From the NCBI RefSeq assembly GCF_000209165.1, contig NC_009068.1:3224001-3288000 (forward strand): DNA of 64,000 nucleotides. Reading direction: 5' to 3'. The notes under the pieces were generated by a model. That model saw only the letters and a program-made list of their open reading frames with translations. It did not search any database and was not told the DNA's origin. Origin of the DNA: Scheffersomyces stipitis CBS 6054 (Eukaryota > Ascomycota > Pichiomycetes > Serinales > Debaryomycetaceae). Shown here piece by piece: positions 1-64,000 of the stretch; the first letter of the stretch is position 1, and every line of letters begins with the position of its first letter. The translations under genes were made by a program, and so were the position numbers.

Positions 1-321
1 ACTTTAACTAAAGCAAGACTTGAAGATATTCTTGCACTTGTTCAAGAAGCAGTAGATTCTGCCTTTGTAACCCACGAGTCGACTGTGGCCATAGATCCTT
101 CCAAATTGTCAACTTTATCAGCTTATTTAAATCTTTTGGTGATCATTAAGAAGGACCCAGTCGTGTTGCAAGACAAGAAGGCTCTCGACAAAGTAGTAGA
201 GAGCGCAGAAGAAAATATTGCTGCAGTCAAGGAAAAGCACAAGAAGTATCCCAATTCTAACAAGTTTGAGTTGAATGCAGCAGGAATTTTGGAGATAACC
301 ATCGACAGAATCAAATCGTGA
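1..321 (+). CDS. 3' end of an unidentified protein-coding gene (partial)
   Basis: The reading frame is open from the first base of the window to a TGA at 319-321, giving the last 106 residues of a protein whose start lies outside. The segment is mostly helical in character, rich in Lys, Glu and Leu, with no membrane segment or recognisable motif. It ends in an Ile-Arg-Ile-Lys-type tail (last residues DRIKS). I do not recognise the family. It converges on HPC2, with about 260 bp between the two stop codons. Confidence 0.7.
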   Translation, partial: TLTKARLEDILALVQEAVDSAFVTHESTVAIDPSKLSTLSAYLNLLVIIKKDPVVLQDKKALDKVVESAEENIAAVKEKHKKYPNSNKFELNAAGILEITIDRIKS

Positions 322-580
322 TAGTATGAGCTAAATCATCAAACAGGCATTACATCGAATTGCCTCTTCTTATTATTTAGTATCTTGTATCTAGTTACCT
401 CATGATGTCTGATGAACCATTGGCTCTTCTTGTGTTGTGCTAATCTACTTGGTTAATACTGTCGCTACTGTATTTCCATGAATTTTTTTTTTGTTACTAA
501 TAGTTCTTCTTGTTGATGTTCTTAATATTATTATTACCTTCCATGTCTAGTCTATGTACGAATATACGAAATGTTGGCTA

Positions 581-2200
581 CTATTTCTTTCCTTTTGCAG
601 AGCTCTTCTTTCCCGAGGAGCCAGTAGTCATGTTCCTGTCATCAACCAATGGGCCCCAGTAGACGAAATAGCCTTCTTTAGTTGTAGTGATTTCCTCTTC
701 CATCTGTAACTCTTCATCATCAATAAACGGGTCCTGGTAATCATACTTTCCAACTTTTCTGTTCATCCGTGTCTGATGCTGACGTACAAGTTGTTCCTCT
801 GTCAACTCTTCGCCTTCCTTCTTCTTTTTAGAAGGCGCTGGAGCCGGAGCCACGGAGCCTGATTTCTCATCATCCACTATCACTTCGTCATCGTCGTCAT
901 CATCGTCATCATCGTCATCTATCATATCTTCCATTATGTCAATGGCAGATTTGGCATTGGGATGAATGGCAGTCCAGCCATATTTTTCCTCAGCCAAACG
1001 TAACACATTCACCACGACTTCAGATTGTCCAGGCTTGGGATTCTTGGGATCTATAAGAGGTATACTCAAGGCTATTATGGGTGGGGGGAGAAGCTTCTCC
1101 TTCTCGTGCTCTTTCTCTCTCTCTTTTACGTCTTTATCAGATTTTGAATCCTTTTCTTTATCCTTTTCTTTCTTTGTCTCTTCTTCTTTGGACAACCCAA
1201 TCACAGATGGAGGTTCAAGAGTGATGTCTGAAACAGACAAGTTAGATCTCTCTGTGGTAATTCCAGGATGAATGGCTATTTTAACCGGTGCTACTGGAGT
1301 CAGAGTTGAAACTTCCGGAGTCTTTTTCTTGCCTCCTTTGCCCGACTTTTTCGATTCAGGTTTCTCTTTTCCATCTGGATCTGTTTTCTTCCTTTTGCTG
1401 GTGCTTTCATCATCTGTCTTCTTCTTTTTTGGAGCTGCCCGCTTCCGTTTCGGTGCGGGAGTCGGGGTAGATGTTGTCTCTTTAGTAGGCTCTTTTACGA
1501 GTGGCTGCTCTGGCTCATCGTCTATGTTTATAATAGAGTTTATCGACGTCTTACTTCTATTTTGTTGCACCGAAGCTGCTGCAGTGGGCATAGCCGTAGT
1601 CTGGGGCGAGTTTGCAAGCTGGAAACTCAACTGGAACTTCTTGATATGTTCCCCTACAAAACCACTATTATTACTGGCTTGGTTCCCATAGAGGACCGGA
1701 CTGGGCGACATTGAGTTCACTGGCTTGGGTACTATGAGAGGCAATTGTGGCGACCTTTTGGCTAAAATAGGCTTGTTAGCAGGTGGAATTTGCAGGCTAG
1801 TCACAGGAGTTGTGGAAGGAGGTAATACCGCAGTCCTCAAGGTGTCGGTAGCAGAAAGAATTCTCTGGTTCTGGGGACTTGCAACATTCTGACTGGCCAG
1901 CATATCTACAGCACCAACATCGTCATCATCATCTTCTATAACGATGGGTTCATTCAGGACATTGACACCGGTCTGGAAGCGCAGCATTGCATTCCGAACC
2001 AGACCAGTAGGAACGTTTTGCTGATTTTGTGCTGTGTCTTCTTCTCGTTCAGGAGATGCTGTCAGATCAAGAAGCGACATGATCGTCACGTTTCTGCTGG
2101 ACGGCCCCATTGATGAGCGTGGTATTCTTTGCCGTTTTCTGCTGTCAATTACAGTGAAATAGACTGTTCCACAAGTAAAGAGAACCGTACGAGAGCCCAT
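581..2200 (-). CDS. HPC2: HPC2, subunit of the HIR histone-chaperone/co-repressor complex
   Basis: The 539-aa protein is mostly disordered: Ser/Pro-rich at the N-terminus, a Lys-rich middle (about residues 250-300), a charged KEK-type stretch (about 330-370), and an 11-residue Asp run. The diagnostic part is near the C-terminus, a block of the form YDYQDPFIDDEELQMEE followed by EGYFVYWGPLV. This is the HPC2-related (HUN) domain shared by yeast Hpc2 and animal ubinuclein. The HIR complex deposits H3/H4 independently of replication and represses histone genes outside S phase; that role is inferred from the family. The ATG at 2198-2200 is the first in frame; ATGs at codons 31 and 41 are possible alternative starts. 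An inverted-repeat AATGTCG element lies 44 bp upstream of the ATG. Confidence 0.85.
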   Translation of the reverse strand: MGSRTVLFTCGTVYFTVIDSRKRQRIPRSSMGPSSRNVTIMSLLDLTASPEREEDTAQNQQNVPTGLVRNAMLRFQTGVNVLNEPIVIEDDDDDVGAVDMLASQNVASPQNQRILSATDTLRTAVLPPSTTPVTSLQIPPANKPILAKRSPQLPLIVPKPVNSMSPSPVLYGNQASNNSGFVGEHIKKFQLSFQLANSPQTTAMPTAAASVQQNRSKTSINSIINIDDEPEQPLVKEPTKETTSTPTPAPKRKRAAPKKKKTDDESTSKRKKTDPDGKEKPESKKSGKGGKKKTPEVSTLTPVAPVKIAIHPGITTERSNLSVSDITLEPPSVIGLSKEEETKKEKDKEKDSKSDKDVKEREKEHEKEKLLPPPIIALSIPLIDPKNPKPGQSEVVVNVLRLAEEKYGWTAIHPNAKSAIDIMEDMIDDDDDDDDDDDEVIVDDEKSGSVAPAPAPSKKKKEGEELTEEQLVRQHQTRMNRKVGKYDYQDPFIDDEELQMEEEITTTKEGYFVYWGPLVDDRNMTTGSSGKKSSAKGKK

Positions 2201-2693
2201 AAATTAAATTCTAGACTTAGATCAGATATCCACCTGTGACATCAATGTCGCACGACATTTACCTGTACCCAAGATTACATATCCTGCGCGTAATTATTGA
2301 CCCGCATTTCGGCTGCAATTTATGATCAGTATAAATATGGGCTACGGGCAGTTAAGCTTTTTCAATTTTTGTTGTCTTACTCTTTTCATTTTTTCATTTT
2401 CGTGGACGAGGATTTCTTGCTTGGTCCAAAAGAATGGCAGACAGATGATGAACCCATAATGAAGTCAGCCGGGCTTAACAACGTATCCAATTAAGGAAAG
2501 TCGATCATGAAAGTCATATATATTGTATCCTATTTACCACGAAAACAGCACCAAAGCACATACCCAAGTAAATTATTAACCAGATTTGTCTGATTTCTGA
2601 GAAGAAGTCTCGGGAGATGTAAAAAGATGTAGTAGTAGATTAAGCTATATTCTGAAACGATGCAGCAGCAGAAGGGAGAACAAGTCGTCTCGA
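2201..2693. other. Intergenic: HPC2 promoter and PKP2-like 3' region
   Basis: No credible gene. The HPC2-proximal side carries the perfect inverted repeat at 2244-2259 and an AT-rich stretch containing a TATA-like run near 2330. Confidence 0.6.
2244..2259. promoter_or_regulatory. Perfect inverted repeat AATGTCG-CA-CGACATT upstream of HPC2
   Basis: Two 7-bp arms separated by CA, centred about 51 bp upstream of the HPC2 ATG. The same AATGTCGC core recurs upstream of several other genes in this window, which suggests a transcription-factor site. The factor is unknown to me. Confidence 0.45.
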
Positions 2694-4166
2694 TCATGCT
2701 CTGTCCAATTGCATCACATTGGAATGGTACCCCAACTTCTTCAACGTCAAGCTGGTATCACTACCATATCCTTCCAACGAGTTCATGGTCAATTCTCCAT
2801 TCCAGTAATCAGCATATACTTTACACATAGGCAAGCCCAACCCGAGCTTATTCTCATAGGGCCGGTCGATCAACCTATCCAAAGTGGACTTCTTCTTCTT
2901 TGTAGAGGCATCAACATCATCCAAGGATGTTGAAGACAAGAGTTTCTGCGAATTTGCGTTTGAGACTATCGACGACCCGGCAGGAGTCACCTTTAAGTTT
3001 GAGTACAATTGCAAGCCAGGAATCCGATGGAAGTTGGCAAGACTGTTTCTGGCCAAGTCAGGAGCTTTGCAGAATGACCAGACACTCTTTAACTGATCGT
3101 GGCTGATACCTCCACCCTGGTCAGAAATCCTGAATATGACTTCTTTCTTCAAGTTGATGATTGTAATTCTGATTGAAGGCAACTTTTTCGATGTCATTTT
3201 AGCATGTGTCTTTATCGTAGCCTCATAAGAGTTTCTCAATATTTCAGAAAGTAAATAATGCAAATGAGGAACCATAAATGGAAAGCTGGTGGACAAATCT
3301 CCTTCAATTTCTAAATCAGGCATGTTGTCGATGTTGGGAAAAATGGATACCATCGACTTCTTGATCATATCTGCCACTATTTTGAAATGGTCAATTGCCT
3401 TACAGTCGTGAAAGATCTCACCAAGATAATGAGGAGGTTTCACAGCATATGGATTCGAACGGTAATTCTCTGAAAGGGATAAGTGTTCTTCGACAATGAC
3501 CCTTCTACTAATTCTGGATCTCAACATCGAACTCATGAAATTGTCCAACTCCTCACGGCCCAAGTTGTTCAAGATGGACACTTCCAACGCTCCCATCATA
3601 AGATGAGATAAGTTGAATACATGATCGTCCAACAAAGACAGTAACGTTTCACAAAACTTGTCATTCTGGTCCAAGGTATTAATCTGGGGTATCTTTCTGA
3701 AGGCATTGAACAGATGATAGTACGATTCGTAGATTTGAGCCAAATGGAAATTATTGACCACCCCAAACGGCAATGTTTGCAAGTCTCTTATACGAATAGC
3801 TAATCTGATGGGCAATTCTATTCTGACGAAGTTGGCACTGTTCAAGATCTTCTGTTTGGTGAGTTTGTTTCCATAACCTGCCAATTGACGAAGCGAAACA
3901 GGATGTGGATCCCGCTTCAGATACTCCATCAACACCTCATTCTGGTAAAAATGTTGCTGATTCAAAATGTTTGAGTACGTGGGAAATGGACCCAAGTTCT
4001 TGAGGTGTTTAGCGATTTCCTGTTTGCTTATCGTGGAGAGAAAGTCATCATTAATGTAAGAATGGGCTGTAATGGGCGAATGCTCCAGAGAATATCCTCG
4101 GACCAAGACTGAGATTGATCCACAGGAGCGCGAGCAATGTTTCTGAATTCGAGCTGTTTGAAGCAT
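2694..4166 (-). CDS. PKP2: Mitochondrial pyruvate dehydrogenase kinase (PKP2-like)
   Basis: The 490-aa protein belongs to the mitochondrial PDK/BCKDK family, which phosphorylates the E1 alpha subunit of pyruvate dehydrogenase and turns the complex off. The C-terminal half has a GHKL ATPase fold: an N-box (SEILRNSYEAT), a G1 box (DQGGGIS) and a G2 box (LGLGLPMCKVYADYW). The N-terminal helical domain includes a conserved Arg/Leu-rich segment. The first 25 residues are basic and Ser-rich without acidic residues, consistent with a matrix-targeting signal. The length matches S. cerevisiae Pkp2 (about 491 aa) better than Pkp1 (about 394 aa), which is why I chose PKP2. It is divergent from the next gene across 579 bp. 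Confidence 0.82.
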   Translation of the reverse strand: MLQTARIQKHCSRSCGSISVLVRGYSLEHSPITAHSYINDDFLSTISKQEIAKHLKNLGPFPTYSNILNQQHFYQNEVLMEYLKRDPHPVSLRQLAGYGNKLTKQKILNSANFVRIELPIRLAIRIRDLQTLPFGVVNNFHLAQIYESYYHLFNAFRKIPQINTLDQNDKFCETLLSLLDDHVFNLSHLMMGALEVSILNNLGREELDNFMSSMLRSRISRRVIVEEHLSLSENYRSNPYAVKPPHYLGEIFHDCKAIDHFKIVADMIKKSMVSIFPNIDNMPDLEIEGDLSTSFPFMVPHLHYLLSEILRNSYEATIKTHAKMTSKKLPSIRITIINLKKEVIFRISDQGGGISHDQLKSVWSFCKAPDLARNSLANFHRIPGLQLYSNLKVTPAGSSIVSNANSQKLLSSTSLDDVDASTKKKKSTLDRLIDRPYENKLGLGLPMCKVYADYWNGELTMNSLEGYGSDTSLTLKKLGYHSNVMQLDRA

Positions 4167-4745
4167 CGCTCTACTAAGATAGAAGAGAGAAACAACTGTG
4201 ATATTTGCACTGCAAGATGATTATATGCTGAAGAATTAAGAGTCGTACGTACGGAGCCTGCATGGTGCAGATAAATGAATTTTCATACGCAGCTGTTTTG
4301 TGTATGGAAAATGGGGTTAGATGAGTCATTTTTAAGACAGAAAATGTCAACAAAACGGAAATATTGTAATATAATTGTCATATGAAATGCTCAATTGAAT
4401 AATTCTTATCTGAATTTCTTAATTGCAACAATTTTGCAAGAGCTGTAGTTCCACACTCATTTCAAATCTTAAATCAACTCAAGAAATGCGCTCTGCATAC
4501 TCCTAATCGAAGCTTGCACAAATGGCACCTTCCGCAGGACCGTGCAGCAAATAGAAGTTTAAAAAGTCGACTTATATCACGTGACATAATATATAACCTG
4601 AAGATTAGCCAGCCATGTTTCAATTCTTTTAGAAGATGAAGATGATCTCGATTTGATCTGACTTTTGTGTACTTGACAATGAGTTAAGAATCATATAATT
4701 TGTGTACTTGTCTTTTCTTCATTGAACGGTTTGCAAACAACTAAG
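4167..4745. promoter_or_regulatory. Divergent promoter with a TCACGTGA (Cbf1-type) site
   Basis: Shared upstream region of the PDH kinase gene (leftward) and the coiled-coil membrane gene (rightward). A palindromic TCACGTGA at 4577-4584 lies 162 bp before the rightward ATG and fits the RTCACRTG consensus bound by Cbf1 in yeasts. No gene seen. Confidence 0.5.
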
Positions 4746-6689
4746 ATGAATGTGACTAGTAACGCCTACTACTCTCCACAATACCTAGATAAGCAGAAGC
4801 GATCCACTCGAAGTCAATACAGTGGGTATTTTCGGGGCTCGCGGGACAATTCGTACAATGACTTTATTAATCAAGCCCAAATTGATGATTGGAATGACAG
4901 GGTTTCACTGGACAGAATTTCTGGCTACAAACCAGTTTCTGAAGGCAGCTCTAGCAGAAACAGAAATCGTCAAGCAACAGCAATAGATTCCATTAGAGAA
5001 CCCGAAGGCTCTGTCAAAAGTTCCACTCGAGTTTCCAAAGCTCCTGTGCTCAATAGAGCCAATTCTACTCCTCTTTCTGTAGTGCAATCTACAATTGCGG
5101 CAGACGATTCCATAGAATCTGATCTTGAAGATGAAGAAAGCTATGATCCAGACGCATTGGTACATGAAATCACACCGGCTCAGCTCATCATACAACAACT
5201 GAATACAGTAACTCCTCACAGAGTTGAGAGAAGAGGTGCTTACAAACCTCGAGAACAAACCCCTGAGATTAAAGGCTATGATGGGTACTACATAAACCAG
5301 AAGAAAAGATATGAAGAGTCTCCCTATAAGCCCAAATTGTACACACACAAGACATTTCGTGATGTGTTTAACGATAAGGAGGAAAGTACAGATAAGTACA
5401 ACCCTATGGAATTTGTATTTCCAGAAGGAGAGAAGAAGAGCAAATTTGCCAAGAACGTACAATTTGTTCTAGGAAAGGACAACTATGACGAATATAATTA
5501 TTACGACCACAACAAGGGAGAAAAGAAGAAAAAGAGGAAGAAGAAAATCAATGAACCGACTGAAGTTTTTGTTAAAGAACTTAGCGATGACGACGAAGAA
5601 GATTATACTGAAAATGGCCCTAAAATATATTTAACTGAGGAAGAACAGCAGAAAGCTAAAAAGAACAGGAAATTCACTAAGGTGTTCAAGTCTAAAATGA
5701 AGAGAGCTAGAAAGGAATTGGGCAAAGATTTTGTGAACAATGCGATAAAGCAGCAGGAACTTGAGCTGAGACGAAAGGAAGAGAAACTGGAAAAGAAAAG
5801 AGCTGAAGAAGAAGACAAACAAATAGCTTTGAAGGAAGAGGCCGAGAGAATACGTGCATTAGAAGAAGAGCAAAGGAGAATAGGTCAAAATCCAGAGTTT
5901 CATCCAATTTGGAATTATATATTGTCGTGGTTGGTATACGATGCTTCAATATCCAAGACACCAGCTGTTGATTCTCATATTGAAGAACTCGACTCTTATG
6001 AAATCCACGAAAAGGCTGACGAAGAACCTGTGGAGAACAAAGAACAGCAGGAAACATCTAAGTCCAAGAAGTTAATTATTTCCTCTAAGAATTTTAAGAA
6101 CATAAAGAAGAACTACCTCAACTTGGTGCACAAATGGAACGAACCTGTCTCACATGTTTTTAACGAGCCTCCTCCTCCATACCCAACGTCTCGATCCATA
6201 AAAGCAAAAACGCTAAGGTCCTTCGAATCTTCAGCTTTTGATGAAGGTGATGGTGACTCAAAAGAGTTCGTTATTGAATACGACGACGATGGAACTGAAA
6301 TCACACAAGAGTTATACTACAATCCTGTAACCAAACAGCTCGAAGCCACACCACCAACGTCATATTCGTCATTGGACCCTTCAGCCAAATCTGTAAGCTC
6401 CTCTATGATGGGCTATGGCATTGATACTACAGGAAGCGCTGTAGCCATTATCTCCAACATCAATGCTTTGATCAAGAGCATCAAGATAATGAAAATCCTT
6501 TTCGCACCCATCGATGTAGTCTCAGAATATTTCCCCAATCTCCAGACGATTGTCATCTTGGTGGAGTTGGTGATTTTTGTGTGGATCTTGTACGAAGTCA
6601 GCCTCTTAATCGATGCCTTATGTATGATGGTCAAGGCTGTATGTGCGCCCATGATAGCTATGGGAAGGTTTATGAACAGAATAATGTAA
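4746..6689 (+). CDS. Uncharacterised coiled-coil protein with hydrophobic C-terminus
   Basis: The first ATG in frame is at 4746, giving 647 aa. The N-terminal 250 residues are polar and Ser/Tyr/Arg-rich. A strongly basic patch (KKKKRKKK, about residue 260) is followed by an acidic patch. Residues of about 300-385 form a long, highly charged K/E/R-rich helix likely to be a coiled coil. The last ~75 residues contain one or two hydrophobic segments, so the protein is probably held in a membrane by its C-terminus, with the basic N-terminal part in cytosol or nucleoplasm. No catalytic motif is seen. I cannot name a family; a nuclear-envelope, spindle-pole or ER-tethering role is possible but only a guess. 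It converges with the AT-hook gene, 191 bp between stops. Confidence 0.75.
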   Translation: MNVTSNAYYSPQYLDKQKRSTRSQYSGYFRGSRDNSYNDFINQAQIDDWNDRVSLDRISGYKPVSEGSSSRNRNRQATAIDSIREPEGSVKSSTRVSKAPVLNRANSTPLSVVQSTIAADDSIESDLEDEESYDPDALVHEITPAQLIIQQLNTVTPHRVERRGAYKPREQTPEIKGYDGYYINQKKRYEESPYKPKLYTHKTFRDVFNDKEESTDKYNPMEFVFPEGEKKSKFAKNVQFVLGKDNYDEYNYYDHNKGEKKKKRKKKINEPTEVFVKELSDDDEEDYTENGPKIYLTEEEQQKAKKNRKFTKVFKSKMKRARKELGKDFVNNAIKQQELELRRKEEKLEKKRAEEEDKQIALKEEAERIRALEEEQRRIGQNPEFHPIWNYILSWLVYDASISKTPAVDSHIEELDSYEIHEKADEEPVENKEQQETSKSKKLIISSKNFKNIKKNYLNLVHKWNEPVSHVFNEPPPPYPTSRSIKAKTLRSFESSAFDEGDGDSKEFVIEYDDDGTEITQELYYNPVTKQLEATPPTSYSSLDPSAKSVSSSMMGYGIDTTGSAVAIISNINALIKSIKIMKILFAPIDVVSEYFPNLQTIVILVELVIFVWILYEVSLLIDALCMMVKAVCAPMIAMGRFMNRIM

Positions 6690-6880
6690 ATATTTTAGAA
6701 TAGGGATGAACAGAGGAGGAAAAAATAAGACAATGAAGGATGGATATAGCAGAGTATTTACTTGGTATTTCTTCTTTCTAATGGTACACTAATATATTTG
6801 GTTAATATAATACAATTAATAGAAACATAATTAATATAAGCCTAGCACAGTTGACTATTGGCTGATCTCACTGATTTTAT

Positions 6881-8404
6881 CTACAGCTGCGAAGACTTCT
6901 TTTGCACACGGTGTTTGAGGTTCCCGTTGACACGAATACCCTTTATGGTGATACCCGTCTGTTCCACAGGAAACTTTCTGGGTCGACCTCTCTTATCCTT
7001 TCTTTGGAGCAATTGCTTTACAGCATCGTCTTCCAAATTACGCAAGTATGTAGGCTGTTGGTACAACTTATTTAAGCCAGCTGCAAGGGCTTCGTCTTCT
7101 TCGGTAGGGTGTTGCCCTTTCTTGTACTTGCCATTGAGCAAGGCCACAGTGGAGTTCGACTCTTTAAGAACCTTGTTAAGCTGCTTGAAGTTGGGATGCG
7201 AGGAGTTGATATACTCATTCGTCGAAGGGTCAAGAATAAGCTTCTTGGGGCGACCTCTTTTCTTTTTTTGGTCCGTAAGAGGAGGAGGAGTTTGTACTCT
7301 AGTCTGAGCCAGAATCTGTGCTTGGGCCTGTGCCTGTGCTTGAGCCTGTGCCTGTGCTTGGGCCCTGGCTTGTGCATGAGCTTGTGCTTGAACTTGTGCT
7401 TGTGCATGGGCTCTGGCATGTGCTTGTACTTCCAATTGAAGCTGCATTTGCTCTTCCTGCCTTCTTCTCTCTTCTTGCTGCAACTGCTGCAACTGCTCCT
7501 GTTGTTGTTTTTTGGTTAGCTTTTTCAGCTTGGGCTTGGCCTGCTTCTTCGGCTGTTCCAATTCTTGCATGTTGAGCTGGGGCGAATGCTGTGATTGTTG
7601 CTGTTGCTGTTGCTGCTGTTGTTGTGCCTGAACTTGCGCTTGGAGTTGAGCTCTGCGCTGTGCCTGTTGTTCAGCTAATTGTTGCTGTTGTTGTTGCTGC
7701 TGTTGGTATTGCTGAAGCTGTTGGTATTGTTGTTGCTGCAATTGTTGCTGCTGAAGCTGGTAGTGAAACTGTGCCTGATCTATCAGTTGTTCATATTTAG
7801 GAGATTGCATCTGCGCTTGGTAAATCTGCAGATGCTGGCTTTGAGGCGAATGCTGCTGGTACTGGTTGGCAACGATTTGTGAGTGGTGCATCTGCTGTTG
7901 TTGTTGCTGTTGTTGTTGTTGCTGTTGTAATTGTTGTTGTTGCTGCTGTAATTGTTGTTGCTGTAGTTGAATCTGTTGGTACTGGGGCTGTTGATACTGT
8001 TGTTGAGCTTGTTGCTGTTGTGCTTGTTGTTGCTGCGAAAGTTGGTGTATAGGTGGAGGAGCTGTGGCACTAACATTATGCGGATAATTCAACAGCGCAG
8101 CGGAACTGACTCCAGAGTGAGATATCATCCCACGATGATGGTTGTGGTGAGTTTGAGCAGCGGCAGCAGCAGCAGCAGCAACTGAACCAGAAACTCCACC
8201 TACCGGAGGAACTGGGCTCTGAGAGGATCTTGCAAAAAAAGAAGCAGACGATTGCTGAAGATGTTGCGGAGGTGGAATCGATTTGTTTCTCTCTGTATTA
8301 ACACCTATCATTGTATTGGATACGGGATTCTGATTGTTTCCGGAGCCGTTCTGGCCGGATGTCGACGACGCATAAGTCGAATAGGGATGGTAGCTATTGT
8401 ACAT
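6881..8404 (-). CDS. Glutamine-rich protein with two AT-hooks
   Basis: The 507-aa product has an N-terminal Ser/Pro/Ala region including an Ala run, then a very long glutamine-rich segment (about residues 120-330) made of CAG/CAA runs broken by Leu, Tyr and His. An (Ala-Gln)n repeat follows, then a compact basic C-terminal domain. That domain carries two AT-hook cores, KKRGRPKK and KRGRPRKF, bracketing about 100 conserved-looking residues. AT-hooks bind the minor groove of AT-rich DNA, so this is likely a chromatin or transcription protein with a Q-rich activation region. I do not recognise an orthologue. The trinucleotide tracts make its length likely to vary between strains. The start is the ATG at 8402-8404. 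Confidence 0.75.
   Translation of the reverse strand: MYNSYHPYSTYASSTSGQNGSGNNQNPVSNTMIGVNTERNKSIPPPQHLQQSSASFFARSSQSPVPPVGGVSGSVAAAAAAAAQTHHNHHRGMISHSGVSSAALLNYPHNVSATAPPPIHQLSQQQQAQQQQAQQQYQQPQYQQIQLQQQQLQQQQQQLQQQQQQQQQQQQMHHSQIVANQYQQHSPQSQHLQIYQAQMQSPKYEQLIDQAQFHYQLQQQQLQQQQYQQLQQYQQQQQQQQQLAEQQAQRRAQLQAQVQAQQQQQQQQQQSQHSPQLNMQELEQPKKQAKPKLKKLTKKQQQEQLQQLQQEERRRQEEQMQLQLEVQAHARAHAQAQVQAQAHAQARAQAQAQAQAQAQAQAQILAQTRVQTPPPLTDQKKKRGRPKKLILDPSTNEYINSSHPNFKQLNKVLKESNSTVALLNGKYKKGQHPTEEDEALAAGLNKLYQQPTYLRNLEDDAVKQLLQRKDKRGRPRKFPVEQTGITIKGIRVNGNLKHRVQKKSSQL
7320..7430 (-). repeat. (Ala-Gln/Ala-His/Ala-Arg)n hexanucleotide-type coding repeat
   Basis: Degenerate GCxCAx repeat within the AT-hook gene, encoding a long alternation of Ala with Gln, His, Arg or Val. 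It is distinct from the neighbouring poly-Gln tracts. Confidence 0.7.
7590..8040 (-). repeat. Poly-glutamine coding trinucleotide tracts
   Basis: Clusters of CAA/CAG codons (TTG/CTG as read on the + strand), the longest pure run being about 12 Gln near 7897-7930. Interruptions by other codons should limit slippage, but length polymorphism is expected. Confidence 0.8.
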
Positions 8405-9643
8405 TTCGAAAATCGCAAGCGGCCTCTAAAATTCGAGAACTATATGATTTTGTGAATATATGTGATTTCGTGAATTCAGTCGAAATTAATACCGAGGTTT
8501 CTACAGTTCGGTCGATTCGCACAATAAAATATAGCGATTTGTTGATACTATTCACTGATTGCTATTCTTAGTGGTCTGATCGGTGTACGTTATCCGGGTC
8601 TCGCTTGGGGAAGCAGCGGTTGGCCAAAGAAAGATCTAATCGATTATCAACAATTATAATAGATTTTCAAAATATATAAAATAAAAAACACTGGAATCGT
8701 AGGTGGCGGGGAATAAATGTGTGGCTACAAGCGGGCTGACGCAGTGAAACTTCCACGAAAACGCAGGGATTAAGACGAGTCTTCAGTGCTGTAACTTGCT
8801 AAACTTGCCGCTACCGTTGGAACAGAATTTTGCTAGCGGTAAAGAGGAAAGTTGATGATGTATTTGCAATCACAGAAAGAAGCAATGTTTTTTTTATTAA
8901 TTTTTTTGTCCAGGGAGGAAGAGTAAAAAAAAAAATGATGATATTACGTATGCAGGAGAATAAGACGTCCACCTACATTAAGCGTACATTAATTTTTTTG
9001 CTTTCTGACGGCTATGAAAGCAAGTCAGAGTAGGCCGCTAGGCGACTCATCTAGGTGGCCATTGATAGGGTGAAAGGTTCCGCTTGAAATTGTAGATGTT
9101 TGACTCGTAACGTGTTGTTTATGTATGTACCATAATTTTCCGGTGAATTTTGTTGCATTTCATTATTTTATATTCTCGGAATATTGCACAATGCCAAACT
9201 ATAATTGTCCCCAGTCATTAGCTTCCCTCAAAGCTTCCTCATGATAGTTCTCTACATCAAAGTGTTATTCTCAAAACTTAATTTGCACCATTTCCAGAAC
9301 GATCTTTGTAACTAACTTAGAGGGGCGTCGCATAGACAGTTGTACGCATTTGTCTCGTCTAAAATTTGGACCAATGCTGTGTCAGAGATTACATTCCCAA
9401 AGATCGGGAATTGCTTGAGTCAGGACCAAGTCGTCGTCTCCTAGCTTTGACGGTAAAAATGCAGGGATGCAACAGTTAGGTCTGAAAATTGTTGTCAATT
9501 CTCCGGTAATCCCATGTACTATAAGGTACGATTATCTAGTTTTTGATGAAGTAGACCGCTTGTCCGTTCCTGAGTTTCAACATTATGTGTCTAAAATTCC
9601 GCTGATTATTTGTATTTTCCATTATTGGGGTAATAGAAAATAG
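8405..9643. other. Long upstream region of the AT-hook gene, no gene seen
   Basis: AT-rich with several A/T runs (8690, 8890-8940, 8990). No open frame with coding character and no recognisable RNA gene. It presumably holds the AT-hook gene's promoter. Confidence 0.5.
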
Positions 9644-9904
9644 TGTTGGTAATGCTCACCAGAGCCCAATTTCTGCCCTGTTTTACTGGATTTCTGCTTT
9701 TCACTAAACACTACTGTACTAGTCTTGTACCATCTCCCCCTCAAGTCTTTGTTACAGCTGTGAACGTACACTTGGCTATTTGACTTGATTGTCTTCATCA
9801 GCACGCCAGTTGATTTTAAGAGGGTATTTTACTTTTGGGTATCATTATCTTCTTAACTGATCCAGACATCTGCCTCAAGGGAACAAATCGTTATTGTTCA
9901 AACA
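9644..9904 (+). mobile_element. Putative retrotransposon LTR (remnant)
   Basis: A 261-bp segment begins TGTTGG and ends TTCAAACA, so its ends form the inverted TGTT...AACA usual for LTRs. Four bases after its end comes a 21-nt segment with the exact architecture of a tRNA primer-binding site (separate entry). I saw no second LTR and no reverse transcriptase, so if real it is a truncated or decayed element. Target-site duplication cannot be tested because the right end is missing. Confidence 0.42.
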
Positions 9905-9908
9905 CTAG

Positions 9909-9929
9909 TGGTAGCAACCCGGCGTTCGA
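9909..9929 (+). mobile_element. Putative tRNA primer-binding site of an LTR element
   Basis: It reads TGG (complement of CCA), then 7 nt for the acceptor strand, 5 nt for the T-stem strand, 2 nt, then TCGA exactly where the complement of the universal tRNA T-loop bases 55-58 should fall. The TGG is not encoded in eukaryotic tRNA genes, so this favours a primer-binding site over a tRNA gene fragment. The tRNA species is not identified. Confidence 0.45.
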
Positions 9930-10072
9930 CCCCTGACACCAATGCCTTGTTTTCTGTAGATACCTGCAATTGTGAACCTCTCTCCACAATGATAGGTAGG
10001 AACAGAATGTGTCGCATGAAAAATTAAATTCTATTGTATACAATTTTTTTTTGAATTGTTACCAAGTATGAT

Positions 10073-10308
10073 ATGGAACAGACAACTGCAGCAAGCGAAG
10101 AGAAAACAGTATCGGTAGAGATTGAATGTGCAATATTATAGAGGCAACCGATGCTGCTACAGATATACATTTGTCTTCAGAAGAAGCTCAAAACAGGATT
10201 AGCTGCGATTGCCTCAGGTTCGCTAGCATTATTTTTTTTACTGACGTAGGTTTAGACGCACCTACATATACTTCGCTAAAAACGAAAATTATATTATATT
10301 ATAATTGA
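10073..10308 (+). pseudogene. Possible broken gag-like leader downstream of the LTR/PBS
   Basis: About 145 bp after the putative primer-binding site an ATG (10073) opens a short acidic Thr/Ala/Glu-rich frame that stops at TAG 10139-10141. A second frame stays open to 10308. The position is where a gag gene would begin, but the two pieces have no recognisable Gag motif. They could be chance. Confidence 0.2.
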
Positions 10309-10404
10309 CATATATTTTATAGTCGAGGATTTACTTAGAGATTAAGGCTTTATGCAAATGTCGAACAGCTATGAGCTGCTCGGTTATCTATTAGTATACA
10401 CAGA

Positions 10405-11691
10405 TCAGTTGGAGATCTTCAACTTATTGGCTGGGATTTGTGAGAGAAGTGAGTCCTCGAACACGGACACAAAATCCTTTGAGTCGCTCAACTTTTCGTC
10501 AAACTTGATCTTGAATTCGACATTGACCTTAGCACTGCCTTCTTCTACATAAGCTGGAGATGACGACGTCAAGCCCAAAAGCTCATCAAAATCGCTGGCA
10601 ATGCTCTGTGCTTTCGATGGGGCTGCTAAGCTTGGACCAAAGAATTTGTAGTTGATGCCGTAGACTTCAAATCTGGACTTTGTTACAGAAGGTGTGAGCA
10701 AATCGTCGAAGAGATCATCGGCGGCTGTCAACGAAGAGCCCACAGGCGATGTAGCATACTGTGGGAACTTGCGGCCGTACGTCTGTCTAATGGCGACCTC
10801 GATTGATCTTTCAAATGCATATTTAAACTTTTCCTTGGAGATATCTCCATCCAAAGCTGAAGTCAATTCTACGGTCAAGACATTCTTAGGCTTAACTGGT
10901 TCTGGAGCAGGGGCTTTTGCTTCAGGCTTAGGAGCAGCAGCTTCGGCCTTCTTCTTGAGCTCAGCAGGGTCAGCCTTCACAATATTGGACAAATCCAAGT
11001 GTTCCCTAGACTTGATAAATTCAGTAACTTTGATAATAGAGTCTTTACTGATGGAACCCAAATGGGCCAAAACGTCACCCTTCAACAATCTACCCTTCGG
11101 ACCCGAGGCTGGAATAGAACCCAAAGCATCTTCAACGGAAATGTCGTTTTCGTGCAATAACAATTCGACCGCTGGTGATAACTTCTGTGATACATTTGCC
11201 TGGGCAAAAATCTCAGTAGAGCCAGAAGTTTTAGGAGCAGCAGGAGTTTTGGAAGCTACAGGTTCTTCAGTTTTGACTGCCTTTGGTGCTTCTGCTGTTT
11301 CTGCAGGCTTTGTAGCCTTGGTTTCTAAAACTGGTCTTTCCAAAGTCAGCAAGTCATCTTCAGGTTCAGCAAGCAAAGCAATAGGTTCACCTACAGCTAC
11401 ACCCTTGGCACCGTCATTTACAATAATCTCCCACATTTTACCATCGTCTACAGCTTCTACATCAATGGTAGCCTTGTCGGTTTCAACTTCCAAGAGAACA
11501 TCGCCAGAATTGAATGCTTCACCAGGCTTGAACTTCCAGCTGACAATTCCTCCTTCGCTCATCGTGGGAGACATGGCAGGCATGGTAAATACCTGTGCCG
11601 CCATTGTAGGAGCAGAATGATGCAAGCCTCTAGCGGCGACAAGTATCTTCGATCCGCCGGTCTTTCTAGCTGCGTAAACGGCTCTCAACAT
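10405..11691 (-). CDS. PDX1: PDX1, protein X (E3-binding protein) of pyruvate dehydrogenase
   Basis: The 428-aa protein has a basic, Ala/Arg-rich mitochondrial presequence (first ~28 residues) and a lipoyl domain (about 33-110) with the lipoyl lysine in EVETDKATIDVEA. An Ala/Pro/Lys-rich linker follows, then a peripheral-subunit (E3-binding) domain around 165-205 (LSPAVELLLHENDIS...GPKGRLLKGDVLAHLG). The C-terminal part lacks the HxxxDG acetyltransferase signature of E2, as expected for protein X. It anchors lipoamide dehydrogenase to the E2 core in the matrix. The length is close to S. cerevisiae Pdx1 (410 aa). The kinase of the same complex is about 6 kb away in this window. Confidence 0.92.
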   Translation of the reverse strand: MLRAVYAARKTGGSKILVAARGLHHSAPTMAAQVFTMPAMSPTMSEGGIVSWKFKPGEAFNSGDVLLEVETDKATIDVEAVDDGKMWEIIVNDGAKGVAVGEPIALLAEPEDDLLTLERPVLETKATKPAETAEAPKAVKTEEPVASKTPAAPKTSGSTEIFAQANVSQKLSPAVELLLHENDISVEDALGSIPASGPKGRLLKGDVLAHLGSISKDSIIKVTEFIKSREHLDLSNIVKADPAELKKKAEAAAPKPEAKAPAPEPVKPKNVLTVELTSALDGDISKEKFKYAFERSIEVAIRQTYGRKFPQYATSPVGSSLTAADDLFDDLLTPSVTKSRFEVYGINYKFFGPSLAAPSKAQSIASDFDELLGLTSSSPAYVEEGSAKVNVEFKIKFDEKLSDSKDFVSVFEDSLLSQIPANKLKISN

Positions 11692-13210
11692 CGTGGAAAT
11701 GGCGAGTTGTGAATTTGAAGAAATGTGAAAAATTGGAAAACGTCAAGGAAACTAACAAAATTCGTTGAATAGACGCAGAAATGTCGCAAAACCCAACGCT
11801 TTATTACTGTCAAAGTATCTGAACTTGTCTGGTTGGTCACAATTCACAGAACTCACCCTTTCCACTAGCAAATAAAGATAATTGGGAATTAATCATTCTG
11901 AAGTGGATCTTCAGGCAATTCGGTTAAACATCACCGAGCGGGTGCGACATTTCCGGCGACATTGGAAGACAGTCTACGACATCCATCGTCGGGCCAGATT
12001 TCTTTATGAATATTTGGAAGTACTAGTAGAACCATAGTAAATAGTACAGTAAATACCAACCGTACTTCATTATATCTAGCATGTTATGTATTTGCAGTTT
12101 CCAGACTTTATTCAACGTATGTCTACTAAGATAAGCTGTCTCCAAAATTTAGTCATCTGATTATTCTCACGTGCAAGTTTATGGTCACATGATCTGACGC
12201 GCTGGCAACCCGGTCAATTGTTCCTACATCGTCCGATTCTTACCCGGGCTCAGATTCATCTAAGTTCACATTCCGCCACATTCTAAGAGTTTGAACGTGC
12301 AAGATATTCGCAGATACTCGTACACTACCAAAGTATCCATTCTGTCAGTTTCCACCAATCATACCCCTCCATTCCACGTTTCTGACACCTTTCACAGCCA
12401 CCAGGGTAACTTCCAGAGCGACTCAGCTTTTGCTACCGCGAAATTTCAATTCCTCGTTCCTGCAGGTAATCCACTCACGCTTCAGTTTCAAGAAAAGAAG
12501 AACACCTGGAATAATATCGTCCTATTCATGTGTTTCTTTCCATAATCTGGACACACTGAGCAACGAGAGCAGACTATAACTCCTCAACACCAGTATCATA
12601 TACGTCGAGTCCACTGCGACATTTGTACCCTACAAGTTTTCCCGGGTTTTCCACTTTGAATAGCCGTTATTTTGGACTTTTCCTAATTTTCCAGTGCTAC
12701 TAACTACAAAATCTCAGCTCATAGTCCCGTTTCCCCGTAGCAGCCTCTGTGTTTGAAGTGCTACAGCAAAATTTGATATTCAACCAACTGCGATCGTTGT
12801 ATATCTTCAGAAATTTGAACGGAGTCAAACGAAGACAAATTCGTGACGTTGCAGCCTTCGCATTCCATTCTGCACTATAGACATCACAAGACACAGCCGA
12901 CACCATACTGAAAAACTGAAAAGCGCTCGAAAAACGTTCTGAAACTCTTTATATTGTCAAGCGAAAGAATCTAAAAGGAAGCATAACTAACAGTAAATTC
13001 CATCAAAGGACTATTGAAAAATTCACATTCAATCCCTGAAATCTAGAGGTATAACTCTCATATCATATCATATAAAGAAACTTGCCATAAAGAAACGAAA
13101 GCTTACCTGATTAGTGCCTAAACTATATTGATAACATCCTCATCCATTTCCTTGTTCTTATAGACTTTTGCATTCATCCCATCCCATTCATATAAATCAT
13201 ATACACCATC
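11692..13210. promoter_or_regulatory. Divergent PDX1 / NRAMP promoter with AATGTCGC elements
   Basis: 1.5 kb between two divergent genes. AATGTCGC-type sites lie at 11780-11787, 11944-11951 and 11956-11963 (a direct pair 12 bp apart), and 12616-12623. A CACGTG core is at 12168-12173 with a TCACATGA nearby at about 12186. A GTATGT (12117) and a TACTAAC...CAG (12698-12717) could mark a 5'-UTR intron of the transporter, but this is unproven. No gene seen. Confidence 0.45.
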
Positions 13211-15364
13211 ATGAGCATACGAGAAACGTTCACCTTCAAGAAAGCTCTTCTGGTGCTAAAGACATATTCGAGGTTCATTGGCCCTGGCCTAATGGTCAGT
13301 GTAGCGTACATGGATCCCGGAAACTATTCCACTGCTGTAGCTGCTGGCTCGGCTTATAAATATGACTTACTTTTCCTGATTTTTTTATCAAACTGTCTAG
13401 CCATTTTCCTTCAGATATTAGCTGCTAAGCTTGGAGCCGTAACAGGACTCGATTTGGCTGCAAATTGTAAAGCCAATTTCTCATTTAAAACGAATTTATT
13501 TATCTACATTTTGGCCGAAGTTGCCATCATTGCTACCGACTTGGCAGAAGTAGTTGGTACGGCCATAGCATTGAACATCTTGTTCAATTTACCCCTTTTT
13601 GCTGGGGTCATCCTCACAGTCGTAGACGTACTAATTGTGTTGATGGCATATAGGCCGAAAGGTCCGTTGCTTTTCATCCGGATTTTTGAGTCGTTTGTAA
13701 CTGTCTTGGTGGCGGCAACTGTTGTCTGTTTTGCCATAGAATTGCATCAAGTCAGTCATGATCCACTGATTAATTTTTCAGTGGTAGAAGTCATGAAGGG
13801 CTTTTTGCCAAATGAAAGCGTCGTAGATCTGTCTGATAGAAAAGGCGGAAACGGACTTTTCTTGAGTTTGGCTATTTTAGGAGCAACCGTGATGCCCCAC
13901 TCCTTGTACTTGGGATCAGGTTTGGTTCAGGCCAGATTGAAGGATTTTGACATCAAGCATGGTTTTTACAGACCCTTTCAAAGAAGATCTCTCAATGCTG
14001 AATCACCCCAAACTCAGACGGAAGAAGAAGAATTACATGGCACTGAATCTTTAGCTGAATCTGACTCAATTACTCCATTGGCTACACCTTTGGTGAACCC
14101 ATTTGGTGGCATACTAAGATTTGAAAAGGATAATGATGTTGCAACTGTAGACGATGATGAAGACGACAACTACCGTCCTTCCATTCATGCGATCGACGAC
14201 ACAATGAGCTATACAATTGTGGAATTGGTAATTTCGTTATTCACAGTCGCACTTTTCGTCAATGCTGCTATTTTGATTGTCGCTGGTGCCACTTTAAATG
14301 CCAATAAAAAACATGAAAGAAGCTCCTTTGGGGGTTTTTCTAGGAGAGATGATGACGATGATGGCACAGATTCAGACTCAGACGACGACTACGAGAACGC
14401 AGATTTATTTACCATCTACCATTTGCTTTCAAAGCATTTGTCGCCTACGGCTGGGTTTGTGTTTGCATTAGCGTTGTTGTGTTCCGGCCAAAGTGCTGGT
14501 GTAGTTTGTACTTTGGCAGGTCAGATGGTCTCTGAAGGTTTCTTGTCGTGGAGCTTACCTCCAGTGACGAGAAGATTGATTACCAGAGGCTTGGCCATTG
14601 CTCCATGTCTTGTTGTCGTAAGCATTGCCGGTCGCGAAGGTTTAGCCAAAACATTGAATGCCAGTCAAGTAGTTTTGTCGATTCTTTTGCCAGTAGTCAG
14701 TGCCCCTCTTATTATCTTTACTTGTTCAAAAGAAATCATGAAGGTACCTATCTTTGTCAGAGACGGGGATGAAAATGTCGATATTGTCTACGAACAGCCG
14801 GAAGCTTCTACTATCTTTGACGATGACGAAATAACTCTACCTGCCCCTGCTCCTGGCAAACCGCGTAGATTCAAAAGTACAGAGCCTGCTATCCGCTTAC
14901 AAGATTTACGTAACTCACATCCTTGCGCTGGTTGGGAAGATGATGAGGACGAACATATGAATCACGGAAGTGAAGAACAACTGCACCTTCTCAGTCTGAA
15001 CAGCGCTGATGGAACTAATGCCAACGCTCCATACCCTCGCCGTTTATCAGCTGTTGCTATTCTGTCTACCATAAATAATGCTAGTATTAGAGAAGCAACT
15101 CCAGTCAAGAAATCGATGAGTACAAGTGACTCGAACAGTTTCAGCTCCTCTAGCGCTAACACCTCGACAAATCCCACACCAAACCCTTTACCAGTGGAAA
15201 TCTACGAAGATGCCGACCACGAGCTCTTCAGAATCCAAGGCTACAAAGACTTCAGCAACAGCCCCTTGACAGCTTTTGTTGCAATCTTGATCTGGGGGTT
15301 TGTCACCTGCTTAAACTTGTACTTGATAGTCAGCATGATGTTGGGCTACGATGTTCCTTTGTGA
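13211..15364 (+). CDS. NRAMP-family divalent metal transporter (SMF type)
   Basis: The 717-aa membrane protein carries the NRAMP hallmarks: the metal-binding DPGN motif in the first transmembrane helix (YMDPGNYSTAVAAG, about residues 33-46) and the MPHSLYLGSG motif of helix 6 (about 227-236). Hydrophobic helices follow the 11-12-TM family pattern. Family members import Mn2+, Fe2+ and other divalent ions with protons; S. cerevisiae has Smf1, Smf2 and Smf3. This protein is longer than those (473-575 aa) because of two acidic Ser/Asp-rich cytosolic insertions, near residues 265-325 and 375-395, and a long polar segment before the last helix. Which SMF paralogue it represents cannot be decided by eye. 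The start is the ATG at 13211. Confidence 0.9.
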   Translation: MSIRETFTFKKALLVLKTYSRFIGPGLMVSVAYMDPGNYSTAVAAGSAYKYDLLFLIFLSNCLAIFLQILAAKLGAVTGLDLAANCKANFSFKTNLFIYILAEVAIIATDLAEVVGTAIALNILFNLPLFAGVILTVVDVLIVLMAYRPKGPLLFIRIFESFVTVLVAATVVCFAIELHQVSHDPLINFSVVEVMKGFLPNESVVDLSDRKGGNGLFLSLAILGATVMPHSLYLGSGLVQARLKDFDIKHGFYRPFQRRSLNAESPQTQTEEEELHGTESLAESDSITPLATPLVNPFGGILRFEKDNDVATVDDDEDDNYRPSIHAIDDTMSYTIVELVISLFTVALFVNAAILIVAGATLNANKKHERSSFGGFSRRDDDDDGTDSDSDDDYENADLFTIYHLLSKHLSPTAGFVFALALLCSGQSAGVVCTLAGQMVSEGFLSWSLPPVTRRLITRGLAIAPCLVVVSIAGREGLAKTLNASQVVLSILLPVVSAPLIIFTCSKEIMKVPIFVRDGDENVDIVYEQPEASTIFDDDEITLPAPAPGKPRRFKSTEPAIRLQDLRNSHPCAGWEDDEDEHMNHGSEEQLHLLSLNSADGTNANAPYPRRLSAVAILSTINNASIREATPVKKSMSTSDSNSFSSSSANTSTNPTPNPLPVEIYEDADHELFRIQGYKDFSNSPLTAFVAILIWGFVTCLNLYLIVSMMLGYDVPL

Positions 15365-16499
15365 AGGCACTTATTTATCAAATTGCATTTTATACACATA
15401 ATCAGCTTGTAACATATTTTCGTAGCGGTGTAGAATCAACCTCATGAAACTTTAAGTCAGATGAAGACGTGGCCAGTTATTCAAGCTTAGAGATCTTAGT
15501 AATTCATATCATTGGCTGATATTCTAATTGGTTTTGCAATTCTTCTACATCTACAAATTAAAGCCTGATAGCTTTTATTGATCGAAATATGTACTCGTTT
15601 AGCTTCTCTAATGTAGGAAAAGATTCCGATAAAGTCTAAGAGTTATTTACGAGTAACAAAGAAATTATTAATTTACTTTTGGAGTTAAATGATTTTTATT
15701 GATTATGTAATCAAACTACTGCAACATTATTTATTTTCGTCAATGCAGCATGGTTTAGCTCTGCATATACAACACCACAAATTTGGCTGCAATGACAAAA
15801 AAATATTTATTTTACGCTACTACCAGAGAATGAAATTGTTTGAAACTCATTCCATTTCACTCAAATAGCATTCATTATCGAGATCACGTCAAATAGATAT
15901 TTGTTATAAAATCTATGTGACACTAAACACACGTAAGCCGACCTTTCCTCTACACTATTTCTTGGGTAAGATCATCTCCATCATATCTTTCATCTGGATG
16001 GAAAGGAGGTCTATAATTTAAATAAGACAAAATTTACAAGATGATAAAGAGTCTGTCAAGAATAAAAATCGGCAATGTTTTTAGCTTTATTGTTCTGCCA
16101 CTAACATTCTTGGAACAATTGATCAAATAAATATACAACCAGAAAGAAACGAAATATAAGTCCTTCATTTGTTAAATATTTTCTCTGTGGGGAAATCAGT
16201 GCCAACTTAGTATTTCAGCATGAATACCTGGTCCTTCTTCTTGTTATAAAGTATTACGTGCTGCTCTTTATTTTTATTTTAGAATATCAGTTCATGTCAT
16301 TTAAGGTATATAATCTAAGTTCAAAAATAATTTATGTGTCGAAAACAGGACTGAAATAAAAAAAGGAAGTGCAGATCGATGAAGATAAGGCAAATCTGAT
16401 TTCAGTTGATGAAGAAATGCAAACAAAGGGAAACAAAATACAGTAATATTTTGTCTGCAAATTATATACTTCGATTCAGTGAACAATCAACTAAACTCT
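15365..16499. other. Convergent intergenic region, no gene seen
   Basis: AT-rich 3' flank of the metal transporter and of the first RTA1-family gene. No coding-like frame or RNA gene recognised. Confidence 0.5.
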
Positions 16500-17435
16500 T
16501 CAGACAAATTCAGCTTGCAGGGTGGGCTTACTGTCATCTGCATTGTATGTAACAGTAAGAGCAATATCTTCTCTTTCGACATTCTTGAATTGCATCTCAG
16601 TTTGGGATAACATCATGGGAGTATAAAAGCTCAATAAAGTAAGAGCGGCGAATGTGATAAAAAGACTATCGAGAAGAAAGAGGTACTCTTCTGACGACAT
16701 TAGCTTTCCGTCTCTTCCTTCAACAAATTCAAGTAAACGATAAATTGATCTAGCAAAGATTAACAAGGAAGCTATAACCAACAGCAAAAGATGTACCTTC
16801 CAGTTGTTCATATACCTGCTCAAGGAACTTGACAAGTTTGCCAACTTAGTAGGGTAACGGGAGCACTTAAGGAAGAAGAGTACGACGCAGACCATAAAGC
16901 AACCAAAGAAAATGAGCTGCACTGTCAAGCCTCCAATGACAAGTTTTTCACCGAAATCTGCTTTAGAACTCAGAGCCATCAATCCTCCTCCACCACTCTG
17001 CAAAAGTAACGAAAGGATATCGCCTGCCACAAAGATCTTAGTGAGCTTCGTTATTGGGATAATTGAAAGATGGCTTGCGTCTAAGGTTTTAACGATCTCT
17101 CCGAAAAGCATATAAATGGAAGCAGCCATGAATGTCGGACCAAGTAACAAACAGAGAGACTGAAGGATATACGCACCCAAATTTTGTGGGTCAGAATGGC
17201 CCATTGCTCTTCCTATATAGCCAATACATTCCATAGCCAAGCCAATTGTAAAAGGAATCATAACACCTAGGTATCTATTCAGTTTTTGTTTTGACAAATA
17301 CTTGTTGTATTTTATTTTTACAAAAATCATTAGACCGATCAGAACCGAAAGTAGAAGAGCATATTTGCCAGCCTGTACTAGGTTTACCCAAAGCAGAGGG
17401 GTGTAGTTGTAAAGTTTCCATTCGTTGGTAGACAT
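16500..17435 (-). CDS. RTA1-family seven-helix membrane protein (copy 1)
   Basis: The 311-aa protein has about seven hydrophobic helices and the RTA1 signature block: a Pro-Phe-(T/S)-I-G-x-A-x-E segment in TM3, and GPTFMAASIYMLFGEIVKTLD (split about 112-132) followed by an FVAGD..SLLLQ motif. The family includes yeast Rta1, Rsb1 (sphingoid-base export) and Candida Rta2/Rta3, linked to lipid translocation and azole or aminocholesterol tolerance. The substrate cannot be read from sequence. It lies in tandem with a paralogue, same strand, 367 bp apart. The two share the core helices closely and diverge in loops and C-terminal tail, so they arose by local duplication. Confidence 0.88.
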   Translation of the reverse strand: MSTNEWKLYNYTPLLWVNLVQAGKYALLLSVLIGLMIFVKIKYNKYLSKQKLNRYLGVMIPFTIGLAMECIGYIGRAMGHSDPQNLGAYILQSLCLLLGPTFMAASIYMLFGEIVKTLDASHLSIIPITKLTKIFVAGDILSLLLQSGGGGLMALSSKADFGEKLVIGGLTVQLIFFGCFMVCVVLFFLKCSRYPTKLANLSSSLSRYMNNWKVHLLLLVIASLLIFARSIYRLLEFVEGRDGKLMSSEEYLFLLDSLFITFAALTLLSFYTPMMLSQTEMQFKNVEREDIALTVTYNADDSKPTLQAEFV

Positions 17436-17802
17436 TTTTTTTTTAAGAACGTGACGTGCTTACAATATTATTGAAAATTAACAGACTTTTCTAAACCAGA
17501 ATATGATGAATTATAGAAGCCTATTTTATAAGAATATTGAAAAAATAGTACGAGCAATATAATTGGCTTCAATTCTTATTCTAGGAAAGAGCTCACTCTT
17601 ATATCTCCAACCTAGCTGTGAGATTCGAATATCATCCAGCTGCGGCTAGTCCTGTTTGTGTTAGCCTTTTATTTACGAGTTTATGCTTGCGGCTGGCACC
17701 AAAGAATATTAAAAAAGGTTGGATTGTGTTATTCGCGTTAAATAAGCTATAAATAAGTCCAAACATAGTGGCTGTGCCATGTATAAGCTATACTTGATAA
17801 AT
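17436..17802. other. Intergenic between tandem RTA1-family genes
   Basis: Promoter of copy 1 and 3' region of copy 2. An A/T run lies directly before the copy-1 ATG. No gene seen. Confidence 0.5.
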
Positions 17803-18720
17803 TTATACAGATACAGGCTCTGTTTCAGGAACGGAAAACTTCTGATCTGTCCGAATAGTGCTTGATTTCATGTTTTCCTTTTCTGTGTAACATAACATAC
17901 TGGGGGTGTAAAATACAATCATGTGAAGTGCTGCCAGAGCAACGAGATGGCTGTCTAGTAAGAAGAGATACTTCTCATCTGAAATAAGGATTCCATTGGC
18001 ACCTTGCAAGAACTCAATAACCCTATAGACAGATCTTCCAAGAATGAGTAGCGAGGCTACGACCAACAGAATGACGTGGATTTTCCAATTTTGAATAATG
18101 CTCGAACGAGCAGAATTCATGGCAGCACTCTTGGTTGGGGAATTGGAGCATTTAACATAGAACAGCAAAACACAGAGAACAAAAACGCCAAAAAAGATCA
18201 ATTGAACAAACAAGCCTCCTAGAATTATCTTTTCGCCTATATTGTAGAGCATCTTCAGGTCATTAGTGGTGAGGGAGCCACCTGTGCTCTGTAATGTCAA
18301 CGATAATAAATCTCCACCAACGAATATCTTGGTGAGTTTCGCAATTGGAACAACTGAATGATGGCTCGCATCTAAGGTCTTCACGATTTCTCCAAACAGC
18401 ATGTAAATCGTTGCTGCCATGAACGTAGGTCCAAGAAGTATGCAAACAGCTTGAATAATAAATCCTGCTAAAGATTGCAAATCGTAATGGTTAATGATTC
18501 TTCCAGCGAAGCCTACAACTTCGAGAGCCATTCCAATTGAAAATGGAATCATCATGAGATGGAACCTTTTGAGTTTAGTCTTCCCCAAGCTGGAAGAGTA
18601 CTTTGTATGGAGATGCCAGCTGTAAAGGACTTGAACGGCCAAGAAGACTGCAAACACTGCTGCGAATTGAATATTCACTGAAAGCATGGGAATGTAATTG
18701 AAAGCTTTCCACTCATCCAT
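17803..18720 (-). CDS. RTA1-family seven-helix membrane protein (copy 2)
   Basis: 305 aa, same topology and signature as its downstream neighbour: MIPFSIGMALEVVGF, then GPTFMAATIYMLFGEIVKTLDASHHS, FVGGDLLSLTLQSTGG, and a conserved WKIHVILLVVASLLILGRS..YRVIEF segment in the sixth helix region. The short cytosolic tail is Ser/Thr/Glu-rich. A lipid-related exporter or receptor-like role at the plasma membrane is inferred from the family. The start is the ATG at 18718-18720. Confidence 0.88.
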   Translation of the reverse strand: MDEWKAFNYIPMLSVNIQFAAVFAVFLAVQVLYSWHLHTKYSSSLGKTKLKRFHLMMIPFSIGMALEVVGFAGRIINHYDLQSLAGFIIQAVCILLGPTFMAATIYMLFGEIVKTLDASHHSVVPIAKLTKIFVGGDLLSLTLQSTGGSLTTNDLKMLYNIGEKIILGGLFVQLIFFGVFVLCVLLFYVKCSNSPTKSAAMNSARSSIIQNWKIHVILLVVASLLILGRSVYRVIEFLQGANGILISDEKYLFLLDSHLVALAALHMIVFYTPSMLCYTEKENMKSSTIRTDQKFSVPETEPVSV

Positions 18721-19975
18721 TGCAAATACAGTCTACTGAATAGTTGATAAGGTTCTTAAAGTATAAAAATTGGTACCGTGAGCTTATTATGGTATTATAA
18801 TATATGCTCAAGCTTATTACAAAAATGTCAAAGGGAGAAGAAAGAACGAAGGTTCAGTTGGATTCAGAATTGCATTTGACTTGAAACTGGAATTAGAGTT
18901 GAGCGGATTTTGTTCAGATAACAAGGGTACTCCAACTGGGTGTGGTTTACGACTGCGCCCGTATTTATTCTTTGTTGTATGCCGTCTTGCTGCAATGAAC
19001 AGTAAAACCACAAACAAGAAAGGACGAAGTGGGGGAGACACAGTGGTGATTATATCTAATACGAAAGATATGTGCTCTAGAAATGTTGTATCAGCAGCAG
19101 AAAGAACGTGGAATAGAATTGAGGAAGTTGGTTCGATACAAGTTTGTAAAAAACAATTGCTTTGCGTTTGTCGAGTTATCCAAACGCATCAACAAAAAGT
19201 AGTTAGACCACAGTCCCTCTTTAAAGGGGCCCCTTGATAAGTACAACAACCAGAATTGGCTATGCATCATATGAACGTTGCTAATTTCCTTCTATGTCTT
19301 GTCCTTTTTTATAAAGTCGAAAAGCACAGCCACTAGCACTGTATGAGTTGTAAAGCATAAAAAAGCAAAATGTAGAATGCCAAAAAAAAAAACGCGTAGA
19401 AGAGTATTTCAAGAAAATTGTTTACACATCAATAAAAAATATGAAGACGATATTATTTATACACTGCCATGTAAGTTCCCTTGAGCCGATGATCCTCTTT
19501 CGGCATCACTTTTGATCTTCATCCCCATGAAACTATAGTAAGAAATTGGAAAATATGAACTATAATTATTCTTGACGCTTTTATAACAATCCGGTGTGAA
19601 AGGTTTCTACAAAATAATGGATGCGACTCTTGCTGCAAATTGCAATTACAATTCGCAAATCGCAAAAAATAAAATTCTGAAGTTTAAATTTATATTTCAT
19701 ATTTTGGTTTCCCTTTCGATCCAACCTCGAGGATTCAGATTTGATTTTTCGTACAAACCGTTGAAAACTTATCGAATCTTGCTTAAAACTACCTTAAAAG
19801 TAGATAATATCCCTCCCCCTTGTACAAATATTTCGCATACCATCGCGTTAGTCACTAAATCATACCAACACAGCCATTAAAACATTTCTCTACATCATTT
19901 TTACAACCGATTTTATTAAATTATTGAACTGCTAGAAACAAAAAATGGCATCTTCAATTCGGACGCTAAGCAAGC
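18721..19975. other. Intergenic, no gene seen
   Basis: Upstream of RTA1 copy 2 and downstream of GND1. Frames here lack ATG starts or coding character. Several A-runs (19381-19391, 19430). Confidence 0.5.
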
Positions 19976-21502
19976 TTAAGCATCATAAGTAGAGGCAGAC
20001 ACGTTACCACCCTTACCGGTCCAGTTGACGTGGATCCAGTCACCCTTAAGGAAGTCGTTTTCCTTACCTGGCAAGACCTTGAAGGTGTGGGCACCAAAGT
20101 AGTCTCTTTGGGCTTGCAACAAGTTAGCAGGCAACATGGCCGATCTGTAACCATCGTAGAAGGACAAAGCGGTGGTGAAAGCTGGAACTGGAACACCGTA
20201 CTGAACAGCCTTAGCAATGGATGATCTCCAGCCGGATTGGGCCTTGGTGATGGCATTCTTGAAGAATGGGTGGAACAACAAGTTTTCCAAGTCTGGGTTT
20301 TCCTTGTAGGCAGCGGTGATTTCTCCCAAGAAAACAGATCTGATGATACAACCACCTCTCCACATCAAGGCGATAGCAGGGTTGTTCAATTTCCAGCCGT
20401 ATTCCTTAGCGGCTTCGTTGATCAACATGAAACCTTGAGCGTAGGAGATGATCTTGGAGGCGTACAAGGCTTGTTCCAAGTCGTCAACGAACTGCTTTCT
20501 GTCGGTGATTGGGGATTCACCGGAAACAGTTGGACCTTCCAAGACAGTAGAAGCTCTAACTCTTTCATCCTTCAAGGCAGAAAGACATCTGGAGAAGACA
20601 GCTTCACCAATCAAAGTAACTGGCATACCCAAGTCAAGGGCGTTGATGGCAGTCCACTTACCAGTACCCTTTTGACCAGCAGAATCCAAGATCTTTTCCA
20701 ACAAAGGAGTGCCGTCGGTAGGGTCGTTGAAGTAAAGAATGTCTCTGGTGATTTCAATCAAGAAGGAGTCCAAAACACCCTTGTTCCATTGAGTGAAGAC
20801 ATCACCGATTTCCTTGTCGGTGAACTTACCAACTCTCTTTAACAAGTCATAGGCTTCACAGATCAATTGCATGTCACCGTATTCGATACCGTTGTGGACC
20901 ATCTTGACGTAATGACCGGAACCGGCATCACCAACCCAGTCACAACATGGCTCACCGTCGGACTTGGCGGCGATGGACTGGAAGATGTCCTTGATGTGTG
21001 GCCAAGCGTCCTTGTGACCACCAGGCATCAAAGAAGGACCGTTACGGGCACCTTCTTCACCACCAGAGACACCGGAACCGACGAAGAGAATACCCTTGTC
21101 GTTCAATTCTTCGTAACGACGGTTGGAATCTGGGAAGTGCGAGTTACCACCGTCAATGATGATGTCACCCTTTTCCAAGTGTGGCAACAATTGCTCAATG
21201 AAGGCGTCAACAGGCTTACCGGCCTTGACCAACAAGATGATTCTTCTTGGTCTCTTCAAGTTGGCAACCAATTCTTCGATGGAACGGGCACCGATAATGG
21301 ACTTGCCCTTGGCTTCGTTAGCAAGGAACTCATCGACCTTGGCCACGGTTCTGTTGTAGGCAACAACAGTGAAGCCGTGGTCGGCAGCATTGAGGATCAA
21401 GTTTTGACCCATGACGGCCAAACCGATCAAACCGATATCACCACTGGGAAGAGTGTTAGTAGGACTGAGATGGGCTGAAAGCTGTGCGAGTCTAGCGGTC
21501 AT
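19976..21502 (-). CDS. GND1: GND1 alternative isoform with N-terminal PTS2 (peroxisomal)
   Basis: An ATG inside the intron (21502-21500) is in frame with exon 2 and extends the enzyme to 508 aa with an N-terminus beginning MTARLAQLSAHLSPTNTL. Residues 4-12, R-L-(x5)-H-L, are a textbook PTS2 peroxisome-import nonapeptide. The codons are CTC and CTT, not CTG, so the leucines stand in the CTG-Ser code. The enzyme core is unchanged. The isoform needs a transcript in which the 583-nt intron is not removed. The TATA-like ATATAAAAG about 120 bp upstream of this ATG suggests an internal start site, since such an RNA would lack the donor. Dual cytosol/peroxisome targeting of Gnd1 by alternative splicing is known in C. 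albicans. Confidence 0.75.
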   Translation of the reverse strand: MTARLAQLSAHLSPTNTLPSGDIGLIGLAVMGQNLILNAADHGFTVVAYNRTVAKVDEFLANEAKGKSIIGARSIEELVANLKRPRRIILLVKAGKPVDAFIEQLLPHLEKGDIIIDGGNSHFPDSNRRYEELNDKGILFVGSGVSGGEEGARNGPSLMPGGHKDAWPHIKDIFQSIAAKSDGEPCCDWVGDAGSGHYVKMVHNGIEYGDMQLICEAYDLLKRVGKFTDKEIGDVFTQWNKGVLDSFLIEITRDILYFNDPTDGTPLLEKILDSAGQKGTGKWTAINALDLGMPVTLIGEAVFSRCLSALKDERVRASTVLEGPTVSGESPITDRKQFVDDLEQALYASKIISYAQGFMLINEAAKEYGWKLNNPAIALMWRGGCIIRSVFLGEITAAYKENPDLENLLFHPFFKNAITKAQSGWRSSIAKAVQYGVPVPAFTTALSFYDGYRSAMLPANLLQAQRDYFGAHTFKVLPGKENDFLKGDWIHVNWTGKGGNVSASTYDA

Positions 21503-22040
21503 ATCGAATGTCTAGGGAAATTCTGGAAACGACAGCAAATTTGATCGTGCTGTGGAGAATAGTAGTTTCGACGGAGCAAGAACTAATGTAGTGGATGTGT
21601 CAAATATAATGTGGGTTGATCTTTTATATGAAAACGACAATTCTGATTATCATATGGGGATCCACTGAAAAATCCGGAGTGAAAAATTCAACGAAAAATT
21701 CCAGCCAGAACTTTTCAATGACAAATGGATTCTCCAACAATAACGACCAAGTTCTTCAACGAGCTCAATGTTCTATGATAGCTATTATACTGGCGATAGC
21801 AGACGACAGAGAGCTTTTATAAGAAAAGGAACAACGCTGAAACTACCTTTGTCCGAAACCTGGAGCCTCGGATGGCAGTGCAACGAATACTCGGAAAAAC
21901 CCCGCCACGGGAAATTGACCCATGGATAAGCCAGAGTGATTGATATAAAAGCCAGACTAAGGGCAATTGGGCAGGAGATGATGGCCGCTAGACCGAATTG
22001 GATCGACGTGTAAAGCTTATACGTACGTAGGAGCAGACAT
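19976..22040 (-). CDS. GND1: GND1, 6-phosphogluconate dehydrogenase (cytosolic, spliced form)
   Basis: Decarboxylating dehydrogenase of the oxidative pentose phosphate pathway: 6-phosphogluconate + NADP+ gives ribulose-5-phosphate + CO2 + NADPH. Exon 1 is 22040-22027 (ATG TCT GCT CCT AC) and exon 2 is 21443-19976. Joining them gives M-S-A-P-T-G-D-I-G-L-I-G-L-A-V-M-G in frame, 493 aa, matching the family's usual length (S. cerevisiae Gnd1 489 aa) and N-terminus. The N-terminal NADP-binding GLAVMG motif, the IIDGGNSHFPDSNRR catalytic segment and the C-terminal all-helical domain are intact. A TATA-like run on the minus strand (22113-22120) lies about 75 bp before the exon-1 ATG. An alternative 5' end is described separately. 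Confidence 0.93.
21444..22026 (-). other. GND1: GND1 intron (583 nt) containing an alternative first exon
   Basis: On the minus strand the donor is GTACGT (22026-22021), the branch point is a perfect TACTAAC (21461-21455) and the acceptor is CCCAG ending at 21444, 12 nt after the branch adenosine. The branch point and acceptor lie inside the N-terminal coding extension of the alternative isoform. A TATA-like ATATAAAAG (21629-21621) sits inside the intron. Confidence 0.88.
21621..21629 (-). promoter_or_regulatory. GND1: Intronic TATA-like element before the PTS2 isoform ATG
   Basis: ATATAAAAG on the minus strand, 119-127 bp upstream of the internal ATG. This is a usual TATA distance for yeast if the leader is short. 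It supports, but does not prove, an alternative promoter. Confidence 0.45.
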
Positions 22041-26420
<4,380 letters not shown>

Positions 26421-26771
26421 GTTTCTTTATATTCTTGAACATACTTTTGGGGTTTAAAATATCTTCACTTCGCAGCATTTATAAACGTTTAGCTAGACAA
26501 TACAGTTGCAATGGCAATATCGATAATTAACTGAAGTATTCGTAGTAATTAAAATAAAGAAGTAAATATACTTTATACATTTTTTCCGTTAATTCGTGAA
26601 ATCCCAGTGTATGTTAGAAACAAGCGTCTGGTGCAATCCAACGAATATCAATGCTGTTTGAAACGAATGTCGACATCAATATCATGTTGTTTCGAATACT
26701 ATACTGTACAATCTAATCCCAAGAATGCTCTGATATGCTTTGTAATTCCACTTATTTTGTATGCTCTTGAC
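26421..26771. other. Convergent MET3/ADR1-like intergenic region
   Basis: 351 bp of 3' flanks. Contains the palindromic ATGTCGACAT (26667-26676). No gene seen. Confidence 0.5.
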
Positions 26772-29700
26772 CTATTTCCTTGTTTGAGACAACTTTCTAG
26801 ATGATAAATATGTAGCTCTGTTCTTCAAAGCCTCAGCAAAGCCCATGGCAATGGGCCAGATGGGTGCATCAGCCAATATTCTAATTCCCAAATAAAGTGA
26901 CTTTGTAGACAAATTGATTTTCTTAATCTCCTGGGCAAGTTCCTTGCTAATGCTTTCAAGTTTGTCGATCTTTTCCTTTGTGTCTCCAGTAGCAATGATG
27001 TCACCAGTGACACCTTCCTTCTTTTCAATTAAGTCTCCAATGTTGTTAACGGTTTTATCATCAATAATATTGTTGAAAGCACCATGCGCTTGTTTAGTCA
27101 AGAATTCAGAGTACGAAGATTTAAGAACAGGAGATAACACTTTCTCAACCTTCAACATGATCGTTTCACAGGATAACCAATCCACGAGCTCTCTATCGTT
27201 GAATTTGGTACCCTTTTCGAACTTCGCTTCCAAGAAATCCAAGTATGTTGAAACTAAGAGAATCGCGACAAACAAACACGCAACAAAGAAAACTGGCGAT
27301 CTTAGTGACGTCTGTTTAATATCATAGTTAATTGTTTCAATGTTGTAGATCCACAATTGAAGAATTTCGAAACAATGAGGAAGACTTGCTCTGATATTTT
27401 CGTGAATGGGCTCTTGAATCAATAACAAATTCAACTGGGAATTCATGCTTGACCAATCCTTTCTGAGAATTGCTGCTATTATTGGATTGAAGTTCACTTC
27501 TAACTTAATCTTTAATAGTGCATGTAAAGGCAATATCAACTTGAGTTCATTCTTCGAATTTAACAAGTATCTACTATAGGAATCAATTTGCAAAGTTCCG
27601 TTGTTCTTCAAGAACTTTCCTTCCCAAGCTCTGACCATATGTTCCAATTTTGGTTTGTGATTAAGCTTCCAATTCAAGTAAGTGAACCGCTGCTTCATGG
27701 ACGAGATCTCAGTCTGGACCAACTCGTGCAAATATATCAAAAGGGCGAGTGAGTTGTTCAACGAAAGTTTTGGCTCATGTGGGTTAACGAGTGTATTATC
27801 CTTCAAAAGTTTTAACAAGGACTCCTGAGATTCACCATTACTGAGTTCTACCAATGTCTTTTTATTATCCTTCGACAATTCTTTAAACCATGCTTGTGAT
27901 CCCTCACATCTCCACAACTCTTCATTAAAACAGTAATTTCCGTTCTTCAAGAACTTCGAGTTCAAGTAGATGGGCAAACCAATAATACTAGATCTGAATG
28001 TCTGTAACATGTAAAACATGTGCAACGTTCTAATTCTCAGCTGGGCCATAATAAAGTAATCAAAGTTGTTCTGAATGAGCTGTTGTGCTCTCTGACTGCT
28101 AGTGTCTGAACCCACTGTCTCCAAAATGCTTGGTGGTGGAACCAAGAATTGCTCAAGAGGCTCATTGAAGTTAGTCGACTTAATAAGACCAATCATAGAC
28201 TTAATCTGTCTGGAAGTTATGTCAACCATATTGGGCTCGTTGAGGAACATGGAAATAAATATATGCAATACTAAGCACTGGTGGGCCATCAACGGAACTT
28301 TCTTGAACTGTAAATTGTCCAAAGTAATCTCCTTTTCAAAGAAACTTTGGATGTGGAACTTGGACAAATTGAACAAAAGCAAAGTGTTTGAGTCGTGAAA
28401 TGAATACAAGGCACCAATAGATGCCATGGAAAGCAACAAGGGAATATTCTCAAAATTGTCCACCATTGGGTTCTTCAATGAAGGCAAATGGATGAAGGGG
28501 AAGTACCTATTGAACTCTAACTCGTACAACTTCATGTACCTGTTCAAGTCTTCAAGTGAAGGAAACTGCGAGTCTGAAATGTTGCTGATCAGAATGATTC
28601 TCGATCTCAATTCTTGTGAAAACGATGAATACTTGTCCTTCTTGAATGGAAAGTCTATACCGAGGTCAGCAACTTGTGTGATACCTCCTGCGAAAGTAGT
28701 ACCAGAATCAAGTCTAGCCTGCGTGGGCAAACTGAAGTTTGGTTTCAACTGGTTGACCAAGTCGCTTTGTCTGGACCTGAAGAGAGTAGTCAACTCATTG
28801 GGAGAGCCTGCATTTTCAGCATTAGACTGTTGGATTTGTGGCATCAGAGCCAACAACTTGGGTGAATTGAGCAAACTGGGAGGTTCAAAAAGACCCATAT
28901 GCTGATTATTAGCCTGAAAGTTTGTATCATATGGTGTTCCGATGATTTCTTTGAGCCAATTGTCGTCATCGTTGTTTGAGATGCTTATAGGCATACCTGT
29001 AGTTGTGGTGAAGGTAGTTCCTGGAGTGTTAATACTTTCAGAGCTGCTCTTATCTGTGGTAGAATCTTCTCTTTTAGTTCTTTTAACTGGTGGTGGATGC
29101 AAAGCTTGAGGAGCCTTCTTTTTCTGAAGCTTCTTCTGATCAATCATGGATGTATTCAAGCTGAACGCTGCCGCATCTGGTCTTAATCCGTTTTGCTCGA
29201 GCAACTGCTGCATAATGTTGACATCATTTGGCGGATTGACACCGAATTCAAACGGAGTAGTTCCCTTGATATGGTGGGGGTGGTTCGGGTTCAGAAACTG
29301 ATGTGTTGTCAACAAGTTCGAGCCATTACTGTTTTTACTACTGCTTACATTCTCAAGAAAAAACTGCTGGAGATTCTTGATCGACTTTTGTTTCGCAGTA
29401 GCAGCACCAGTAGACATTTCTGTTGTAGATGCTTCGTTCAAGTCGAGGTTGTCGATACTGTTCCAATCCATCATGTTGTAGGAGCTTAAATCGAGGCCTG
29501 AAAGAAGCAAATTACGAGAATAGTCGTCTTGAGCAGATAACTGAGGTGTAGCAAAGTCTACTTGCATCGGTGCTGGCTCCATATTGTTATGCAGCTGGAT
29601 GCTGAGTGCATCTTTCAAGTTAGTGTATGAAATATTGGAAGCTGCAGAGAAAGAAGCATGCCTATACTGAGCAGCAAGATTAGAGATATGATGATTAATC

Positions 29701-30791
29701 GCGCTATGAGTAGCAGTGTCGTTATGGTTAGCTGTAGGCGTCAGTTTAGAGCTGGGAATATTTGGTGGAGAGAACAGTTGTTTCTGTTGAAGATGAGCTG
29801 GAATGGGTTTAGGAGCTACAGAACTACGATTGGGAGACTCGTTCAGCTGTGGCGAAGGCTGCTGGAAGTTGCTGTTGTTATTGGCAGTATTGGAAACGTT
29901 GGGTATAGAACTTGCGAGAATAGGCGGGGAGGCGTGGTTCAGAATCGATGGATGAGGCGAGAAGGCTCCACCGTTATTATTAGTGTTATTGTTTGCAGGC
30001 AGCACTGAAAGTGCAAAACCGGCGATATCGTCATTGTTGTTATTGATGTGATTATTGAGACTGTTGAGGCTAGCATTATTGAGAGTGGTGTGATTATTAT
30101 TGCTATTGTTGTTGCTGATGTGATTGTTATTACTATTGTGACTGACATTCCCATTTCCATTTCCATTGCCATTACTATTATTATGACCATTGCCATCTCC
30201 AAACATCGCTGTACGGAATTGTGGATGATTATAAGTTACATCGTTTGTACGTGGAGGTGAGTATGGATATCCCAGCGAATCGCTGGCTGAGTCGTCATGT
30301 CGCAACTTGGACATATCGCTAGTACCAACGTTGAGTCCAATTCCGTCACCAAATGATCCGTTAGGAAGCGGCGCGTTGGGCAGAGTGTTGTTATGTAAAA
30401 CGATGATGTGTTCGTTATTATCCAAATCCTTCGTAGAACCTCTTCTCATAACATTTGGCAAAGATGTGTGAAGTTTCTGCTGATGACGAAGCACCAAATC
30501 TCGACGTGCAAAACAGCGCCCGCAAGCAGCACACTGGAAAGGCTTTTCGTTTGTATGGGAACGCTCGTGACGTTTCAAATGCTCAAGACGGGCAAAAGCT
30601 CGCGTACAAATCGTACACACATGAGGCCTGGGCTTGTCAGTTTTGATCTGTTGTGACTTTTTGGGAATTGGCTGAGTAGCTATTGGGGGATTTGCAGAAG
30701 ACGACCCAGGTGTCAGAGCAGTGTCTGTGAACGAGATACCAGGCGTCAGCGACGTAGACACCGGCGATTTACCGACATTGGGAACGCTCAT
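26772..30791 (-). CDS. ADR1: ADR1-like C2H2 zinc-finger transcription factor
   Basis: The 1339-aa protein has two adjacent C2H2 fingers near the N-terminus: C59-C62-H75-H79 and C87-C90-H103-H108, with TNEKPF linker. The contact helices (RLEHLKRH and RRDLVLRH) are of the Adr1 type. A long Asn/Ser-rich low-complexity region follows (about 150-400). The C-terminal half (about 700-1200) resembles the fungal-specific transcription factor homology domain. S. cerevisiae Adr1 activates peroxisomal, ethanol and glycerol genes under glucose depletion; the CTG-clade orthologue may be rewired. The length is close to C. albicans Adr1 as I recall it. A very long upstream region (3.6 kb) hints at complex regulation. 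Confidence 0.82.
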   Translation of the reverse strand: MSVPNVGKSPVSTSLTPGISFTDTALTPGSSSANPPIATQPIPKKSQQIKTDKPRPHVCTICTRAFARLEHLKRHERSHTNEKPFQCAACGRCFARRDLVLRHQQKLHTSLPNVMRRGSTKDLDNNEHIIVLHNNTLPNAPLPNGSFGDGIGLNVGTSDMSKLRHDDSASDSLGYPYSPPRTNDVTYNHPQFRTAMFGDGNGHNNSNGNGNGNGNVSHNSNNNHISNNNSNNNHTTLNNASLNSLNNHINNNNDDIAGFALSVLPANNNTNNNGGAFSPHPSILNHASPPILASSIPNVSNTANNNSNFQQPSPQLNESPNRSSVAPKPIPAHLQQKQLFSPPNIPSSKLTPTANHNDTATHSAINHHISNLAAQYRHASFSAASNISYTNLKDALSIQLHNNMEPAPMQVDFATPQLSAQDDYSRNLLLSGLDLSSYNMMDWNSIDNLDLNEASTTEMSTGAATAKQKSIKNLQQFFLENVSSSKNSNGSNLLTTHQFLNPNHPHHIKGTTPFEFGVNPPNDVNIMQQLLEQNGLRPDAAAFSLNTSMIDQKKLQKKKAPQALHPPPVKRTKREDSTTDKSSSESINTPGTTFTTTTGMPISISNNDDDNWLKEIIGTPYDTNFQANNQHMGLFEPPSLLNSPKLLALMPQIQQSNAENAGSPNELTTLFRSRQSDLVNQLKPNFSLPTQARLDSGTTFAGGITQVADLGIDFPFKKDKYSSFSQELRSRIILISNISDSQFPSLEDLNRYMKLYELEFNRYFPFIHLPSLKNPMVDNFENIPLLLSMASIGALYSFHDSNTLLLFNLSKFHIQSFFEKEITLDNLQFKKVPLMAHQCLVLHIFISMFLNEPNMVDITSRQIKSMIGLIKSTNFNEPLEQFLVPPPSILETVGSDTSSQRAQQLIQNNFDYFIMAQLRIRTLHMFYMLQTFRSSIIGLPIYLNSKFLKNGNYCFNEELWRCEGSQAWFKELSKDNKKTLVELSNGESQESLLKLLKDNTLVNPHEPKLSLNNSLALLIYLHELVQTEISSMKQRFTYLNWKLNHKPKLEHMVRAWEGKFLKNNGTLQIDSYSRYLLNSKNELKLILPLHALLKIKLEVNFNPIIAAILRKDWSSMNSQLNLLLIQEPIHENIRASLPHCFEILQLWIYNIETINYDIKQTSLRSPVFFVACLFVAILLVSTYLDFLEAKFEKGTKFNDRELVDWLSCETIMLKVEKVLSPVLKSSYSEFLTKQAHGAFNNIIDDKTVNNIGDLIEKKEGVTGDIIATGDTKEKIDKLESISKELAQEIKKINLSTKSLYLGIRILADAPIWPIAMGFAEALKNRATYLSSRKLSQTRK

Positions 30792-33700
30792 GATGGTATA
30801 TTTCTAGTTGTAATGAGTGGTATCAGTATATGAAAAATGTGATCTTAACAACGAAATTGATCCTGATGGAAAGAGTGCTTAAATGTATAGTACAGCAATT
30901 TTTAAGTAGCCAAATTATGTGAATTTGTTTTGGAGACGACAGTAAATGATTCTGGTACTGACTTTGTTAATGATAGGGTTGTCAAATTCCTTGCTAATGA
31001 CTTTAATTTTCAATACACGACGTTGCCGATGATACTCTTATTATTAGCCGCTGTTGAATTGCAGAATTAAACAAATACCGCTGTAGGATTGGACACTGGC
31101 GAAGCTCGGAAGTTGATTACAAAACTCTCTCGATTGAAGTCTTTTACAGAACTCTGGAGAATTTCAGTAGATCGAGAGTCCGAGGGCTTTTTCGTATACC
31201 TTCGGTGGCACTAAAGACCGATCTTAGGAATTCGGAGTCAGCGAACGTGTACGAGTTGCACTTCCTAGTAGTAGAGCTTCAAATGTCGAAGCCTACAAGG
31301 AGGTAGTTAAGTCTTACCTGAAATGTCTAGTGACGGAAAGCACAATCGGTGTCAATACTTGCTGACTTCAAATAGTGTCTGGTCGACCTTCGGATTTGTT
31401 GGTGAAAATGTCGGGCTATACACTGGGCTTTTTCAGACAGAGAAACCTGTAATTCAGCAGTTCTTCTTCCCGTGCTATTAAATAATGTGGTGTAACTGGC
31501 TATGCTGTGGAAACCAGAGACTCGTCTACTTCGCTATAGATATCGTAGACTGGGATTCAAAATCCTCTAATGAATGTTATAAATAGTGTCTGTGGAAATG
31601 TAGAATTGAATTTGAATTTTTCTTGCGAATGACTGACTGAAAAAAAAAGTGGAAGACGCTTTAAGACTTTTTTTCGCGAGTGTCCGGGGTAAGGGGAAGA
31701 CGTGCAGGAGCTTGAATGGGGTCAGAAATGTTAGCACGTCGACAGCCAGGTACTGTTTTTTGTTGACGGCAGAGTGCCCTCTATTTGAAGTCTTTCCTTC
31801 CGTTGGCAAAAGAGAATTGGCCAGAATCCGCCAGTTGTTGGCCATTTAATTACACCATTTTGAAATTATGTGTGTGTCTTTTGTGTCGGGCAGGAATGCG
31901 CGACATTTTCGGGAACTTGTCTGAATCTCGGACTTGACGGTCACTTGTGTAATATTACATGTCAAACTGCAGGAAATTGTGGGGGATTTTTTATTGGTTC
32001 CCAGACAAAAGTGGTAAAAATAATGTCGTTCTCTCGTTGACCTATCTATTTAGGCGGAGTTTTTCTCGCTTGCATTACCTTAATTTGTCTTGATTTGGGA
32101 GTGCATTCTGTGCAATTTTCCCCAGATTGCAACTGAATCGAATATTCACCCCTAGTCCACCCTGTCAGTTTCAGGGAGCAACCAACAGCTGAAATAGGAT
32201 CCGGAGCCGGAGTTACAAATCTGATATTTTTGTAAGGCCGGCCAGGTTGCAAATTCCACGTTCGGTGCGTAGATCAATTTCTCTCAATGTGGCCGTTTCC
32301 ACGGCAAATCCAAATTGCAATATACACCTCATTGACACATTATAATTTTCTAATAATTCTGATTTGTGTGCCCAGTCTTGTTAAGGCTCCCGATCAGATC
32401 CGGATGGCTGTTCCTCTTTATACTGGCGGAAACAATAAACCACATGTCAAGGGATTTGATCTCCCTCCGAGGATCACATGCAGAGTATATTCGTCAGAAG
32501 CACATCTGAACCTGCTCTCCTCGCAAAGTTAATTTCTTGTGAAGACTTGGCTCGGTCCTTAGACCCATTTGCCTGAAAATGTGATTTAAGACTACCCTCA
32601 AATACAGACAATACTGAGCCACGGCTAAGATCATACTTATTCAGCATGACTGGAGCGTGGAACCGAGGCATGTTTTTGCCAATCAGATTTAAGATCATAG
32701 GCAAGCCACCTGCTGGCAAAAGAGGAGAATAGAAAGAGCTATCAGATCTCAGATCTCAGATCTTATGATCAGTGGGCCGATAATTTAAGTGGTAATTGCA
32801 GAAAATCCAATAGATTGTATTAGGATGGGAGAATTGACGAAGATTCTTGTAAACATTTTTAAGACTCATTTCCAAATAATTGTCAATTATTTTACATAAT
32901 CGTATTATCGCATGAACTAAAGGATCTATCTATACATTTTTTCAATCTATATAATTTCTTCATAGGTCGTGGTAAGTACTAATATAATCAATTAGTTAGT
33001 GTCTACCATTGCTACGATACAGACAATTCTTGCTAAAATTACTAATGTGTGCATTATAGTGGGACTTTGGCACATACCGGCGGACTTGAGCACTTGTCTA
33101 TTTGTGACACAGAAAATTATACGGAAAAACTACTTTTTCTCGCCTAACACTTTTTCTTGGTTTGCACCATTTTTGAGAAGTGTCATAATTCATAATCAAT
33201 ATACGGATTCATTAACCGTGGAAGAGAAGTCTTTAACGAAACTGCTGTGCAAACCAATCTAGATTATGCAAGGTGTAGTTGGCATAGCACCTGTATTGAC
33301 GTAATTTGTGGAAAATACGAAGTTCCACTGAAAGCAAGAATCTAAGTATTTAGTGAGGTCCCCACTGTACGTCTAAAACTTTACTGAAATTTCATCTCTC
33401 TGCCATCTTTTGGCTGTCTATATTCAGCATCAACGGCAGTATGATTGGCCAATCTCATTTATCAATCCCTCGTTTCCAGATACTCAATTGGGTTTGATTA
33501 TGTATTGCAAAAATTCCACCCGATTTTTTCAAATTTCGCAGCCACACTTAGTCAATAATATAACTGGTGTGCACCGCCACAGATATAATCTACTTGCAAA
33601 CGGAAAGTAGGGACCACTGATAAACAGCCTTCCCATTCAACTGTGTATCTGCAGCGGCCCACAATATTCTTATGAGTTGCATCGAAGGAAATTTCGAACG

Positions 33701-34409
33701 TTTTCTGCTTTTTTCGTTGTTCTGGCCCGAGCCGAAGGAGAACTCAACAGCATTAAACTCTGACACCTTCAGCTTATCTGTCTAAAATTTCATTTCAGTA
33801 CTAGCTGTCTTAGACAGGAGCTCGACACTATTGTCTGTTGTTTACGTTCGGTTTAGTTCTTGCAGTTTGAAACAGAAAACTAACAAAAGATCGGAGACAC
33901 CAGATCTCAACTTGCTCGTAAACCAGTAGCAATAAAGAGAACCGATCCGACCCGCTTTACGCTACAGAAGACAGCCCCGTTTCCTGCTGTTGGAATAGCG
34001 TAGCAGAATGGTGCAGTTGCTCAATTTTGGAAACTGTGTTGAATTTTCAAAGCTGTTGCAGCCACACCTTTTTTTATACTACAAATTGACAATAGCTACA
34101 CAAATTAAGAGCAAGCAGGTTCCACAGTAAGCATGCAGAAGACCTTTGTAATTTATATTATTGGATAGAAAGGGCAGGTGCCTCGCACCCGAGCCGATCC
34201 ATCTGAGGTATCCCGGCTGGAGATTCTTATTCCGCACATCGATATGAGCTTCTATGATTAGAGTGGCATATGGCGTGTGCCATGTCAAACGTATTCGAAG
34301 ACATATATAACTCCTTCATTCCCGTCAATTGGTCACATTTTACACAGTGGATTTTAGAACTTGGTTGATATTCCAGATTTTAGAAGAAGATATACACATT
34401 GCTAGAAAG
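30792..34409. promoter_or_regulatory. 3.6-kb divergent region between ADR1-like gene and urea/polyamine permease
   Basis: No gene recognised on either strand. Noted: an AATGTCGC-type site (GCGACATT, 31900-31907), further AATGTCG cores near 31275, 31408 and 32019, a triple AGATCTC repeat (about 32743-32762), and a GATA-type CTTATC at 33773-33778, compatible with nitrogen regulation of the permease. Long promoters are common for transcription-factor genes such as ADR1. Confidence 0.4.
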
Positions 34410-36577
34410 ATGTCTTCTGCTTCCCAATCTGTTGAATTATTGGGCCAAGGTGCCGGGTATGGAATTTTGGTCGGTGTCGGTGCCCTTTTCGCCGGCGGTA
34501 TGATCTTGACCACAAAATTATTACAAAGATATTTACATGAGAATTCCAATTCCACCGAAACTTTTGCTGTGGCTAATAGAAGTGTTGGAGTATGTACTTG
34601 CAGAATTTTCAGATTTTCACTCGCATATTTTTTCATTGATAAGATTGCGATCTAGTTGCAAAATTTAATATTTTATTGAACCATTTTACTAACTATTTGC
34701 TCTAGACATTTCTTTCAGCTTCGGCAGTCTACTCATCCTGGTCTTGGGCCACGGAATTGTTGTGGACGTCTACAATGGTGTACAACTATGGTATCCAAGC
34801 TTCATATTACTATGGTGCTGGTTTAGCTGTACAAATTGCCGTGATGTCTGTGATCGGGATTCACGCTAAGAAGAAGGCTCCTAGTGCACACACATCGTTA
34901 GAAATAGTCGAATTGAGGTATGGAAGAGTTGGACATATACTCTACTTATTCCTTGGATTGGCAAACAACTTGCTTTCGTGTGCTTCCATGATTCTTGGTG
35001 CATCTGGTGCCATTTCCATTATTGCTGGCAATTTGCACCCAGTCGCATCCACCATGCTTATTCCATTTGGTGTGTTACTTTACACTGTGGTTGGTGGATT
35101 AAAGGCCACTTTCTTGACTGATTTTGTCCATACATTAATCTTACTTTTGGTGTTATGTTATCTTAATACCTCGGTTCTCACTTCTGACCAAATCGGTGGC
35201 TTGGACGGCTTGTACAACGCTTTAGTCAAGAAAGACGGTGAACGTTACATAGAAGGTAACTTCGATGGTTCCATATTGACAGGAAAGTCTAAGGGTGCCT
35301 TATTTTTCGGTTTGATTTTAACTGCTGGTAACTTCGGCTTGACTGTGTTGGATTCTTCTTTCTGGCAAAAGACTTTTTCAGCAAGTCCAAGAGCAACAGT
35401 TCCAGCTTACTTAATTGCTTGTTTCTTCATTTTTGCAAATGTCTGGCCCTTGGGTTCAATTATCGGTGGAGCTTCTATTGTTTTAGAAGGTACACCAGGC
35501 TGGCCAACATACCCAAGAGAGATGACTCAATATGAAATCGATTCTGGTTTCGTTTTGCCATATGTATTGAAGCAAGTGTTGGGTAACGGAGGAGTTGGAG
35601 CTCTTCTTTTGGTCATCTATTTGGCTGTTACATCCACCGTCAGTGCTCAAATGATTTCCGTGAGTAGTATTCTTTCCTTTGATATCTACAAGAAGTACAT
35701 CAATCCAAGTGCTCAGAACAAACAAATGATCAGAATCTCACACATTAGTGTCGTATTCTTTGGTCTTTTCTGTGCTGCATTCTCTGTGATGTTGCATTAC
35801 GTTGGTGTGAATATGACCTGGTTAGGTTACTTTATTCCAATGATTATCTGTCCTGGTGTTCTTCCATTGATTTTTACCATTACTTGGGATAGACAAACTA
35901 CTCTTGCTGTTGTTGCTGCCCCTATATCTGGATTTATATTCGGCATTTCAATCTGGTTGTCTACTGCTTATCACTACTATGGAGAAGTTACAATTACAAG
36001 TACCGGTGGCCAATTGCCAGCTTTGTTCGGTTCTTTGACTTCTTTGTTTCTTCCAGGTGTTGTATCCATAGTCATCAGTTTGTTCTCCTCACAAAAGTTC
36101 GACTGGAGCCAATTGCAACAAGCTGATCTTATTATTGCAGACGACACTTCAATTGAGGAGATAGTCAAGAATGATGGAGAAGTGTCTAGCGACATAAACG
36201 AAAAGACCAGCCCCGTTCATACCACCGTCAATGATACAGGCTCCAAGCAAGAGAGTTCTACACAAGAAAGTGAAAAGAGTGTTATTGGTGAAGAATTAGA
36301 ACCTCATCAATTGTCTGAACGTGAACTTGATTTCTGGATTAAGATTTCTACAGGTGCTGCTATATTTGTTCTTTTGATCACTTGGGTTCTCTGGCCATTA
36401 CCGTTATACAGAGATTGGAAGTTTACAAGAGCTTATTTTAAGGGTTATGTCACTGTTTCTCTTATTTGGCTCTACTCTGCATTAATCGTCATCGGTATTA
36501 TGCCTCTCTACGGTGGAAGGCATTCAATTGCTAGAATCTTTAAAGGAATCTATAGAGACTTCATCAAGAGAAGCTAG
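34410..36577 (+). CDS. DUR3-family urea/polyamine permease (one intron)
   Basis: Exon 1 is 34410-34589 and exon 2 is 34706-36577; spliced length 683 aa. It belongs to the sodium/solute symporter superfamily, closest to yeast Dur3, which imports urea and polyamines. It has about 14-15 hydrophobic helices, with the family block RSVG...SSWSWATELLWTS across the splice junction and KKAPSAHTSLEIVELRYG after TM3. A cytosolic acidic insertion (about 515-565) lies before the last two helices. CTG yeasts carry several DUR paralogues, and I cannot tell which this is. Exon 1 ends on a whole codon (phase 0), and splicing restores the conserved alignment without a gap. Confidence 0.9.
34590..34705 (+). other. 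Intron of the DUR-family permease (116 nt)
   Basis: Donor GTATGT at 34590, perfect branch point TACTAAC at 34687-34693, acceptor CTAG ending at 34705. Without splicing the frame stops at 34655. Confidence 0.93.
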
Positions 36578-36768
36578 ATTCCTTCATGTATCTTATATTC
36601 ACTTCATTTAATTCTTCATAAATCTTTAGAGTCTATAATAAATCTTTACAATCTTCTTAGATACGAAATTCAGTCCCAGAATAGTCAAGAGCTATGAAAG
36701 AACCGCTGGTGCCTATTTATTACCTTTAGAATATTTGTATATGGTATAAGTGTATAATTGTATATAAT

Positions 36769-36774
36769 CACGTG
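36769..36774. promoter_or_regulatory. CACGTG (Cbf1-type) site upstream of BOL1
   Basis: Embedded in TCACGTGA, 89 bp before the BOL1 ATG at 36863. Fits the Cbf1 consensus. Confidence 0.45.
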
Positions 36775-36862
36775 ACATATTTAACGAAACTTATCAGGCT
36801 CAATACCAACTTTTCATTTCTTTCCAATACTTTCCCGTTAGCTACTTTTGCAGTTGGTTTCG

Positions 36863-37258
36863 ATGCTTAGAAGATATTTTGCCAATACTTCTTGCCGTCA
36901 AATAAGTCGTTTCTCGTGTATTCACACTATGTCTAACCCTTCTACTATTATAAAATCGTCTGATGCTCCTGGCCCCATTGAAGAATCTATAGTTGAGAAG
37001 TTGGTCAATAATCTCAACCCCAGTTATTTAAAAATTGCTAACGATTCGCTGAAACACGCTCATCATGCTGGAATCAGAGGTGCTACCAATGTCACTGAAT
37101 CGCATTTCCGTATTGAAGTTATAAGTAACGAATTCGAAGGAAAGAATATGCCTACCAGACATAGATTGATCTATCTGTTATTAGACGATGAATTGAAGAA
37201 TAAGGGTGTACATGCTTTACAGATGAAGACGAAGACGGAGACAGAGTCTAAGAAGTGA
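36863..37258 (+). CDS. BOL1: BOL1, mitochondrial BolA-like iron-sulfur assembly factor
   Basis: The 131-aa protein starts with a basic, Arg/Ser-rich, acid-free 27-residue segment typical of matrix import. A BolA fold follows (about 40-120): the IEESIVEKLVNNLNPSYLKI helix, HAHHAGIRGATNVTESHFRIEVIS, and RHRLIYLLLDDEL ending in KGVHALQMKTKT. BolA proteins work with monothiol glutaredoxin 5 in delivering [4Fe-4S] clusters, for example for lipoate-dependent enzymes. Bol1 and Bol3 are mitochondrial, Bol2/Fra2 cytosolic. The presequence and C-terminus favour Bol1 over Bol2; Bol3 is not excluded. Confidence 0.82.
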   Translation: MLRRYFANTSCRQISRFSCIHTMSNPSTIIKSSDAPGPIEESIVEKLVNNLNPSYLKIANDSLKHAHHAGIRGATNVTESHFRIEVISNEFEGKNMPTRHRLIYLLLDDELKNKGVHALQMKTKTETESKK

Positions 37259-37508
37259 TAGGAAGAGGGTAGTGGAACAAAAGAGCAAAAGTAGAAAAAA
37301 TCTGAGTTGAAAGAAGTAGAATACGAAGAATTGTCGGTAGCAAATAAGAGCACCGATTCTTCGAAGTATAAAGATATCTTGTAAATACAGCACACAGTAG
37401 AATAAAGATTATTAATTTGCGATCTAGGGCCATATTATATAATACTATCAATTAATAAACATATATAGGTTACTATTTATACACAGACGAGGGAATTATG
37501 AGCTACAG

Positions 37509-40500
37509 TTAATGCACTCGGGTACCGTTTTGAATACGTGGAACTATGGGTTCTTCTTCGTCTTCTTCCTGAATATTGGCGGCTTCTTGAACCGATGCAT
37601 TCTTGGCTACCAATTCCACGATTCTTCTGATAACTGGCAAGTTCAACCAAGCTGGAACGTATGCTTCCACTCTAGAGAAAGGTCTCAAGTTGATGGTTCT
37701 GAATGGATCATTGAAATGACCATCGGTAGCAACCAATTCAAACAAGTCGTCACCGTTTGATGAATCGTTAGCCTTGACCTTGTCAGCAACAGCCTGTAGC
37801 ACATTTGGAGCAATTGGGGTCTCGTAGTCTGCGACGTAGTACTGAGAAATCAACTTCTGGATCTGAATAGGCTTCAAGGCATAACAGATTTCATAGATGA
37901 TGTCTATATCGTCTGGGGTATTCTTTCTTAATTGCAACAACTTGGCAGCCTGTAACAAGTGACTCAAGTAAGCAGAACCTTCCTGGATTTCATGGCCTTT
38001 ACACCATTCTTCCAACCTGGTCACGTTGTAATTCAATTGCAAACCTCTCTTCCAGGATAAGAAGTTTCTTCTCATGATCAAATCGTTGAAACACAACGCA
38101 TCTACGAATCTCAATAATTCGATGATGACTTCATTCATCACTTCGTGTTCAATGAAGTAAGACTTCATCGACCAGTAGACCGCGTTGAAGAAACTCAAGA
38201 TGTCGTCCATTTTGTATTGCACACCAGGAGAGAAAACCTTGGCCAAAAATGGAGAGTTCTCTGGAGCCATGAAGCCCGGCAATGACTGCGACAAGACTAC
38301 AGCAGAAACAGCCTTCTTTTCCAAATCCTTTTCCATTTTCTTCATCCACATATTGTAGATGTTGTAGGAAAGCGATTCGAAGTCTTCTTTAACCACAGCA
38401 ACGAGCTTCAAGTATTCATCGAACTCCTCTTCGCTCATCTCATGTGACAAAGTATCATTGGCAATAATAGTCTGTTGAGCATACGAGACAAAGGAATACA
38501 ATTCGTGAGTGTTCGATAACCAGAATGCACCATTTGGAATCACATCGTCATCCTTCAAGGTAGACACAATATGCTGGATAGAAGACAATACTTCACCTAA
38601 GAATTCTTCGCTTTCCTTGGTTAAGCCCAATCTCCACATATCGGACAAGATGATGATGATGATTCTGGCTGGGAACAAGACTTCCTTTCTTGTCAAGTCG
38701 GCAGCAACTCCAGCTGGCGGAATCTTCAATCCCTTCAACAATCCTTCAACAATTTCTCTGTGCAATTGTCTCGAATCTCTCAATAATCTGAACAATTCAT
38801 CATTGATATCGTCGATGTTAGTTTCGTCATCATTAGAAACAGCAATGACAGAAACTGGTCTTCCACCATTCTCAAACGAGTTGGGCGAATTCCAAGCCAT
38901 AGCACTGCTGTGGCGCTTGCTCATGTTTCTACTCTTAGGATTATTGATACCAACGACAGCTCTTGGTTGCAGTTGTTGGGATTGCAAGGTGGCAAGTTCG
39001 GATTTCAATTGTTCAATGTGACTCTTTAAGTCTACTTCAATAGTATCACGTCTCACCAAGTCAGCCTTGGCCTGATTCAATTCTTCAATGTTACGTTGAA
39101 CTTCTTGCCTCAAGTCAGCTTGTTCCTTGGACAACTGTTCGATCTTCTGCTCGGCAGATGTGTACTCATTCTTGATAGATTCTAATTCCTTGTTCAAGTT
39201 CTGAAGCTCTTCTTGGTGTTCTGCGCTTTGAGAAGAGAATTTCTCGTTGAATTCAAGTTCTCTGGTTTTCAATGTCTCATGAGCAGCTCCTTGTTGCTCT
39301 AACAAGCTCTTCATGCTGGCGATTTCTTCAACCAATTTCTTGTTGTCTTGAATCTTGGAGGTCAAAGATTGTGTCAATTCAATCACCTTATTCTCCAACT
39401 TGTATGATACTTCCTTCAAGTTGTTCACGGAAGCAGCTTCAACCTTCAACTGCTGCAAGTCTCTCATAGCAAACTTTCTTCTCATAGCAGACTGAATCAC
39501 CACTGCCGACTTCTTTTGCGCCGTGAAGTCTCTTCTGGAAGTGTATCCTCTCCAAGCACTCTGGAGAATAAGAGTCGATCTCTCAGTGCGCAATTGTGTG
39601 AAGTTTCTTCTAGCCTGCAAACCTCTGATAGATTTTTGCAATACAATAACCGAATCCAAGGTCTGTTTCTTCTGTTTTCTGACCAAATGGCCCCTGATAG
39701 CAGTTTGAAGCAATACGGCAGCGTTGTTTTCGATTTCTTTTTTGATCTGATCTCTCTTGACATAACCACGTACCAAGGCCTGTAACTGGATATGAGAAGA
39801 TCTGATTTCCTGGTACTTCTTCTGGTAGAAACGTCTCCTCAAGTTCTTCTGGATTATAACAGCAGACTTGTGTAATTTGTCGGCTCTCAATTTTTCAAAA
39901 TGGGCCAACATACCAGCTTTGAAGAAGATTTTGGTGTTACCCAATTGATACTTCATCTTGTCTTCAATGTTGACCTCGAGAATTCGGTTACACAATCCAC
40001 TGACAGACTCTTGGGTTGTATTGTTACTCATAACCTTGATCCACTCTTCAGAAGGAACCAAGATATGATATCTGTCAGCAAACTCAACATAGGTCCAACG
40101 AGATGGGAAACCAGCACATGAGATTCTGATCGTCTCCAAAACACCACAGGCTCTCAATTGTGACAACACCATTAACGAGTCAAACTCCCAGGCTTTCTTC
40201 TGTTCATTAGGTTTGATGCATCTGATGTAATGTACATTGGTAGAATCAATGGTCTTCATCAACTCAATCAACGAGTTTTTGAACATGGTACCTAAAGTAG
40301 GTTTCTTGCTAGCAGATGTTTTAACACGAGAGTTGGCTTGTTGAGGTTTAGAAGCTTCTATAGCAGCAGCGTTCTTGTCGATGATAGCAAGGATAGACTG
40401 TAACAATTCGTTCTGGGTGTTTTTCATCACTTCCAAATGGCCCTCTCCAACGGTATCTCTGTTCTTTTCAATGAACCCATCGATGTCGTAGGTGACATCA

Positions 40501-42224
40501 AGAGCATAATGGCTCACAATGAACTTGGTCTGACCAAATCTAGGCTTCTTGAAGACCTTGTTGGTGGGCTCTTTGTCCAAAGTCTGGTACATTTTCTCGA
40601 TCCACGACTCGTCATTACCAGCAGGTAATCTCGATTCTTCGTCCAAAAGAGACATGATACCCAACTTATTTTCGATCAAGTTGATACAGGGCTGGTTATC
40701 CGAGAAATCAATGAAAGACCACTCGATCTGCTCCCTGATGTATTCTTCTTGTTCCAACTTAAAGACGTGTTGGTTGAATTCCTGCTGCAACTTCTCGTTG
40801 GCATAATTAATACAGAATTGTTCAAAGGAATTCTTTTCAAAATGTTCAAACCCATAAATATCCAAAACACCAATAAACGAATTAATTTGAGCTTCCACTT
40901 CCGGAGGACATAAGTCATTATTCACGTAGTCAACTAACCAGTCAAACAACGCAGCATAAATATATTTGGCAAACGAATCTCTGGCCACAATCGCTTGCTT
41001 GTGGTTCAAGTTCGAGATGATCTTTTCGGATCTGGTGGTGATTTGCCTCTTGACACACCACTTGCTAAAGTTCATAGGATCTATACCGAGCAAATCACAG
41101 GCTTTTACCAAGTTGGGTTCGTCTGATGATAAGTGTGCATCGTTTCTGGTAGCCGCTATTTCGATGTTACCAATATGTAAGAGAGCAGCCAAGATCTTGT
41201 AGATTTCAAATTGCTGATTATCATCAATTCCAATCAAGGCCAAGGCGTCTTTGGTTATTTTGAACTCTTCACTATCATCCATACCTTGAATGACAGGCTG
41301 GCCACCTTGGTTTGTGTACTTGTAGTCTTCAGCGCTGGATAAACCTAACTTGGACTTGTCGTCTTCGCTCATACCAGCAAGCAATTGATAGAAGATATGA
41401 TAATTTCTCTCTGATTCCGGCTGGAAGACCAATCTCGATCTTTCTAAGAGGTAAGTTCTGATTCTGGCACCGATAATCGAGGTTTCTTTGTTGAACAAGA
41501 TCTCAAGATACTTACCGAATCTGGAAGAGTTGTCGTTTCTAGTAGTTTTAGCATTACCAAACGCTTCCATAATTGGATTTGTAGCCAAAATTTGCTTTTC
41601 AACGTCAGACATATCAGACTTGTGTTCTGTTCCAATATTGTGCTGTAACTCCGATTCTTCTTCAACCGAAGCAAAATATCTCATGATGTATTTGGCACTG
41701 ACAGTCTTTCCGGCCCCCGATTCACCTGATACTACGATAGTTTGGTTCTCGGCGTTATCTTTCATACATCTGTATGCATCTTCGGCAATGGCGAAAAGAT
41801 GTGGATCTAATTCACCTCTTCTCTTGCCTGAATAGGCCTGAACGATGTCCTGCGAATACAATTGGTCCACTCTTTGAAACGGATTGGTAGCAATCAAAAC
41901 GATCCCCGAGTAGGTGTAGATGTTAAGTTGAGAATAACGTAACTTGATAGCATGCAACACGGCTGGTTCGTTCAAATAGGACAAACTAGTAAGATCTTCA
42001 GCAGCCTCCAAGATAGGAGGATTACGCAATGGAGGTAACTTGTCGTTGTCTTCATGAAGGTCGTCGGTTTCGACAGTAAAGATTTGTGAGGAGTCGGTCT
42101 CTGACTCGAGCTCCAATATGTGTTTGGTGCCGTTGTGTTTGTTGGACTTTACGGTGGCACCAATCCAGCCGAGCGTCTGGTCAGGATACCAACAGCGGGT
42201 TCCGACGTCGTACGAGGAGACCAT
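37509..42224 (-). CDS. MYO2: MYO2, class V myosin heavy chain
   Basis: The 1571-aa protein is almost the length of S. cerevisiae Myo2 (1574 aa; Myo4 is 1471). Order of parts: SH3-like N-terminus, motor domain (about 70-770) with P-loop GESGAGKT, switch I NDNSSRFGK, switch II DIYGFE, and the LRACGVLETIRISCAGFPSR relay region. About six IQ motifs follow for calmodulin/light chains (about 780-920), then a coiled coil (about 930-1090), a Ser/Asn-rich hinge, and a globular DIL cargo-binding tail (about 1180-1545). It carries secretory vesicles, vacuoles, peroxisomes and mitochondria along actin cables to the bud. A single intact exon. Confidence 0.96.
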   Translation of the reverse strand: MVSSYDVGTRCWYPDQTLGWIGATVKSNKHNGTKHILELESETDSSQIFTVETDDLHEDNDKLPPLRNPPILEAAEDLTSLSYLNEPAVLHAIKLRYSQLNIYTYSGIVLIATNPFQRVDQLYSQDIVQAYSGKRRGELDPHLFAIAEDAYRCMKDNAENQTIVVSGESGAGKTVSAKYIMRYFASVEEESELQHNIGTEHKSDMSDVEKQILATNPIMEAFGNAKTTRNDNSSRFGKYLEILFNKETSIIGARIRTYLLERSRLVFQPESERNYHIFYQLLAGMSEDDKSKLGLSSAEDYKYTNQGGQPVIQGMDDSEEFKITKDALALIGIDDNQQFEIYKILAALLHIGNIEIAATRNDAHLSSDEPNLVKACDLLGIDPMNFSKWCVKRQITTRSEKIISNLNHKQAIVARDSFAKYIYAALFDWLVDYVNNDLCPPEVEAQINSFIGVLDIYGFEHFEKNSFEQFCINYANEKLQQEFNQHVFKLEQEEYIREQIEWSFIDFSDNQPCINLIENKLGIMSLLDEESRLPAGNDESWIEKMYQTLDKEPTNKVFKKPRFGQTKFIVSHYALDVTYDIDGFIEKNRDTVGEGHLEVMKNTQNELLQSILAIIDKNAAAIEASKPQQANSRVKTSASKKPTLGTMFKNSLIELMKTIDSTNVHYIRCIKPNEQKKAWEFDSLMVLSQLRACGVLETIRISCAGFPSRWTYVEFADRYHILVPSEEWIKVMSNNTTQESVSGLCNRILEVNIEDKMKYQLGNTKIFFKAGMLAHFEKLRADKLHKSAVIIQKNLRRRFYQKKYQEIRSSHIQLQALVRGYVKRDQIKKEIENNAAVLLQTAIRGHLVRKQKKQTLDSVIVLQKSIRGLQARRNFTQLRTERSTLILQSAWRGYTSRRDFTAQKKSAVVIQSAMRRKFAMRDLQQLKVEAASVNNLKEVSYKLENKVIELTQSLTSKIQDNKKLVEEIASMKSLLEQQGAAHETLKTRELEFNEKFSSQSAEHQEELQNLNKELESIKNEYTSAEQKIEQLSKEQADLRQEVQRNIEELNQAKADLVRRDTIEVDLKSHIEQLKSELATLQSQQLQPRAVVGINNPKSRNMSKRHSSAMAWNSPNSFENGGRPVSVIAVSNDDETNIDDINDELFRLLRDSRQLHREIVEGLLKGLKIPPAGVAADLTRKEVLFPARIIIIILSDMWRLGLTKESEEFLGEVLSSIQHIVSTLKDDDVIPNGAFWLSNTHELYSFVSYAQQTIIANDTLSHEMSEEEFDEYLKLVAVVKEDFESLSYNIYNMWMKKMEKDLEKKAVSAVVLSQSLPGFMAPENSPFLAKVFSPGVQYKMDDILSFFNAVYWSMKSYFIEHEVMNEVIIELLRFVDALCFNDLIMRRNFLSWKRGLQLNYNVTRLEEWCKGHEIQEGSAYLSHLLQAAKLLQLRKNTPDDIDIIYEICYALKPIQIQKLISQYYVADYETPIAPNVLQAVADKVKANDSSNGDDLFELVATDGHFNDPFRTINLRPFSRVEAYVPAWLNLPVIRRIVELVAKNASVQEAANIQEEDEEEPIVPRIQNGTRVH

Positions 42225-43395
42225 ATCTGGAAAAGGTTAGGGAAACAGGAAACACGAAGTTACTGAATCAAAAGAATAAAATGAGGTGGTGGTTGATTTT
42301 GGTTTGAATAATATTCAATGTTATCAAACGCTAAAAAAGTCCGATCTCAAATGTCAAACCTCAATTTGATCTGATCCGATGCGTGATGGAGTTATTGGTG
42401 ATTTGTTTGATTCGTTGATCTGATTGATAAGAAGATGTGACCGTTACGTACGAGATCGTTTTCTGTTAAACGCTATGCTATCTAACAGCGTTTCTCTAAC
42501 AGCGTATCTCTAACAAACTAGAAACAAATGTGAAACGACAAATTAACAATAATATTGATCCACGGTCCACGAAAGAAGCAAAAACGGGACAACTGACGTG
42601 TATATTAGGCTGGCTGTAGTATCTGTGACGCGGTCACTATCCAAAGAGTCTGGCTGTTCTGCTTGAGTAGTCCCAGCTGGAAAGAGTCGTTTGGGAAAAG
42701 AACTGGCTCTTACTACGGAACTTGTTAGAGGTTTTTTCCTTGTTGATCCAGACGAGGTCGTGTGCGGGCAGTTCTGTGTGCAGGCGTCAACAAAACAGAT
42801 CTGTGAAATGTCGCGTTTATAAATATAAGCTCAGAGAAATGGAGCTTTCTACCTTGAACTAAATAGGTACACTTTATGGTTCATAACCTAAATATAGTTC
42901 TATATACACCATATATAAGGTACTTTTGTCGGTATTTTACTGTGTTAATTTTACACACACTTTTCTTCTGTTGTAGGGTCCTGTCTGCTGTCGTCTAATA
43001 TTATCTGCCACATACAGAGAGTAAGAATAAATAGAATGTCGTCGCGCACGTCTGTTGACTAGACGCGTAGTGACACAAAAGCCCGGTCTAGACACTCTGG
43101 CAGAGAGTGAAAAGTTGGAAATGGTGAATGTGAAAACCACAAGATTAGAGGGCCCTAATATGGGCAGGTAAATACTTGATGGGCGAAGCACACGTATGCA
43201 TTTTTCATCTACACCTTCCCTACCAGGACTTCCCTACCAGGGACGTTTGCGGTAGATTTAGTTTTACAAAAGTGCACGAATCATAAAGATTGGGCACAAT
43301 TCTGGTGTAGTCGTGATTCATTCTTGAGCTGGTAGAACTTGTATCGTAGTTTAGTCCTGACATGAAAGTTACAGAAGATGAACAATTTTTGATTC
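42225..43395. other. Intergenic: MYO2 upstream region
   Basis: No gene seen. Contains a tandem TCTAACAGCGT-type repeat (about 42480-42520), an AATGTCGC site (42807-42814) and a direct repeat of a CTTCCCTACCAGG-like unit (about 43216-43242). Confidence 0.45.
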
Positions 43396-43869
43396 TTAGT
43401 GGGGAAGCCCAAATAGCGCAGCCAAAATGGTAAGAGCCAATCCTACTAAACTTGTTATAAGTGGAGACTGAAATAGCGAAACTATGGTTTCTACACTTTT
43501 CTTAGCTGTACGTTTAGCAAAGCCATCCTTCTTTGTAGCCCAATAATAACCACAGTGGTAGGCATCTGTGAAAGCTTCTAACGAAGAGTTGTTAAAAGTA
43601 ATTTTATAATCCCCACAGTCGAAAATTGTAAGATTTGTTGCATTTGACAGGCTTAGTAGACCCTGGCCAAAACTCACACCACAGTAATAAATAGCAGTAA
43701 GGTCGTTAGAGTAGTTGAAAACAGAGGTATTGTATTTTCCACAATGGTAGTTGATAGCAAAGAAGCCATTGCGGTAGTCAATCTTGTTACGGCACTCAAA
43801 AGTGTAGTGAAACAGAGAAACATTTGGATTAACAAAATCAATTGTTTCATGCAAAGTTAAGTTACCCAT
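43396..43869 (-). CDS. Orphan small protein with Cys-Gly repeats and C-terminal membrane segment
   Basis: The 157-aa protein is not recognised. Five cysteines at 26, 43, 63, 85 and 106 are spaced 17, 20, 22 and 21 residues. The last four sit in an aromatic-x-Cys-Gly motif (YHCG, YYCG, FDCG, YHCG), so residues 20-110 look like four or five copies of a ~21-residue repeat, perhaps a beta-solenoid. There are at least seven N-x-S/T sequons. A single hydrophobic segment occupies the last ~22 residues, preceded by a Lys/Arg patch (KRTAKK). No N-terminal signal peptide is visible. It could be tail-anchored, or the sequons could be incidental. Two codons are CTG (residues 19 and 74), to be read as Ser. 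Weak neighbours; coding status is likely from composition and length, not proven. Confidence 0.6.
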   Translation of the reverse strand: MGNLTLHETIDFVNPNVSLFHYTFECRNKIDYRNGFFAINYHCGKYNTSVFNYSNDLTAIYYCGVSFGQGLLSLSNATNLTIFDCGDYKITFNNSSLEAFTDAYHCGYYWATKKDGFAKRTAKKSVETIVSLFQSPLITSLVGLALTILAALFGLPH

Positions 43870-45374
43870 GGCTTTGTTAAAAATACGAGAATGTTGTTGT
43901 TATGATAAAAGGATCCAGTTAATATATATTTGTATTTGTTTCCGAGGACTTGGAGACGGTGGCTCTTGAAATTCAATTTTCAATTCAAAGGAACCAAAAT
44001 CTCTACTACAATTGGGCTCTTCCTGATATTCTGTTCGAGATTTCCACAGTGCGTCAAGCTGATTCGGTAAATCCCAGAGATATAGCCTTTCGTAGTACGG
44101 CATTTCCGAAGAGACTACAGACGGTCACTGCAAAAATGTCGTACACTCCAGGAGATGTTGGTGGTTTGACCGAACATATCTTCAAACAATCTTTATCTTA
44201 ATTCAAGCGGTTATTGGGCCCTGGCGCATATTTTCGTGTTTTCGTATTTTTATCTGGAAATTTTAGGAGCTTTCAGCTCAGAGGGATCACAATTTTTCAG
44301 ACACGACATCCAGATTAGAAGGGCTCAAGTAAAGCCATATAGACTCAAGCTATTCACAGATTCACAGGAGAGATCTATAAGGGATCTTCTGCCTACAGTA
44401 TGGTAAATGTCGCCTGGATGTATACCTGTACTCATGTAAATTATTTCTATTGTGCTAGTTCCATTTTGTTTCGTCGCTTAATCTCTTATCTGTGTGAATG
44501 TGATAAATTTGTAGATTGCTGTGTAGATAAATGTGGATCGGTAGTCTACCACTTTCCTATGCCACTGGAGCTGGTAGAAATTTCGTTGACTCTTCGAGCC
44601 TCTTTCATCGATACTTTTGCTGTTTCGAGCCATCCAGACACAAACATGGCGGCCCAGAACTGCTGGCCAGGGAGACCTTCCGCATATCGCCCTACGGATG
44701 TCGTTGCTCAGTGTCATTTTCTACAGGCTATGAACACGAATTATTTATACTTAAATGCTGGTACACTACCATAACGAACACAGTAGAGTAAGCTTCACTT
44801 AGTTACTGAGGGGAGCCGTTTGCACATTCCAGGATCGGGATGGGTGACGTGGATGTGAATTGCCGATGATAAGATAGGAACGTTCTGATAAAAAATCAAA
44901 TAATTTTTATGTAAACCACATTCACAAAACGGGGCTTAAGCACAGCAGCATTTGTGGTTCCAAGTTGCAAAATCTTAAACATGAAGAAGATTTGATTTTT
45001 CAATCCAGCAAAGATGAATATTCCAGTACCTTTATTAAAATCGAACCTCTTTATACTCTCTTTCTATTCATAGTAAGTCGTACAAAGTATTGAATCTTGC
45101 AACGTCCATTCAATATGTCTATGCAATTAACATATTACTATTTTTCCACATTTACGATCAGAAAGTATAATGTATATCCTATTCTTGTTACTTCCATCAA
45201 CCCATAGTTCTTTACAGATAACGGAATATTCGAAGTGGACGCACTCGAAATATGCATGTAGCTTTCTAAAAATGAAGAATTGAATTCTACCTCTCCAGTT
45301 CTTTTCAATTCCGAAGCCATTGAGCAGCAAACTGTTTGAATGACATATTACCAATTGCTATACTGCAGTCTCTA
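43870..45374. other. Intergenic, no firm gene
   Basis: An AATGTCGC site is at 44406-44413. A short plus-strand frame ending at 44201 (from ATG 44138, 21 codons) and a minus-strand 67-codon frame (44103-43900) are open, but I cannot support either as a gene. Confidence 0.4.
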
Positions 45375-47558
45375 ATGAATTCTATATGTCATTTAGCAAT
45401 GGAATCTTTTGTGCTTCACTTGGATCGTTTCCCTCTACACATAGTGGAGTCTATAATCTGTCATCTTCCCTTTCGTCTTGCTCTTGCTGTCGTTTCTAAC
45501 GGCTCCTCTCCGTATCAACACCCATTGCTCAATGCGGTTTACAGGAATATCGAAGTCAACACAGAGGAAGGCTATGACGATGATCCTCTATGTATGAGTC
45601 TAGAAAGACTCAGAAAGAGGTACCTTCTCGACAGCGCAGTAGCCTCTGTACATATGTCTGTATATATCCCAGTGGGGAACTTTGAAGTAGTTGCTGAGTT
45701 CATTGATAGAAACACCCATATCCATGTCCAAAATCTTCGAGTTATTGATGAACCATCAAAGGAATTGTTTACCCGAATGCTGACAATAGTCCAGCGAGTC
45801 AAAAAGCTCCTGTTCGAAACCCCTGAAGAATTCGACGAGGCCTCAGAGCAGGCCATGTTGGAATACACGCTCCCAGCAAACTTATACGGACTTCATACTT
45901 TCGATTTCCATACTGAAATGTACATGCCTCTCCATTTGCTGAAACTAGAACTTCAGATCTTCAGTTTCAAAGAAGATATCATTCAAAGTCTCCCTCCAAG
46001 CCTTGAATCACTTAGCATAATTTTACACCAAGCCGAACCGTTCCTATTACCGGATGAAATGGCTCTACTTCCGAAAACAATCAAATCATTACAGCTCGAG
46101 CAATGTTTGGTTCTACAAGGAAAAGGTGAAATCACGATTGATTTCCCCAACACTTTACAACTGTTCACATTCGTTGCCTATGAGAACTTTGAAAATCTCG
46201 TTCTCGACTTGTCAAATTTGATCAATTTAACAGATATTGATATAAATGGTCTACAATATAATCTTCCATTATCAGCATTCAAATTACCTGCCCTGATAGA
46301 AAATTTGCAGTTTAAATCGGGACTTCTATCCGAAGGCATGTACCAGATTGAAGAGCTTTCAAAATTGAAACAACTTCTGTTATTTAGAAGACCTAAACCC
46401 CAAAATAACGAATATGAGAATGAATTGAATTCATCCTTATTTAAAAGAGTTGTTCTACCTTCCGGCCTTCAACAATTCATCATACAAGATGGGTTTGGAA
46501 TCCTGTCGCAAGGATGCAATCCTCTTTTGCTTCGAAACTTTGACCTCCCAAAGGATTTGGCAAGATTGTCATTGGCCAACTGCACTTTGCATGCGATCCT
46601 TGAACATATGTCAAAATTGACGGACTTAAGTCTTACGAGTGTAGGCACTTTTGATCAACTATCGACATTACAGACTTTAACTAAATTGCGTATAACGAAC
46701 CTGAAGATACCATTATACTTTTGGGAAGATGTTTTACATATGGCAAGTTTGAGAAATTTGGAAGTTAGCTTTTGTGAACTTAAGGGTTTCCCTTTAAAGC
46801 TACCTGAAAGACTCGAGAGGTTGAACTTAGGGGAAAATAACATAACGGAAGTTAATGTTCAATTGCCGTACAAATTGTTTGACCTCAAACTATGTCGTAA
46901 CTTTATCACAAGCTTTATTATCATTGGCGAGAGCAAGTTGAGGAACTTGGACCTCGACATTAATAAGTTGACCGAGATCAATAATACCACTTTCCAGATT
47001 CCAGGAAGTGTTAAGGAACTATCCCTTCGAACCAACCCCATCACTACCGTGCACAAAGATTTTACGTTTCCCAGAGAAATTCGATTTCTTTACCTCAACC
47101 GAACTAGCATAGTTAAAGTAGAGGAGGTATTGGCAAAATTACCCCCACAAATAGTGGAATTGGAGATGGACAGTAAAAGAAGGGTTCAAGATGGCGACAA
47201 ACCAAAATCCATTCGAGTTAGTTCTCCTACCCTTTGGAAGGCCAGCATCATGAATTGCTTGGTAGACTGTGAAATAATCTGGGAAGACTGTTCCAATCTT
47301 GAATATATTGATATGAGTTATAATACCATTGAAGTGATACGTGTTGAAACGTTTCCTCTCTCGTTGAAGAGTTTGCGCTTGAAGCAGTGTGGTTTGCGAG
47401 AAGTAGAAGGAGACTTTTATAAGTTGCCGAACTTGTTGTTAGCTGATCTACGAAACAACAATTCACTTTCATGGTCGAACGAACAAAGAGAGCTTAATAA
47501 GAATGTTCGTCTAGTACAAGAATCTGATTTCGAGGATGATACTGAATCTGAATCCTAA
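45375..47558 (+). CDS. F-box-like leucine-rich-repeat protein
   Basis: 727 aa from the ATG at 45375, or 719 aa from the ATG at 45399, which starts directly before the F-box-like segment (FPLHIVESIICHLPFRLALAVV). The remainder is a long series of irregular leucine-rich repeats of the LxxLxLxxNxLTxL type (for example LRNLDLDINKLTEI, LKSLRLKQCGLREV, LLLADLRNNNSL), with acidic C-terminal tail. The arrangement suggests an SCF ubiquitin-ligase substrate receptor. Related F-box/LRR proteins form expanded families in CTG-clade yeasts as far as I recall. Substrate unknown. CTG codons inside it should be read as Ser. Confidence 0.8.
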   Translation: MNSICHLAMESFVLHLDRFPLHIVESIICHLPFRLALAVVSNGSSPYQHPLLNAVYRNIEVNTEEGYDDDPLCMSLERLRKRYLLDSAVASVHMSVYIPVGNFEVVAEFIDRNTHIHVQNLRVIDEPSKELFTRMLTIVQRVKKLLFETPEEFDEASEQAMLEYTLPANLYGLHTFDFHTEMYMPLHLLKLELQIFSFKEDIIQSLPPSLESLSIILHQAEPFLLPDEMALLPKTIKSLQLEQCLVLQGKGEITIDFPNTLQLFTFVAYENFENLVLDLSNLINLTDIDINGLQYNLPLSAFKLPALIENLQFKSGLLSEGMYQIEELSKLKQLLLFRRPKPQNNEYENELNSSLFKRVVLPSGLQQFIIQDGFGILSQGCNPLLLRNFDLPKDLARLSLANCTLHAILEHMSKLTDLSLTSVGTFDQLSTLQTLTKLRITNLKIPLYFWEDVLHMASLRNLEVSFCELKGFPLKLPERLERLNLGENNITEVNVQLPYKLFDLKLCRNFITSFIIIGESKLRNLDLDINKLTEINNTTFQIPGSVKELSLRTNPITTVHKDFTFPREIRFLYLNRTSIVKVEEVLAKLPPQIVELEMDSKRRVQDGDKPKSIRVSSPTLWKASIMNCLVDCEIIWEDCSNLEYIDMSYNTIEVIRVETFPLSLKSLRLKQCGLREVEGDFYKLPNLLLADLRNNNSLSWSNEQRELNKNVRLVQESDFEDDTESES

Positions 47559-48138
47559 AATCACTGTTCGCAGCCAAATTTGTTGCATAAGAACACTGAA
47601 AAATTATTTAGATTCCTTAACGAGTGAAAGTCTATCCGGTAAAAGTAGTAATTTGCACCCAGAAGTTGCATTTAGCCTAAATAGAGACATTATCGGGCGA
47701 ACTCTTGTTCGCTTTGAACTTATTCTGTAGAGTATATGAAGCCTCTGTGAAACATATGAGTTTTTTTATTCCCATTCAGTACATTAGCAGAGAACAAGCA
47801 GCCAATAATTGCTAACTCGTCCAAAACCGTTCTTTTTAAGCAATCGTTTGCTCATCAAGGTCGCTTGTGTATATCTAGTAGTCTGAAGTGGCTTTGACCT
47901 TCTTAAGTCCCTCTCGTCCCATCTTTATCCCGAGTCCAATCACATCTTCTATTATCTTGCTTACACTGCATATGATTTTGTGGGGTACGCTCGACCCCCC
48001 ACCTTCCGTTATCTAAGCCTGACAGCGGATATCGATTTTTCACAATTGTCCACTCTCGATCCCGTATTGAAACTCGGTTCCTTTCTTAGTTTTCCTCCTT
48101 ATAGCAACACCTCGACGTTATTCCATTCATTTCTCGCC
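47559..48138. promoter_or_regulatory. CYB2 upstream region with an ATG-less open frame and a uORF
   Basis: The CYB2 reading frame stays open upstream from 47887 to the first ATG at 48139 (84 codons) without any ATG. A separate short uORF (ATG 47972 to TAA 48016) lies in another frame. The open stretch could be chance, part of a 5' exon, or a non-AUG-initiated presequence. Confidence 0.45.
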
Positions 48139-49806
48139 ATGGTCGATATAGAAGAGGTCAGAAAACACAACACCAAGAAAGACTGCTGGGTCATTATCCA
48201 CGGCAAAGCCTACGATGTCTCCGATTTTGTGGATGAACATCCTGGTGGGTCTGCCATCATTGTAAAGTTTGCTGGAAAAGATGCTACTAAGGCCTTTGAC
48301 CCTATTCATCCAGGAGATACGTTGACGAAGTACTTGGCTACCAAATATCACAAGGGTGAAGTTACGGGTGAGATCACGAAACCCAAAGCACCTAAACCTG
48401 TAGCAGAATCTGCACCTGCTCCTTCTGCGCCTTCCTCGAGCTCGTCATCAAGTTCTTCACCCGAGACTGTAGACGAGTTCGATGTTGAATATGATGAACA
48501 TGAAAACAAGGCTCCAATTTCTTCCTCTGTTGCTTCTACTACTCCTCCATCTTCTGCGGAAGAGGATGATGAATATGACGATGATGAAGACGATCCTCCT
48601 TCAGAACAAGAATTGCTCAGGAGAAAGATGGTCAAGAAGAAGCCAGATTTGTCGCAAATGTACAACTTAAACGACTTTGAGTTTGTAGCTCGTCACACCA
48701 TGGAAAAGACTGCCTGGTCATATTACTCCTCTGGCTGTGACGACGAAATCACATTGCGTGAAAATCATGCTTCATACCAGAGAGTGTTTTTCAAACCTCG
48801 TGTCCTTGTAGACGTGACAAATATTGACTTGTCTACGACAATGTTGGGTACCAAAGTGTCCTCTCCATTTTATATCACGGCTACTGCTTTAGGTAGATTG
48901 GGCCACGACGATGGAGAATGTGTGTTGACTAGATCGGCAGCTAAACAGGACATCATCCAGATGATTCCAACATTGGCTTCCTGTTCCTTTGACGAGATTG
49001 TCGACGCGGCTACTGATAAACAAACTCAGTGGTTACAGTTGTATGTCAATAAGGACAGAGAAATATGTGAAAACATTGTACGTCATGCAGAAAAAAGAGG
49101 CATCAAGGGCCTTTTTATCACCGTCGATGCTCCACAGTTGGGTCGTCGTGAAAAGGATATGAGGTCGAAGAATATCGAAGATTTGAGTCATGTTCAGGGA
49201 GATGATGAGGAAGCGGACCGTACTCAAGGTGCGGCGAGGGCCATTTCTTCTTTCATCGATACTAGTTTGAATTGGAAGGATATCAAATGGTTCAGATCCA
49301 TCACTAAAATGCCTATCATCTTGAAGGGGATCCAAACAGTAGAGGATTCTCTTTTAGCTGTTGAGCATGGTGTGGATGGTATTGTGTTGTCCAATCATGG
49401 AGGCAGACAATTGGAGTTCCTGAAGCCTCCTTTGGAAGTTTTGATCGAATTGATGCCGGTGTTGAGACTGAAGGGTTTACAGGATAAACTTGAGATCTAT
49501 CTTGATGGCGGTGTCAGAAGAGCGACAGATGTATTGAAGGCTATCTGTTTAGGAGCAAAAGGTGTAGGTATAGGTAGACCCTTCCTCTATGCCATGTCTA
49601 CCTACGGCGATGCGGGTGTGTACAAGGCTATTCAGATCTTGAAGGACGAGATGATCATGAACATGAGGTTGTTGGGTGTCACCAGCATTGACCAGTTGAA
49701 CGAATCGTATGTCGACGTCAGGAACTTCCAAACCAGATATTTGCCAGAGGATAAGTTGTTTGGCAAAGTGTACGAACCCTTGGTCAGTCCTGCTTTCAAG
49801 CTTTAG
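48139..49806 (+). CDS. CYB2: CYB2-type flavocytochrome b2 (L-lactate dehydrogenase, cytochrome)
   Basis: 555 aa from the first ATG. The N-terminal cytochrome b5 domain has heme ligands His34 (in DEHPGG) and His57 (in DPIHPGD). A Ser/Pro then Asp/Glu-rich linker (about 90-165) follows, then an FMN-dependent alpha-hydroxyacid dehydrogenase barrel: YYSSGCDDE, TVDAPQLGRREKDMR, catalytic His420 and Arg423 in LSNHGGRQ, and DGGVRRATDVLKAICLGAKGVGIGRP. It oxidises L-lactate to pyruvate and passes electrons to cytochrome c. Unlike S. cerevisiae Cyb2, no presequence precedes the b5 domain when the first ATG is used, so location in the intermembrane space is unproven. Residue 428 is a CTG codon where the yeast enzyme has Ser. 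Confidence 0.9.
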   Translation: MVDIEEVRKHNTKKDCWVIIHGKAYDVSDFVDEHPGGSAIIVKFAGKDATKAFDPIHPGDTLTKYLATKYHKGEVTGEITKPKAPKPVAESAPAPSAPSSSSSSSSSPETVDEFDVEYDEHENKAPISSSVASTTPPSSAEEDDEYDDDEDDPPSEQELLRRKMVKKKPDLSQMYNLNDFEFVARHTMEKTAWSYYSSGCDDEITLRENHASYQRVFFKPRVLVDVTNIDLSTTMLGTKVSSPFYITATALGRLGHDDGECVLTRSAAKQDIIQMIPTLASCSFDEIVDAATDKQTQWLQLYVNKDREICENIVRHAEKRGIKGLFITVDAPQLGRREKDMRSKNIEDLSHVQGDDEEADRTQGAARAISSFIDTSLNWKDIKWFRSITKMPIILKGIQTVEDSLLAVEHGVDGIVLSNHGGRQLEFLKPPLEVLIELMPVLRLKGLQDKLEIYLDGGVRRATDVLKAICLGAKGVGIGRPFLYAMSTYGDAGVYKAIQILKDEMIMNMRLLGVTSIDQLNESYVDVRNFQTRYLPEDKLFGKVYEPLVSPAFKL

Positions 49807-52529
49807 TGTATAGATTTCTACGTTATACAGATTATTAAACTACTTATAAACTGCATTTCAATTCTTGCAAAACTTTTGATATTGTTGAAGACATTGTTCT
49901 AGATCATTACTGATTATGCTAGACTGAACAAAAAATGAGAAGATTACGAGAAGGAATTGAGTTGCAGCCGTTATGCAAAGTTGCACCCAAAAGATAACTA
50001 CAGAAGTCTGTTGTGTAATTTCCTAGAGTCGTCTACCACTGTCGTTGCCACAAAATATGAAGTTACTATTTTGTCTGAAATCAACACTTATACGCTGAAC
50101 CAATCGGTGACCTTTCTTTATGTTCATCTTGGTGTGGCTAGATTTGTGAAATCGTTCGAAGTTCTTTATACGGAAAAGTGACTCATTTTTCCGTTAAGCC
50201 GTTTTGCTGAGCGAGTGAAGGCTGCGAAAGAAGAATAGAGTTAAATCTTTGACAAGTGAAGAATAGAAAATCACAGTGGCCTAGAAGTCATAAATGTTAG
50301 AAAAGGGAATCAGATAAATTCATAACAAGACAGAGCAATACCGCCCAACAGTAAGGAATACAGAACAGTAATGTTAGAAACGGAAAAACTGATCGTGTAT
50401 ATCGAGAATTCTACGCTTTTGAGTTAGAAAGTGCGCTCAGTTCCTTCTGTCTCAATTTGAGTTGGAATCTCAATCTAAAACGAGAATGACAACTTCATGT
50501 CTCCGATGAAGCCTACGAGATCTACATCTACTACATTGGTTTCTTTGTCTTGCCAGTTCATCACGAAAAACGGAAGTGGCCGATCAAATTCCATGTTATC
50601 ACGTGACATACCTAAGGCACCTGTCATTATCTATTTGTGCCATTTTGTAGAATGTGTCACTTTCCTCCACATCCCTGTCAGCATTAGTAAGTGTGTAATT
50701 GCTGTGGAGGAAGTCGAGGTTGCAGGAAGCTTCTGGCTAAGATCAAAAGTAATTACGTTTCATTGCGGCTGGAGCGGAAGAAACCGATTGAAAAAACCCA
50801 CGTCATACTCGTTGAAAAAAAGTAGAATTGTCAAAAATGGCCAGATCTCGGGAATCGTGCCGCAGAAGCTGTCGTCATCACGGAATCTGTGAATTGGGCA
50901 GAGATAACGAACTCATTGTTGAAGGTGATGAATTAAGAATAGACTGGTTGTTCGAGCGTCTGCAGGACGTTACATTCAAAACGAAGAAAAATTTTCCGGG
51001 TAAAGTGCTGGCTTGGGAGTTACGCAAGGTGCCTGGAATTACGTCGACAATAGACGATCAAGCAAATTGGAAGGAGATAGGAACCAAGGAGAGAGAAGAG
51101 AGGTTCTAATTATGAAAATAAGAAAATAGGCGACATGCTCTATACATGGCGGATAAATCGGAAGTCTGTGTATCATGGATGCCTTTGAGATTTAGCGACT
51201 GCTTTAGTGGAGACGAGATGCTGCTGGCGGAAATGTAGTCTAATAGCGAGATATTCCACTCGCAGCAAGTTCCGAGTCTCCCTAAGATTAATGTGGAACC
51301 GCTACACTTTTTTCGCTAAAATTGGAATATCCGCTACGACTTAGCGAACTTAGGCATGATGACCAGAATGATTAACACCACCAGAAGGGCTGGATCAATC
51401 AGGTCTTGATACCGTAGCTTCCAGATGCAACCCGCAAAGCACGTTTATCGCTATTCTCTTATCGTTCTGTTCTTATCTAGAGCATCTACATATCATCATT
51501 ACCGAGACTTCCTATGCTTGGCTCCTTCTGCCACTGTAGATCTCTCGCTAAAAGTTGTGTTGGGAGAGCCATTGGAGTCATTACGAAGTTTCAAAGATCA
51601 GAGCCTCTGCCATTCGTGTTGCACTCTTCAAGCTCTGGCTAGTACCCGTAGCTTAATTCTCTTGTTCTTCGGACTTCAAATCCTAGTTTCAAGATCGTGT
51701 TTGGTAGATATTCGTAGCGAACGCTGCTAGACTCCTTACCACTCTCAGCTCGCAGTCTCGCTAAATGTAGCAGGCATTTTTCCCTGGTGCCCAATTCACA
51801 CTTTCCGCGCTATTGTTCTGTCACCACGAACTAAAATAGTCACTAATTTGTTCCCACAAATTCGCACTCGCACAGTAATTTCGATTTTCTTGTCTCATTA
51901 TATAAATTCTTATTTCTAATTCTACTTTTGTTAATTTACATTTTCTATTTCCACCAGTATTTCTCTTCTTCATACTAGTGCACATTCTTGCTACAGCCCG
52001 CTATTTGGCGTATCTCGACCTCACGCTTCCTAAACTCGGCCAAAGTCCCAGATTTCTGGACAGCCTGTTGGCATTTCTAAGCGCAGATCTGAATTGTATC
52101 TGCTGGCTCATCGACTACACCTCGAGCACATCCCACGCCACAAACACAATAGTACCTTGTTTGAGAGTATAGAACGATTCTATACGTGAATCTTGACATA
52201 TTTTGAATATTCTTTCGAGAGTTTTCATTGCTTTGGTCCCAGTTGGATATTCGTATCTTTTGGTCAGAATCTCACCGCACCAGTACAAGAACCTTACATA
52301 TCATCTCCAATAGCAGTATAGCTTGCTATAAGGAACAGCCTACCGTAAGATATCGAAAGTTATTTTAATTGCCCATTGGGTGCCATAATCACACCTTAAC
52401 TTATCTTTTCACATCTACGCTTACTTAAAAGCCAAAGGTCAGTACTATCCATTCTCACTCGTATAACCGGTGCTTTACAACTTTACGTAATTTCTTCACA
52501 TCCACTGCCGTTTTGACTTCATCCATAAA
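49807..52529. other. 2.7-kb upstream region of the copper-fist gene
   Basis: TCACGTGA at 50599-50606. A 90-codon plus-strand frame from ATG 50837 to TAA 51109 is open and charged, but contains two CTG codons and resembles no family I know; treated as a doubtful ORF. Nothing else seen. A long promoter fits a regulator gene. Confidence 0.4.
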
Positions 52530-54467
52530 ATGGTATTAATCAACGGTGTAAAGTATGCCTGTGAACGGTGCATTCGTGGTCACAGAGTCACCACCTGCAC
52601 CCACACTGACCAGCCGTTAACCATGATCAAACCAAAAGGAAGACCCGCTTCACAATGTCAGCATTGCCGCGACCAGCGTAAAATGAAAAACCTCCATACA
52701 ACTTGTACTTGTGGAAAAAAAGGAAAATCTCCTGGAATGCATTTGGCCTCTTGTCCCTGCCACAAGAACTCACATTGTACTTGTTCAGCTAATCAGGCAG
52801 CAAAAAAAGTGGGCGTCGCTCCTCAAGGCAACATTCATCACCAAACAGCCTCGGAACGAGCTAAAAAGAAGTCGTTGATCACGGCAGCTAACGCTGATTT
52901 GTTGAAAAGATCTGCCTCTACGTCTTCGAACTCGAATTTGAATAGTAACTCGTCGAACGGAAATCCTTCAACTTCACCTAGAAGCCTGAACGGCACATCG
53001 TCAACATTCACAGCGTCAAACTCTCTTAACAATTACGTGATCGAAGATGTCATTGTCCCCTTTGAAACCAGCAACGGCTTGTTTGACTTGTTTTCCTCGG
53101 CTGCTCCGTCGGAAAACAACACTTCCAACAACAGCATCAACGGCTCTAAAACTAACCTCAACGATCCCTTCAACACCGGAAGTAATTCCAATTCTGCTGG
53201 CTCATTGAGCCCAAGCTCTAACTTCAACAATAACAATAATACTACAATGAACGGTACTAATAGTATCAGTTTAAGCAACAACAACTACAACGACCTCTCT
53301 TACGACACCAATAACGACACAGCTTACGAAAAAGACTCAATTGATCTTCCCACACTTGCAACTGATATAAAGCGCCACTACAATAATCCCGATATCGATG
53401 CCCATTTATCACCTACAGAACTCGAGTTGGTGGATCACATGTTTCCCTTGTTTCCCTTAGTGGGAACAGCCAGTTTTGACAGCGACCTGAACCAGCCACT
53501 TCTGTCAATTCCACAGAACAACATATTCACTTCTCTTCATGAAAAAAGTGCTCCTATGAGCACAACCTTCACCAACTTGACTGGTACAAATGGAAATGGA
53601 AACTCCAAAGTTAATCCCCTCGTAAACTCGAACGGAAGTAACAATTCCAATGCAAACGTAACGAATACTAATGCAGACAGTAACGTAAGTACGGATCTTT
53701 CGCATTCGCTGTCTATCAAATCTCTCAACAGACCACATCAGCCCAAACCAGTAAGACCTATTCCCCAGCCTAGTGCTACACCGCAATCGACTTCTTCTAA
53801 TGTTAACTCAACCAATAGCGGCAATAATCATTACCAACCTATACGGCCTAAAAGGCCCGAAAGTGTCTTATCTATAGCGTCGAATTCGTCCAGTCGCTCT
53901 TTTGATGTAAACCATAACCACAACTCGTCGTTTATAGTAGGAGGAATACCCAACTCTACAAATTCTGCTGCGTATCCTCCGAGTGGACTTTATGGGGCCT
54001 ATGATGTGCACAATGTTGCCAGTGGCTTCCATAGTGACGACAGTCCTCATTATCACCATTTTGGAGGTACAGGCTTGGGGTCAACTTCTTCTTCAACGAA
54101 TATAGCCTCGAATCAGAATGAAAGTGATTTTGCCAACTCCGAAAACTGGTTTTCTGAACTCGCTTCAAATAACAATAAAAGAACCACTTCGTTGTCAACA
54201 TCGTCGTCGTTTGCTAACATATATGAGAATCAGAAGAACGGCTTATCTGAAGATCGGAAGGTTTCCGGTACACCTGACGTACTGAATGGGGACATCTACG
54301 GCAACAGCAAACTTACTAGTGCAGTCCCAGAAGAGAACGGTGAAGAACAAAACTATTCTTCTTCTGTACCTCCTGCTCAGGCACCAATGGACTATGAGGT
54401 CAATTTGCCGATGTTCCAAGATTTGTTGCCTCTGTTTGACGGAAAGAGTTTTGACCAAGACTTCTAA
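52530..54467 (+). CDS. HAA1: Copper-fist transcription factor (HAA1/CUP2 type)
   Basis: The 645-aa protein begins with a copper-fist DNA-binding domain: MVLINGVKYACERCIRGHR with zinc ligands C11, C14, C23 and H25, and the KGRPASQC minor-groove motif. CTC, CPC and CTC pairs (about 69-91) follow, of the kind that form the Cu(I) cluster in Ace1/Cup2. The rest is Ser/Asn-rich, ending in a hydrophobic-acidic segment (LPMFQDLLPLFDGKSFDQDF) that could activate transcription. The N-terminal 40 residues match S. cerevisiae Haa1 (weak-acid response) better than Cup2 as I recall them. In CTG yeasts this gene is usually the single HAA1/CUP2 homologue, so copper and acid functions cannot be separated here. 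Confidence 0.85.
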   Translation: MVLINGVKYACERCIRGHRVTTCTHTDQPLTMIKPKGRPASQCQHCRDQRKMKNLHTTCTCGKKGKSPGMHLASCPCHKNSHCTCSANQAAKKVGVAPQGNIHHQTASERAKKKSLITAANADLLKRSASTSSNSNLNSNSSNGNPSTSPRSLNGTSSTFTASNSLNNYVIEDVIVPFETSNGLFDLFSSAAPSENNTSNNSINGSKTNLNDPFNTGSNSNSAGSLSPSSNFNNNNNTTMNGTNSISLSNNNYNDLSYDTNNDTAYEKDSIDLPTLATDIKRHYNNPDIDAHLSPTELELVDHMFPLFPLVGTASFDSDLNQPLLSIPQNNIFTSLHEKSAPMSTTFTNLTGTNGNGNSKVNPLVNSNGSNNSNANVTNTNADSNVSTDLSHSLSIKSLNRPHQPKPVRPIPQPSATPQSTSSNVNSTNSGNNHYQPIRPKRPESVLSIASNSSSRSFDVNHNHNSSFIVGGIPNSTNSAAYPPSGLYGAYDVHNVASGFHSDDSPHYHHFGGTGLGSTSSSTNIASNQNESDFANSENWFSELASNNNKRTTSLSTSSSFANIYENQKNGLSEDRKVSGTPDVLNGDIYGNSKLTSAVPEENGEEQNYSSSVPPAQAPMDYEVNLPMFQDLLPLFDGKSFDQDF

Positions 54468-54730
54468 TTATCAGAATAACCAGAATATCAAAACAGACAT
54501 AGCTAAGATCCTTGCTCTGGACAATTATAGAATATGTACAATAGGCAATAGGGCGTTGTGTGTTGTTTCCTTGATATTTTGAATTTATTCACCGACTGGA
54601 GTATGAAGTTCTATAGGATGTAATTGAATAGAAGTATAATGTATATTTAATTACAGATAAGCTATCATTTCATATAACCTCTTTATCAGAAATAGTTATT
54701 GGTAGTATGCTTAGATCAATTCAACACTAT

Positions 54731-55999
54731 CTATTTATCTAGGTCCAAATTTTGGAGTCTATTGATATTGGAATCCATGGTGATGACGTTATTTGTTTTG
54801 GAGGAATTTATATCATGACGTAATTCTGAGGCATGGCTCTTTGGCTCTATGATAGTGTTAGTGGGTGCATTAACCGCATCTTTGAGATACAAGGCAAGAA
54901 GCTCATCGGGAACTTCCAAGATAGACTTCTGTTCTATCTGCTGAATTTTACATAAACGAATAAGGTACTCCAAGATAGACAAGGAACTATTTCTTATCTC
55001 CTTGGTGAGCGTCTCATTTCCTACTGCTTCTTCATCATCTTCGTCGTCGTCGTCATCGTCAAATTCACCTTTATGAAGTTCACCTAAGGCTATCCACTCT
55101 TCTGCTCCAGTTTTATCATCCACCAATTTGATTATGAGAACCGGTGAATTTCGACTTTCTAATCTCAAAAGTTTACCTGAAGCACTGAAGAACATTCGGG
55201 AAATTGTCAACAGATCATACGACTTTAGCTGAGGCTTGGACTCATCTTCGTCGTGGTATCTCGTATCGTTGAAATCTTCAAGAATATCAAGATTATAAGC
55301 ATAATTGTCTTTGCCCTTCGTGATTTTGACCAGACACCTAGCAAATGTCTCCTTCCAGGAGATGAGCGAAAGCTCGTCAAGCGATTCTTTCTCAATGTAC
55401 TTCATTCTGCTGGGATTATAGAATATAGAGTACATAACCATATCAAAAGTAGGGCCCACTTGTTCTAATTGGTTATCAGTCGTAGCTATGTTGATGTAAT
55501 TGGCTGCCTGTAGCAATCTTCCTGGCGAAATCGAATTCGTGGTGATAGAACCTTTCATATTCACGCCAGAAGAAATCAACGACAAGTTCAAGATCGGTAT
55601 GGCCTCGTTCAAATGAGACAACAACCCCTTCATATATTCTTCTACTTTTTTCACCAGTTCCTTTTCGTTACCGTTTGTAAGTTGCTTTGAAATTTTGTCT
55701 ACAGTTTCGTCAAAGGCATCGAACTCCTGCTGCAACTCGTCGATAAATTCCACAGTAGCTTCTAGTATAGAATTTCCTCGAGCAGCAGCCAACTTAATGA
55801 GATCGATTGAAATCGAAACTATGTTGATTTTAGTTTGGATCTTGTTTCTGGTAACTTCGATTCGTTTTTTTTCAGACTCTGGCAATTGCTCGAGAAACTT
55901 CGTCACAGTTCGTATAGCGTATCCCGAGGCTATCAGGATTCCTGAACGTATAGCAAACGACACAGCCTGGTTACTAGCTTTGGCAATAATTTGGTCCAT
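54731..55999 (-). CDS. YRB30: YRB30, Ran-GTP-binding protein
   Basis: The 422-aa protein aligns from residue 1 with S. cerevisiae Yrb30 as I recall it: MDxIxAKAxxQAVxFAIxSGI, then the helical IDLIKLAAARGN segment and the VGPTFDMVMYSIFYNPS block. Yrb30 binds Ran (Gsp1)-GTP, blocks GAP-stimulated hydrolysis and shuttles out of the nucleus via Crm1. An acidic run (DDDDDDEDDEE, about 316-328) lies in the second half. Residue 22 is a CTG codon where the yeast protein has Ser. It is divergent from RAD54 across 485 bp. Confidence 0.85.
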   Translation of the reverse strand: MDQIIAKASNQAVSFAIRSGILIASGYAIRTVTKFLEQLPESEKKRIEVTRNKIQTKINIVSISIDLIKLAAARGNSILEATVEFIDELQQEFDAFDETVDKISKQLTNGNEKELVKKVEEYMKGLLSHLNEAIPILNLSLISSGVNMKGSITTNSISPGRLLQAANYINIATTDNQLEQVGPTFDMVMYSIFYNPSRMKYIEKESLDELSLISWKETFARCLVKITKGKDNYAYNLDILEDFNDTRYHDEDESKPQLKSYDLLTISRMFFSASGKLLRLESRNSPVLIIKLVDDKTGAEEWIALGELHKGEFDDDDDDEDDEEAVGNETLTKEIRNSSLSILEYLIRLCKIQQIEQKSILEVPDELLALYLKDAVNAPTNTIIEPKSHASELRHDINSSKTNNVITMDSNINRLQNLDLDK

Positions 56000-56484
56000 T
56001 GTAGAATGGCAAGGTTAAGAATTAGCTGTATGGATATTGAAGCAATTAAAAATTCCAATTGTATTATAGTAGAAGAAGAAGCAAGGAGTAGTGAGATCTG
56101 GTACAAATGGTGTTTCCAATACAAAAATTAATGGAATTGGTCAAATAGAAAATACCAGTTCTTCGAGAAATACAGCTAACAGTGAATAATCTTAGATAGC
56201 TAAAAGATACAAAGAATCTGGGTGAACATACAAATCTATAGTGATAATTAATGGACTCTTCTACTGGAGCTATACTAATAATTCTAATGTCGCGGCTGCT
56301 GCACAATGTCGCGATTTGAATGTTTATATTTACTTTTCGCTTTTCACAACCATTTCGCATCTTCTATTGACTTACTAATTTGCATTAATTTGTAAGTCTT
56401 TAATTGTTTGCGTTCTTTTTTTTTTAATTGACATCAAACTCGTTTGTTTTCTGTTCTACTTTTGCATTTTAGGCTCATATATTC
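56000..56484. promoter_or_regulatory. Divergent YRB30/RAD54 promoter with paired AATGTCGC sites
   Basis: Two direct AATGTCGCG copies at 56286-56294 and 56305-56313, 19 bp apart, lie 172-199 bp before the RAD54 ATG. I saw no ACGCGT (MluI cell-cycle box). Confidence 0.5.
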
Positions 56485-59013
56485 ATGGCCAGAAAGCCCC
56501 TTAAAGAATTCACCACCCCCCTTGGTTCGGGTGCTGGAGTTCCCAAACACAAGAGACCTCCACGCGTTACAGACTCTGCCACGCGACTAGCAAGACCATT
56601 CCAGGTTCCATTTGCCAACCGAAAACAGGACGTCGGAACCGGTGCCACGGAGTCTACAAGAGGGTTACCGCTTCGAAACGCTCGTGCAAAAGTAAAGAGT
56701 TATCTGATTCTAGACCCTGACTCAGTAGACGGAAACGAACTCGAACTAGACTTTGCAGTAGATGAGAACGGAAATGCAATAAAAACACGTAGATTTGGTT
56801 CCTTGTTACCACGAGCCATGCTCCAAAATGGTGGAATAGCTAAGAACGAAGATACTCTCCGAAGGACGTTCCTGGTGCCGTTTTCGAAAGACAATGCCAA
56901 ACGGGAACAGTTTGCTAATCGTGGCCCACCACCACCATTGGGTACCAAAGTAGTTCCTATAATACCTCCAAGGGCTCTTCACGACCCCATGAGTGAGTTT
57001 GCTATTGTCTTATATGATCCCACTGTGGATGTAATTCCGAAAATTGAAGAAGAGAAAGAAGAATCGTCTCCGACACCAGAGGAAGAGGATAAAGAAAACA
57101 TTCCCGAGGGCCCTGTAACAAAAAAGAGAAAGACCCACAGGTCGCTTGCTGAGATACTTGGTATAGTGACTAACCCAGAGGAAGCGTTGGCGAAGTATCC
57201 TGATGTGCCTGTAGTTATAGACCCCAAGTTGGCGAAGATCTTACGGCCCCATCAGATCGCAGGGGTCAAATTCTTATATAGATGTACAGCTGGACTCATC
57301 GATGCTCGAGCTAAAGGGTGCATCATGGCAGATGAGATGGGATTGGGTAAGACGTTGCAGTGCATAGCGTTGATGTGGACGTTGTTGAAGCAGAGTCCTC
57401 GAGGCAAAAGAACTATAGAAAAGTGTATTATAGTGTGTCCCTCTTCGTTGGTGCGAAACTGGGCCAACGAAATCATAAAATGGTTGGGTGAAGGTGTTTT
57501 GACTCCATTGGCAGTAGATGGCAAGAGCACCAAGAACAGCGAGTTGGGAGGAGCCCTTCAACAGTGGTCTGTGGCTCGAGGAAGAAACATCGTCCGACCA
57601 GTTCTTATCATTTCTTATGAGACGTTAAGGCGTAACGTAGACAAGTTGGCTGGTACAGAAGTCGGATTGATGCTTGCAGATGAAGGTCATCGTCTCAAGA
57701 ATGGTGATTCGCTTACCTTTACAGCATTGAATTCATTGCGTTGCGAAAGAAGAGTCATTTTGTCTGGTACACCCATTCAGAACGATTTATCTGAGTATTT
57801 TTCACTCTTGAACTTTGCCAACCCAGGATATTTGGGTACCAGAAACGACTTCAAGAAGAATTTTGAGAATAAGATCTTGAAAGGAAGAGATGCCATAGCT
57901 ACAGACAAAGAAAGAGAGGTTGGCGACGAAAAGTTAGCGGAACTCTCTCAGCTTGTATCTAAGTTCATTATCCGTAGAACTAACGATATATTGTCCAAGT
58001 ACCTTCCTGTCAAATACGAGTATGTGTTGTTTACAGGGCTATCTCCAATGCAGAAAGACCTCTACAGGCACTTTATTACGTCTCCCGAGATCAAGAAGTT
58101 ATTGAAAGGTGTGGGTTCACAGCCGTTGAAAGCAATTGGAATGTTGAAGAAGTTGTGCAACCATCCAGATTTATTGAACTTGCCCGATGATTTTGAAGGC
58201 AGTGAAAAATTCATTCCCGAAGATTATTGCTCTTCCATTGGTAGTGGAGGCAGGAATAGAGAGGTCCAGTCGTGGTACAGTGGTAAGTTCATGATCTTGG
58301 AACGGTTCTTGTACCAAATTCGAAGCCAAACTAACGATAAGATTGTGTTGATTTCGAATTACACGCAGACGTTGGACTTGATTGAAAGGATGTGTAGACA
58401 CAAGAAGTATGGTTCGCTCCGTTTGGATGGGACATTGAGCATCAATAAGAGACAGAAGTTAGTGGATAAGTTCAACGATCCAGAAGGTAATGAATTCATA
58501 TTTCTTTTGTCATCCAAGGCCGGAGGGTGTGGTATCAACTTAATTGGAGCCAACAGATTGATCTTGATGGATCCAGACTGGAACCCTGCCGCTGATCAAC
58601 AGGCCCTCGCGAGAGTATGGAGAGACGGACAAAAGAAGGATTGTTTTATTTACAGATTCATCTCTACTGGTACTATAGAAGAGAAGATCTTCCAACGGCA
58701 GTCGATGAAGATGTCGTTGTCGAGTTGTGTAGTTGATGAGAAGGAAGATGTGGAGCGTCTTTTCAGCGCTGACAATTTGCGGCAATTGTTCATGTACCAG
58801 CCAGACACCAACTGTGATACCCACGATACCTACAACTGTAAGAGGTGTACCAAGGATGGACAGAAGCAGAAGGCCCCGGCCATGCTATATGGTGACGCCA
58901 CTACGTGGAACCATATTAACCATGCTAACTTGGCTGGAAATGAAGACCTTCTAGTAGCCAACGAAGCTGGGTTTGAAGATATTACCTTTGCGTTGCAATA
59001 TATTTCACATTGA
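56485..59013 (+). CDS. RAD54: RAD54, Swi2/Snf2 DNA translocase of homologous recombination
   Basis: The 842-aa protein has a basic N-terminal region that should contact Rad51, with a conserved RRFGSLLPRAML-like block, then a Snf2 ATPase core. Motif I is ADEMGLGKT (K289), motif II is DEGH (about 397-400), motif III is LSGTPIQNDLSEYFSLL, motif V is LLSSKAGGCGINLIGA and motif VI is QQALARVWRDGQKK. A C-terminal CxTH/C-C segment follows (DTNCDTHDTYNCKRC). It remodels DNA and Rad51 filaments during strand invasion. The length is near S. cerevisiae Rad54 (898 aa). Single exon, start ATG at 56485. Confidence 0.96.
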   Translation: MARKPLKEFTTPLGSGAGVPKHKRPPRVTDSATRLARPFQVPFANRKQDVGTGATESTRGLPLRNARAKVKSYLILDPDSVDGNELELDFAVDENGNAIKTRRFGSLLPRAMLQNGGIAKNEDTLRRTFLVPFSKDNAKREQFANRGPPPPLGTKVVPIIPPRALHDPMSEFAIVLYDPTVDVIPKIEEEKEESSPTPEEEDKENIPEGPVTKKRKTHRSLAEILGIVTNPEEALAKYPDVPVVIDPKLAKILRPHQIAGVKFLYRCTAGLIDARAKGCIMADEMGLGKTLQCIALMWTLLKQSPRGKRTIEKCIIVCPSSLVRNWANEIIKWLGEGVLTPLAVDGKSTKNSELGGALQQWSVARGRNIVRPVLIISYETLRRNVDKLAGTEVGLMLADEGHRLKNGDSLTFTALNSLRCERRVILSGTPIQNDLSEYFSLLNFANPGYLGTRNDFKKNFENKILKGRDAIATDKEREVGDEKLAELSQLVSKFIIRRTNDILSKYLPVKYEYVLFTGLSPMQKDLYRHFITSPEIKKLLKGVGSQPLKAIGMLKKLCNHPDLLNLPDDFEGSEKFIPEDYCSSIGSGGRNREVQSWYSGKFMILERFLYQIRSQTNDKIVLISNYTQTLDLIERMCRHKKYGSLRLDGTLSINKRQKLVDKFNDPEGNEFIFLLSSKAGGCGINLIGANRLILMDPDWNPAADQQALARVWRDGQKKDCFIYRFISTGTIEEKIFQRQSMKMSLSSCVVDEKEDVERLFSADNLRQLFMYQPDTNCDTHDTYNCKRCTKDGQKQKAPAMLYGDATTWNHINHANLAGNEDLLVANEAGFEDITFALQYISH

Positions 59014-59740
59014 TAGCAACATTATTATAGTATATACGATATATATATATGTATGTTATTGCCAAAAATGTCAATAGTCTATAAAGAGACTTAAATTGAA
59101 GATTCAGATGATGTACAAGTTCATATATAATGGATGCAAAATAGAAGTGAACATTCGCAGTTAAGGCTAGAGTACTTTGGACATAGAGAAACACAAAAAT
59201 ATGATTATACATCTATTTAATTATATAGGCATATACTATTTTAGAAACACAATTTTCCTTATGGATTCATGTAGAATCATATAAATTGGTATGTATATGA
59301 ATGTCAGGGAGAATAAATCGGTATAAAGATGATCCGATTTGGTGGGGCTTGTCTCATACTGGTATGGAGTAGCTCCCCCGCATTTCGAGATTATTTTTCG
59401 GAAGCTCACAAAAGTACTTACCCATGGAGATAGCTGCGGAACCAATGAGAGCGGTGTAGAACATAAGCCAGTGGTGAGAGATTGTGTGGAGAGAGATTCT
59501 TCTTGTAGCAAAAGTGTGGAGAGTGTCAAAGTTAACAATTGAAAGAAATCGGAGCATATAATTGACTTGTACGCATAATCTGCCGACTTTTCAGATTATT
59601 TCTTTATCACATTCAATTATTTTCGTTTTCAATTTTTCAGCTATTGTCTTTTACCTGTTGGTTTTTCAAATATTGAACTATCACCATATTAAATTTCTCT
59701 TTGTCAAATCACTATTTACTTGAACCTATATCACCAGGAC
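59014..59740. other. RAD54 3' flank and fumarate-reductase promoter
   Basis: Contains one candidate small gene on the minus strand (see next entry). Otherwise AT-rich with a TA-repeat near 59035-59055. Confidence 0.5.
59354..59557 (-). CDS. Candidate small mitochondrial membrane protein (possibly spliced)
   Basis: A 67-codon frame from ATG 59557 has an N-terminus rich in Arg, Ser, Thr and His without acidic residues after Asp11 (THTFATRRISLHTISHH), like a matrix-targeting signal, then one hydrophobic helix (LMFYTALIGSAAISMG). Directly after that helix comes a perfect donor GGTAAGT (59419 down), suggesting the true C-terminus is in a downstream exon. However, I found no TACTAAC branch point, and the nearest CAG acceptor gives an immediate stop. 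The unspliced form ends at 59354. It could be a short respiratory-chain accessory subunit. I do not recognise it. Confidence 0.35.
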   Translation of the reverse strand: MLRFLSIVNFDTLHTFATRRISLHTISHHWLMFYTALIGSAAISMGKYFCELPKNNLEMRGSYSIPV

Positions 59741-61720
59741 ATGTCTTCTCCAAATACTCTTCCCCGGAATCCTATCATCATCGTTGGTGGTGGGTTGGCG
59801 GGACTCTCTGCTGCGCACCAGACATATCTCCGAGGAGCCAATGTGATTCTCTTGGACAAGCAGGGGTTTCTCAGTGGAAATAGTGGAAAAGCTACATCCG
59901 GGATCAACGGAGCCTTGACGAGGACACAGGTTGATCTCGAAATCAAGGACTCGGTGCAACAGTTCTACGACGACACTTTGGCTACTGCTAAGGACAGGGC
60001 CAGACCAGACTTGATCAAGGTGTTAACTTACCATTCCGCAGATGCCGTACATTGGCTCCAGGAAGTGTTTGACTTGGATTTGACAGTTGTGTCGAGATTG
60101 GGGGGTCATTCCCAGCCCAGAACCCACAGAGGAAAAGACTCAAAGTTCCCAGGCATGGCCATCACGTATCGGTTGTTGGAAACCTTGGAAGACTTAGCCT
60201 TGGCTGAACCCCACAGGGTGTTGATCTTGAAGAACTGTCAGGTGATCGACTTGGTGAAACAGGACCACAAGGTGACTGGGGTGAAGTACAAGAACTTGCT
60301 TGACAAGACGAAACACGAGTTGACTGGTCCTGTGATCATGAGTACAGGTGGGTATGCCGCTGACTTCACCAAGAACTCGCTCTTGAAAAAGTACAGACCT
60401 GATATTATTGACTTACCTTCTACGAATGGAAACCATGCCACTGGTGATGGCCAGAAGATCATTATGAAGAACAAAGGTGTGGGAACCGACTTAGACAAAG
60501 TACAAGTGCATCCTACTGGCTTGATTGACTATAACGACACCGACACCATTCTGGGTAAGAAGGTTCCCCGTTTCTTATTTCTAGGAGCTGAGGCACTTCG
60601 TGGTGAAGGTGGGATCATCTTGAATGCTAAAGGCGAACGTTTTGTGGACGAGTTGGGACCCAGAGACTACGTCAGTGGTGAAATGGAAAAACAATTGAAG
60701 TTGGGCAATGGGCCATTAAGATTGGTTTTGAATGAAGCCAGTGAAAAGAACTTGGAGTTCCATGTCAAGCACTACAAGGCCAGAAACTTGATGAAGACTA
60801 TTTCTGGAAAGCAGCTACTTGCTGATTTGGGGTTGTCTGGACATCCCGAAAAGTTGGAACTGGTATTTGCTACTTACAACAAAGCTGCTCGTGGCGAGAT
60901 CAAAGATCCATTTGGGAAGAAGTTCTTCCCAGCCACTCCCTTCGAGTACAATCCTGATGCCAGCTACCATGTCTCTTTCATTACCAGAGTGTTGCATTTT
61001 ACAATGGGAGGTGTTAGAATCAACGATAAAGCTCAAGTAATGTACCAAGTAGGAGAAGACGAATATGAACCTTTTGAAGGCTTGTATGCTGCTGGAGAAT
61101 TGGCTGGAGGTATCCATGGTCACAATAGACTTGGAGGTTCTTCTCTCTTAGCGTGCGTAGTCTACGGAAGATTAGCTGCTGATCAAGCTACCAGTTATTA
61201 CATGAACAAGTTGAGTGAAGGTCCTGTAGGATCATCATCTTTGAACAGATTGCAAATGATCAACTTACACATTGATCCAAACAATCCACAGAAGGTCACC
61301 ATAGAATGGGGCGAAGGCAACCCTTCTACTGGAGATATTAACTCTTCTTCTACTGCTACTGCTGCTGCTACTGCGACTTCTAATAGTAATACATCTACTA
61401 CCGCTCCTGCTGCTACTCCTGCTGCTACTGCTACGGAAAAATTTAAGCTGTTTGAGATCCCTGCCAAGGAGTTCACCTACGAAGATGTTGCTAAGCACAA
61501 TAAACGTGAAGACTGTTGGGTGGTGGTGAAGAACGTTGTCTTGGATTTGACTCCGTTCTTGAAGAACCATCCTGGGGGAATGGAGTCGATCGTCAACTAC
61601 GCGGGCAGAGATGCTACAGAGAGCTTTGAGATGTTGCACGAAGATAACTTCATTGAAAAGTACACTCGAGACTGTGTCTTGGGTAGAATCAAAGGCAAGA
61701 CCCCAGCATTGAACTTATAG
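59741..61720 (+). CDS. Soluble fumarate reductase (OSM1/FRD1 family) fused to cytochrome b5
   Basis: 659 aa from the ATG at 59741. Residues 1 to about 520 are an FAD flavoprotein like yeast Osm1/Frd1: the dinucleotide-binding IIIVGGGLAGLSAA at 11-24, GNSGKATSGINGA, GGHSQPRTHR, VHPTGLIDYND, EALRGEGGI, and the C-terminal FTMGGVRIN and GGIHGHNRLGGSSLL. After a Ser/Thr/Ala-rich linker comes a cytochrome b5 domain with heme ligands His610 (NHPGG) and His633. Yeast Osm1/Frd1 (about 470-500 aa) reduce fumarate to succinate to reoxidise FADH2/NADH and lack the b5 module. Here the b5 domain probably relays electrons to the flavin. No obvious presequence or ER signal is seen, so a cytosolic site is likely. 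Confidence 0.9.
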   Translation: MSSPNTLPRNPIIIVGGGLAGLSAAHQTYLRGANVILLDKQGFLSGNSGKATSGINGALTRTQVDLEIKDSVQQFYDDTLATAKDRARPDLIKVLTYHSADAVHWLQEVFDLDLTVVSRLGGHSQPRTHRGKDSKFPGMAITYRLLETLEDLALAEPHRVLILKNCQVIDLVKQDHKVTGVKYKNLLDKTKHELTGPVIMSTGGYAADFTKNSLLKKYRPDIIDLPSTNGNHATGDGQKIIMKNKGVGTDLDKVQVHPTGLIDYNDTDTILGKKVPRFLFLGAEALRGEGGIILNAKGERFVDELGPRDYVSGEMEKQLKLGNGPLRLVLNEASEKNLEFHVKHYKARNLMKTISGKQLLADLGLSGHPEKLELVFATYNKAARGEIKDPFGKKFFPATPFEYNPDASYHVSFITRVLHFTMGGVRINDKAQVMYQVGEDEYEPFEGLYAAGELAGGIHGHNRLGGSSLLACVVYGRLAADQATSYYMNKLSEGPVGSSSLNRLQMINLHIDPNNPQKVTIEWGEGNPSTGDINSSSTATAAATATSNSNTSTTAPAATPAATATEKFKLFEIPAKEFTYEDVAKHNKREDCWVVVKNVVLDLTPFLKNHPGGMESIVNYAGRDATESFEMLHEDNFIEKYTRDCVLGRIKGKTPALNL

Positions 61721-62045
61721 TACTATTATATGTACATTCGATGAAGTTGATTTACTCCATGTATAACTCAAATGTGTCTAGAAATATCAGTGCACCATAG
61801 TATAGTCCAATAAATTGATAAATCTACAAAATAGTTCACTAAAGCTCAATACCGATGAGTATAGACATTAAATCGGTATACCTATAGCTCAATATATCCT
61901 ATGTTTGTTTGACCTGCCAATTTTTCTGAGTCTTTAAAAGGAGATTCTCCTTCTCCATGTTTCTCCTACTGTACTACTCTGTCTCTGAATAAATATATAT
62001 TGCTATTCTCTAAACAGCATGATAAATGAACGTAACTGGGTCTGC
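61721..62045. other. Convergent intergenic region, no gene seen
   Basis: 3' flanks of the fumarate-reductase gene and of GCV3; AT-rich. Confidence 0.5.
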
Positions 62046-62579
62046 TTAGTGCTCTTCCAAAGAAGCATCGTATTCTTCTTCTGTCATCAATTCTTCAGAA
62101 GCTTCAACAGCACTAGCATCATCCAACTTGATCTGGGCAATCCAACCTTCACCAATAGGATCGGTGTTAATCAAAGCTGGTTCCGATTCCAAGGCAATGT
62201 TGATGGCAATGACCTCACCTGCCACTGGTGAGTAGATTTCCGAGGCACTCTTCACTGATTCGACGGAGCCAATGGTGTCACCTACTTCAACTCTGTCACC
62301 GACTTCTGGCAATTCAACAAAGGTTACATCACCAAGAGCCTCAGAGGCATATCTGGTGATACCGACAAAGGCAGAATCGTCTGCATGGGTAGCCAACCAT
62401 TCGTGTTCAGCAGTGTACTTGACACTTTGAGGACCTTCTTGTAAGTATTTGTAGACATGAGACGTGGTGTTCAATTTATGCGAGATTGAGTTTGCAATAA
62501 TTCTAGAAGTGGAGAAACCGACTCTGGAAGTGAAACTTCTGGTAACGGGAGCCGAGGCTCTGAAGACGGACTTGAACAT
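62046..62579 (-). CDS. GCV3: GCV3, glycine cleavage system H protein
   Basis: The 177-aa protein has a mitochondrial presequence (first ~45 residues: Arg, Ser, Thr rich, no acidic residues) followed by the lipoyl-type H-protein fold: KYTAEHEWL, GITRYASEALGDVTFVELPEVG, and the lipoylated lysine in ESVKSASEIYSPVAGEV, then GEGWIAQIKL. It carries the aminomethyl group between the P, T and L proteins in glycine decarboxylation in the matrix. It needs lipoate, like PDX1's partner E2. Length matches S. cerevisiae Gcv3 (170 aa). Confidence 0.95.
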   Translation of the reverse strand: MFKSVFRASAPVTRSFTSRVGFSTSRIIANSISHKLNTTSHVYKYLQEGPQSVKYTAEHEWLATHADDSAFVGITRYASEALGDVTFVELPEVGDRVEVGDTIGSVESVKSASEIYSPVAGEVIAINIALESEPALINTDPIGEGWIAQIKLDDASAVEASEELMTEEEYDASLEEH

Positions 62580-63380
62580 GACGGCAGATATGAAGGACGG
62601 GTTATAAAAGGCAATTCAATAGAAAACGAAAGTTATACAATTGGAATTGGATCTGTTTAAAAAGAATTTTTCACGAAAGTGATTCTTTCTTCTCCAGTAA
62701 AAATCAACAGATTTGGCACGGCAGTGTTGACTCGGGGCACACAGCATCTGACTCCGGCTTGCACAGAGTCATGTAGCACTGACTTTCTGATCTCTCTAAG
62801 TGAGGAAGAAGGCATCAATAATATACCAAAAAATAGTTTGATCTCCTTGACATTGACCAAAACTGTTGTCATGGTACTCAAATATATTTCCCTCTTGTTT
62901 CGTAACTTTCCGGCCCTTTTTTGGTACTTTTTTGGAGGCTCATCTTGCCCTCTTGCTCTTTTTTGGAGACGCATTTTCTCGCGATTTTCCACTCTGATTT
63001 TGACTCTCGCCAACCTCACTATAAGAATCACAAACTCCACTATAAGAACCACAAACTCATCAGCTTATAGCTCTTCCAGTGTGCTGTGATCTAAGTCACA
63101 TGAGGCATAAGTGAATCAGACTTTACTTACATGGCCCATCAATATATCAGTCTTAACTATGAAATTATATTATTGAATCTATGGCTGCGAAAGATATGCA
63201 AGTTATGTGCTGATATTCGCTTGATTTCCCAAACGCAAATGATCCCTCTAGCGACAAGAGCCTACTCTACTCTACTTATAACTATTGGGTGGCTCGAAAG
63301 CTATTTAAAGCTTTACTAAGTAAAAACAACTATTTCATTAACCTATTTGGCACTAACAAACGAAGCAACTACAACACTGA
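62580..63380. other. Intergenic, no gene seen
   Basis: GCV3 promoter and SNC 3' flank. Overlapping frames on both strands around 62657-63089 are low-complexity and lack support. A direct repeat (ACTATAAGAA-type, twice) is at about 63017-63048. Confidence 0.45.
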
Positions 63381-63629
63381 CTAGCTGAAGTGGACAGCAA
63401 TGGGCACAATGATGACAATCAATACGATAATAACTCCCAAGATAATACACAATCTCATCTTGAAGTCCTTCCACCACATGTCTTTTCTGACTCTATTGGC
63501 GCCTCTTCTGAACCCTTGTGCACTGATGGCCAAGTTGTCGGTCTTGTTTTCTATGGAGTCCAATCTTTCACCTCTTTCGGCGACTTTGTTGATGTTGTCT
63601 CTCATGATTCCGACGGTGTCGTCGATTTG
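63381..63629 (-). CDS. SNC1: SNC v-SNARE (synaptobrevin/VAMP), last exon
   Basis: The 82 residues in this exon begin [20 protein letters not shown] and continue through the SNARE motif with the zero-layer Arg, then [19 protein letters not shown] and a C-terminal membrane anchor ([20 protein letters not shown]) ending HFS. This is nearly identical to yeast Snc1/Snc2, which drive fusion of Golgi-derived vesicles with the plasma membrane. A branch point TACTAAC (63644-63638) and acceptor TAG (63632-63630) mark the upstream splice site. S. cerevisiae SNC1 has an intron at or near the same place. The 5' exon with the polar N-terminus was not found before the window ends. Confidence 0.93.
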
Positions 63630-64000
63630 CTAGAATGGTTAGTACGGAAATTAATGTGACGTTAAACCATAAGAATGAAAAAAAAATAAAGAAATGATAT
63701 GCCATGATTGTGAATACACACTATCATATGGTCTGACAGCCTCTACTGCAATACTATCTTCACGTTATGATCATAGCTCTCATGATGCGATATGATATAA
63801 TAGCTGTGAACGAAAATTATGACAATGTGTTTCATAATAATGTGAGACTACAATATTCGAATAATCTAGTTCATGGTTTGCGAGTAGACTTTGTGACATC
63901 AAACAACATAACGTTCATACAGTTATATCTGGTTGGTGACATTTCATTTCTGGTCTTCATTCATATTTTGTCTTTTCAATCAAATGCTTCTCTCTATACT
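63630..64000 (-). other. SNC intron (3' part), donor not found in window
   Basis: From the acceptor at 63630 upwards I see no GTATGT or GTAAGT donor on the minus strand and no frame resembling the short polar N-terminus of Snc proteins. GTATGA (about 63913-63918) is a weak donor candidate with no coding exon before it. The intron is thus at least 371 nt, or the first exon lies beyond the window. Confidence 0.6.

What the first reader, a model, noticed from the sequence alone, without database searches (positions are those of the whole stretch)
19976..22040. GND1 encodes cytosolic and peroxisomal enzyme from alternative 5' ends, with the splice acceptor inside the PTS2 extension
Seen: exon 1 (ATG TCT GCT CCT AC) with donor GTACGT at 22026, branch TACTAAC at 21461-21455, acceptor ending at 21444; joined in frame this gives the canonical Gnd1 N-terminus. 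Also seen: an in-frame internal ATG at 21502 adding R-L-x5-H-L, a perfect PTS2. The branch point and CCCAG are themselves codons of that extension, so splicing necessarily deletes the peroxisomal signal. Known: C. albicans Gnd1 is dually targeted through alternative splicing. Inference: here an intronic TATA (21629-21621) may drive the peroxisomal form, because splicing exon 1 to nearby alternative acceptors (TTTCCAG, CCTAG) would hit stops.
Basis: partly seen in the sequence, partly recalled or inferred. Interest (0 to 1): 0.85.

Follow-up and report, generated by a model that had tools for sequence, protein, structure and literature searches.

The report
Enzyme gene hiding a peroxisome tag
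A yeast sugar-pathway gene can make two versions of one enzyme, one without and one with a peroxisome address tag, because the tag is written inside an intron; this is already described for a relative, but the layout is kept across distant yeasts and here the tagged version probably starts from its own promoter inside the intron.

Summary
GND1 (6-phosphogluconate dehydrogenase) has a 14-nt first coding exon, a 583-nt intron and one large exon. Splicing gives 493 aa without a peroxisomal signal. An ATG inside the intron (21502) opens 508 aa with a full PTS2, RLAQLSAHL; branch site and acceptor are codons of that leader.

It is not chance. Of the 120 best relatives, 50 have a leader longer than 8 aa; 41 of these 50 keep the branch-site codons (Thr-Asn) and all 41 have Ser/Arg (AGN, the acceptor) at the junction. 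Of 40 distinct such leaders 31 hold a broad PTS2, against 0.6 expected by shuffling. They occur around the window's clade and in Wickerhamomyces.

Peroxisomal Gnd1 through a cryptic PTS2 is known from Candida albicans, attributed to alternative splicing. Here an intron-internal start fits better: no acceptor joins exon 1 in frame to an intact PTS2, retention puts three AUGs ahead, and the intron has a TATA box 126 nt before the ATG plus one CCTCGG-type site (weak alone). A predicted zipper stem uses the PTS2 start codon as its 3' arm. No transcript data were available, so the mechanism is inference.

The parts
22027..22040 (-). Exon 1, ATGTCTGCTCCTAC (MSAP + 2 bases)
   Evidence: a like exon plus donor is suggested by the leader MSAPTYV of relative P0019
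22113..22118 (-). TTTATA, possible TATA element of the exon-1 promoter, 78 nt before ATG 22040
21444..22026 (-). 583-nt intron: donor GTACGT 22026-22021, TACTAAC 21461-21455, CCCAG ending 21444
21981..21993 (-). 5' arm of a predicted zipper stem, 33 nt after the start of the intron
21866..21871 (-). CCGAGG (reverse complement of CCTCGG), 369 nt before ATG 21502; Far/Ctf1-type fatty-acid response motif
   Evidence: motif meaning from passages of PMC5068947
21622..21628 (-). TATAAAA, candidate TATA box of an intron-internal promoter, 126 nt before ATG 21502
21512..21514 (-). In-frame TAG just upstream, fixing ATG 21502 as the earliest possible AUG start of the long form
21490..21502 (-). ATGACCGCTAGAC: start codon and codons T-A-R of the peroxisomal form, and also the 3' arm of the predicted zipper stem
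21467..21493 (-). PTS2 codons, R-L-A-Q-L-S-A-H-L
21455..21461 (-). Branch site TACTAAC, read as (CC)T-ACT-AAC = P-T-N in the long form
   Evidence: Thr-Asn present in 41 of 50 long leaders
21444..21448 (-). Acceptor CCCAG; its AG starts the Ser codon AGT of the long form
   Evidence: Ser/Arg in 41 of 41 Thr-Asn leaders
19976..21443 (-). Exon 2, enzyme core (NAD_binding_2 and 6PGD domains)

Best explanation
One GND1 gene makes two enzymes through alternative first exons. (a) Transcription from the upstream promoter includes exon 1 and the donor; the intron is spliced out and the cytosolic 493-aa enzyme is made. (b) A second promoter inside the intron (TATA at 21628) makes an mRNA starting between about 21600 and 21503. 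It lacks the donor, so it cannot be spliced; its first AUG is 21502, so it keeps the branch site and acceptor as codons and makes the 508-aa enzyme with a PTS2, imported by Pex7 to supply NADPH during fatty-acid oxidation. Shown here: both open frames, the complete PTS2 motif, the overlap of splice signals with codons, and joint conservation (in relatives' proteins) of PTS2, branch codons and acceptor codon. Inferred: the intronic start, its control by fatty acids, actual import, and any splicing role of the stem.
For: Frames and signals. Conservation: of 120 relatives, 23 do not show the start of the core, 47 have a leader of 8 aa or fewer, 50 a longer one; 41 of the 50 have Thr-Asn 2-5 residues before the core, and 41 of these 41 have Ser/Arg next to the core (these two make up 9.5% of core residues); the residue before Thr-Asn is never K, Q, E, M or W (0 of 41; their codons cannot end in T as TACTAAC needs; P 1.7e-4 if rows were independent, which they are not); 31 of 40 distinct leaders have a broad PTS2 (0.59 expected, at most 4 in 2000 shuffles), 16 of 40 the usual consensus (0.26 expected). 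By my count on the tree, 34 of the 41 lie in the window's 50-row clade (support 97), 6 in a 7-row clade with Wickerhamomyces (99), 1 elsewhere (P0073). Against splicing as the source: the in-frame TAG at 21514 bars any acceptor upstream of it from reading into the PTS2 frame; of the 20 AGs tried (beyond the first 200 nt of the intron) only 21492, 21465 and 21444 give an open frame from exon 1 and none keeps R-L-x5-H-L; retention meets ATGs at 22040, 21923 and 21653 first. Promoter: TATA at -126, as in the POT1-like gene (-126) and near those of the FOX2-like gene (-138, -125, -123); CCTCGG/CCGAGG in 5 of 6 chosen peroxisomal promoters against 8 of 68 background genes, 0 upstream of the ZWF1-like gene and of two SOL-like genes, 1 in the GND1 intron, 0 in 600 nt above exon 1. 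Precedent: C. albicans SKI7/HBS1 starts an mRNA inside its intron, by 5' RACE (PMC3597508, section 9 read).
Against: No RNA or protein data for this species were available. C. albicans Gnd1, the studied ortholog, is reported to use alternative splicing (passages of citing papers; the primary paper was not held). One CCTCGG-type site is found in about 1 promoter in 8 here, and TATAWAW occurs 0.68 times per kb per strand, so the promoter evidence is weak. The peroxisomal gene set was my choice; one of the two acyl-CoA oxidase genes has no site, and counting two further thiolase genes without sites gives 5 of 8. The background upstream stretches were cut at neighbouring frames, the chosen ones were not. 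One relative (P0019) has a leader readable in frame from what looks like exon 1 through a short intron, so retention could serve there. 9 of the 41 Thr-Asn leaders lack the broad PTS2.
Confidence: 0.62

Rival explanations
1. Alternative splicing or retention in exon-1 transcripts makes the PTS2 form, as reported for C. albicans: retention, or use of the 21512 acceptor, with translation reaching AUG 21502 by leaky scanning or by reinitiation after the 8-codon uORF MSAPTHSI, whose TGA overlaps AUG 21502.
For: The ortholog is reported to be alternatively spliced (passages). The 21512 junction puts uORF stop and PTS2 start in an ATGA overlap. In P0019 the leader reads in frame from exon-1-like residues.
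Against: Three AUGs precede 21502 on a retained transcript; no acceptor yields an in-frame PTS2 from exon 1; the only TACTAAC lies downstream of the PTS2, so an acceptor at 21512 would lack a good branch site.
Confidence: 0.28
2. The long frame is a chance open stretch of intron and only the spliced cytosolic enzyme is made.
For: An open ATG frame of some kind arises in 18% of shuffles; 9 of the 41 Thr-Asn leaders lack the broad PTS2.
Against: PTS2 enrichment of 31 of 40 against 0.59 expected; a functional peroxisomal form is reported in C. albicans (passages).
Confidence: 0.05
3. The leader is primarily RNA: conserved residues reflect the branch site, acceptor and a splicing stem, and peroxisomal import is minor.
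For: The start codon and Arg codon lie in a predicted 12-bp stem between the donor and branch regions.
Against: The Arg-Leu-x5-His-Leu part lies mostly outside the splice signals yet is enriched in relatives; similar motifs precede the same core in Umbelopsis and Jimgerdemannia proteins, whose gene structure I did not see.
Confidence: 0.05

Closest known systems
Candida albicans GND1 dual targeting (Strijbis et al. 2012; primary paper not held, seen only through passages of citing papers)
   Same: Same gene; a PTS2 form and a cytosolic form from one gene. A database protein named C. albicans has the leader MKNFNALSRLSILSKQLSFNNTNSSIAR in front of GDIGLIG (P0036).
   Different: Reported mechanism is alternative splicing. 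Here no acceptor joins exon 1 to an intact PTS2, and an intron-internal start is the better fit. I could not check the C. albicans intron DNA.
Candida albicans SKI7/HBS1 alternative first exons (PMC3597508, section 9 read)
   Same: Intron-containing gene in the CTG clade; the second mRNA begins inside the intron just before an internal AUG, so it keeps codons that splicing removes.
   Different: Different gene and purpose (two functions, not two compartments); 5' end proven by RACE there, not here.
Ustilago maydis pgd1 (PMC7214817, parts 1 and 2 of 5 read)
   Same: Same enzyme; a cryptic PTS2 (RISSLAAQL) encoded upstream of the cytosolic start.
   Different: Reached by non-AUG initiation in the 5' UTR; no AUG and no alternative splicing found there.
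Zipper stems of yeast introns (PMC12350175, passages; PMC12311795, start of abstract)
   Different: Here the 3' arm is also the start codon of a second isoform; prediction only, without probing data. The paper also reports a zipper stem whose disruption lowered intron retention, so such stems need not promote splicing.

Membership tests
6-phosphogluconate dehydrogenase (Gnd1) | NAD_binding_2 and 6PGD domains over cut-off | tested here: met
   173 and 430 bits against cut-offs 21 and 27
PTS2 cargo | N-terminal (R/K)-(L/V/I)-x5-(H/Q)-(L/A) | tested here: met
   RLAQLSAHL at residues 4-12 of the long form
PTS2 cargo | Pex7-dependent import into peroxisomes | not testable with these tools
   PTS2 use in this genome is suggested by its POT1-like thiolase, MDRLQQLSGQL; PEX7 itself was not searched for
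Dual targeting of GND1 by intron-encoded PTS2 (C. albicans type) | Cytosolic form by splicing; PTS2 encoded within the intron and lost on splicing | tested here: met
Dual targeting of GND1 by alternative splicing | A splice choice from a common first exon yields the PTS2 form | tested here: inconclusive
   No acceptor gives an in-frame intact PTS2, but retention with reinitiation cannot be excluded without RNA
Alternative first exons (SKI7/HBS1 type) | A transcript 5' end inside the intron, upstream of the internal AUG | not testable with these tools
   Needs 5' RACE; only the TATA and motif context are seen
Zipper-stem intron | Stem of at least 6 bp, linkers totalling 42-85 nt, at least 10 nt from 5'SS and at least 20 nt from branch | tested here: met
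   By position: 12 pairs, 33 + 28 nt. As many pairs in 74 of 2000 shuffles; stem probability 0.28-0.95 and absent from the best fold in 3 of 7 flank choices, so formation itself is not settled

The most novel reading that the evidence does not exclude
The intron of GND1 is a second, fatty-acid-responsive promoter and 5' leader, and the same 13 bases do three jobs: start codon and PTS2 arginine of the peroxisomal enzyme, zipper-stem arm that promotes splicing in exon-1 transcripts, and thereby a lock on peroxisomal translation from those transcripts. Transcripts born in the intron lack the other arm and the donor, so they are unspliced by design. The PTS2 leader itself would be an old fungal N-terminus of the enzyme (a similar leader precedes the core in Umbelopsis and Jimgerdemannia, and in the U. 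maydis 5' UTR), which yeasts later enclosed in an intron.
Probability: 0.2. Interest if true: 0.7.

Novelty: new member of a known kind. Interest (0 to 1): 0.5.

Why it matters
A 2013 paper counted the GND1 event among those described only in one genus (PMC3597508, passage). The protein data here show the layout in two separate clades of budding yeasts, with splice signals and targeting signal locked into the same codons. It offers a clean test of whether compartment choice is set by promoter choice rather than by splicing regulation, and suggests that reports of alternative splicing of GND1 in relatives should be checked by 5' end mapping. If the deep leader is homologous, fungi have repeatedly changed the gate on one old peroxisomal signal.

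Tried and rejected
Chance open frame: rejected on conservation. In-frame alternative acceptors ending 21492 and 21465: open, but the first replaces the PTS2 Arg by Thr and the second removes the motif. AGs in the first 200 nt of the intron were not tried one by one; the in-frame stop at 21514 bars them from the PTS2 frame. So conservation was tested on proteins only, and TATA, CCGAGG and the stem could not be tested in relatives. A fully peroxisomal oxidative pathway: the ZWF1-like protein ends in GKI and the two SOL-like proteins in SKY and CNS, none a standard PTS1 (standard recalled), so this was not claimed. Opening of the PTS2 AUG in intron-born mRNA: not supported, since the first two bases of the AUG are paired (unpaired probability 0.01 or less) for all nine assumed 5' ends, 21590 to 21510, and for 21600. 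Deep homology of the leader: suggestive only. Of 108 further proteins brought in by the Jimgerdemannia query, 3 (all Umbelopsis) have a broad PTS2 directly before the core, and one more (P0221) has a match elsewhere in a long leader. Of the 95 new proteins from the leader search I looked at 30 (P0121-P0150): 1, Jimgerdemannia, has a broad PTS2; Aspergillus-type leaders (RLAGI...) and the chytrid leader lack the His/Gln.

Full report
What is there. The window is 64 kb of contig 1 of a 15.44-Mb, 8-contig genome. Size and contig number fit Scheffersomyces stipitis; that name is my recall. The nearest named relatives are Candida railenensis, Spathaspora and Yamadazyma, which by recall are Serinales like Scheffersomyces (lineage of the latter). 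The gene on the minus strand, 22040-19976, encodes 6-phosphogluconate dehydrogenase and is the only strong match in the genome; a second is weak, 30% identity at E 2.7e-4. A 14-nt exon is followed by a 583-nt intron with one donor-pattern match, one TACTAAC and the acceptor at 21444. Splicing gives MSAPTGDIGLIG..., 493 aa. An ATG at 21502, inside the intron and preceded by an in-frame stop at 21514, opens 508 aa beginning MTARLAQLSAHLSPTNTLPSGDIGLIG. RLAQLSAHL is a full PTS2 by both printed consensus forms.

Is it more than chance? Relatives were retrieved from a protein collection (7999 scored, best 120 listed and used). By the position of the core motif, 23 do not show the start of the core, 47 have a leader of 8 aa or fewer (spliced-type), and 50 have a longer one. 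In 41 of the 50, Thr-Asn (ACT-AAC of TACTAAC) sits 2 to 5 residues before the core, and in all 41 the last leader residue is Ser or Arg, whose AGN codons can hold the acceptor AG. In the 47 short leaders 8 are Ser or Arg, the rest Thr, Lys, Val, Gln or Ala. A sharper test: TACTAAC in that frame needs a preceding codon ending in T, so K, Q, E, M and W are forbidden before Thr-Asn; they occur 0 of 41 times although they make up 19% of core residues. Of 40 distinct leaders, 31 contain a broad PTS2 (0.59 expected from shuffling each leader, never more than 4 in 2000 shuffles) and 16 the usual consensus (0.26 expected). Of the nine Thr-Asn rows without a broad PTS2, P0016, P0019, P0057, P0058 and P0064 are near misses by my reading and four lack it. 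The codons themselves were not seen: relatives were read as proteins only. A tree of the cores (118 relatives and the window; midpoint root for drawing) has a 50-row clade with the window (support 97) and a separate 7-row clade (99) holding both Wickerhamomyces entries. By my count 34 of the 41 Thr-Asn rows fall in the first, 6 in the second and 1 (P0073) elsewhere. Wickerhamomyces ciferrii belongs to Phaffomycetales, Scheffersomyces to Serinales. The rows are related, so shuffle figures are guides rather than probabilities. For one species, Yamadazyma tenuis, the database holds both forms under separate entries with identical cores (P0015 long, P0018 short).

How the long form is made. Any acceptor upstream of 21514 is barred from the PTS2 frame by the stop there. 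If the intron is retained, ribosomes meet ATGs at 22040, 21923 and 21653 first. The only TACTAAC lies downstream of the PTS2, so it cannot serve an acceptor upstream of it. An mRNA starting inside the intron solves all of this: it has no donor, hence cannot be spliced, and its first AUG is 21502. The intron has TATAAAA 126 nt before that AUG, the same distance as in this genome's POT1-like gene, whose protein starts MDRLQQLSGQL, itself a PTS2. The Far/Ctf1 motif CCTCGG (meaning from passages of PMC5068947) occurs within 500 nt upstream of 5 of 6 peroxisomal genes that I chose (POT1-like 3 sites, a second thiolase 3, two acyl-CoA oxidases 2 and 0, FOX2-like 1, catalase 1; gene names and peroxisomal assignment by Pfam match and recall) and of 8 of 68 background genes, the GND1 long frame itself being left out of the 69 (Fisher P 4e-4). 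Background stretches were cut at neighbouring frames, the chosen ones were not. Two more thiolase genes had none, making 5 of 8 if counted. The GND1 intron has one such site, while 600 nt above exon 1 have none and the ZWF1-like gene has none. One site in the intron could be chance at about 1 in 8. A published precedent exists: C. albicans SKI7/HBS1 starts a second mRNA within its intron immediately before an internal AUG (section read).

An unexpected feature. The intron holds a 13-nt inverted repeat (12 of 13) between 21993-21981, 33 nt after the 5' splice site, and 21502-21490, 28 nt before the branch site. This position satisfies the published definition of a zipper stem (passages of PMC12350175; the same paper reports one zipper stem that did not promote splicing). 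It is present in both the minimum-energy and centroid folds of the intron alone; the intron fold has z -1.93, with 7 of 100 shuffles as stable. With exon flanks the stem's probability ranges from 0.28 to 0.95 and it is absent from the best fold in 3 of 7 choices. Under the published limits, 74 of 2000 shuffles do as well; a search of the first and last 80 nt, chosen after the fact, gave 3 of 1000. The 3' arm is exactly the start codon, the T-A-R codons and one more base of the peroxisomal form. If real, splicing and hiding of the peroxisomal start would be one act. However, in mRNAs with assumed intronic 5' ends the first two bases of the AUG are still predicted to be paired locally, so a simple 'unlocking' is not supported.

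Known or new. Dual targeting of Gnd1 by a cryptic PTS2 in C. albicans is established in the literature, as alternative splicing (passages; the primary paper of Strijbis et al. 2012 was not held). One paper counts that event among those described only in one genus (passage), another says 'C. albicans and related ascomycetes' (read). Among the papers listed by searches for GND1 or the enzyme with intron, peroxisome, start-site or clade terms, no title or abstract start points to an intronic promoter of GND1 or to dual targeting of Gnd1 in S. stipitis; most were seen as listings only, and subscription journals are mostly not in that library. I therefore file it as a new member of a known kind, with an untested variant mechanism.

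Deeper origin. Leaders with a PTS2 directly before the same core also appear in Jimgerdemannia (RLSNFARHL) and three Umbelopsis proteins (RLHTLSRHI, RLHNLSRHI, RLHHLSRHI, broad consensus only), both Mucoromycota, and U. maydis has RISSLAAQL in its 5' UTR. These are 3 of 108 new proteins and 1 of 30 looked at. A 13-sequence alignment picked for this purpose keeps the Arg in all rows. Short motifs can arise repeatedly; common descent is possible but not shown.

Noticed in passing
P0019 (protein): Leader MSAPTYVRAQQIYQQLDTNKGR before GDIG: it looks like exon 1 and donor (as in the window) read straight through a very short intron in frame, giving a near-PTS2 RAQQIYQQL. In that unnamed yeast, plain intron retention could make the second form.
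   Followed up: partly
P0096 (protein): A leader without branch codons...NINRLNLLHLQLNMSNTQADIGLIG, a PTS2 directly before what looks like the cytosolic start Met; suggests choice between two in-frame AUGs without any intron.
   Followed up: no
P0216, P0218, P0222, P0122: Mucoromycota Gnd proteins with a PTS2 leader; entries named for other Umbelopsis species or strains (P0277, P0279, P0284; 485 aa) have no such leader, which may reflect separate copies, species differences or gene models.
   Followed up: partly
window 21490-21502 with 21981-21993: 13-nt inverted repeat at zipper-stem distances whose 3' arm is the PTS2 start codon.
   Followed up: yes
window 21500-21512: Exon 1 spliced to the acceptor ending 21512 would give an 8-codon uORF whose TGA overlaps the PTS2 ATG (ATGA).
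   Followed up: partly
window 16500-17435 and 17803-18720 (-): Tandem pair of RTA1-family proteins (Pfam PF04479).
   Followed up: no
window 24849-26420 (+): ATP sulfurylase (MET3-like by recall), on the other strand upstream of GND1.
   Followed up: no
L039 (G000:C7, ZWF1-like); L040 (G000:C2) and L010 (G000:C5), SOL-like: The other oxidative pentose-phosphate enzymes end in GKI, SKY and CNS and lack CCTCGG sites in the stretches read, so how they would reach peroxisomes in this yeast is open.
   Followed up: partly
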